Below are positions 1 through 64,000 of a DNA stretch of 64,000 nucleotides, one piece after another. Origin of the DNA: Apostichopus japonicus (taxonomy: Eukaryota > Echinodermata > Holothuroidea > Aspidochirotida > Stichopodidae); contig NC_092565.1 in NCBI RefSeq assembly GCF_037975245.1, positions 10,532,499 to 10,596,498 on the forward strand, written 5' to 3'. The notes under the pieces are model-generated. The model searched no databases. It saw nothing but the letters and a program-made list of their open reading frames with translations, and had not been told where the DNA came from. The translations under genes were made by a program, and so were the position numbers. Numbering within the stretch: position 1 is the stretch's first letter; the number at the start of each line of letters is the position of its first letter.

Positions 1-1683
1 TTTCTTATCCACGGGTCCAGATTGTTTATATACTGCATGTAAAAACTTAACCAGTACAGTCAGTGCCATTTTGAAACAATGTTTAATGGTTTAACGGCAA
101 AGTTTACAGAAAGTGTGTTAGATTTGCTGATACAGTATAAAAATAAGTTTAAATTAATAAATAGTGTTTCCTGAGGTGTACGAAGCCAACAGAAGCTGAT
201 GAGAGACCCTATTAATGTATTAATGAACACCTGCTTATCCCCAAGCCTTCGCTCTTCGATGAGTCTTCAGAAAGTTACGAGGCAGGCATGTAACTGTCAC
301 ACCCATTCCAGCTACCGGGGACCGCCACTTAAACTCCCCATCTGACAGACAAGAGTGTACCTTCAGCATCCGACCGTACATATTTATAAATAGGACATAG
401 TACATGGACAAATACATACATGTGACAATGTGCTATTGACACACTGATTTTAAGCATTTACACTATACAAAAATAGCTCTGTACAGTACAGTAGACCCTG
501 ACCCTAACTTCAGGTTGTGATGAGAGAGAGCAATAGGGCACAATGCACCAGTGACTGGATGAGGACAGGGCTAGAAAGGTTAACAAAGTAGGACGAGAGT
601 ACAAAACTGTGAGGAGACAGGTAAGTGAGGAGTGAAGTAAACCTTATGATATACTATACTACAGTACAAGAAGAATTCAAATCTGTGAGTACATACTAGA
701 CAACTAATAGACAGACTTGTACTATACACAGGTAGCTGGGAACTACAATGTAAACACCGGTTTGATAGATTTCGTGTCAGGATTCTTAGTGCGCAAAAGT
801 GACAAAATTTCCGGCTGACGATAAGTAATAAGTATACAGTACTTTATCCAATGGATACATTGCCATATACTGTAACACTGCTGCAATAATTGGTCTCTTG
901 GAATGAGGAACCAAAATAAGTCACTTGAAACTACACTTAATATATCCTCGAGACAGTGTACTATGTGATCAAGTCAAATTGTTGATTAGTTGAAAAACAC
1001 TCGCACTGACTGAAGGGCAATTTCCCTCCATATTAATATCTCAGAGCTACACGTCACTGAATGTACAAGTAGGATACACGTTGTGTACATGTGGAATGGT
1101 TGTACCGATTGACTTGACCCAGTTGGAATCCTGAAACAGCTTAAATATTGTTACAAACAAATCAACAGAAGTGTTCTCATATTTAAAATGTAACTGTGCA
1201 ACTTCCACTTAGGGCATTACAATTCTAGACAGTCATCACCAATTCCCTATGTGCACACTGTCAATAAAAAATCAGAAATTTTAACAAATAACATGGGAAA
1301 GCAAAAAAGAGATTTGATAATCCATGGCACAATGACATATCAAATTTGACAACACTGTCTGCCCTTGTCTGACGTGACATTTAAGCTTAAGTATTTCACA
1401 GCACGTTTTCCTGTTTTCACAGTAAGGCAAACATTTCTCTGCTGATGGGGAAAGTCCTTTTGTGGTGAAATATCGAGAATCTTTACTTGTTATATTATTA
1501 TAGCTAGTGGTATTACGACACCCTTTAATCCTACCGTTATTTGATCTTGTGACAAGAATTTTGAAACTGTTTTTTGGGAGGATGCCAGGAAGTCGGAACA
1601 GTAGAAAATCAAATATTGGTTAAAATGCTGGCAGCAGAAAAGCTTGACACATTTATGTGAAAAAAGGGAGCAGATGTACAGGG
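1..1683. other. Intergenic, no gene seen
   Basis: AT-rich sequence with many short palindromic TACAGTA/TGTACTGTACA-like words. I see no exon-like open frame, tRNA or element boundary that I can support. Small open frames here (for example 235–417) lack family similarity and splice context. Confidence 0.5.
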
Positions 1684-2420
1684 AGCACATGAGTGTGAGT
1701 ACAACAGCATGAGTGTGAGCACAACAGCACGAGTGTGAGTACAACAGCATGCGTATGAGCACAACAGCATGAGTGTGAGTACAACAGCATGCGTATGAGT
1801 ACAACAGCATGAGTGTGAGTACAACAGCATGAGTGTGAGTACAACAGCATGCGTGTGAGTACAACAGCATGCGTATGAGTACAACAGCATGAATGTGAGT
1901 ACAACAGCATGAGTGTGAGTACAACAGCATGCGTATGAGTACAACAGCATGAGTGTGAGTACAACAGCATGAGTGTGAGTACAACAGCATGCGTATGAGT
2001 ACAACAGCATGAGTGTGAGTACAACAGCATGCGTATGAGTACAACAGCATGAGTGTGAGTACAACAGCATGCGTGTGAGTACAACAGCATGAGTGTGAGT
2101 ACAACAGCATGCGTATGAGTACAACAGCATGAGTGTGAGTACAACAGCATGTGTATGAGTACAACAGCATGAGTGTGAGTACAACAGCATGCGTATGAGT
2201 ACAACAGCATGAGTGTGAGTACAACAGCATGCGTATGAGTACAACAGCATGCGTGTGAGTACAACAGCATGAGTGTGAATACAACAGCATGCGTATGAGT
2301 ACAACAGCATGCGTGTGAGTACAACAGCATGTGTGTGAGCACAACAGCATGTGTGCGAGCACAACAGCATGAGTGTGAGTACAACAGCATGTGTGTGAGC
2401 ACAACAGCATGAGTGTGAGA
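1684..2420. repeat. 20-bp minisatellite, 36 tandem copies
   Basis: From 1701 to 2420 the sequence is 36 contiguous 20-bp units of the form ACAACAGCAT + GAGTGTGAGT. The second half alternates between GAGTGTGAGT and GCGTATGAGT-type variants, giving an imperfect 40-bp higher-order pattern. A partial unit precedes it. Units stay exactly in register over 720 bp with only substitutions, mostly at fixed positions. Because 20 is not a multiple of 3, all three minus frames encode the same 20-aa-period Cys/His/Leu-rich peptide, and none contains a stop. This explains the long minus-strand open frames of 253–318 codons here; I do not call them genes. Confidence 0.95.
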
Positions 2421-5400
2421 CTGTGAGTACACGTAGAATTTCCCATAAATATAATAATAATAATAATCAGCAGTTATTTTTACGACGCTTAAGCGACCAC
2501 AAATGTGGGAGAAACCTGCAAGGGCTGATGGATTAACATTTTAATTCAAATTTGGAGTAATTCCCTTGATGTAATTATGAGTACAGTACAAGGATCTAAG
2601 CATGAGTATATAATTGTGTACTGTACATACTGTACATGAGTACTGGACATAATTTCGCACTAGTTCATTTGCTCCTTATCAAAATGCCTTGAGTACTTGT
2701 ACGAGTACAAATCCACAGGACCCAGTACGACCGACCAGTACAGCTGCATATACTGTATCAAATCTGTCTTGAAGTTTACATACCAAACTAACTAAACTGA
2801 CATCCCAACAGTTCAACAATCAATGATTTAGAGGGAAAAACATTGTTTGCACAGAATGTACCTGCATATTCGGAAGGAAAACGAGAGCGACCCAGAAGTG
2901 GGTCAAACCAGTGGTGGGATGTAAATCTGATGAGGATGGTAGATGATGGGTATGTGCAGTAATATAGGGAGACAGGCTGAATATTGTGGATAGGAGTGAA
3001 GTACAGTAAATACTATGTGAGTAGCGTGTGACCTGGTTTCAAACCCGCAGTACTGATTCCTGTAATAAACCTTTGATGTTCCCCATTCTCTACGGCAGTG
3101 TAACTGCTTTCACCAATCCTACATGCCCCCATATTATCCGTGATCACCGTACAGCAAGCCGTGATTTACTGCAGATTTATCACCGGTCGATTTATTGGAT
3201 CATTTGTCTAATAAAATGTCATTGGCCAACCTACATTCACCGAAGAAGCAACCTCAGAGGCCGCTGTACACAACATCAATGATGAAGCTTTTAATCTAAA
3301 TATTTGTGCCTGTGAGATCATTTTCGTCCACTGTAATGATTCAGTCCACTTTTGTTTCACGAACCTGTCTGCCTGTCAAACATTACAACTACACGTACTG
3401 TCTGTATAATGCATGTGAGAGAATCCAATCTCCCATTGAACAGTTAGCCTTAAACTGGCATCTTCAAATCAATACAGACAGAAAATTAACTGTCAAAATC
3501 AATCGTCCTTTCTTTGGCATCCTTAGAGTTCAACTCAAGCGCATAGACAGTACCTTACGTACAGTATGCTAGGTCAATAATAATTTGATACAACAAGGTC
3601 AACTTTATGAAAATAAATCAACACCATTACTGTATACTAACTCCAACAGCTACAGGCTCTGTAAGATAAAACCATTTAATGCAGTATACTGTGGACTACA
3701 TACAGTGCTACTGCTGTCATCAAAACACAGCACATTTCATATATATGCCGTATGCAGCGATTTTTTACCCAGCCACGTTTTGTATACTACTGTAGTCAAC
3801 ACATACCGTAATCGTTATGGTTGAAAGCATCCAGGTTTCAAATTTGACGGTAAATAGGAAAATCCTTTTGTAGGGCTCTTAAAAGGGTGACGTCTGGAAA
3901 GTGCGATGCAGTACCCAAACACTTCAAGCAGAATAATGTCGAGACAGACAGGGCTGATAAGTAGGGTAAATTTCTCTCTCTCTCTGCAGAATATTTTGAT
4001 AAAATAATTAGAGCTGAGTAGGTACACATTACTTTGTGCTGAGTAACATAAGAGGCCTCTGGCTAACAGCTGTACAGTATGGTGGTATGAAATTTGTGGA
4101 ACAGAGAAAACAAAATAATGTCAAAGAGGACTTGACAAACATGGTACGATTGGGTACGTGCTGGTACTGGATGGAACGTCATAAGAGAATATTAAAGCAA
4201 TCTCAGGGGTTGGCTACACATTTTTTAATATCTAATAATTAACATACATATATACAGTACTATATATAGCATAGGCTGCAATGATAGTATGATGTATGAT
4301 CTTAAACCAAAAATCAATATCTCAAATATCAAATCTACCTCATTCTGGAGGAATATTCGGATCAAACAGTCAATGAAATTAAATAGCTGAGTGATTAAAA
4401 CAAAAGTATAGCTCAGCGCCGCACAGACTAAGCAAAATCAGAGAGATTCTCATAACCATCATATATTTTTGCTTAATTTTGCCATTAGCATTGCTATAAA
4501 CTTATTACAGTACTACTGTACTGTGCGATTCCATTTTACAAAGAAATTGATAGAAACACACTTTTAAGTTGCCTAAGTTATTAACTGACCAAGCCATGTG
4601 TGTTTGTAAACAAATTATTAATTGTTAATTATCCCCCCCAAAAAAACTTCTGTGCTTATCAGATTAATATGATTTACAGCTACTGTATTGCATTTCCCTA
4701 ACATAATATGTGAGTTATTTGTTTAATTCAACAATATGAACATTTGGCTCCTACAAAGAAATATGGTTTACTGTTCCATCAGCAAAATTTGATCTCTGAT
4801 TCAAAACTTGTATGAGATTTTGGGTGACCATTAAAAGAACAGAATGTTTCCAAAAATGATTAAGCTCCAAGAGAAATCGCAACATTGGTAGCCATCGTAG
4901 ACAATGTCCCGTAAGTAACTTTGGAGCTCTACTGTTTTACAGGGTTTGCGAAATGCGTGCACATGTGTCGTCATTGTTTTGAATTTGAGACGTCAACCCA
5001 TCCATCATTCTAATTCTACAACTGACACGCAACAGACAAGGCTTTGCCAGTTTTTTACACTCTAGAGATCGAATCATGACATAGACAATAAATCTGAAAC
5101 GACCAATTATCGACATTGCTTATAGTAGTGCCGTACGATATATGACTCACCTACTGATGAGAAACATTCTGCATCCTCTGGCAGAGCTACAAAACCGTTA
5201 CAGACACTTTCCAAGCTGTCAAGTCACGGATTCGCAGTAAAAAATGTAAAGGCCAGTAGATACTACATGAAGCAGGCTGGAATTATAAATTGTTCGTATT
5301 TTTGAGAAATTCTGAGTCTTTTTGTTTTCTTTTTTAATCAAACACTGACCAATGTTAAGTATTCCTCTGAAGTTTTATGAGTTCACTTTCAAATGATTAA

Positions 5401-8400
5401 CTACAGAATATCCTTCCATGGTTTGATATATATGTATATCCTTGTTTCCAGAGCTTTTGCATCAGTGGACGTGACAGAGACTAGACCCTTTTGACAGCAT
5501 GAGGGATATGTTCTTCAGTGGAGTAGTAGCATTAGAGACACTATTTATACAGTCCTTAACAGACCAATTTGTGAGCTCACTGTTCTGGCCAGAAAGAAGA
5601 TAAAAACAGTTTCCTTAAAGCTCTCGGAGGTACACACTTTTGTAGAAGCTGTCCGCTAAATGGCGACAGCATAGATCTATTTGTGCTACTTTTCGAGCCT
5701 GGCTCGATCGGTGAATCCATTCCATGGCCATTTGGCTCATTTTGCTGTACAAACGATGTATCCACATCCTACTCAACAGGAAATCATACAACTATTCCAA
5801 GCTTTGTTAAAAGAGGTAATCACCACGATCCTTGCCAAGGTTTTATTTCTTTTAATAGCCGCCCTCTGACCCATGATCTTTTGTCTATATCCAGTGTCAT
5901 AATGATGACATTCTGACATTAGAATAGTAGAAAGTGAGGATCATACACTCACAGGTGTTTATTAACACAATATAACAGATTGGTGACCATCTGAGCAGTC
6001 AGTGTGTGTTACTGTAAAGAATAAAACTATGTAATTTCCTGCTAAAAGGACAGTGCACTGACACTTGTGCGGTCAGCTTGACTCTTTGATGACTGGTATT
6101 CCTCAGACCAAAACCAACAATAGTATTAAACAATGGATCTGATCTTAGTACTGCCAGAATGACTCATAGATCTACATTCAGAAACAATATAGCAAGGATC
6201 AGAGAGAGATATTTAAAGTGATATATACCATTTAAAAGTCATAAATATGTGTGGCCACAACTACAAGTTATACAACTTCTGATCACCCCTCCCCCCCCCC
6301 TTACCCCTACATAGACTCACACACATACACTATTTCTCCTGCCCATGTTCCCAAACAAAAACCTGTGTTAATTGCTCAGTTTCCCAAAGGGAAACTTTCC
6401 TGTATGGTTCTGAATTTCAAACTTATTCATTATTTGAGGCCAAATGTCAGTTTGTGATTCAGTTGAGGAGGAGGGAGGGGGGAGGGAGGATGTATAAAGA
6501 ACATGAAACCTACCCAGTTTAAATGCCTCTTTAGCAGATTTAATAGAGAATCATGACTCACTTTTATTGACGTTACTTTAACCTAGAAGTTAAATTACAT
6601 ATGACTGTGTGTGTGTGTGTGAAGTTGTGAACCATGATGTGGCAGAGTCCATTGAAGGGATATAAGCAAACAGTACACTGTGCAGAAGAATTACACTATT
6701 TACCACTCTGCAGAATCACACCGAATAATTTTTATGTTCAAATATAATTTTGAGTATTGTCAGACTTTATAAAATAATAAAGTTTCTGTGTAACCAATTC
6801 TGCTTCGTAAAATCTTTGCACATGTTTGTAGCCCAATTGTCCATTTTGCATAGCATAGCAACAGATGTGATATCACTGAATACATTACTCCCTGGCCAGT
6901 GGTAGCTCAAAACCATATTGGTTCCTAACCATGTAAGGTTCTTTCAAAGGTAACCTACTACTACCAGATAAATCTGCCAAGTTTTTCCCCCTTTACCAAC
7001 GAAATGGATCATTTTGGACACTGGGACAAGTAGTCCAATGGATTGGGTAGTGCCAAACAGAAGTACAAGGGTCTCAAAAGTATGGGGCACGACCCACTAT
7101 TGGGTCACAAACAAATTTCTGGTGGGTAGTGAAGAATTAAGTTTTCTAGCTTGCCGACAGAGATCAATTAAGTCCTTTTATGTAATGTCAAATCGATAGT
7201 CAAAGTTAGCTGTCATTCATTCTGAACATTGATACTGAGCTCTAGGTGGGGTGGGGGGGAGGGGATATCTGGTGGGTGGTGGGTCACGATTCAGCCCTCA
7301 TGGAAGGATCCTTCAGTAGGCTGTGGGTTTAACAACTTGCTGAGTGCTGCCCTGGTATAAAATGTTGCTGAATCCTTGACATACGTACCAGTATGAGAGC
7401 ATGAAGCAGTACCATTGGGATCATGTGAGATCATGTGACACTGTATAACAGAGTGCATCATGTATCAGGTAGGTAAGCTTGCCTGTCTAAATATTGTCTA
7501 CATGGCCTGCAACAGTGCAACTTGTTGAAATTTTATTCCACAATGTCATGTCATAACATACATTGAGAAATAGACTTGTAAGTAAACATTGCGGAAACGT
7601 GTTACTGACTGAAAAATTAAAATAGGTTAGTATTTACCATTCAGCTTTAATACAGTCAGTATAAATTTCCCAGTTGATGTAAGGCCTCAAGTTTAAAAAA
7701 CACATAGCATAGAAAAGTTAAGAAACCCTCCCAGGGATCCCAACAGTCTTGAGATGGAGGAAGGGGGGTTTATAGAAGCAAATGTCTAATGGTTTTGAAC
7801 ATGCTGCCTATGTTGACAACTCACCCCTGTGAAAATCATTACTTTCAAACTTATTGCTTCCTCCTCCTCCCTTCCTCCTCCCTCCCTCCCCCCCTCCCTT
7901 TTCCCTGAAACCTCCAGTGTCATGTAACCTGCACCCTTTATCATAAAGGCTAGAGAAAGGGAAATCCAATGTTCAAAAAAGGTTAGTGAGATTCTGTATC
8001 GAAAAAAAACAACCCAAAAACTACAAACAGTGGCAGTGAAATGTTGCTGTGACAAGTACCCTTAACGTATCAACGAGTACTAATTCTGAGTCAGCAGTTA
8101 AGATGATAATAATTTATACCCTCGTCCTGTCTCATCATTATAGAGTTTGCCACTGATTAGGCATACTGTACTTTATAATGGAAATTCATCACAAAACAGC
8201 AGGTTTGTCAGATTCAGTGTAATACAATTTGCACAAATTATTGCCCCCATTTCCAATTTCAGGGGACCCCCCCTGCTCCACTTTCCAGTTTCATAAAGGG
8301 AAAAGGATTTAATCAAATGTTCCAAGCAAGTTAAGTCATATTTTGTATACAAAATAACAACATAACAGAGCTCAGCACTTTGAAATGTTGTTCTCACAAT

Positions 8401-10108
8401 TACCCTTTCTGAAAGAGTTTAGCAGTTACATAGATGATAACAAACACCCTCAACCCATTTCATCACTTCCTGATGAGAAATTTATGGCTAAGGAAAGAAA
8501 AAACTGCAGACAAGTACCAGCTCAATGATCAAAGTTACCAGCGATAAAGATTGGGGAAAGTCATAAACATGGTCGTCGCAACGTTAACCTTCTCTCAAAC
8601 TTGTACAATCACTGTGAACAAGGTTGATGTGTACAAAATATCTTTGTAAGGGTCGACAATGTACACTTTCACTTTCCATTTTAGAGTCCACCAACGATCA
8701 CAAGAAGTGAAACAGCAGCGTTACATCACCGATACAGTGCAATACAGTCCAGTTACATTATGACGGCTACATGTACAGTAATGTAATGTACAACCTGGTT
8801 AAACAGAAACGAGCATCTTCATGCAAAGTTGCAATGCAGCAATCACTTTAAGACTAGAAAGGACTAACATATATAAATATATACTGCAAAAATCGTCACC
8901 AGCCCATTGAAATACTGTACTGTTAAAATGACAGCTCTGTACTGTACAATACATGTAGAGAAGGCTATGGACAATACAGTTATGCAAATTAGTAGGAAAT
9001 GAGACTTATCTGGTTCACATTTGGTGTAGAATTTCCTGAACAGTATATAAGTATATTGACCGCCACGTTAGTATACTTCCAAGGTTTGTTTGCACTGTAC
9101 TGTATATATAACAGTATGTACCTGTCATGTGTTCAGGTTGCATGCATGTGATGCATTTACTGTATAGGTACTGTGTACATTAAGAACCCTTACGGTATTT
9201 GATATCACACTTAACAAGTTGAATCCGCTATGGTTTCCAGTTATGGAACACATGCGCCAAACATAGTCTCCTTCGACTAAAGATTTAAATGCTTGTCTCA
9301 AGACTCAAATGCAATCACACTGTTAAAATTTTCCTTTGCTTCATTTTATAATCACTTTTCCCTCAGTCCAGAAGGAGTGACTATAATTGTTAAAGGTCAT
9401 GGTCAGGTATTACAAGCAGGACTTTGTGTTCAATGAGTAGTGAAGATGTATATAAAGAATACTCGCAGAGAACTGGTAAGGCACAACAGGCTAATCAAAT
9501 TACCAAAAAAACACTGTTGACAAATACAATATTTCTAGTGACAAAGCTCTGCAACAGAACTGTTACTAGATCTTTGATGTGTTCTCATACAAATCACGTC
9601 TAAGATTGGAGCAACAATTTTTTGATTTTTTGGTTTCCCGAAAGGGTAAACTATGGAGTCAGTTTTGCCGACCTTGCAAACTGTGAGAGGCCGGCAATTA
9701 CTCTAAAGCAGATCTCAAAATCGGTAATTACTATTACGGTTAGATCTGTCCCACACTGCAGCATACAGAAATGCTGCAGGCGAAGACTTTGTTGGTATAA
9801 ATACTTTGGCCAGCAACGGCCACCCTAACGCATTACGAGTAGAACCCTGTGACAGTGTAAGGATCCTATACATCCATATTATTAGAGTCATAATATCAAC
9901 CAACACCGCCCTCATCACCTTTCGAGAATCCTTTCAAACAGTAGTTTTGATTATTGAGTGATATACCAAATGTCAGTTTAACTTTTCTGTGTATGTGTTT
10001 AACTTTTCTCCTAATTGCTGACTAAGATATAGAGTCTGGGAAGACGCCAGGTCGTGTGTGCCTAACGGCAAGCTGATTAACATATAGGTCTGTTTACGTG
10101 AACATTAC
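2421..10108. other. 7.7 kb without a supportable gene
   Basis: Contains simple sequence: an AAT run near 2447–2467, GT repeats near 6607–6620, and a CT/CCT tract at 7858–7905. Around 7055–7330 there is hAT-like wording (GGTCACGACCC-type motifs) without clear ends. One exon-like block at 5577–5810 has coding-like composition on both strands but no recognisable family. The part nearest 10,108 is presumably 3' UTR of the minus-strand 369-aa gene; I cannot place its polyadenylation site. Confidence 0.4.
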
Positions 10109-11218
10109 TTACTTGGCAAAAAATCCAGACAGGCCTTTCTTTTTTGGTTTGGTCCCAGTTTTCAGAGTGTTGCCATTAGTGGACGTTGGCTGACCCTGGA
10201 GGTTGACCTCCACAAAGTCTGACTCAACATCTCCTACACTTAGATCCTCTGTGGCAGCTGATGTACTGGAAGAATACTCTGTACTTTGGCTGTTAGCAGT
10301 GCTAGTTCTACTCCGGCTAACACCCTCGGGGGAAGAAACAATCTTAGACTGACTCTCCCCGCCATCGATCGGTGAATCAGACTGAGAGAGTGGCAGCGTT
10401 CCTGAGTGCGATACAACTGACGTGGATGGAGTTAGTGGGGTTAGTTTTACGGAACTCTCTCGTACCATCTTTGTGGAAGTTTCGGTAATCTGAGCATCCG
10501 TACGGTTCGAATTTAAACTAGTCTCAAAATCCTGCGGTCTTCTCAGTTCACAAGATTCCAATTGTGGTATTTCTGTGACATCTATAGTAGCAGGCGAATC
10601 TGGAGGATTATTCAATTCTTCCAATATTTCTGAAGCATTTTCTGGCGATATTTCCCCAAACAAATTAGTGTCGCTGGAATCCGAGACGTTCACATTCGAG
10701 GGTTCCTTACTTAAAGCAGACTGCGGCTGTTGTGTAGCGTCCGAACCATCACCTGGAAAATCGCCATTGTCCCTCCGTTGTAATGAATCCTTGTTACTCT
10801 CAAAACTGTTACTATTATCTGTAAGCACTTTAACGCTATTAGCGAGTACCTGATGCTCTGCTATATGCACAGTTTTGTTAACGGAAGTCGCCTTCCCATC
10901 ATCACTTCCTGAATTGAGTGTTATGTTTCCCTTTCCACTGGCATCTTCGCTTTCCATTCCGTCGTCTGCTATGTTTGCGTGATCTGGCGTCTGTGAGGTG
11001 GTTTCCCTTATGTGCAACGCTCTGCCGTTGCCCTCATCCACCTGTTGACCTTTTGGAACCATGCTATGCGACCCATTCACGAGCAGGCCAACTTTTCTGT
11101 GGCCTGCAAGCTCAGGAGATCCACATTGGATCTGGTTTGTGGACATTGCTAACACAAATGGCTCGATTACATCTCTGGTCCTGATTGTGGTAATAGAGCA
11201 CTCATCAATTAGTATCAT
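10109..11218 (-). CDS. Unknown 369-aa disordered protein, PIP-like C-terminus
   Basis: I do not recognise the family. The first ~60 residues look ordered (alternating hydrophobics). Residues ~60–350 are Ser/Thr/Asn/Asp/Glu-rich and probably disordered. The C-terminus is basic and ends in KKKGLSGFFAK: residues 360–367 fit the PCNA-interacting-peptide spacing (x-x-x-L-x-x-F-F) except that the usual Gln is Lys. Residues 334–338 (DFVEV, preceded by acidic residues) fit an LC3-interacting core. The frame is open upstream to an in-frame TGA near 11,275, just inside a splice acceptor (TTTTCATTGCAG) at ~11,280. Translation therefore most likely starts at 11,218, which has A at −3. A 5' non-coding exon probably lies upstream, perhaps near 13,000. 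The 369-codon frame in stop-rich DNA and the acceptor make it a credible gene. Function is unassigned. Confidence 0.7.
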   Translation of the reverse strand: MILIDECSITTIRTRDVIEPFVLAMSTNQIQCGSPELAGHRKVGLLVNGSHSMVPKGQQVDEGNGRALHIRETTSQTPDHANIADDGMESEDASGKGNITLNSGSDDGKATSVNKTVHIAEHQVLANSVKVLTDNSNSFESNKDSLQRRDNGDFPGDGSDATQQPQSALSKEPSNVNVSDSSDTNLFGEISPENASEILEELNNPPDSPATIDVTEIPQLESCELRRPQDFETSLNSNRTDAQITETSTKMVRESSVKLTPLTPSTSVVSHSGTLPLSQSDSPIDGGESQSKIVSSPEGVSRSRTSTANSQSTEYSSSTSAATEDLSVGDVESDFVEVNLQGQPTSTNGNTLKTGTKPKKKGLSGFFAK

Positions 11219-14200
11219 CGTTACCTTGTTCTCATCATGCCGGAACTTGTTTATAATTTCCCTGTCTTTTCATTCACTGCAATGAAAACAATCCAGGTAT
11301 CAATTGAAATTAATACAGGTTAGAGATTAGGTTATTCAAGGTATATTGCAATAGCTGAAGTTGATTGCTTAACAAAAGTGCTGAAAATTGTCTGCATCGT
11401 TATGTTAAAACCACATCCTCATAGCATTTTGTTTGGCAAAGATATGAAATTTTTAATTTGGTATAGTTTTTGAATGCATCTGGCAAAAGCAAAGTATATT
11501 ACATCACATATTATTTTCAAGTCAAAATATTCCTGATTATTTTCCCGTTGTAATATTTCACTCACATATTCACAGAGGAAAATAATATTTCTACAAAAAT
11601 TTTGCACTTGGATGAAATTCTGAATGAAGAGAACATTGATAACTTGGTAATCATTTCAAACGTATCACAATTAAAGGATAAATCAGCAAGAAGATTTTAA
11701 TAGGAAAATAAAGCTTTTGAAAACATCTCAGGACTGTCATGGCATCACAGACCACCTACTGTCATCCATCCAAGAGAACAATTGAAAATTAAGCCATTTC
11801 TAAAAGGTTATATCATCACCATAACTCAAGTTGGGAACAAAATATAGAGATCGGGCGTTCAGGTAACATTGTCTTACATTGTCTGCCACTGGAATGTCCC
11901 TTTAGGAGTACTGTATTGAGATGTATGTACAAAGTACAAACATTAGCATACATGTGATAACAGAGATGTTACACTTGATACAAATAGTTTCTTTCATACT
12001 TAATGAATAGGCCTTCTGCTGTTCTGACTGAGGTTAGACCTGACATAACAATATAACAATGTTTTTAGAGACTTAGAAAGGCCAGATGCAAAAGCAAGTA
12101 TTTTGTGAACATTCAAACCCTGATCCTGAGTATCAGTATTTAACTTACATTAGGTACTTATATTGCAAACCCCATTTAAAGTGAAATGGGATGATGTGTA
12201 CTGTCAATGGAGAACTGACAACATGTACAAAATAGCAGTCTTCATTAAATAACTCTTAGGACTAGGCAATCCGTTAAGCATCCAGGCTAAATAAAATTTA
12301 ACAGTTACTACTTACTAGGCTAATACTAAAGGCAAAAGTAAGGGTAAAAACTTACATCTTTTTGTGTGCAAACACTGACAGAGTGGTGAGATAGCCCAAG
12401 GACCTAAGCAACTGTCTGCTTGCAAAAATGTTCTGTAGCTTTTACACAATCATCTCTAGCATGTCTCTAACTAGGTCCTAGACTAACTCTAACACTTTAT
12501 TAGGTCTAACCGTGGCCTTCATCTTTCATGTTTTAACCAAATAGGTTCAGGGCCCTTGGGGCTTATCCTAACCTTCCTCGTCTAGCTTTCGTGTTGACTT
12601 GGGTCTTCAGGATTTTAAGTCGAGTATTGTCGACTGTTAGTGTGCAACGTCGTGTCAATTTATTTCATAGAAGACATTTAAACTTATCATTACTAACGGG
12701 CCCCAGTATACAGAGCCATGACCTAACTGATCCGGCCTAGCCCAAGTTAGGCTACAACAATAACCTACAATAGTCACTAACATTAGTTAGGCATAGGCCT
12801 ATGCCTGAGTTACACACAGTAGCCGATTCTGACGTAGTTGTACGAGCGGAAATGATAATGAAGAACCTTGTCGGCAATGCAACAAATGACGTTCGTCGTA
12901 TTGGCGAAATAAAAAAGTCATATTTGCGTGTACAACACTACAGTTGGAGATAATGAAATTACAAAAATAAAGAATTTTTCACACCTTCTTTTCTATCGAC
13001 CATCACCCACGGAGGATGTATAACAGTCCACCGTCAACATTTTGTTTGGGGGCGTAGACATAACATGTGTACGGGAATGTACAGTACCATTGCGTTGTTA
13101 GTATCACACTATTGTTCAGGGCCTAAGCTGCTTCTTTGCGGTACCGTGTCAACCGTGTCAATTTTTGTGAGTTTTTCTAATTTGCGTTATAAATAATAGC
13201 TTTCTTGGTGAGACGGGAGCATTGACCTATTCACATTTGTGAAAAATGTTGAGACTTCGTTATATGTTTTGCTCAGAAATATGAATTAGGATTCGTTGTA
13301 CTAGATATAATTTTTTTTTAAACGAAACTAGGTCACTTTCAGACCGAAAACCAAACTAATTCGTCCAGACGTAGTGAGTTGGTAAGCTTGTAGGCCCACT
13401 CGATCGAGCTCCAATCATTATGTTTATTACAATAGACAAGTGCAAAGAAAGTTTTGGCTAGAACGGGATTCGAACCAGTGTCTTCATGATAACAAACCCC
13501 GTAATTATTCTCATTATTAGAAGTAGACCCGACCATCAGTTTCAAATTCTGCAATAGGTGTAATTATGATAGCAACTTGAACCATGATCTACCGTACTTT
13601 ACAAACACTTTACATGGAATACGGTAACTTATTCCCGACAAGAAATTTTATGGTACCCATAAATTGAAATAAACTTTGTTGATATTCCTTCTTAAACAAT
13701 TGCGACTTGGGAAAGCAATCAAAAGTTTACACCGGAAACGTAGAACGGTGTATATTTGCCGGATTGGTACGTACACACATCGCTAATGGGAAATACCGCT
13801 TTAAAGGGATAGTCCGATGGCTGAAAATGTTTTTTTTTGGCAATTTTCTCATCGTTATGTCAAACCACAATATTATAATAGCCTTTAGTAGCCTATGCCG
13901 ACGGTATGATTATCTTTTAATTTTGGTGATGCATCGTGAACAATTAAATCTGGCAAAATCAGCGAATGACGTCATCATGGCGTAGTGTGCATGTCACAAT
14001 TGAGCTGAAAATGTTATATTTTTCCTTACAATATACATGAGAAGAAAAAAAAATATCTAAAAAGTGTGTTTTCTGATGAAATTAAAAAAAAAAAAGAGAA
14101 CACCGTATAACAGTTAAACAAACAGTCTGGATTACTGTACGTAATCTATGATACGGAATTAACAGACGACTATATACTTTGTCTAAAAGTTTTCAGGAAA

Positions 14201-14233
14201 CTTTGTGGTTTGCCCGTATAAGTCCAATAAGTT
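11219..14233. other. Non-coding; probable 5' region of the 369-aa gene
   Basis: No protein-like exon recognised. A minus-strand acceptor at ~11,280 means that at least one upstream exon is expected here. Read on the minus strand, a GC-richer patch at ~12,960–13,080 ends in an AAG|GTGTGA donor-like site and is a plausible first exon. A perfect CRE-like TGACGTCA lies at 13,968–13,975. Confidence 0.3.
13440..13560 (-). repeat. Possible tRNA-derived SINE remnant
   Basis: Read on the minus strand, 13,466–13,476 gives GGTTCGAATCC, a perfect RNA polymerase III B box, followed by a SINE-like tail. No convincing A box or cloverleaf is visible upstream, so this is not a functional tRNA. A degenerate SINE or tRNA fragment is the most economical reading. 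Confidence 0.35.
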
Positions 14234-14241
14234 CCATTGTC

Positions 14242-14615
14242 CAGTGGCGGAGCTAGGGGTATTGGTCAGGGGGGTCGAGAATAGTCTGTAGGGGCGCTTT
14301 CGACACTTTCTAAGCGGAGCGCCACCACAGGTTGGCGCGGAGCGTACAGAAATTTTATGAGTAAAGATACTCCCTAGATCGCCGGAAATGACCCTTTCCA
14401 GGCCTTGCTAATTTGCAGATAAACGAAGAATAAATAGGTGTCATCGCCAACAAAATGTGACAAATGTCAATAGGTAGATGAGAGCGCAATAAAAAAGTAA
14501 ATAATCGCGAATAAGTAAAAAGTTGTAAAAAGCGGAAAAGGGCGCCAGCAGTCCATTTGAGTCCGTCAGGGGGGGGGGGCACCCGCCCCCTGACTGTATG
14601 GACGCTCCGCCACTG
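14242..14615. mobile_element. hAT-type MITE, 374 bp, with 8-bp target duplication
   Basis: The ends are perfect 12-bp inverted repeats: CAGTGGCGGAGC at 14,242–14,253 and its complement at 14,604–14,615. Directly outside both ends is the 8-bp direct repeat CCATTGTC (14,234–14,241 and 14,616–14,623). An 8-bp target duplication plus a CAG-starting terminal repeat is the hallmark of hAT transposons. At 374 bp, with no transposase frame, it is a non-autonomous MITE. The interior is GC-rich with a C/G-run hairpin near the right end (about 14,569–14,592). Confidence 0.88.
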
Positions 14616-14623
14616 CCATTGTC

Positions 14624-16830
14624 TCTCAAAATGTTTCACCAACCCCACCCTACCTCCTTCGTCATATTTAACCCACTTCCCTTGCCCCTGTCTTGTCTCA
14701 GTCGGATTTATACTGGGTTCTATAATGCGGTAGACAATCAATTTACGAATGACAACTGGAGTTGAGGTTTCTGCGTAAGGTTAATCTTTCCTGGCAGGTC
14801 TTTGATTAGACTGTCTGTCGGTCTTCCTGATCCCGATTTTTCCATTAGTTTTACTATTTGGGGTCTGAACGTCCAGCCCGGCGTCACTTTTACATATTAA
14901 CTGACACAGGCAATAGCAGTGTTAACTTTTCATGTGCCAAACGAGTTTAACTGAGGGCGCTCTCAAACAAATATGTAACTCAGTCATAATTTTGTAAGGG
15001 AAATACAAGGTGTGTAGAACTTTCTCCCAGTATTGTGGAAAATCATACACCTCATTCGAAACTAGGTCAAATTAACGGCATTAGACGTTTCTTTTTGCGC
15101 GAGTCTTCACACCCTTTAAACCAGAATGAGATTAAAGGTTACTTCACCATTTATATTTATGAAATGAGACGAGTGACGAGAGAAAGAAAAGATAAGAGAA
15201 AATGTTATGTTACCAGTGTTACTGGTACCCCTGTTATATTCAAGTTTGACCTGATTCTGTTATTGGACAAATATCTTCTTCAGCACTGATGCAACTTTAC
15301 TTCCTGATGCCCCATTACATATACTAACATTTCTTACATAGAGAGTACCATGTGATGTAGATCTGGCTGTGCACTTACTAACATACACAGATTATGGATA
15401 GGTTTACAATATACTCTTTGTCACATCACTTACTCTAGGGGCTGACTGCATTTTCTTAAGATGTGGCACCTTTATGAAATTTGGCAGTCAATCTTGTACT
15501 TACAATCATATCAATAAATCACGACACCAGTTTTTACCTATTCTCAAAATTGAAAAGACTTCAAAAGATTTCGGACATTGTTTTCCCCCCTTACGGCAGT
15601 AACAGTCACCTGACCAGACAGGACAAGAAAACTACTGGGAATTAATCAATGTGACCTTTGAAATGAATTCCTTTCTTGTGGCATAACAAAAAATAAAATA
15701 TATAGATTTATAACTACATACTTACAGCACAAATATTACCCTTACAAATATCACAATGCATTGCATATTTATGAGCTACCCCTAGAAACAAATGTAGGAG
15801 AACAGGTCACCTATTGAGTAAACAGCTGCTGCACACATATTAGTCACATGAACAGGTTAACCCCTTTAAAAACTCCTCAAATAATATTCTGGTTGTCTTG
15901 CTGCATGATGAAGGCCTGACATTGGACTGACCCCCTAAGATACACAAGGCAGCTCACAAAGAATGAATGCTCCCATGCCATTAATGGCAGACAATTATCT
16001 TAAAGTTACCAACACACTCTGAATTAAAACAATATCTTAAAGACAAAACTATTCCACACTATCTTGGCCCTAACTCAAAATATGGTTGATTGAATGTAAT
16101 TGTTCTTGGCTAGCTAAACAAGTAGATCACAGAAAGTGATCTGTGATGTCATAAGAGCAGATGCTCTTTAAATGCTTTTACTTTCCTATTTTAATCTATC
16201 TGACTAATTTATCCTTGAAAATGTTTGATACATTTGGAACTTTAGCTTAACTGTTAATGTTCCTATCTGGTTAAGAATTTCATCCAAATGCAACTTTTTC
16301 ATGCAAAAATAGTTACGTTACTATGCGGATGAATGATTTAAATATTACAAAGAAATAAAAAAAAAATTCTTTGACTCAAAGCTATGACGACATCTTTCCC
16401 TCTGTCATTGCCAGATGCATTCACACAAATATTAAACAAATTACATGGATTTTTCATCGCACAAAAAAATATCAATAAAATTACATGGATTTTTCATCGC
16501 ACGAAATGCTAGGATGTGGTTTTTGATCTAAAGATGTTGAATTTTTTTGTGAGCAAAGTTTGTTAACCCATCAGCTTCAGCCATGGAAATGTATCTATGA
16601 AACTCTATTAGCACTGGTTACTAAATGAGCAGGTCAGAATCTTCCATCCGGCTTTTTGCACTGATCAAACAGTCTGCTAAGTACAATAACTATGTATGAT
16701 TTGCGGTCTGATTACTACTTTTGCAATGAGTTGTCAATTGTCCTTGAGATCTAATGCAACAACCAAAAGCTGTATCTTTCCTTTGCATGCAAATATCTGT
16801 TTTGAAAGGAGAAATGAAACCCATTATTGT
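14624..16830. other. Intergenic, no gene seen
   Basis: AT-rich sequence between the MITE and the 3' end of FIGNL1. The only structure noted is a ~30-bp direct repeat (ATTACATGGATTTTTCATCG) at about 16,440–16,500. No supportable exon on either strand. Confidence 0.45.
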
Positions 16831-16836
16831 TTTATT
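16831..16836 (-). promoter_or_regulatory. Candidate FIGNL1 polyadenylation signal
   Basis: TTTATT on the plus strand reads AATAAA on the minus strand, about 175 bp downstream of the FIGNL1 stop codon. It is the nearest canonical hexamer I found; the cleavage site is not determined. Confidence 0.4.
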
Positions 16837-17010
16837 AAATTTTGGTGGTGAAAAACTTAAGTACTTTCTTTACCTTTTTCATCTACTTTGCATCTACTTA
16901 CAGTAGATATATGTACTTTAAGATTGATTACCTAATGCAATGTCTCTGAAATAACTAAAATATTTCTTTGTGAATATATTTCTTCCTTCTCCTATCTTTA
17001 CATTGACTTA

Positions 17011-28745
<11,735 letters not shown>

Positions 28746-30054
28746 CAAACCTGCCAAATTTAATGAAAGGCAATTTCTTGCTGTCAACCACTGAACCAGA
28801 TCATGATTTGATGTCAAAGTTTATTTGATAACATTTAAAGTAACACTACTGTACTCACAAGAATTCCAAGTTTTGACCGATGTTGCCGACATTCTGGTTT
28901 CTTGCACTGACTGTGATACTGCCTACATGTATGATATTATATTTCAATACAAGCCCAACAATTAGCCTATGAAACTTCAAAGTACTGAGTATTTTGTAAA
29001 CATACCTATGAAGTAGGATAGGCCTAGTCTAGGAATCGGATCTGTAGAACCAGAACTGAAATATTGTGGCAATTTTAGCAATATACACCTACATAAAGTT
29101 ACTTACGCATTGACGGTAAAAAGGTTAACAAACACCAAATTTAAAAAAATCGGACAATGCAAGAAGAACTTGAATCAAAGTTTCGTCTGCTGTTTAATTA
29201 CGAGATGATGCGTGTAGTACTAACTACTAATGCATTTTTATTTCTCGCGCGAAAAGTACATAGCGCCGTCAATTTAGAGGTAGCACAATGGAAAGAGTTT
29301 CCCCAACTCAGGGGAAGTAATGCATACCAGCGTTCGCTGTTGCTGTGAGAAACCAAACCTACTCTTCACATTTTCCTAAATTTTAAACTAGCTAGAAAGG
29401 TTTGTTCAGGCAAAATTTTCCGCAACAAGTAAGAGAACAAATCATCTCAAAGATTTCAGTTGAATAGCATGTCTCTTCGTTTGTAAATGAAACTATGCCT
29501 GCATTAGGCCTGAGATTATGTACGCTCAAGTTGTTGCATAGGCTAGCTTTGGGCCTAGACTTGGTTTTACTGTGTAAACGTATTGTGATCAAGCGTAATA
29601 TAGAATATTATTAGAGTAATGCCGAGGTGTATCAATTCCGCTGAGGACAGGTTCCATTGTCATTTTTCTTTAAGACTAGTAAGGTGAAACAGTGAACTAT
29701 TTCACCTTTATATTGCATGAGTAATCCAAATTTGGATGAAAACATTGACAGAGACTATATCAGTATAATCTTGGTTAAGTTAGGCATAAGTTAGCCCTTC
29801 AATTTATGCTGGACAAAGATTATGTGCAAGCAATCATTCACAACCTCGCCTGTAGCCCCCATTCCCTGCTGTACCTTATAGTTTTGAAATATTTACATTG
29901 AATTACACATAAAATAGATTATACTGTTAGATGGTTAACTTATAACTTACTGTTGATAAATCCAATTAAATCATCAGTTACTCATGGCCTTTTGAACTAA
30001 ATAACATGATTTATGATAGTATAAATGATAACCCATCACATTCTTTCTTTACAG
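28746..30054. promoter_or_regulatory. Intergenic region between FIGNL1 and BBIP1 (head-to-head)
   Basis: The coding starts of FIGNL1 (minus) and BBIP1 (plus) face each other across 1.3 kb. Both coding exons begin just after acceptor-like sites (28,752 and 30,054), so the first non-coding exons and both promoters must lie in this interval. It is a candidate bidirectional promoter. No TATA box or core element can be assigned with confidence. Confidence 0.4.
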
Positions 30055-30075
30055 GGTATTTAGAGGAACTTCACC

Positions 30076-30306
30076 ATGCAGGAAGATAAGACTCGCTTCA
30101 AGGAGGTTTTACCGAAACAGGGACTTCTCTATCGAGAAGATCAAGTGTCTGTCATCCTTTGTAAGCCCAAAGTCTTGCCGCTTAAATCTGTCACTCTTGA
30201 GAAACTAGAGAAGATGCAGAAAGATGCACAGGAGAAAATTAAAGAGCAAGAAAACTCATCAATGGTCCTGGGAGATTCCCTAGCTGGGTCTCAATTACAG
30301 TCCTAA
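30076..30306 (+). CDS. BBIP1: BBSome-interacting protein 1 (BBIP10/BBS18)
   Basis: The 76-aa product matches the BBIP1 family: the central segment [19 protein letters not shown] followed by [20 protein letters not shown] is diagnostic. After it comes a short Lys/Glu/Gln-rich helix and a variable tail. BBIP1 is the smallest subunit of the BBSome, the coat-like complex that moves membrane proteins in and out of cilia. It is needed for BBSome assembly and has been linked to microtubule acetylation. Its length is normal for the family (~70–92 aa). The coding region is a single exon, preceded by an acceptor (TTCTTTACAG ending at 30,054) and 21 nt of 5' UTR; an upstream non-coding exon is implied. 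The ATG at 30,076 has ACC before it, a good initiation context. Confidence 0.93.
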
Positions 30307-30890
30307 TGCCGTATACATACAACCAAAGAATGATTGTGAAGATGTCATTACGAGGAAACTGAACAAGATGTGCCTTGATGTCGTGGCAGCTTCTCAAAGT
30401 AGTGAAGAATAGTGGCACAGTGTCCATTCAAGAAAAGAAGTGTGTGATATTAGGAAAGAGGAAATGACTTTTCCAGTCTAAAATCTTTTACATGCTCCTA
30501 AAGTCTGACATGATAGGTCACTTGTCACTCAAGTTCATACGTAATGGAATCCATTATTGTAGAACTATAGTGACCAAAACACTGGTTTGGAACATTCAAA
30601 CAGGTATTCCAACATAACATTCGCAGTTTGTAGGTTGCACTATGTCAACTTTGGAAAATGCAGACACATTTTTTGTTTGTAACTGAGGCAAAATCATTTG
30701 TGTTTACAATTTTGGAATTGAATTTATGTTAAATTAAATTTAACAGTACAGTACTGCATGTACAGTATCTATGTTGCTACATAATTCTCTTTTTGTGAGC
30801 AGAGATGTGCATTTTGTTGCTGGACATTTTCAGTGATTTCAAGGTCATCAATGCTATTACCACAAAATTTTAACATGCTGAGAATTTGAA

Positions 30891-30896
30891 AATAAA
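30891..30896 (+). promoter_or_regulatory. Candidate BBIP1 polyadenylation signal
   Basis: AATAAA about 585 bp downstream of the BBIP1 stop. A second AATAAA lies at 31,011–31,016. Either could end the transcript. Confidence 0.35.
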
Positions 30897-30899
30897 TCA

Positions 30900-33800
30900 A
30901 AAATAATGTTCTGGTGGTTCTTACCCAAATCTTTCTTAGACAGTGACAATGTTAGATTGAAATGTTCTTTTAGCCAAAGTTAACATCTCATAAAGGTTGA
31001 AAGTGCTTTAAATAAAATAACTGGGTATATCTTGCAAAACAATGCATCGATCATTCCTTGAATTGCAAAATGATGAAATGGAAGTTGATTTCAGTCTTGT
31101 ATTGCTAGCAGATTGGAATGATTTTGGCCAAAAGACAAATTTCACAGCTTAAAATAAATACCATGAATGAGGTATTGTGGCTTCATTTGATTTGATATAA
31201 TGGGAAGTGTTCTGAGATTATTTAATTAGTAATGAAACAATTCAAGTGAAAAGATATTAATTAATACTGTATTTGGTTTTGTAGTTTTTATAATTTGATA
31301 CGGTCATACTGTACTCAACTGTTTAAAGAAATCTTAAAGGTATGGTAAATATGGGATGTTTGTTTTCAGTCCACTTAAATTGCACGAGTAGTTAATGGAG
31401 AATTTGGGTATGAGGTTGGCAAAATAAACAAAATGAGACATTTTAAATTTGTGTGACACAAAATTATATGAGTAAAATAATTAATAACTGGTAAACCATG
31501 AGTAAAACACATGAAAAGCTTAGTTACAAGGAAAGACATCCAGTTAAAAGGTGTAGTAAATATTAAATGAATTTGTGAGATCAACTGTATCCAAACTATC
31601 AACCTAACTCAAAATGCAGTTACACTGTCTCAGACCAGAGTATGCTCTTTTTGACATGAAGTGACTTTTCATTCTTGTAAAGTAAGCAAATTCTTAGCAG
31701 CATACCTGGGTCGGTTTATTAGGCAATCAACCATAAGGGTTGAGTTTTGCAATCCTGTTTTCTGTTTTTTATAGTATTTATTTTTTATTGTTAACTTCTG
31801 TATCTTTGCTGTTTTAGATTTGTTATGGTAAACATTTTAGTTGCTTCTGTAGTCAGCTATTTTTCTTTTTAGTCTAAGTGGACTTAGTCACCTTGATCTG
31901 GTCGTAGCACTCATATGCATATATATTTATTACACTCTGTCTGGTTAATTTTATATATTGGCAATCCAAATTTCCAGTTGTGAACATGAGAATGATTATA
32001 GAAATCATGTAAAAATTGTTGTGCTTATGGTATCATTTCTTTAAATGTATTGAGTACTTAAAAATTTACTTGCAAAATTATTGGATTAAGTTGACACATA
32101 TAAAGAAATGAAAAACATTATTAGATACACAACTGTGTGTGGTCCAACAAACTATACATATTAAAAAAAAAAATTGTTTGTTTGCAGGTGTCAATTGAAG
32201 GATAATTAACATTGGGTTTCAACGGACAATTCTTCATCGAAAACCTATTGTAATGCCAAAATTATTATCAAGTTGAACTTAAAGCAGCTTTCCAGACATT
32301 AAAAGGCACACAAAATGAAACATTGAATATCAATACAGTCAATGAAATATTTTTCAAACTGATTAACATCAAAGGGTTGTATAGGTAGAGTTAACATATA
32401 CAGTACACCATGTGTAACCATAGGTAAGATAGTGGGTGTTATGGGAGACTTATGGTCGATTCTTGTTGATTGGCAATTACAACATATATGAAAGGAAGTC
32501 TAGCCTATGTACCCCTAACTTGTTCTGTAGGAACCATGAAACAGTATTTGTAGGTGGGGAATTCACTGATAGGGCGAAGAACTCTAGTGTCCGTCCTTGG
32601 AGTCACCATTAAGTAATGAATACCACCGAAAACTACGTCGATTGACAACCTTTTGGGTAATTTTACACAGGCTTGCGAAGTCGATAATCCGATCCCCAAA
32701 TTTAAAGCTGATCTAGCCTAGAGTCGATTATCTTATGTACAGAAGATCAGTTGGCGTGCCATAGCAAACGAATCAAAAGTGAGTTGTGTTGAATTTCAGT
32801 GGTTGTTATCCTTTACGCGCAACTTTAGTGTTATGAAAACTGGTGGATCCCCTGATCAATCATAGATGTAACCTATACATATGCAGTACCTGAAGTTCCC
32901 TAACGTTAGGAAATGCTGGCTTTGACCGGAAAATAAAACAGCCAAGAAGCGGTAGTAAGCGTTGTTTTTCACCAACGATGCATCATAGAAAAATGGTTGG
33001 TATATCAGGCATTAGTAGAGCATGTAATTCGCTATTCATCATGTTAGGGACATATTAGCTTCCATATTTCCCCAACTAGCGATAGCGGACTGCCTAGGGT
33101 CAGTCATAATTCACCTTTAGCTTAACGTTAGCCCTAGCCTAGGCCTAAGGTTAGACTCGACAAAGTTATTAGAGGCCAAAGCAAAGATCATGGGCATGTA
33201 CCAGCCTACGTACTACTAGTAAGTAGTAGAATGGTGGGCTCATAATTGATGCACTTAAGCCTTGATCAACGATGTCTATCAAGGAAAAGTCCAAATCGCT
33301 CAACTGTATGTGTTTTTCAAATGTGTGGTTCCTCAACTGTAACTTTTGTTTAAGTAAACATCAATCGACTCTGAATGCTGTTAGTCTAAGACAGGTCAGG
33401 TCCCAGAGAGTAGTGTTATCATGCTGAGGTTATATTGGTTATATTTAGGGAGTAAGATTTCTAAATCCCAAAATATGTGCAAAACTGGGGTGCAAAACTG
33501 GTGTTAAAAGCTTAAAACACACAAATTGATCAGCACATAGCTGAAATGGATTCAAACTCATGAAATATGTTACTCTGCTTTGCTGCAAAAAGTTAAGGTT
33601 GCCTGCTATATCGTTGCTAGTAATATTGAAGGTGCTTTAATAACAAAGGTGCGTAAATTATGAAGCCTTTACTATACTACTAGTCCAGCGAAACATCAAT
33701 GACTAATTTTTTCCAAGTCTCAGCTAGCCTGAAAGAAATATACATAGGTCTCTCTCTAGCATGATATAATTTAAAGACATGCATGATGTGCCCTCTAGAC

Positions 33801-34362
33801 TCAGATTCCATTGGAACCACATTAGTCGTCTAGTTAAAAAAAAAACTTGGAAGATAGGTTCCAAACAGATAGATTATCCTGTCAATAGGTATGTTGTACT
33901 AAATTTAGCAGATCTATACAGAGATATTCTTGAGAATAAGGAGGAGAAATTTTAAGAAGCAAAATGGTAAGTGTAAACTGCCTGCAAGATCTTAAATTGC
34001 GCAATTTGTGGTAAAATTTGGAACTTATTTACAAAGAATTGAGGCCCCTCCAGCTACAGGCCTGCCCAGTCAGATATTCTGGGCCTTATGCCTCAGCCCC
34101 TCCTATAGGCCTGCCCAATCTGGGTATATATATAGTGCATTTTGTTTTTTCTCTTTGGGCCTGGAAGAAAATTAATTGAGAACTCCTGCACTGGAGGAAA
34201 GAAAGAATGTGGAAATTTGGACTCCATGGGAAATGACGCAGCTAACTTAAGAATGCACTGTGTTGTAGAAACTGTGTATTATAGATCACCTTATAGTTAG
34301 GACTAATTTTCAAGTAAAGCTCTGGAAACACATTTCAATATCATTTATGTATCTCCACACAG
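30900..34362. other. BBIP1 3' flank and SLF2 5' region, no gene seen
   Basis: An acceptor (ATCTCCACACAG, ending at 34,362) precedes the SLF2 start, so at least one non-coding SLF2 exon and its promoter should lie here, probably in 32,700–33,900. A 64-codon minus-strand frame at 32,505–32,699 has somewhat coding-like composition but no recognised family or splice context. Confidence 0.35.
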
Positions 34363-34409
34363 GGAAAAACGTGACCCTCATAGTAACACTCTGGGAGACA
34401 CATTAAAAC

Positions 34410-37400
34410 ATGGATCAGAAAAAGGATCAATTGGGTGGAAGTGTCCAGATGGTACCAACTATCATTCAGTCAACAGGCCACAGGGGGCCCCCAGCTATTT
34501 CAAGGAGGGCTGATAGTGAAAACTTGATCGTTGTACCGTTAGCGTCCCAGAATCAAATTCAGGAGAAGAGACCTATGCCATTTAACAATGCACCCGCGGC
34601 ATCAGCAGGCCACGGTATTCCAGTTTTGGGGGCACCAAGCAATGTTATGGCATTGCCACAGCCCACTGCAGTGGAACCTTCACACAGCTCCAGTGTAAAG
34701 CAAGCGGTTCCGATGACTTCTGTTAGTCCATCATTGACTAGTCCAACTACAGGGGGTCGGCTGATTGATAGTAGTAACCAGTCCAACAGTAACCATTCAA
34801 AGCTGGGAGTAACTTGTTTGGGGCAGTCTAAGACATTGCATGGTAACATCTCAGGTGTGAAACCACTTAAAACTATTAATATCACTTCTTGCCACAATGA
34901 CAATCCTCCCACACAGTCACATGTCGCGGTCGGGTCGTCTCGAAAACCTGCCGAAGAGAACGTCCATGCTTCGAAGAGAGCAGCCCAGCAATTGCCAAGT
35001 CCTAGAAGTAGAACACATATTTCACCTGATATTCACCCGAAATCACAACATTCTGTTTCCTCGGTGACAACTGTTTCGGATCCAAACCATAAAGGTCTTT
35101 CCGTTGTGCCAACAAGGTGCTCGCCGAAATCTTCTGTCCAAGACAAGGAAAAGAAACGAGAAACGCCAACTGTGGTCACTTTGAAAAATGCACTTTCAGA
35201 TCTAAGCGTGGCTATTAAGCTATATACAAAGACGAAAGATGGGAAAAAAGATAGTGTACCTACAAAGCATTCAGGGGTTCCTAAAGAAACTCATCAAAGT
35301 GTTGATAAAGAAGTGAAGTCAGGTGTTAGAATTACAGAATCCAGTAGAACTGTCTCTTCGACAAATGATATGGGAAGGAAACCAACTGTAAACTCTGATA
35401 CAGATCACCACCTTCTAAAAGCTGATAGACTGCAACCTCTGGTGCCTGGCTCAATGCCGGCCGGGAGCAAAAAAGTACCAATTTTGGGCCTGCATCCTCT
35501 GCAGCAGGTGACCAATACCAGTCCATATAAAAGCCCAATAGTTCAACCTAATGTGCGGAGGAAACTAATGGTAATGTCTAATACCGATCGCCACCCTCTA
35601 AAAGCTGATAGACTATTGCAACCTGAGATACCTGCGTCTATGCCGGCAGGGAGTAAAATGATTCCGATTTTGGGCCCACACCCTCAGGTGACCATACCTA
35701 GCCCATCTAAAAGCCCAAAAGTCCAACCTGATGTGGGAAGGAAACCAGTGGTAAAGTCCGATGCAAATCACCACCTTTTAAAAACTGATAGACTATTGCA
35801 ACCTGTGGTGAATGAAGCTATGCTGGCAGGGAGTAAAAAAATACCGATTTTGGGCCCACATCCTCTGCAGCAGGTGACCATACCCAGCCCATCAAAAAGC
35901 CCAAAAGTCCAACCTGATGTGGGGAGGAAACCAATGGTAAAGTCTGATGCAAAAAACTTAAAAACTGATAGCCTATTGCAACCTGTGGTGCATGAAGCTG
36001 TGCTGGCAAGGAGTAGGCAAATGCCTCTTTTGGGCTCTCATCCTCTGCAGCAGGTGACCATACCCAGCCCATCTAAAAGTCCAAAAGTCCAACCTGATGT
36101 TGGAAGGAAACCAGTGGTAAAGTCTGATACGACTCACCACCTTTTAAATACTGATAGCCTATTGCAACCTGTGGTGCATGAAGCTATGCTGGCAGGGAGT
36201 AAGCAAATGCCACTGTTGGGCTCTCATCCTCTGCAAGCTCAGGTGACCATTCCAAGTCCATCCAAAAGTCCACAAGGTACCAGATCAATAGCTAGAGATC
36301 CAAGGTTGTCCTCCAAAATGTACAGCAGTGTTCTTGCAGACAAGCAGCCTAGTACCATCCCTGCTGTGGGTATTGAAGATGTTGGCCATAGCAGCACATC
36401 CAGCAATCAGAGAGGGTCGTCTTCGTCCCATAGCAGGGCCCAGATAGTCACTGTACCATTGCCAAAGAGGTCCAGCCCTCAGCAGAGAAGAGGCCCTGAT
36501 TCTGCCAGGTTCGTTTCTAAAGGAAGCAATTATCACCTGATTGGCAGTGGTGAATATATGAACTCAAAGCAAACAATTGAGAAGAAAGGTGAGGTGATGG
36601 TGTATCAACAATCTAGTTGTCCCAGAAAAGTAGGAATCGCTGGTTTTACAGGATTACTCTCGGTGAGCGAAAATAGTGGAGCCACTTCATTGCACGGTGT
36701 ACCTCCCACCCACGTTGGAGCACCGGTGAAAAACGTATCAGGATTAAAACACATTGGCAATCATAAATTGTCTCCTCTATCTGAGGTTGGACATGTGGAA
36801 ACTTCTAAACAACTTGAAGCAGACAATAATCAGGTATCTAAAGTAGCAGATTCACCAACCAAAGGCAAGAAAGGTGAACCTCACAGAGAGAATTCCACCA
36901 GTCCTCAGAGTACCGCAAGCAAGCCGAGCTCCAAAGGGCAACGGACAAAATTTCAGAAGAGCAGGACTTCCGTCCATCTCAAGAAGCAACCATCTTTTTC
37001 AGAGCTTATGCAGATCGCATCCAAAAATGCAGGTAAAGGGAAACCAGATAGTTCTGAGAATCTGAAAGATTCTCGAAAGAGAAGGCATTCAGATGGACAA
37101 ATAAACAGGTATAAAATCCCAGAGGTAAGTCCTACTAAAATGTTTCCAGAAGTGTCGGTCTTGCTGAAAAGACAGAAACTGGGAAAGCTGCCAGAAAGTA
37201 ATGAAATGCCTGACAAATGTGAAGCTATTTGCAGTGGGGATGATCAGAGAGACAATAGTGCAGTTACAGAAAAGACTATAAACACATTGGAAAGCATGGA
37301 CAACAGAGCGAATGCTTCTGGTGCAATCTCGGGAGACAAGATCCAGCTATCATCGGAAAGTAAAACTGAAGTTAAGAATCCACCTGTTCCAGATCTACCT

Positions 37401-40400
37401 ATCAGTAGCAACTCAATTCCTCCTTCCAACAACATTGTGACTTCTCCAGCCAGAGAGGTTTCTGCTTCAAACTCGGAACGTATCGTGCCCGTCGGTTCAA
37501 GCGATGTGATTCGTGCCTTGAACAGAGGCTCTGCAACTGCGGAAGTCAGGTCTCTGTCAAACAAGCCTGGATCGAAGACTCGGGATGAGTCGTCAACACC
37601 CGTGGAAAACAATTCAACGAGTGAGTATCTTTGCTTTAGAGCGGATATCATTACTAGACATGCTCAAGAACTATGAAAACAAATCCTGTACTAGGATCTT
37701 GAAGTACAGGATTGAACTATCTAGAAGTGACTGCTGCATTTGAAAAGACCGTATTCTGTTTTGTTAAATGAAATATAAGTACTTTTGAATCGAGGGAAAT
37801 TGCAACTTACTACTTCAAGTCTTTTTTGCTCATTTTGTTCAAGCAGTCAAAATATATGCATATTCATTAAAATGTAAACTGTAGTGTACATATTCTTTTT
37901 TTGGGGGTTTGAAAATTGATATTCAAAATTCAAGTTGGTTTTCTTTTGTACTTCAGAGACGACTGCACAAGAACATGCAGAAGAAACCCAAAGACTGCAG
38001 AGTATTCAAGCATCAGGTGTCAAACCAAATCTGAAGGAATCACCTTCAAGGACCCTAGACAAAGAGAAGGAGGACCCACCTAGGATGAAGACCTGCAAGG
38101 TTGAGATAAAGAGGCAGAGGGCTCGTGGAGATGTGAGCAGCAATGGTGTCGAAGAGGAGATGGTTGAAGAGAAGATGGAGGAAGGTGGAGAGGATAGCAG
38201 TGGTGATGACGACGATGATGATAGCTTCCTAATGGACACTCCATCAGCATTGATTCAGGATGCAGCAGCCTTATTGTAAGTTATATACTAATTAGAACAA
38301 TGGTTTGGAAAATATTTGGCAAGTTGCGGTTAAATTAACCCCAACATTCCTCCCTGAATTTGTTAGACTATTGCAATGAAATTATTTGATGTTTTGTTTG
38401 TTTGAAATAGTGATGTAGAATTTGACAGCGACAGTTGTTAAAACTGTCGCTTATGGAAATTTTAGAAATGGGCAGGGTTGGGGGGTCGGGTGAATGTTTA
38501 TAAAAGCAGCTGTTCCGTCAAGCTTTCATCCTCCCACTTTGTGATACTTGGTGTGTATACATATGTTGTCATCGTTTATTCATTTATTGCAAACATGGGC
38601 AAATTTTGGACTTTTCAGCCGTCCAAATGTGATCTGTTTATGACATTGGAATTCTTTTGAAGCTATTGAAGGGTTCTGAATCTATTCCTGTTAATATAAT
38701 TATAATTTTAATTGGACTTGTAATAAATTACACTATAAACAACTAGTTGTGGATGGGAAGGGAGGGGACAGTGCTGTTATTCCATAGTTCAGTATTCATA
38801 TTCATATTTTAGTCTATTCAAAGCAGTTACTGTAACTCAAGATACTCAAGTAATACAAGATTCTAGTCTTGATAAGAAAATAAGCAACTCTATAATTCTT
38901 GTTTTTATGATCACCCTTCCAGAGACACACCCATGCCAGTCACTCCATTGAAAGGATCAACTTCAGACTTTACCGTGAGTGTATAAACCAAATGTGTTCT
39001 GTTTGAGTCAATTTAATATTGTCAGTTATGAATTTGTACAACTAAAATACTAGAATATTTTGCTACAGCAAACAAATGAAATATGACTGTGAGACTTTAT
39101 AAATATGCAAAATGTGAGATAGTCAACAACCATTGTGTTTAACAGAAAAGTTGTACGTTATAAGGTGAAGCCAACTCAGTTGCGACAAAGGTGTCACTAG
39201 CTCGGATGTTCACAACTATTCAAATTAAAATAAAACTGTTAGCAAACTGCTTATCCACTAGATAGCCTGTGTTATAGAATGTGTAAAAGTAAGTTGGCCT
39301 GACGAGGGCAGCTACCTTCAATCCCCTGTAGGGACATGTCATTAACGACACTAGTACGAATCAGCAGAGAGAGGCTGTGGATGCAACGCCTTCGCACCAT
39401 TCAACCTCATGGGCTCAACATTCAGGAAGGCAAGACTAACTTTTCTTCTGTCCCCCCCTCCATCTCCCCTTGTTCCCCCCGCCCCCCATCACTCCTCTTC
39501 TTACAGCTCTCTTCCACCCTTTTTATCTCCACACCTTTCTGTCATTGTCCTTCTCCAGTTTATTCACTACCCCGCTCCCTTAATCCTCTCTTTGTCCCTC
39601 ATCTGTTTATCTCCTACCTCTCCTCTTCCCCTGTTGCTTTCTTCTCCCCATCCCTTGTCTACTAATCCCCTTACATCTATCTCTCTGTGTTCACCATGCT
39701 CATTAACCTGTCTGTACCAGGGCTTGAAATAAGCGGCGGCCATGGCCGCGGGTGCCCTCGCCACTGGCCGCGATGCCCAAAGGAAAATTACTACTATCAA
39801 GGCCAGTACTGGCCTTGCCCTTTTTACCCATTGGCCTCCGTGCCTTTTGCAGGAATAGGCATTGGACAAATGCAACTTTGAGAATGACAAAAAAACGAAT
39901 CATATGTTCCTAAAAAGCGTGGCTATTATTCGCGGAAAATGATGAAGAGCATGCTAGCGTATCGCGGTCACAGGACGTGAATAACGAACTGTGATCGAAA
40001 ATTGAACATCATCACAGTACTGACCTTGGTAGTTGGTGTGAAAACGTACCGCATTCTAACGGTACACGAATGTGAGCCTATCCGACCGCTCCGCGGGCTA
40101 TCATTGCATTTTCGTAATGTAGTTCAGTGGGAAATTCAGTCGTAATGCAATACAGTGTTTCTAGAATCGCGAAGAAATTATTCCAGGGACAACAATGTGA
40201 ACAAAATCATCATATTCCGAGAGAGAACATGTTTAGCTTCCTAACCATATCATTCACGTATATGTATGTATAACATACCTGTATTTATCGTAAATTGAAA
40301 GAAAGTTCGAAAAAGTTTACAACCAGTAGCAGCTACGGTCAAACCACACCTGCACACAGTAGTACCATAATACAGCTTTGGCTGATTGACGTCACAGAAT

Positions 40401-43400
40401 CGTGCTCGCTTATTGGCTTAACAACCACATGAATGCGAGGTGATTGGTAGAATCTGGGAAATTCCCAGTAGAGTCAAAGTTACACAGGATTATTTCGGGA
40501 GGGTGTGTCACTATTGGCAATTACAAGTACACTCAATTTCAGGTGGGAGTTGGAAGACCGAATAATTATGTAGTGTAGGGTTGTACACTGGAAGCATATG
40601 CAGGTTGTATTATCGACAGTGTTTCGGTGTTGTGTATGAATTTCATATTAATAATGCTGTTTCATGGAGGAGTGTTACGCGGCGGTTTGAGGACCCAAAC
40701 TGTAGCGGGTCCGGGTATGATCATGAAAGTTCGAGCATATTTTCGCCGATGTTTTTTTTGGGGGGGGGGACATTGAGACATTCTTCGCATCATTTTTCAA
40801 AGTGGCCTTGGTGCCCTGCTCACAATTTCATCGTTGGCCTTGCTGCCCTCCCCACTGGCCTTGATGCCCTCCCCAAAAACATGTATTCCAAGGCCAGTTG
40901 GCCTGCCCTAGAAATTACGAAATTCGAGCCCTGGTCTGTACTCTGTGCGTGTTTTTGTCCCTTCTGTTACTGTTACTTGTCATTTAGCCTCTGAAGAAGA
41001 TCCTGCTAGGGTCGAAACGTCAGGCCAACTAACTATTCAAATTGTAAGATATAACTCAACTCAGATTCCACAACACATAGTGGTGGCACTTTGGATTTCT
41101 ACCACCATAATACTAGACTGAGAATACATGTCGTAAAGCAACTTCTTTTTACTTCATTTATTATTCATTTTTAATGGTGGACCGGTCATCTATGATGAAC
41201 AAAATTCTGTTGGGACGACCAAAATCGACGTTGGAGGTCATGTAGGGGACGACTAGCTGTTTATATCAAATTCATATTTGCATAGTAACTATTAATACCC
41301 CCAAATAGGTACAGTATATTGGTAAATTGGTATCAACCTACATCACTTTGGAGATACTGCAAAAAAAAAAAGTTTTGAGATTTTGGAACTTTTGTTCCTC
41401 ACAAAATACTGAAAATGGTAGGATTTTTTCGTGCCCCCCAAAATCAGCTAGACATCCTTGCATTTGTGTTGCAAAGTCAAAATGAAGTGAAAACTATGTC
41501 AGCAAAATAAGTCACTGTGACATCACACCTGTTTGCTTCAAGTTCACTTTGGTACAAAACTGTGATAATTTCACTATCAAAATCTCAAGAACCACACCTA
41601 GAAATTGGATACAAAATTCACCAGGATGCTGAGAATGTGCCCCTCTTTGATCAGACCAAAATAAACAGTTTCCTGTGGACAATCCTTTTCACGTACTCGT
41701 CCGAATATCATGAACTATTGCATCACAGCATTAAAAGCAGTATTCGGTCTTTGTTTGATATATATATATTTTTTTGCTCTCTATAGTTTCATTCCAGTCC
41801 TACAGTCAAATTACCAATAATAGTTACCAAACCAAAGGAAATGAAAGTGGACTACACATTGGATAGAATGCTCCACATGAAGAATGACAGGGTATGAATA
41901 TTTGTTATTTGGAAATTATAACCTTTGATTTCCTGGAAATTTTGACTTCATTAGAATGCATGTAATTTTCTTTTCAATAAATTTGGCTAGACAGGATAAC
42001 ACCACTCAGCTTTTATTTTTACTCTTGAATATATTGATTAATAGCTTGATTGATTGATTGATTTAGTCAGTTAGTCATTCCTTCTGTTACTTATTTAACA
42101 ACTTATTCTTGTACCAGTTGTAAAGTAAAATATAATATTCACAAATCAATGTTTTCCTTTTTGTTTCTTCGTCAGGAGCTAAAATATGGAGATATCGCAA
42201 CCATTCGCAGTAAACTGATGGATACCGTCTCTAAGGGAGGCATCGCAAAGTTGGCTTCCGAGAAAGTGACTGGTAATGACAAGGATGTCGACATGACAGA
42301 AATTGCACCGTGTCTAGCACAGGTAAGTATTCTAGGAGAGAAGAACAAACAGAATTATACAGGATGAAACACCCTTTGTAGGTTTGTTGTCGGGTTTACA
42401 GAACTCTAAACATGAGTGATCGCAAATGTTATGGAGACAACAGGCTTTGTTTCCATGACAACTGTAAAGACTGTAGGTACTTCAGAAGGGTAATTTGAGA
42501 AGGGAAAAAAACCCAGCATTGCAAGTACATGAGGACATTTCACTAAATGAAACAGTTACTAGTGATAGTAAGGGATCAGGATACAATAGTATACATTGTT
42601 ATGAATGGCTTTGCACAGACGTATAACAGATAACAGTGTTATGTTTATAATTTAAATGTTGAGCTTGTGATTTCCTTGCGATGAAGAAAACAAGAACTTG
42701 CAGAGAACTTTTACGGGAGAATGTGCACGTAATTGGAGGGAAAAATGTAGTTGTGAGTTCTGAATGAATGTAAAAGTATGAAAGAAGTAATTTTAATATT
42801 TTGTACATTTTTAATATGATGAAGTGCAGATAGTTATCAATTATTTATTTTTTTTTTGGGGGGGGGGAGGGGGCTCTTGCCATGTAAGTTATGAATGCAC
42901 GGAGAATGAATAAACATGAAAAGTAAAGTAAAAACACTGGGTTTTATTAATATCTTTAACATCCTTAATTATTTTTAATATTTGAATATTTGATTGATTT
43001 TATATTCAATAATTAATACATTTGGTCGTATTTTATCGGTAGGTTATGTCTCAGACAGAGAGGATACCCGATTCACCTCCAGGAGAAGAAATATTCTCTC
43101 GAGAGAAAGTCTGTCAGGTAGGCCTCAAGTTGTCTTCTTTCAAATTCCATTATGAACTAGTGAACTAGTGTGTTGAGACTGATGAATCCTTAGGCAGGAG
43201 CAATGAATATTCATTTCCATTGTTATATGTTGTAAACAAACTAAAATGTCTCCCAAAGGTTGAAAAGTCGATTGCAACAAAGTCTCGGGCCTCAAGGGTC
43301 GCTGGTATGAGATTTTACCGGCTTAATAATCGTTTTTCGTTGGTTTATACTTCACTCTGCCTGTGCCTCTTAATTTCTAATTAATTAACTAATTTTTAAG

Positions 43401-46400
43401 CAAGTCGACCCGTCTTGGTTTTCCAAATAATTGAATGCATTGAACTTCACCATACTTTTCTGTCAGAAGTTGAATAAACGAAATGGATTTAAAAAAAATA
43501 AGATTTGAATCCATTATGTTGAACTTTCTGTCAGTCTTAATATGATTTTATATGAATTTCAAAATTTTACTTCTTTCTTTGGAACCATTACATAATGGAA
43601 TAAAAAACAATGTGACTTAATTCAGGATTGATTATGTCTCTACGAGATGTTGTTCCCAAGGTGATTAATTCACTGACATGATAACATATCATGTAGAAAA
43701 TATATGACTTATGTAATGACTGGTTGCATCACTGATAGAAACTTTTCATCCAAGGTTTTATTTATTTGTTTGCAGTTGTTTACACCATCTCAGTGCCTTG
43801 TGGTCCAAAACTGGGATATAAACAGTTCTGTCGCTGTCGGTGATCTGTTATGCGAAGCTACAGCAGGTGAGGATCAGATAGTTCAGTGGTGATTTAACCG
43901 ACGTTGTTAAAATAAGCACGTCGCGTTTGTTATGTGCCGTCTCAAAAAAACGTAGGAGCACAACTGATGTTCGTTTGTTGTATAACTGTCACAACAGATC
44001 TTTGCTGCTACTTTTCAAAACAAGTATCAGAAATTTCCATAGCAAAATCAGTTATAAAATAATAATAGATATAAAATTAAACGGAATAAAATGAACACAT
44101 ATAATAACTTGTCATAAGCTATCACAACATATATGTATTAAGTACTCTTCTCTTGCTTTTCAGAGAAAAATCAAACTTTTCATAATTTAGTATGAAAAGT
44201 GTTGTGGTGCTAGAAAGCTATTATGTGGCAAATAACCAACTGCATTAAAATTGCAATTGATTTCATTTTGAGAGCAAATACAAAGACCTCTTTACCACTG
44301 AAATGGGTATCAACTACTTTTGTGGAGCTGCTCGCATAAGAATACTGTCCTTGAGAGACTTTATACATCATATGTTATTTGATACATTTGATACATCATA
44401 TGTCATTTATTCAGGGTAAAAATACAATCAGCTTTGTTTTTCATTTGATATTATGGTTGTCGTCAGTATTAAGCTCCCCACAGCTAATGCCTGGGGAAAC
44501 CCTTGTCTTAAACTTTTAACCACTGTTCACATTTATCCTGGCTATCAGATGAAGTGGAAGAGATTATCAAGACTGGATGCCTAGACTGCTTTTATACCCG
44601 AAGCCAGATTCCTACAGAGATGATGCGATGGATGTTCATTTTGAGTAAGTTTGCCGGGGAGTTTTTTTGTAACCATGTAAACATGAAAAACTTGAATGTT
44701 TAGTCTTGTGCAAGACCAAGACCTTTTCACATGACTTGACAACAGTTACACCCTTGTAATTGGTTACTTGTCATACCCACGCACCTAACAGTGCACGATT
44801 CAAACAATTGGTCATAGGGCAAAACAGTGTGCCACATCGGGTGCAGTGCCCAGACTATATTTTGAAAGTTACATCGCAGTTCTCCATTTATACATCAGGG
44901 TGAAGAGAGGCAGTGGAGAAGTGCCTTGCCCAAGGACACAACATTATGATCTGGCCAGGATGCAAACCTGCAATCCTTAGATCACAAGTCCACTGCATTA
45001 ACCACTTGACCACAACGATTACTTCACATAAATATTGGTGCATGTACTTTAATGGGATCTGTGGTCATGTACAATTCTCATGTACCCACTGTGTTTGTGC
45101 ATGTGTTTGTGTGTATAAGATGTTATCCTTATCTTTGGTTGTCAGTGTCGATTCATCCATCCAGCATGGAAAGTCAGATGTTATATAATACTATCTGGGG
45201 CCAGCTGAACAAAGCTGACCTGATCCTGGATGAGCTTGGATTCCCCTGGAGACCAACCCTAGAGGATATCATAACTGTTCTCCTTAACTACGGTAAAGTA
45301 TTGATCTTATCCACAACAACAGAAGTTAACGATCGGTAGATGGGTTTGAATTGTAATGTCCACTGACATGTATGCAAATTAATTAGCACAAGATACATCA
45401 TGATCACTTTGTGTCGTTAGTATCGCAATGGATGTCTTAGTTACCGCACTTTTAGAATAACTTTTGGTTTTCTTCAGTTTATAAACCTCTAGAAACTTTG
45501 GTCCTCTTGCAAAATTTATGTCAAGACATTGGCAACTTCATAGCATATGATAGTATTATATAAAAATCTAGGCAAGAGTCATTATTGTCATCAAGTGAAT
45601 GTGCTAATAAAGAGGTGATGTTACGAAGTGGAACAGCCAATAGATACGTCAGCCTGGTTCATTCTTTAGAATGAAAATCAGTCAACTTATCTAAATGTTT
45701 CACCTGGTGTCAGTGGTTAAGTTAGGAAGAACATATTAATTGATGGATTCATTGATTGAATAATCGATGGATTGATTGATGTATGGATTGAATAATCGAT
45801 GGATTGATGGATTGATTGATGTATGGATTGATTGATCGATGGATTGATTGATTGATTAATGTATGGATTGATTGATCGATGGATTGATTGATTGATTAAT
45901 GTATGGATTGAATAATCGATGGATTAATTGATTGATTAATATATGGATTGATTAATGGATGTATGGATTGATTGATTTGGTCAACTCTATATTTCAGGAG
46001 GGGATCTTGCTGGTCTGATTAGTGTGTCGGACTATGAGGTCAACAATACATCAAGGTATGTACTTCTGACCCCCTGGCGTATTCGATGTTGATAACAAAT
46101 GTAAAAGATCACCTTCAGCATTTTGCAAACTGATTTGTCGATTTTCATAAATGCCACTTGATATTCAGATTCAGGTAATGAAACCTGCAGTGCCCACAAC
46201 TAAAGTTTTTAATATACTATGGATAATATAGCACACCACTCTCCTGTAATAATACACTATAGAAATATATATATGTGGGTGTTTTTTTTTTTATGGGTAC
46301 CAACTTGTGACATTGATACCAAAATTTCAAAATAAGTTGATTCCATAAAATAGTGACTCATTCTAGAGTTCAGTATATGCAATTGATAATTTACAAGCAA

Positions 46401-49400
46401 TTTTTGAGTTCAGGTCAACCTTATGTGCACAGTCACAACTTTAAATTTGACGTTTCGGATATGGTTCCACGTGTAAGTGGGACACCAAAGTGACTTGAAA
46501 TTCCTATTAGTAGTTACAAGCAGGTTGCACTTCTGAAACTTTTATCACTAATGAACTTTGTAATGAATACCGCTTGAATAAATCAGCACTTGACAGTTCT
46601 TGCTTGAATATGAAAAACAAATTAGTGATGATAACGAAATTGAAATTGGCAATAATGTGGTTTTCCCCATACATTATAAATATTTATTTCATTTTGAGTA
46701 AACAATAGCCTTCAGTTGAATGAAAAACACTTTTGAACATTGCAAAGAAGTTCTTTCACTACATATATCCATTTCATAGAACCATCCAAAAGAATCTTTC
46801 AGCAGATAAGACCAACTATCAAGATTCCCCGTGTAAGTGGGACACAAAATATTTGGTGTCCTGCTTACATATGGAACAACTACCATCGATCAAGTTTATA
46901 TTTGCATAACATCCAACACTATATTAAATATCACTAGCAGTAACAAGAAACAATTCATTAGCAGTGTCTACATGGTAACTAGATACAAGTCTGAACTTGA
47001 TATCCAGAATTAATATAACTGGAACAAACTGTATACTGCACTGAAATCCGAAAAGGAAGTCATGCTGACCATAAGTCAGGTAAGTTTGGTATATTGTATT
47101 AATTCCTTACTAGAAGAACCATCCCACAGAAATCAAAACCATTGCAGTGTTTCCTTAGCTAAGTACACTGGTTAATAGAGAGGTGGGTATGAGGAGGAGG
47201 GGAAGGGGGTCAACAGGAATAATTGTTATCAACCTGCATACACTGTTACATAACTTCCTATTTACTGTACAGTAAGGTGTACAGTACACTAACAAAAAAA
47301 TTGTACGCAAACAAGGCTTGAGAGTGGACGGTTTTCTTTCTTCTTACAAACAAACAATTAAACTCCAACATTTAAAAAACAATTGAGAATATTAAAATGT
47401 AATTATATGAACTTTCACTATTAAACTTGCCAATTAAAGTGCAAAGTTTTTCATACGATAATATACTGTACTCGCTATCAATTAACTAACAAAGTTTGTC
47501 CTTTATTTTCAAATTTAAATTCATTTTCATGCAGTTTCCACAGACATCAAACAAGGCTTGAGAGTGGACGGTTTACTTTCTTCTTACAAACAAACATTTA
47601 AACTTCAACATTTAAAAAAAATTTAGAATATTAAAATGTAATTGTATGAACTTTAACTATTAAACTTGCCAATTAAAGTGCACAGTTTTGTCATATGATA
47701 AAACACTCACTTTCATTAAAATAACAAAGTATGTCCTTTATTTTCAAATTTAAATTCATGTTCCTGCAGTTTCAACAGACATCAAACAAGACTTGAGAGT
47801 GGACGGTTTTCTTTCTTCAATAACATTTAAACTCCAACATTTAATTTTTTTTTAGAATATTAAAATGCAATTATGAACTTTCACTTTGAAACTTGCCAAT
47901 TAAAAGTGCAGTTTTGTCATATGATAATACACTCACTTTCAATTAACTAACAAAGTATGTCCTTTCAAATTTAAATTCATGTTGAGGCAGTTTCAACAAA
48001 CAGATCTACTTTTTTCTTGTAAATAACTCAAACAGTAACTTTATTAATTTTAAAATATGGAATCGTGCAAAGAAAACACTTGCCACTAATAAGTCTTCTT
48101 TTAATGCATTTTCCAACAAGAAATCCATACAAAATAACTTTCTGACCTATGGCTACCAATTAATAACTTTATGCCTCCACCCACCTAAATTATCTGCTAC
48201 ATTCAACTGCTTAATCATTTTTAGATTCATCAAGATGAAGAATTACAAAACTCAATAAAAGTTACTTTTGAATGCAATCGCAATGCATCACACACATACA
48301 TACACACATCATCACCATTGCATAGATTCATGTGGACTTTGGCATGGAATAAAAAGTGGGAATTGATTACTAGACTTCATGCTGAACGTTCATTTTCATT
48401 TCATTATACAGAGCATCAACCTTTGCTTGACCAACAATTGCAAAAGGCCCATTTCCAATCATGTGAAGTGGCCCATGAATAACATACTTTCCATGAATTT
48501 TCTCACTGTCAGGCCTTTTTGGCCAATCATATATCATGCTCTTTGCGTTTCGCACCCTGTGCAGGAATTTAAAGATAAAGAAATCCCCATCTAAATCAAC
48601 TAATTTTCCAACATAGAACTCGTTGTCATAAAATACTGCATAGTATTTTTCTTTTTCCATGTTAATGCCCCGTTGATGTGGTCCAATCTTATATCTAGTC
48701 ATTTGAGGGTCAGCAATGACTTCTGCAGAAGTATTAGGAGGAGAATCATAAGTCTTGGAGTTGCTGGGAGTAACATCATCAGTGTCACCATTGTCACCTG
48801 CAAAAAAGGATGTAATGTCTTCCTTTAAACAAACATAACTGTACATACATTGTACATTAATGTTAAAGCTGAAAGAAAATTGGTTGAAAAGAGAGAAATT
48901 CAAGGTATTAGGGAAAGGTTGAGTGCTCTCAGGTTTTGGATGGTAGCTATATTATATTGTAATAGTGAAATTCAGAGACCTATTGCTATTTGAAATTCCC
49001 ACAACAAATTTAAAGCTGAAAGAGGAACCCCAGTTCTAAATTGTAGAATATCAGTAGTACATTTTGCTGAATAGAGTTTATTACCTACATCAGAAACTAC
49101 AGCAAATAAATTATATATTATATTCATGGTATTATAGCATGAACTTGTAGCAGTCAATGCATATTTAAAACAAAGAGAGAAAAAAAATATTTGGTTGTCC
49201 TTCATTAGGTACTATACCTTGTGCAGACAGTTTAAAATTCTTCCAATCATTCACATAGAGATGGTTTTCACAGTCTGTGTCATCATCCTTCACACAAGCT
49301 GTGCAGAAACAGGACAGATTTCGGACAGAAACGACACCACCTTTGATGCTTTTCACACAATGGATATTTCTAGTACCTGGCACAGTCTTAACTGATCTGT

Positions 49401-52400
49401 GGTATCTTTCCCTGTCAACTTCCTCCTGATGTACATAAAAGATTGTGCGTAGAAACTTGTCACAACAGTTGCCAGACTCTATACCCCTTGTCAGCTTCTC
49501 CTGACAATAGTCATACAAGCCCCTTGCATCTTTGATGATGACGCTCCCAGTCTTGACAGCAGTTGATGCATGAAACTTGACCACAGCACTCTCACCGTCG
49601 CTGGCACCCTTTCCATGACGGGTGCCTGAAAAATTATGTTGGATGGGGAACCCATAATCTTCAATAGAGTAGCTTATGTCCGATATGGGGCCTTTCGACT
49701 TGTACTGACTACTGCATCCATCTGAATAGCGGTACAGCCTGGTGACTGGTAGCTTCCGAGCCAAAGTAAGGTGTTGGCAAACAACCTGCTGGAATGCATT
49801 AACAAGATGATAGTCATGGGTTAGGTCATTGCTAATCATAATACAGGATTCAGTGACTAGCTGATCACACTGAGGGCACCTATAATAATTGACAATGGGA
49901 TGGACTGTTACAGAATCTTGCGAGTAGTATGCGCTCTGGACTTCTCTTTGATATGCACATTTGTAGTTTTCAGCAAAGTCCAAAATGCTGAGTACGGAGC
50001 CAGAGGGGAGATTCTGTTTTAATTGTAATTCTTGCTTGCGTTGCCAGTCCTTATTGAATAGATGTTGTGCAAATGGTACTGTTTCCACTTTCAGTTCTTC
50101 AATCATATCTTTCACTGTTCCGGTTTTGATTATAAGTGAGCGTTTCTTAACAGCCTTGGTTGCTTTGTTGGAATGGTACATTGTCGATACAAGTTCCCAT
50201 CTCTTCCACTGAATTTGTTTCTCTTCCTGTGTCAGCAAAGGTGCCAGGTGCGTATCTATTTTGTCCACTCCACAAGTATCACATTCCCTCATAATACATA
50301 TCAGTTTATGAAATTCTTCTCCTGTGGACTTCTCACAGAGGGTAAAACTAGTTAATGCATAAGGATCTTTCACATGTTGAGAATGAGCATCAATGGCAGA
50401 CAACTGAGCATTGGCTGAATTTATTTTCAACTGTATGTTTTCACAATACTCACACAGACACCCACTGTACTTTGCTTGTTGTTTGGTTTTAACATGACTG
50501 GGACGTAGTTTTGAGAAAGTTGAGAAGGAGACCTGTCCATCTGGGTAACATTTGTTGTAGAGCTGGTGTGATTCCTTCAAACTTCGGTCCATGATGTACC
50601 TGGGTTTTCCAGACTTCTTACCGACGAACTTCTTGTCTGGCAATTCATTTGAACTAATTTCATAGTAATGTTGAATGTCTTCAATTGTTGAGAGGGACAC
50701 TCTTTTCCTTCCTGCAGAATATCGGATTGCCTTGCCAAGAACCTTTCTACTGACACCAAAACGTCTGCTAGCTTGTCGTTGAAACTTGCATTTCTTAACC
50801 ACTGAAAGGATTGAGGCTAAGGATCTTCTTTTCAAGGAGGTCTTTGGTTCTTTGAGACCTATACTCACAGCATCCATAATCACATCTTCTAATTGCTGTT
50901 TCTTACTAACTCTAACACCAGCACTGCTAAAAGCAGATGTTTTAGTAGGAGAAGCAGTGCTAATCAAATCAATGGTAGTTGCAACAAATGCAGCTGTTTT
51001 CTTTGGCATGCTTTTCCTTGCTCTTTCTAAGGCTTTTCGCTTTGCAGCATCTGATCGGATGTCAATACTCTCCTCCCCTTCCTTCTGTTTGGACTTTAAC
51101 TCTTCTGTCATTAGCCTTAGTTCTTCCTCCTTTGCACGTAGCTGTTGTTCAAGCTCTTTTACACGTTGTGTTTCTGCTTGCAGCTTTTTCTGCTCTTCTT
51201 TAAAAAATTTGCTCATCGTATCTTTCTTTGATTGGTGATACTTTTCTCTTCTTCTCGCTTTAACTTTCTCTCTTTCCATCATCGACAAATTTGCACGCTG
51301 CTGCTGTTTCCGCAATCTGTCTTTGGATTTTTGTTTTTCATGTGCTGTTCTTGTCATTGGTTTCCTTTTTTTCTCTGCTTCTTTCTGAACTCGTCGTCGA
51401 GCTTGGTATTTCTTCATTCTTTTACGGCATCCATCATTGTAAGCCACTTTCCTATTGTACCATACAAGAGCATTTTCCTGTTCTGCTGGAGAGAGGTTTC
51501 TCTTGCGTTGCAATTCTGTCTCTGCAACTGCCATCTCGAGCCTGTATTGCTTACTGTAAGCTTTTGCTTTTTCTTTTTCACTCTCATATTTCTTAGGATT
51601 CTTGATTTTTAGTTTGTCCCTCCAGTTCTGGGTCTTTGACTTTTTCTTCTCTAGCTGTAATGTCTCCTCAGCGCCCCTGGAAGATTCCATACTCCTGGAG
51701 GCATCATGACCACAGTCTGCCGGCTTTACGAGGCGAACCCGGAGATTAAATGGCAGTGGCATATTTCACCACAAACTATACCTGCAATGCAATAAAAAAT
51801 GTAGCAGATGAAATAAAGTCCTTATTACATCATAAAAAAAATCAAAAAAGATCACAAAAAACTGAGAGGATTGCTTCCTGGGCAGGGGGATAAAAAATAT
51901 TAAATGAGGGGGGGGGGAGCAATACTAGAGACTTGAAAAAGATCAGCTTCAAATAATCAACACTTGAGAGTTGTACTATTTTTATTAGGCCTTTTATTAT
52001 TTTTCAAGGTGAGAAGGGGGGGGGGGGTGGGGAGGAACCTATGATAGCCTATGTCATAGACAGTTCTCTGGTTAGATCCTCGATGCCTGTTTGTTGAGCT
52101 AGCTCATCCTTTCTCAACCTGCTCATTTCTGCCAGGGCACTTAACTATGCTAAAAAATGTAGCAGATGAAATAAAGTCCTTATTACATCATAAAAAAAAT
52201 AAAAAAAGATCACAAAAAACTGAGAAGATTGCTTCCTGGGCGTGTATTTTTTTTTCCAGGACGAACGTGGGCATCGGCCAATCAAATCCCTGGATTCCAA
52301 ACATGTGACGCTTTTTCCAAAAACATGTTCTGAATCTTTTTTCCTAGTTTTGACCCCAGATTATGAACGACAATCCTGCAATTTCATAGAAACTGTATCC

Positions 52401-55400
52401 TTAACCCACTTTCTAAATCCTAACTCTGATTTCAAAGGAATTTGTAAATTCCTGAAAAACCTGAAACCCACGTTCGTCCTGGGAAAAAAAAAGCTTCCTG
52501 GGAAGGGGGTAAAAAAATTAAATGAGGGGGGTAGAGCAATACTGTATAGACTTGAAAAAGATCAGCTTCAAATAATCAACACTTGACAGTTGTACTATTT
52601 TTATTAGGACTTTTATTATTTTTCAAGGTGAGAAGGGGGGGGGGTGGGGAGGAACCTATGATAGCCTATGTCATAGACAGTTCTCTGGTTAGATCCTCGA
52701 TGCCTGTTTGTTGAGCTCATCCTTTCTCAACCTGCTCATTTCTGCCAGGGCACTTAACTATGCTATCCTAATCATAGCCTAATGTTATACTTATAGCTAT
52801 GTCTATGTTAACACTGGGCTTAGTAACGTTAGGCTAGGCTTATACGTCTATGAAGTGAAAATAAAGGTATTAAAAAGATTTAGGCAAAGAATACTGAGCT
52901 ATAAAACCAAACAGACCGAATTCCATACTTTTCGCTTCACAAAAGATGCCTAAAATCAACGAGAGTTTCTCATCGTAACAACGTCATATAGGCTCGGACC
53001 TAGGCCTAGCCTACACAACATTTTGGTGTCCTGCAACGAACGTTACGTTGTTACCAGTATTATTCCATCAATTCAATTATAATAAACGACAAAGCGTTTT
53101 AATCAGCTTAAAATGTGTTTGAAGCTACTTCGCGGAAAACATCCTACACATTATCCTACTCAGCCGCGCTTCGAACGTTGCATTTTAATATACGCTTGCA
53201 GTAATTAACAGTTTTGTTTACATCGTAAGTTCAGGACACGAACACCATAGTGTCACATTTGACAGCAACACTACATTGTGAAAGTAACCTTAGGATACCT
53301 CCGAGATAAACGATTACGGTGAGGGACTTTGACTTCAGTATTAACCTCGATCTAAATGTTTTGCATAGTTTAAGCTTCAAAAAAATATTTCTCACCTGTT
53401 TTTCTGCCACAGAAAGTTGTCACAACGTAAAATTAGCTACATCGTAAAAGTTAGGACACGAAATAAAACTTCAGCTTTTGTTTTCGTCTGCTACCATTTG
53501 TGTTTACGTAAAAGCGGGAATTCCCTCATCTACATCCGGGACATTGAATTAGCAGACGATAGTAAGCTTTACGCAATGTGTTAGTAAATACTGATCACTG
53601 AAGTTTATAACAACGTAAAATATTTTTAGGACACGAAATGAAAGACTAAAAGTTTCACCTGTTTATTTTCGAGACACTTTAAGCAATACCGTAACATTGT
53701 TTTCATTTATAGTATTGTTTGTCATCATTAACTCTTAAGCAGATAAAACAATGTAGTACATGCCTTTTATTTTCAAATATACATGGTGGAAAACTGATGT
53801 TCCCTACGTAAGTGTTAAGGACACGAAAACTTACGTCGTAAGTTGCAAAGTGATCACTTCACTGCATAACGAACACGAACCAATATAAAGCGAAATTTCG
53901 AATAACGTGAAGGAGACCTATGTTATTATTTACTTCGAACAAATAATCGACGAATTTACCCTGTTATGATAAAATACAGCATATTTAATAACAACTGTTG
54001 AAATGTCACAGATAAACAGCAAAAAATGATGGGACACCATTAACAAATCTACAAAAAAAACATGGTTGTCAACACATTTATTTTCTTGTGTTGGTACCAT
54101 AACAAAGACATATTAATGCACATAAATATTTACCACATGAATAATTCATTGCAACTTAATAGTGAGAAAGGATTAGTACACAAGGAAAGTGGTGCATTAA
54201 ACAGCATTGGTACCCATAAAAAAATAAACACCCATGTACATTTATCCATGCATACAAATATAATATTGTTTATTCATCTCTTGTAACAAGGGGTGAGAAG
54301 AGTGAGTCCATAGAGAGCAGAGACACCTACTGGAAGGATGAGGAAGTGTATGGGATGTTACTGGAATCACACATAGGACTGGTTGTCAAGATTATTACTC
54401 AGGCCATCATCACCTACATCAACCTGAAAGAGTAAGTTTAGTCTTCTGTTACAGTCAGAGACATGGGGAATGGTGTGGGAGGGGAAGGAGGGAGGGGGAG
54501 TGGGAAAGTCACTCCTTCTTTGTTAAGACTATCTTGACTTTCTAAGTTCTCATGGCACTTCCCTTCAGCCTCACTGTAATTCCCATCATGATGTATCACC
54601 ATTCATAGCTGAACATTTCAATGACAACATTCTTTCTCCATCACCACATTCTCTTTCCCCTCCCCCTCCTCTCCCCTCCCCTCCCCCTCCCATCCTACCC
54701 ACCCCTTTCCAAGAAAGAGAAACCAACCTTTGTAAAAGCAGTATTTTTTTAATAATACATGTGTCTCATTGGCATTCTTATAGGGACAGTAGTTAGGGCT
54801 GGTTGTAAGATGGCAGTGAATTTTTTAGCATTGTGTAGCAGTGTTTTTTTTTCTTTGGGGCAGGGAGGGGGTGTGGGGGAATAAGTTCAGCCATTTGGTA
54901 CTGTTGATGATCTCTGTTATGTTCGTAGAGACTTCCCATTTTTTTTCCACCCTTAATATCCACCTCCATTTTGTTACAGCTGTTCAGGTTACCGTACAGA
55001 AGAGTTACAGTGTATGCTTATCGTCATGTTCAGGATTGCACTGGATAAGAATATTTTAGGGTAAGAGTTGGTTATTTTTTGGGTACTTTGTAATGATAAA
55101 GATTTCTACTAAATATGATAATGTTCTGTTGACATGGAATCAACAGCAGTACTATGCAGTAGCATGGCATTTCCATACATTAATCACAATATGCAAGTCC
55201 ACAATTATTGAAGAAGAGATCTCTTGAAGCATACCTCCAACATTTCAAGTCAAGCTAACTGTACACCAGTTAGCAACCTAAGATGCTTGCTCTGTTATAT
55301 GATAGGGCCCTCCTGTCGACATGCAAGGGAACCAATTTATGTAAAGTTTATTAAAATCACAGAAATCTACTGCGTCATTCACAAGTAAACCCCTGCATGC

Positions 55401-58400
55401 TTTGCTGTAACAGTTTGAAGTTAAAACCATGGTTTCTGCAGGAAATGATAAGACACTTAATAGAAGTGACCATTTTCAAGTATCTGATTATTGCTATCTA
55501 CCTAATAATGCTATCGTTCTGTTTCTCTACCCAAAGACTGCCTGTGACTGTCGACATAGCTAATGCAATATCAGCGATACTCGAAGGGTTTGAAGACTCG
55601 GTGTGGAATCAGCAGGTAGGCAATGGAGAGTAGCTTTTAAAGTAGCATGTGACGTTAAATCTAACAATCTTCCGGGGGAGTAATCCCCATTATAATACAA
55701 CTGTTTGTCTTCACATATGATTCATTTCACTTTATCTTTGAAGGGTTCTTGATATTTCCTGAAGCAGTTCCTCATTTTGGAATTGAATGCTATTGGTAAT
55801 AATGTAAACAAAAAAATGTTCTGCCCGATAGATTTTTTTTTCTCTTCAAAATGAGATGAATGGCTAAGTAGTATTATGTATTGTATGTATGTATATTAGA
55901 TCCTCCTGCAAGCAGGAACTCGCGAAGAAGCCTCATTGGCTTATCAAAGCCGCAAGCTGACCAAAGTCAGTCTCTTTGATTCATATTTAACGTCCATGAT
56001 TATGAATTGTCAATTGCCAACAACTCTGTAACTGGACGACATACATTAATCTTGGAGTGACTCAAAAGGGGACCTTATGATTGGAAAGCACCGGCGTTAA
56101 CCACTGAGTTAAAGTAGCAGTGATCTATTAGTGGAAAAACCGGCAAAGAGTTTCTTTGTTTGATCAATCACCAAAATATGTCTTAATGAATGTGATCATA
56201 ACACTGAAAACTTCCTCATACATATTTGTATATGAGATTAGCTACGGCTACCTTCATCATCTAGATACAACCAGGAATACTTTACTGTCCAAGTATTGTG
56301 TAGTTTAGAGTATAGTATAACTCCTTTTCTAAGTGTTGATACTGGTTTTTGTAAAGAAACAGTTTGTTTGTGCTTAGCATGCTTTACAGATGTAATAGTG
56401 TGTTGCAGGATAAAACATTGCTTTCAGTTGAATAAATCAGGGTTAAGTACATCCATCATACATGGAAGTAGTATAGTTCCATTTCTAAGAGTTGATTCAT
56501 TTATTTCTTTGAAAAGAAAGAGTTTCTTTTCTAGGTATGTCCTGAAGTGTTATTCTGTTGTCAGATGTTACAGTACAAACGCATGCATCTGTTTTTTTTA
56601 ATATTTTTTATAATTAATTATAGTTAATTAATTAATTATTTTTCCAGGTTGAACGATTGTGCGTGTTATTCCCACTCATTACCGGTCACCATCATAACAT
56701 GGTGTATATCCTGCAGAGCTGTATACCTCTCCACATAGAAAGAGGGAGGTACTTGTACAGAATGCTTGGGTATGTACAACCAAACAGTAATGTTTGCTAA
56801 ACATTGCTTTTACATTTGAGTATTCCAAACAAAATATGATGAAATGTAGAATGAAATGAAATGAAAATGTAGTGTTTCTAGTTTTGGAAAGTACTATTTT
56901 ACGTAAATTAAATAGTCTTGGTCGTAAATGTTTTCAATTGAAGGTCTAACAATGCATTTTTTTTTCCTGCAGGTACGCCGGTCTTCAGAACCTTGTATTT
57001 CCAGAGAAAGGTCTCCGCAACACGACAGATTCCAAAGAACTTGATATCAAAGTAAGAATTTTGTTAAATGTTTAGTAGATACACATCTGACTTACAAATT
57101 TGATTGATGGCATTTTGAATGCAGTTGAAGCAGCACCACCAGATTGAGTCGATTGATTGATTGATAACATTTTGAATGCAGTTATAACAGCACCACGAGA
57201 ATGAGTTGATTGATTGATTAATAGCATTTTTAATGCAGTTATAAATAGCACCACCAGATTGATAGATTGATTGCACTTTGAATGCAGTTATAACAGCACC
57301 ACTAGATTGAGTTGATTGATTGATTTATAGCATTTCTAATGCAGTTGTAAATAGCACCACCAGATTGATAGATTGATGGCATTATGAATGCAGTTGTAAC
57401 AGCAATAGCAGTTAGATTTGGGTGGTACATAAAAAGTAGAAATCTATTTTACATGTACAATGAAGCAGTCAAACATGTTAAATTAAAAGGTTATTACCTG
57501 TGTAATGTTTAATGTGGAGGAACACCTTTGTGTGACTTAAATCTTCTTGATTGAAGATTACTAATTACATTCTCCTCCTCCTTGTTTGATCTCTGGACAG
57601 GTCTCTAGCCTGATTCCAATCCTACACTGTTGTAAACCATCTCTGGAAACAGACTACTATCAGCTGCACAGCATCATACTACTCCTGGATTTCAGCATCG
57701 GTAACGAAATTCTCAAGACCTCCGAAAAGGTAACGTTTCTCTGAAAGTCTACCCATTTGCCCGACGAAGTATATCATTATCGGCTTGTTATAGGTTTGAA
57801 GTAAACTATTTAAACATGATGATGGATTCATTATTTACTTGTCCATCCACCTCATTGCTGGCCCATCATCACTCCTGTTATCTAGGACAAGTGTTCAATA
57901 CTTCCAATGGTATAAGTAAAGCAGCCAGAACTTAGCATACAAAAGCAATATTCCATTTCCCACTTAAGAAACTATTATCTATAATGTTATGAGCATATTC
58001 TGTGAAGTACGTAGTTTTAATCTTCTCCCCCCCCCCATTTTCCCCACTGCCATTCTCATTTCCCCACATTCTTTTGTTGCTTCCCCTCTGCTTTCCATCC
58101 ACTTCTCTCGAACTCTGCACCCCTTCCTCCATTGCCCTTACTCCCATCCACTCCCCACTTGCCCTTTCCTCTCCCCCCCCCCCTCTCCCAGTGCAGTGAG
58201 CCGATAACACTATCCTTACAAGTTAACGCCATAACATATCATCGTACACTAAGTCTGACAAGAATATAAAGTGTAGCATTGATACAACAGCCATGAATAG
58301 ATTGTATGCCTGAGCTAAGTGTTGATGGTTGTATTATAGGAAGTGTCTGTTGTGACATTAACTCAGTAAAGAAACCACATGTTCCTCTGGTGGTCATGTA

Positions 58401-59936
58401 TGTCTACAGCAGGAGATGCTACTTTTCCCAAAAAAACAATCTTCTGTTTTCAGGATTTCAGATATTTAGTTAACAACTTGTTTTTTTTTTTTTAATTTTA
58501 ATGCTTTGCCTTTAATTTTTAATATTTTTTTCTTTGGGTCATAAATATCGCAGATGGGCCTGGAACAGATGATTAGGAAGCTTCGTGAGATGGTCGGTGA
58601 GATCCGAGACAACGCACACTCCATGCTCAAGTCACAGGTCAAGTCTCTGATAGTTCGCACCGCAACCAAACTGAGTTTCATGACGCAAGCAATGGTCACC
58701 AAAGAAGTAGGTCTCCAGTATCTTTTAGATGCTGCCAGATTTCATCCCTTGTGGGAAACAGTCTCATTATTATTGTGAGGGAAGGGGTTTGTGGCTTGGG
58801 AGGGGATGAAGGGGGAGAGGAGTAGCTGGGGATAACTCACATTCAATGAACAAATCTCAGGTGAAGTCACTGACAGTTCACACTATAACCAAACTTAGCC
58901 GAGTGACACAACCAATGGTCACAACTGTCTGTTTGCAATTGCCTGTTTAGGGTTCAAAGAAAGAACAGATTCCTGTCAAGAAGTTGTATTTGTGCAACTT
59001 TGGAAGAACATCATACTTGTTGGATTGGTGTGTAAGCCTCCCTTCAGTTATGACCTTTGCAAGGCTGTGCATAGTAGAAGATCATAGATCATTTCATGAG
59101 AGAAATAAATCCTGATAATATTTCATGTACGATCCTTCATAACTCAATAAGCTAAATCAGAGAGAAGAAAGGTTGTTTCTTTTAGTTCTGGAAGAACCAA
59201 CGTAATAACCCTTTGCGGTGTGTTTTCTCCTTCTCTTTGAAAGGCAAGCCTCTTCAGTTTCTTGAGAACCGAGAACGGGGAGAGTTTGGGCGAAGGATAC
59301 GAAGAACTACCGGAGCACCACATCTCATCTCAGACGGATGCCGCGTCTCTTCCATCAGACGACGACGACAGCACTGTCGAGATGGAAGAGGAAGAGGATG
59401 CGCCATCCGTGGAGGAGGATGGAGGATCAAATGAGGTGGAGAGAGAGAAAGCTACGACTGGAGATGCAGCAGACCTCGAGACTGGGAGAGATACGATACA
59501 GAACCGAGAAACCCTCAACGTTAGCAAGGTCAAGAGCGGAGTAGAGGTCATCGAGACTCCGACGTCCAAACCAAGCGACTCCTGTCAAACCTCGATGAGT
59601 GTCGACCGGTCCAAGGGAGACATTAATAACAGCGAAGGTCCAAACGATAAACAGAGAGCTGAGCCGAAGGACAACTCGAAAGAGACGGCTGAGACCGTGT
59701 TGGTTGCGGAAGAGAGACACTTGGAAGAAAGATGTCGTGTGAGTCTGCAGCCCAGTCTGCCCCTGATGCGAATCAAAACAGAGAGAGTCGAAGTAAACAG
59801 AGTGAAAATTGAACTGCCGGACAGTGTGAGATCAGAGATCAGGCCAAAGGTCACAGAAACATGTGACAAGGTCATTGACCTCACAGAGTGTGACCTTTCA
59901 GATGAAGATGATGTAATATTAATATGCTTGGATTGA
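34410..59936 (+). CDS. SLF2: SMC5/6 localisation factor 2 (FAM178 family), 18 coding exons, 1,925 aa
   Basis: Exons: 34410–37620, 37957–38275, 38923–38974, 41787–41891, 42176–42322, 43043–43117, 43776–43866, 44549–44644, 45146–45292, 45998–46055, 54291–54431, 54980–55060, 55537–55615, 56648–56769, 56973–57051, 57601–57729, 58554–58706, 59244–59936. All borders are GT–AG and all phases agree (5,778 bp). SLF2 bridges the SMC5/6 complex to RAD18–SLF1 at stalled forks and damage, and has an Nse6-like role. Residues 1–1194 are disordered and Ser/Pro/Lys-rich, with five ~61-aa tandem repeats at 322–621. The conserved FAM178-type helical region spans about 1195–1694; its PGEEIF and MRWMFILMS segments resemble the vertebrate protein. 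The tail is acidic with IKTE (1872–1875) and VKIE (1882–1885) sumoylation-type sites and SIM-like VIDLT (1905–1909) and VILIC (1919–1923). It is larger than human SLF2 (~1,173 aa). The ATG has A at −3 and G at +4. Exon 1 read through its donor stops at 37,676. Confidence 0.9.
35373..36272 (+). repeat. Five tandem ~183-bp coding repeats in SLF2 exon 1
   Basis: In-frame units start at 35,373, 35,556, 35,736, 35,922 and 36,102, with lengths 183, 180, 186, 180 and ~171 bp. Each encodes ~57–62 residues of the form GRKP-V-KSD-(x)HHLLK-TD-LLQP-V-(x)-MLAGSK-(x)-P-LG-HPLQQVTIPSPSKSPKVQPDV. Units 3–5 are most alike, and all length changes are multiples of 3 bp, consistent with selection for an open frame. 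No known repeat family is recognised. Confidence 0.93.
39293..41029. mobile_element. Old element with 12-bp inverted ends, split by a hAT insertion
   Basis: GTTGGCCTGACG at 39,293–39,304 is matched perfectly in inverted orientation at 41,018–41,029. Removing the nested hAT-type element (39,718–40,933 plus one 8-bp duplication) leaves ~510 bp, largely a pyrimidine-rich tract (39,440–39,700). The right end (40,984–41,028) folds as a hammerhead-like motif (see findings). Superfamily is unassigned; a fragment of a Penelope-like or retrozyme-type element is possible. Confidence 0.5.
39718..40933. mobile_element. hAT-type non-autonomous element, 1,216 bp, with 8-bp target duplication
   Basis: Terminal inverted repeats begin CAGGGCTTGAA (39,718) and, on the complementary strand from 40,933, CAGGGCTCGAA: 10 of 11 match. 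Both ends abut the 8-bp direct repeat GTCTGTAC (39,710–39,717 and 40,934–40,941). This fits the hAT superfamily. No transposase-like frame is present, so it is non-autonomous. It lies in SLF2 intron 3. Both ends carry related GGCC/GTGCCCT-rich words (about 39,735–39,860 and 40,800–40,910). Confidence 0.85.
44905..45013 (-). mobile_element. tRNA-derived SINE with A and B boxes
   Basis: On the minus strand, 45,012–45,002 reads TGGTCAAGTGG (pol III A box, consensus TRGYNNARNGG) and 44,968–44,958 reads GGTTTGCATCC (B box with minor change). They are followed by TTGTGTCCTTGGGCAAGGCA, a conserved block found after tRNA heads in many animal SINEs. The element ends near 44,905 with no clear A-rich tail. 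It sits about 130 bp upstream of SLF2 exon 9. Confidence 0.7.
45745..45975. repeat. GATT-rich minisatellite in SLF2 intron 9
   Basis: Tandem GATTGATT/GATGTATGGATT words, about 230 bp, with compound ~32–64-bp periodicity. It ends about 20 bp before the acceptor of SLF2 exon 10 (45,998). Confidence 0.85.
46473..46870. repeat. Left subterminal GTAAG..GGACAC motifs
   Basis: GTAAGTGGGACACCAAAG at about 46,473–46,490, GTAAGTGGGACACAAAAT at about 46,833–46,850, and an inverted copy immediately after (GGTGTCCTGCTTAC, about 46,855–46,868). The last two form a potential stem-loop. These are probable transposase-binding repeats. Confidence 0.6.
47309..48003. repeat. Three tandem ~237-bp repeats inside the transposon
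   Basis: Copies begin at 47,309, 47,549 and 47,784 with AAACAAGGCTTGAGAGTGGA (third copy AAGACTTG) and are separated by 240 and 235 bp. They differ by small indels and substitutions. They lie between the left TIR and the 3' end of the transposase gene. Confidence 0.9.
48370..51762 (-). CDS. DDE-like transposase, two exons, 990 aa
   Basis: Exons 51762–49218 and 48797–48370 join in phase (donor GTATAG, acceptor TTTTTTTGCAG) to 2,973 bp. Residues ~30–250 are very Lys/Arg/Glu-rich with a predicted coiled coil at ~185–230. Residues ~310–350 resemble a helix-turn-helix (ASRRFGVSRKVLGKAI). The core has Cys pairs (CLCEYC 435–440, CDTC 494–497, CPQC 629–632) and three acidic blocks: DFAENY (D595), YSDGCSSQYK (D681) and HGKGASDGE (D722/E724). 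The last is a plausible catalytic acidic set of an RNase-H-fold transposase. A CFCTAC cluster follows at 818–823. Exon 2 encodes a beta-rich YYAVFYDNEFYVGKLV module like a Tudor/SH3 barrel. There are no internal stops or frameshifts. Similar uncharacterised proteins are repeated in many invertebrate genomes, which I recall but cannot verify. The start is the first ATG after an acceptor-like TTGCAG at 51,781. Confidence 0.8.
51793..52764. repeat. 358-bp tandem duplication, second copy interrupted
   Basis: Copy 1 is 51,793–52,150. Copy 2 starts at 52,151 with the same TAAAAAATGTAGCAGATGAA, is interrupted at ~52,240 and resumes at 52,493, ending near 52,764. Copies are nearly identical; differences include G-run lengths and a 4-bp AGCT deletion. 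The block lies just upstream of the transposase start, within the transposon. Confidence 0.9.
52241..52492. mobile_element. ~250-bp MITE with 10-bp target duplication, nested in the transposon
   Basis: CCAGGACGAACGTGGG (52,256–52,271) is matched perfectly in inverted orientation at 52,467–52,482. A T-run lies outside the left arm and an A-run outside the right arm. The direct repeat GCTTCCTGGG flanks the insert (52,231–52,240 and 52,493–52,502). The uninterrupted sister copy at ~51,873 carries this 10-mer only once and serves as an empty site. A 9–10-bp duplication fits Mutator-like elements (inference). Confidence 0.82.
53025..54040. repeat. Right subterminal GTAA..GGACACGAA motifs
   Basis: Copies of GTAAG/GTAAAA followed within 3–8 nt by GGACACGAA occur at about 53,224, 53,444, 53,614 and 53,807. 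There is an inverted GGTGTCC at 53,025 and a GGGACACC at about 54,031. They mirror the motifs near the left end and are probable transposase-binding repeats. Confidence 0.6.
57100..57405. repeat. ~55-bp minisatellite in SLF2 intron 15
   Basis: About six imperfect units, each of the form GATTGATnnnnGCATTTTGAATGCAGTTATAACAGCACCACCA. The GCATTnnnAATGC part of each unit is an inverted repeat. Confidence 0.85.
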
Positions 59937-60542
59937 AGGGCTCATAGGATTTTTGCGTATCTTTTCAGATAGAGTCGATTATAAGTTGAACTTAGTGAAC
60001 AGAGAGTGAGAGAGATGCAAATGGATCTTGGGAGGGATGTGAAGTCAGTAAATGTGGATGGAGACATCGGTAGACACCTGTCTCGTAGGATACATAGAAA
60101 TGTATGGAATGCATGAGAGAGGCATGAGGCAGTATAGATGGATGGGTGGAATCCTTCTCTAGCAGTCAATGCAGTTGTGGATAAATTTGTCCCAAATAAA
60201 GGCAGTGTGGCATGGAACACAATGGAGTGAAGTGAAATGGAAGGAAACTTGGATAGAATCCTCCTAATAGTTAATGCAATTCTGGATTAATTTGCCAGGA
60301 AGGAAAGGATAGAGGCATAGAAGAGAAGGAAATGGTATGATGCAGTATACTTGAATGGAAAGATTGGTCAAATCCTACAGTTATATAAAACTGGGAGATT
60401 TAGGGACAAGTATGCTTTGAGTGGAGAAGAAAAATAAAACAGGACAAAAATGAAACAGTTTTGCTGTTGCGTACATTTTAGCATTGTGTTAAAACCAGAA
60501 AGAGGAAAAGCATGCCTGACTGGGTATGAGGAATGATGATTA

Positions 60543-60833
60543 GATTGATAAAGGTAATATAGGTTACTGGATTAATCAGGTAATGTAGGTAACAGGAGTT
60601 ATAAAGGTGTAATATTGGTAACTGGATTGACAAAGGTGTGACATAGGTAACTGGATTGATAGAGTAATGCAGGTAACAGGACTAATAAAAATTAACATAT
60701 ATGTAACTAGATTAGTGGGGTAGTATAGGTAACTGGACTAATACAGTAATATATGTAACTGGACTAATAAGGTAATATAGGTCACAGGATTATTAAGGTA
60801 ATATAGGTCACAGGATTATTAAGGTAATATACT
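60543..60833. repeat. ~27-bp tandem array downstream of SLF2
   Basis: About ten imperfect units of GGTAATATAGGTAACTGGATTAATAA type. The last two (AAGGTAATATAGGTCACAGGATTATT) are identical. Confidence 0.85.
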
Positions 60834-61798
60834 TAAATGGATATTCAGACATCTGCCCTTTATTAATCTTCCATTAAGCTCAGAGTGCTTTGTTAAAGTT
60901 CCAAATGATTACCTTTCAAAATGGTTGTTTGCAGTAGTATACTATGTCACCTATAGAGACCTATTAATCTCTCTCCACCTTCCTCTGTCTCTCTAAGCAA
61001 GCATTGAATGAACCTGCTTTTATCAATCTACTAAAATTCTCCTAATAAACCTGCTTCAAAGTTCAAAGTAAAAGTTGTTTAAATACCAAAAGTCGTAAGT
61101 TGCAATAACGAAAAAAAGAAATATCAACAGAGATTTATGTGACAAAATTATATTAAGAAACACTAGGGATAAAACTGTATGCCAATAACTTTCATTTGTT
61201 TAGTATTCAATATTATTTCTACTCTGTTGTTTGTTAGTTTGCAGTACCTTGCCATTTGGAACTTGTTCTAAGTAAAAGAATAAAAAAGTCCATTGTTTGT
61301 ACAATAAGTGTTAATGCTGGAACTATTTGAAAATTGAAAATACCAATACCGCAGCTGTGGTATGCATGTATTGGTGGATGAATTATTCATCAGATATCAA
61401 GACTCCTTCGTTTTAGTTTCTTGCCTTCAAAGAGTCTTTCAAGTTGTCATCTTACTAACATTTTTGTCACAGATTGTACCGTGTACCTCTGACATGTAGA
61501 ATAAGATGGGACTCACAAGGTTTTATCTCATGACCAAAAATATTAGATGTATATATTCCTAGTCGTGTTTTTTTTTTGTCCCCTTTTTTTAAAATTCAAA
61601 GCTACTTTTGATGCGTCTTTCAAAGTTCTCTCCGACTGGAAAACATAAGCATGAATTTCGGTCAAATCAAGGACAGAAGATTATGTGTGCTTCTTGGCAA
61701 ACATCATGTGGCTAGTTTGGGTAGCCATTTGGGGGGTTCAAGAAAAAGACATTGACATATGCTTATAATTAAGGTAGAATCATTTTGTGAAATAAGGG

Positions 61799-62071
61799 TC
61801 ACATTTTTTGACAAATGTCTTATTTTGAGACAAGTGTCTCATTTTGTGACATAAGTGTCTCATTTTGGGACATAAGTGTCACATTTTGGGACAATTGTCT
61901 CATTTTGGGACATAAGTTTCTTATTTTGAGACAAGTGTCTCATTTTGTGACATAAGTGTCTCATTTTGGGACATAAGTTTCTCATTTTGTGACATAAGTG
62001 TCACATTTTTTGACAAATGTCTTATTTTGAGACAAAAGTGTCTCATTTTGTGACATAAGTGTCTCATTTTG
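61799..62071. repeat. ~20-bp tandem array of GACA..TGTC hairpins
   Basis: About 13–14 units of 19–21 bp of the form CATTTTGnGACATAAGTGTCT. Most units contain inverted arms GACA...TGTC, so the strand can fold into a row of small hairpins. A longer higher-order unit repeats inside the array. Confidence 0.88.
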
Positions 62072-64000
62072 TTTTCCGTTCATTATCATCCCATTTGGTA
62101 GTTGTCCACCAAATTCTGTCATTGCAAAGTTCATGTCCTTGAAAGGGTTTTCAGAATTCTTATTGGTTATTTTGGCGGTTGATTCAAGTCAAAGTGTTTG
62201 ATGTAATCTATTCTTTGTGTTGTTTTGTACTCCTTCAAATTAGTCTATCAGTTAATAAACTAACTAATAATCCATAATTAAAATTGTTTATGACATTGAA
62301 TCACCAATGTTTTTTTTATTTTTGGAAAGTTAAATCCTGTGATCATAGCAAGTAAACTCAATGCTTTTTCAGCTGAAAGGAGAGACCAGATCAAACTTAT
62401 CTTTTAGTTGTAGGTTTAAATTAGGAGTAGCATCAGATCCAAAAAGTTCATTATGCAGGGCTTTGTTGCTTCATAGGTGGTGACTGCCGCCATTACTCAG
62501 TGAATTAGAATTCCATTGAGCCTTGATTAAGTAAAAACCCTTCTTTACCTTGACTTAGATGTGGCTTCTTTGTAATCACATTTATAGGTTTTGTTATGTT
62601 TATACACCAGTTTGGTACAAAGTCAGACAGTTCTGTTTTATAATTCTAAACTGAAGGGGCAAAAAAAGAAAAATAACAGTTTCAAACTATGCAATGTTTC
62701 ACAAATCTAAGGAAGTGACTTTGCTTTCAAGTGCGTATCAAAATCATTCTTAACAATGATGACAAAGGCAAGACTTAACAGCTGCTTGTGTCTTAAACGC
62801 AATTTTTCTTGCATGTATATATAATCATGTATGAATGTAACAGGAGGAGGAGCTTCAAGGGATAGCAAAGTCTGAAAATTTCAAAAATCATTCAGTTCAA
62901 AACTTGTGAAAACTTTGTTTGTAGCACATTGATCCACCTTATCACTTCTTTCCATTGTTGAGATCAAAATAAAAGATTGCAGTCGCTTTAACTTTATTTG
63001 AATGAATGCATTGAACGATACCTTTGATGACATACATGGAAGACACAATTACTGCTGTTATTTTCCTTCAAATATTAAATGGTTATTACCTCAAACAATA
63101 ATTCAATTGTGTGACTGCAGATGCTATTCAAATATTTTATTATGCTAGTAAGGTATGATAAAGTTATTTCAAAGTTCAAACATTCACTTCCGAGTCGTGG
63201 AAGGGTGGTAGTTGCACAATTATCAAAATTATATTGACCTATGCATTACCTCGTCCAAATAAGATCAACTTCAACATTTTTATATGTCAACTTCGGAGCA
63301 ATTAAGCTGTTGAGATATAAGTAGGACCAGTGTGTTCCGTTTTAGCTGCGTGTAACTGTTGTTAGACTTTGTTATCCCTTTATTATTAATAATAATAAAA
63401 AATTGTATGATTTTTTAAATTTGTTATCCTTTGAAGCTCCTCCAGTGACTTTTATACACGAGTATAAACATGCAAGGAAAATAATATTAAGGAATAATAA
63501 AATTAAGAAAGCTTTAGTGGAAGTACCGAACCTTAATTTTGTGAAACAATGTTAAGTTTTAATGAGAAAGGTAAACAGCTTCTCTGAAGACGTATCTAGT
63601 AGACTTTAAATGTTCCTATGTTGTATATGCCTTAATTGTATGCAAGACTTGATTTTTGTAACAATTTTTATTTTAATTTTTCACATTATTTGTTTTAGAG
63701 AGATGAAGTGGTCTGTATTTGTGCAAGTCCATGTATCTGTAACTTCATATATAGGTCTGTATTTTACATAATACACAATATTATTTCTACCTAATCACCG
63801 CCTTCCATAATGAAGCAGCTATTTTTTTTTTTTTACTTTTGTATGTACATATCTTTGTAGCCGTGTCATTAAACAATAAACATTACAGCAATGAAATGAT
63901 TATCCTCTTAGGTTTATTTCGTCTCGTCAAAGTAGAGGTAGCAGTCAGGGACCGTAGGTCATAGACAAGTCTTAAGATCAGACAATTTGACTAATTTCCT

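Follow-up and report, generated by a model that had tools for sequence, protein, structure and literature searches.

The 7,957-bp unit at positions 46277-54233 of the window (the whole 64,000-nt stretch of DNA analysed here, to which all coordinates refer) is very probably a whole class II DNA transposon of the cut-and-paste type that has moved recently, most likely a Sola (Sola2-like) element with a DDD transposase. The host is probably the sea cucumber Apostichopus japonicus. The element seems to form a new family within a kind of DNA transposon that is already known. In the mechanism that we propose the 990-residue transposase would bind at the termini (27 bp) and at the subterminal RGGACAC sites, and would then bring the element ends together. 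The element would be excised by the DDD RNase H-type active site and inserted at AT-rich targets, most often ATAT, where the two strands would be cut with a 4-bp stagger. Full-length copies may also move internally deleted copies in trans. When a little-studied transposon superfamily has a member that is young and intact, this is a candidate for activity tests and for gene-delivery tools, and this transposase was missed by Pfam and NCBIfam despite several intact lineages in the genome.

Ends and layout of the element

The boundaries given by an earlier sequence-only reading of this DNA were confirmed to the single base. An exact 4-bp target site duplication (TSD), ATGT, flanks the unit at 46273-46276 and 54234-54237, and the element termini are GGG...CCC. 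The 27-bp terminal inverted repeats (TIRs), located at 46277-46303 (plus strand) and 54207-54233 (minus strand), match in 26 of 27 positions, in agreement with the single difference noted earlier. The difference is T/A at position 9, where the left TIR has T in the window copy (L001) and A in five deletion derivatives. Similarity between the left and right ends stops after base 27. The internal repeats mentioned in the same reading are real: three direct repeats of ~235 bp each (~47308-48002) lie between the 3′ end of the transposase gene and the left terminus, and repeated pieces are found upstream of the transposase start at 51793-52765, where 51793-51883 pairs with 52151-52241 and 51926-52152 with 52545-52765.

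The element lies among plus-strand open frames, and its transposase gene is on the minus strand. The insertion had been placed in an intron of SLF2. The host gene was not named by Pfam searches with eight plus-strand open frames and with a longer exon join (E up to 10), nor by a PDB search for which guessed exons had been joined. A genome search with PF14816 gave no match, and none of the 14 control genomes matched either. These searches neither confirmed SLF2 nor spoke against it.

Copies in the same genome

The view that the unit is a complete and young DNA transposon was supported: other copies with the same ends and empty sites, whose absence the sequence-only reading had named as counter-evidence, were both found. 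A second full-length copy (C15) is 99.5% identical to the window copy (22 substitutions in ~7.9 kb), has the TSD ATTA, and encodes 990 codons with six amino-acid and two silent differences. Five further copies are internally deleted and carry both termini as in the full-length element; the left end is the same in all seven copies. The presence of the same two ends at six other places, each with different flanks, indicates that the element is not a chance pattern. Exact 4-bp TSDs were found in six of the seven copies (ATGT, ATTA and four times ATAT), and the TSD of L002 is inexact (ATAT versus ACAT). One copy has inserted into a tandem array. The adjoining units of that array continue past the site without a break, with a single ATAT, and represent paralogous empty sites. 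The empty-site query for L005 returned only its own flanks. Taken together, the second copy, the deleted copies, the TSDs and the empty sites point to a recently mobile cut-and-paste transposon, and the intact gene suggests that it may be autonomous.

Copies of this kind could also be produced by segmental duplication or by an assembly artefact, and the single haploid assembly yielded no more than two full-length copies. However, each of the seven copies has flanks of its own, similarity does not extend beyond the TIRs, and the TSDs vary between copies, which makes such an origin very improbable. The long intact open frame, known from sequence alone, would fit an old immobile relic or a transposon-derived gene retained by the host, but the two end-to-end copies are nearly identical and have different flanks and TSDs, and the deleted copies are 98.8-99.8% identical to one another. 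We consider an old relic or host gene very improbable, and prefer the recently mobile transposon. The earlier remark that elements of this size are rarely found whole is not borne out in this genome: of the 54 matches listed, ten loci (the two full-length copies and eight relatives) match in stop-free frames of 674-930 codons.

The transposase gene and its product

The intact 990-codon transposase reported before was recovered: the predicted exons 51762-49218 and 48797-48370 (the latter including the stop), both on the minus strand, join without an internal stop across a predicted GT...AG intron (48798-49217). The intron prediction is supported by the relative L015, in which the core and the C-terminal domain are in a single frame. 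Judged from the open frame, the predicted splice, the alignment and the model, exon 1 encodes a K/R-rich N-terminus, followed by a cysteine-containing segment and a DDD RNase H-like catalytic core.

The putative catalytic acids are D595 (DFAENY, codon 49978-49980), D681 (SDGC, 49720-49722) and D722 (HGKGxxDG, 49597-49599), all encoded on the minus strand and unchanged in all eight aligned relatives. The third acid is Asp in each of these, whereas the Glu two residues further is replaced in two of the eight (L016 and L018). In the predicted model (pLDDT 77) the three residues sit where two strands end and close to where a helix begins, as expected for a DDE/D RNase H fold (strand ends and late-helix start; VIA-align). 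The top VIA-align rows for the core model were retroviral integrases (Z 9.1, rmsd 3.6, 143 aligned), and Z values of 8.3 were obtained with Mos1 (rmsd 22.5, 233 aligned) and IstA (rmsd 4.3, 162 aligned); these values are close to the level possible for a common structural arrangement, and similar scores were obtained with Argonaute-type RNase H proteins. Foldseek alone gave no match to the core model at E ≤ 0.001.

Exon 2 is predicted, from the modelled fold, to encode a small C-terminal beta-barrel domain resembling Tudor/chromo barrels. A structural comparison with the MRG15 chromo domain gave Z 7.3 (rmsd 4.1, 72 aligned), and Foldseek alone gave no significant match to the model of this domain. 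In Pfam the best of eight rows was HAS-barrel (E 0.016), present in two of the eight, and no Tudor or chromo model appeared. The Tudor-bearing Gypsy described in a 2025 paper was, as stated there, the first reported Tudor-domain transposable element to the authors' knowledge (PMC12477816), and for this reason a DNA transposase that carries a Tudor-like barrel would, if confirmed, be of note.

Subterminal sites and deletion derivatives

The RGGACAC motif, chosen after inspection of the window element, occurs near both ends. The left sites (region 46479-46862) begin at 46479 (plus), 46839 (plus) and 46862 (minus), that is 203, 563 and 586 bp from the left end. The right sites (region 53026-54037) begin at 53032 (minus), 53233, 53453, 53628, 53818 and 54031 (plus), at 1202, 1001, 781, 606, 416 and 203 bp from the right end, ~200 bp apart. 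The P value for this spacing (8e-5) was computed after the pattern had been seen and for the right array only. In L009, of a family whose protein is 49% identical, the left sites lie at 202, 566 and 589 bp, and the distances from the ends are kept between the two families. Counts were low in more distant families (three each in L012, L013 and L014, one each in L016 and L018), and matching positions were not found in these five.

The deleted copies L002, L004, L005 and L006 lack the segment 48782-51701 (minus strand), give or take a few bases of microhomology. The deletion places exon 2 in frame directly after approximately codon 20 of exon 1, leaving ~20 N-terminal codons and the C-terminal domain. 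The resulting 155-codon frame is intact in three of the five derivatives; an in-frame fusion is expected by chance in approximately one-third of deletions. Over the 135 shared codons of exon 2 each of the ten pairs of derivatives shows 0-3 silent changes and 2-9 replacements, numbers too small for a judgement on selection. P-element derivatives of the KP type are internally deleted and keep an in-frame shortened transposase reading frame. The copies described here are similar in this respect, but the part that they keep, as read from the DNA, is mainly the C-terminal domain. A literature search on deletion-derivative repressors found nothing. In the comparable deletion derivative of the L009 family (L024) the start codon is lost, which makes a role as general regulators less likely. 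How the ends are recognised and whether the element regulates itself are questions for which the conserved subterminal sites and the in-frame derivatives suggest testable hypotheses. It is conceivable, if rather improbable, that the histone-reader-like C-terminal barrel, the end sites spaced by ~200 bp (nucleosome-repeat length) and a 155-residue stand-alone transposition regulator made by the derivatives belong to a chromatin-guided transposon.

Superfamily assignment

Sequence searches of Pfam, NCBIfam and PDB with the transposase gave no meaningful match; there was no Pfam integrase match, and Pfam and NCBIfam gave no convincing match for any of the eight relatives. piggyBac and Kolobok duplicate TTAA, whereas a TTAA duplication was found in none of the seven copies. 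Kolobok, hAT, P, MuDR and Dada are cut-and-paste transposons with DDD/E transposases, like the present one, and are described as sharing C/DxxH between the second D and the last E (PMC9587614). In contrast, GTRHGKG stands before the third acid here, and, on inspection by eye, neither H between D681 and D722 is preceded by a C or D at a distance of three residues. The duplication length and the integrase-like fold recall Ginger, with its 4-6 bp duplications, but Ginger TIRs are given as 40-270 bp with TG...CA ends (PMC10741241), unlike the 27-bp TIRs and GGG...CCC ends found here.

The sequence-only reading had found no named family that could be assigned with confidence; this can be narrowed to Sola, probably Sola2-like, on the basis of the DDD triad, the length and mostly AT-rich composition of the TSDs, and the size. 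Sola elements are described as having a DDD transposase, a 4-bp TSD, a length of mostly 2-9 kb and TIRs of 11-1124 bp (PMC10741241), with which the triad, the 7,957-bp length and the 27-bp TIRs agree. Besides the six copies, exact 4-bp TSDs were found in L009, L010, L025 and L026, and inexact ones in L002 and L024. Sola2 TSDs are AT-rich, AWWT in one reported set and ATAT, AAAT and ATTT in another, and a Sola2-type transposase of Dictyostelium fasciculatum has 888 aa (PMC3627910), near the 990 aa found here. Four of the seven copies have exact ATAT, and the other three have ATGT, ATTA and one inexact pair. An undescribed superfamily using the same mechanism would account for the lack of a convincing match in all eight relatives and for the TSDs ATTA, ATGT and AGAT, which fall outside AWWT; moreover, the likeness to Sola was judged from descriptions rather than from protein comparison. 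Nevertheless, the triad, the 4-bp and mostly AT-rich TSDs, the size and the TIR length all fit Sola as described in these sources (PMC10741241, PMC3627910), and the single-copy candidate termini of the more distant relatives L016 (ATTT) and L018 (AAAT) fit the Sola2 pattern. A separate superfamily therefore seems unlikely, and Sola remains the preferred assignment.

Related families

L009 (7,278 bp, TSD ATAT) and its broken relative L010 (8,099 bp, TSD ATGT) have the same architecture as the window element. The TSD of L024, from the L009 family, is inexact (ACAT versus ACTT). L025 and L026 (4,438 and 4,381 bp, TSDs AGAT and ATAT) share the architecture, and their comparison with the window transposase gave no match. 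The candidate termini of L012, like those of L016 and L018, are single copy; those of L012 were found with relaxed thresholds. Termini with an exact 4-bp duplication were not found for L011, L013/L014, L015 and L017.

In phages tblastn gave no match to the transposase. Pattern searches gave 26 stretches in viral contigs, none of them a relative, and 23 in prokaryote genomes, one of them a relative (L022, 26%). L022 sits on a 4-kb contig labelled as a bacterial MAG, and we suspect eukaryotic contamination.

A left-end and a right-end match in the same orientation on C16 had the appearance of a 57-kb giant element. This candidate was rejected, as the ends belong to separate elements: the left end (L019, identical with L025) is that of a different family and has a matching right end at a distance of 4.4 kb (TSD AGAT/AGAT), and the right end (L008) comes from a relic with 89% identity.

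Copies and empty sites

The transposon occupies 46277-54233 (7,957 bp) between target-site duplications (TSDs) of ATGT at 46273-46276 and 54234-54237. Its terminal inverted repeats (TIRs) are 27 bp long with a single mismatch at position 9, and the likeness stops past base 27. The sequence-only reading had proposed a complete, probably young transposon; the element proved real, complete and young, and the coordinates that the reading gave were exact. Searches with Pfam, the PDB and the PF14816 profile did not confirm SLF2 as the host gene.

Copies were sought in the genome (671,581,487 bases, 35 contigs) with the first 424 bases of the element, which had at least 13 matches, and with the last 424 bases, which had at least 8. 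Left-end and right-end searches agreed on at least seven copies that retain both termini: the window element, a second full-length copy of 7,959 bp on contig C15 (L001), and five shorter copies of 2,832-4,415 bp (L002-L006). The remaining matches were fragments (L007, L008) or termini of related families. The two full-length copies are 99.5% identical (22 substitutions), and each encodes 990 codons, the proteins differing at 6 amino acids. Exact TSDs flank six of the seven copies (ATGT, ATTA and four times ATAT); the duplication of L002, whose site is an AT microsatellite, is inexact (ATAT vs ACAT). L006 lies in a tandem array with units of about 53 bp. The adjoining units have just one ATAT at the equivalent position (about 378, 325, 272 and 219 of L023; alignment read by eye) and run on unbroken, and are paralogous empty sites. 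An empty-site query with the flanks of L005 matched its own flanks only and found no empty site.

Transposase structure

The predicted transposase gene is on the minus strand: exon 1 (51762-49218) is joined to exon 2 (48797-48370) at a GT...AG intron, and the predicted splice yields 990 codons with no internal stop. The predicted intron is supported by two relatives, since in L015 the catalytic core and the C-terminal domain lie within one 930-codon frame, and L011 carries a relative of exon 2 (54% identical).

Three acidic residues are invariant in all eight aligned relatives: D595 (DFAENY), D681 (SDGC) and D722 (HGKGxxDG), numbered as in the window protein P0001 (core columns 266, 352 and 393). 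As all three are Asp, the triad is DDD; the Glu two residues past D722 is replaced in two of the eight. In the AlphaFold2 model of residues 330-848 (mean pLDDT 77.4, pTM 0.67) the triad acids are placed at two strand ends and a helix start. Foldseek with the core model returned no match at E≤0.001. VIA-align, run on Foldseek candidates, put retroviral integrases at the top (Z 9.1, rmsd 3.6, 143 aligned); for IstA the Z was 8.3 (rmsd 4.3, 162 aligned); scores in the same range were obtained for Argonaute-type RNase H proteins. The modelled fold of the core is supported, not proven.

Exon 2 was modelled as a small barrel (pLDDT 72.7; first ~40 residues below 50). The best VIA-align matches were the chromo domain of MRG15 (Z 7.3, rmsd 4.1, 72 aligned) and MRG701 (Z 6.9, rmsd 3.7, 67 aligned); BAH, PWWP and Tudor domains were also among the best 50 rows. 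Because these Z values are below 8 and sequence searches with the domain gave nothing convincing, the Tudor/chromo-barrel-like label is a lead.

Relatives and classification

A protein search of the genome with the transposase gave at least 54 matching rows. Among the matches listed, ten loci (the two full-length copies and eight relatives) have stop-free open frames of 674-930 codons. One related family includes L009 (49% protein identity, 7,278 bp, TSD ATAT) and L010, which is broken (8,099 bp, TSD ATGT). Another family has similar ends: the terminal 56 bp of L025 (4,438 bp, TSD AGAT) and L026 (4,381 bp, TSD ATAT) are 86-88% identical to those of the window element, and tblastn with the window transposase had no match in either. 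Among the more distant relatives, L016 has candidate TIRs flanked by ATTT, and L018 has candidate TIRs flanked by AAAT. L013 and L014 make up a further family, which is also young; each has an open frame of 818 codons, and their identity is 98.8% in one aligned stretch of 5 kb and 96.9% in a second of 1.9 kb. A related 705-codon frame occurs in L022 (JAAEPJ010000558.1), a contig of 4 kb deposited under a bacterial MAG, which may be eukaryotic contamination.

Neither Pfam nor NCBIfam names the window transposase. Sola elements are described as having DDD transposases, 4-bp TSDs, lengths mostly of 2-9 kb and TIRs of 11-1124 bp (PMC10741241), and Sola2 has AT-rich 4-bp TSDs and, in Dictyostelium fasciculatum, an 888-aa transposase (PMC3627910). 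The window element fits these features, save that the TSDs are exact and strictly AWWT in only four of the seven copies. Kolobok, hAT, P, MuDR and Dada share a C/DxxH signature (PMC9587614) and are disfavoured because the window transposase lacks it; the TSD disfavours piggyBac and Kolobok, and the termini disfavour Ginger. Sola is the likely assignment, as judged against published descriptions of the superfamily. The element is a new member of a known transposon kind, new relative to Pfam and NCBIfam.

Deletion derivatives

Four of the shorter copies (L002, L004, L005, L006) have one common junction, which deletes the intron and the catalytic core and leaves roughly the first 20 codons of exon 1 fused to exon 2 in the same frame. 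The resulting 155-codon frame (equivalent to 51762-51702 joined to 48781-48370 of the window) comprises the N-terminus and the C-terminal barrel domain. Three of the five derivatives (L002, L005, L006) have it intact, whereas L004 has a broken version of 66 codons; L003 has a larger deletion, and the start of the fusion frame was looked for there and not found. Since the derivatives are 98.8-99.8% identical to one another, a single derivative probably arose and then spread, most simply by trans-mobilisation. The junction has short microhomology (alignment read by eye), as expected of interrupted gap repair.

A stand-alone fusion product could act as a regulator of transposition. An in-frame fusion would, however, arise by chance in one case of three. 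In the L009 family an independent derivative, L024 (G000:C8:39873365-39878864), has lost almost the same exon (about 2746-5154 of L009) together with its start codon, which speaks against a general regulator.

Subterminal sites

Between 46281 and 54229 there are 10 copies of the motif RGGACAC, where a first-order Markov simulation expects 1.2 (no more than 5 in any of 300 runs); the remaining 56 kb of the window has 3. Because the motif was picked after the element had been inspected, its count taken by itself is biased. Nine of the ten sites are at most 590 bp from the left end or 1,203 bp from the right, the tenth being in coding sequence, and all nine are kept in all five deletion derivatives, the shortest included. 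L009 has four sites, at 202, 566 and 589 from the left end (203, 563 and 586 in the window element) and 417 from the right (416). Elsewhere the 800-bp ends of the two are about 50% identical in a forced alignment; left sites, with 20 and 18 identical bases out of 22, stand out from this background, and the right site, with 14 out of 22, does not. L010 and L024 each keep three sites at such distances. L025 and L026 carry the extended form of the left site, CGTGTAA..GGGACACCAAA, at different positions, and more distant families have 1-3 copies only. We infer that the RGGACAC sites are putative transposase-binding sites.

The six sites of the right array (53026-54037) are spaced by 213, 190, 175, 220 and 201 bp, an evenness with P ~8e-5 vs random points, computed post hoc. 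In L025 (540-943) and L026 (599-1004, element coordinates) the spacings are 201-204 bp, inside repeated DNA. The spacing of about 200 bp in the right array, L025 and L026 is close to the nucleosome repeat.
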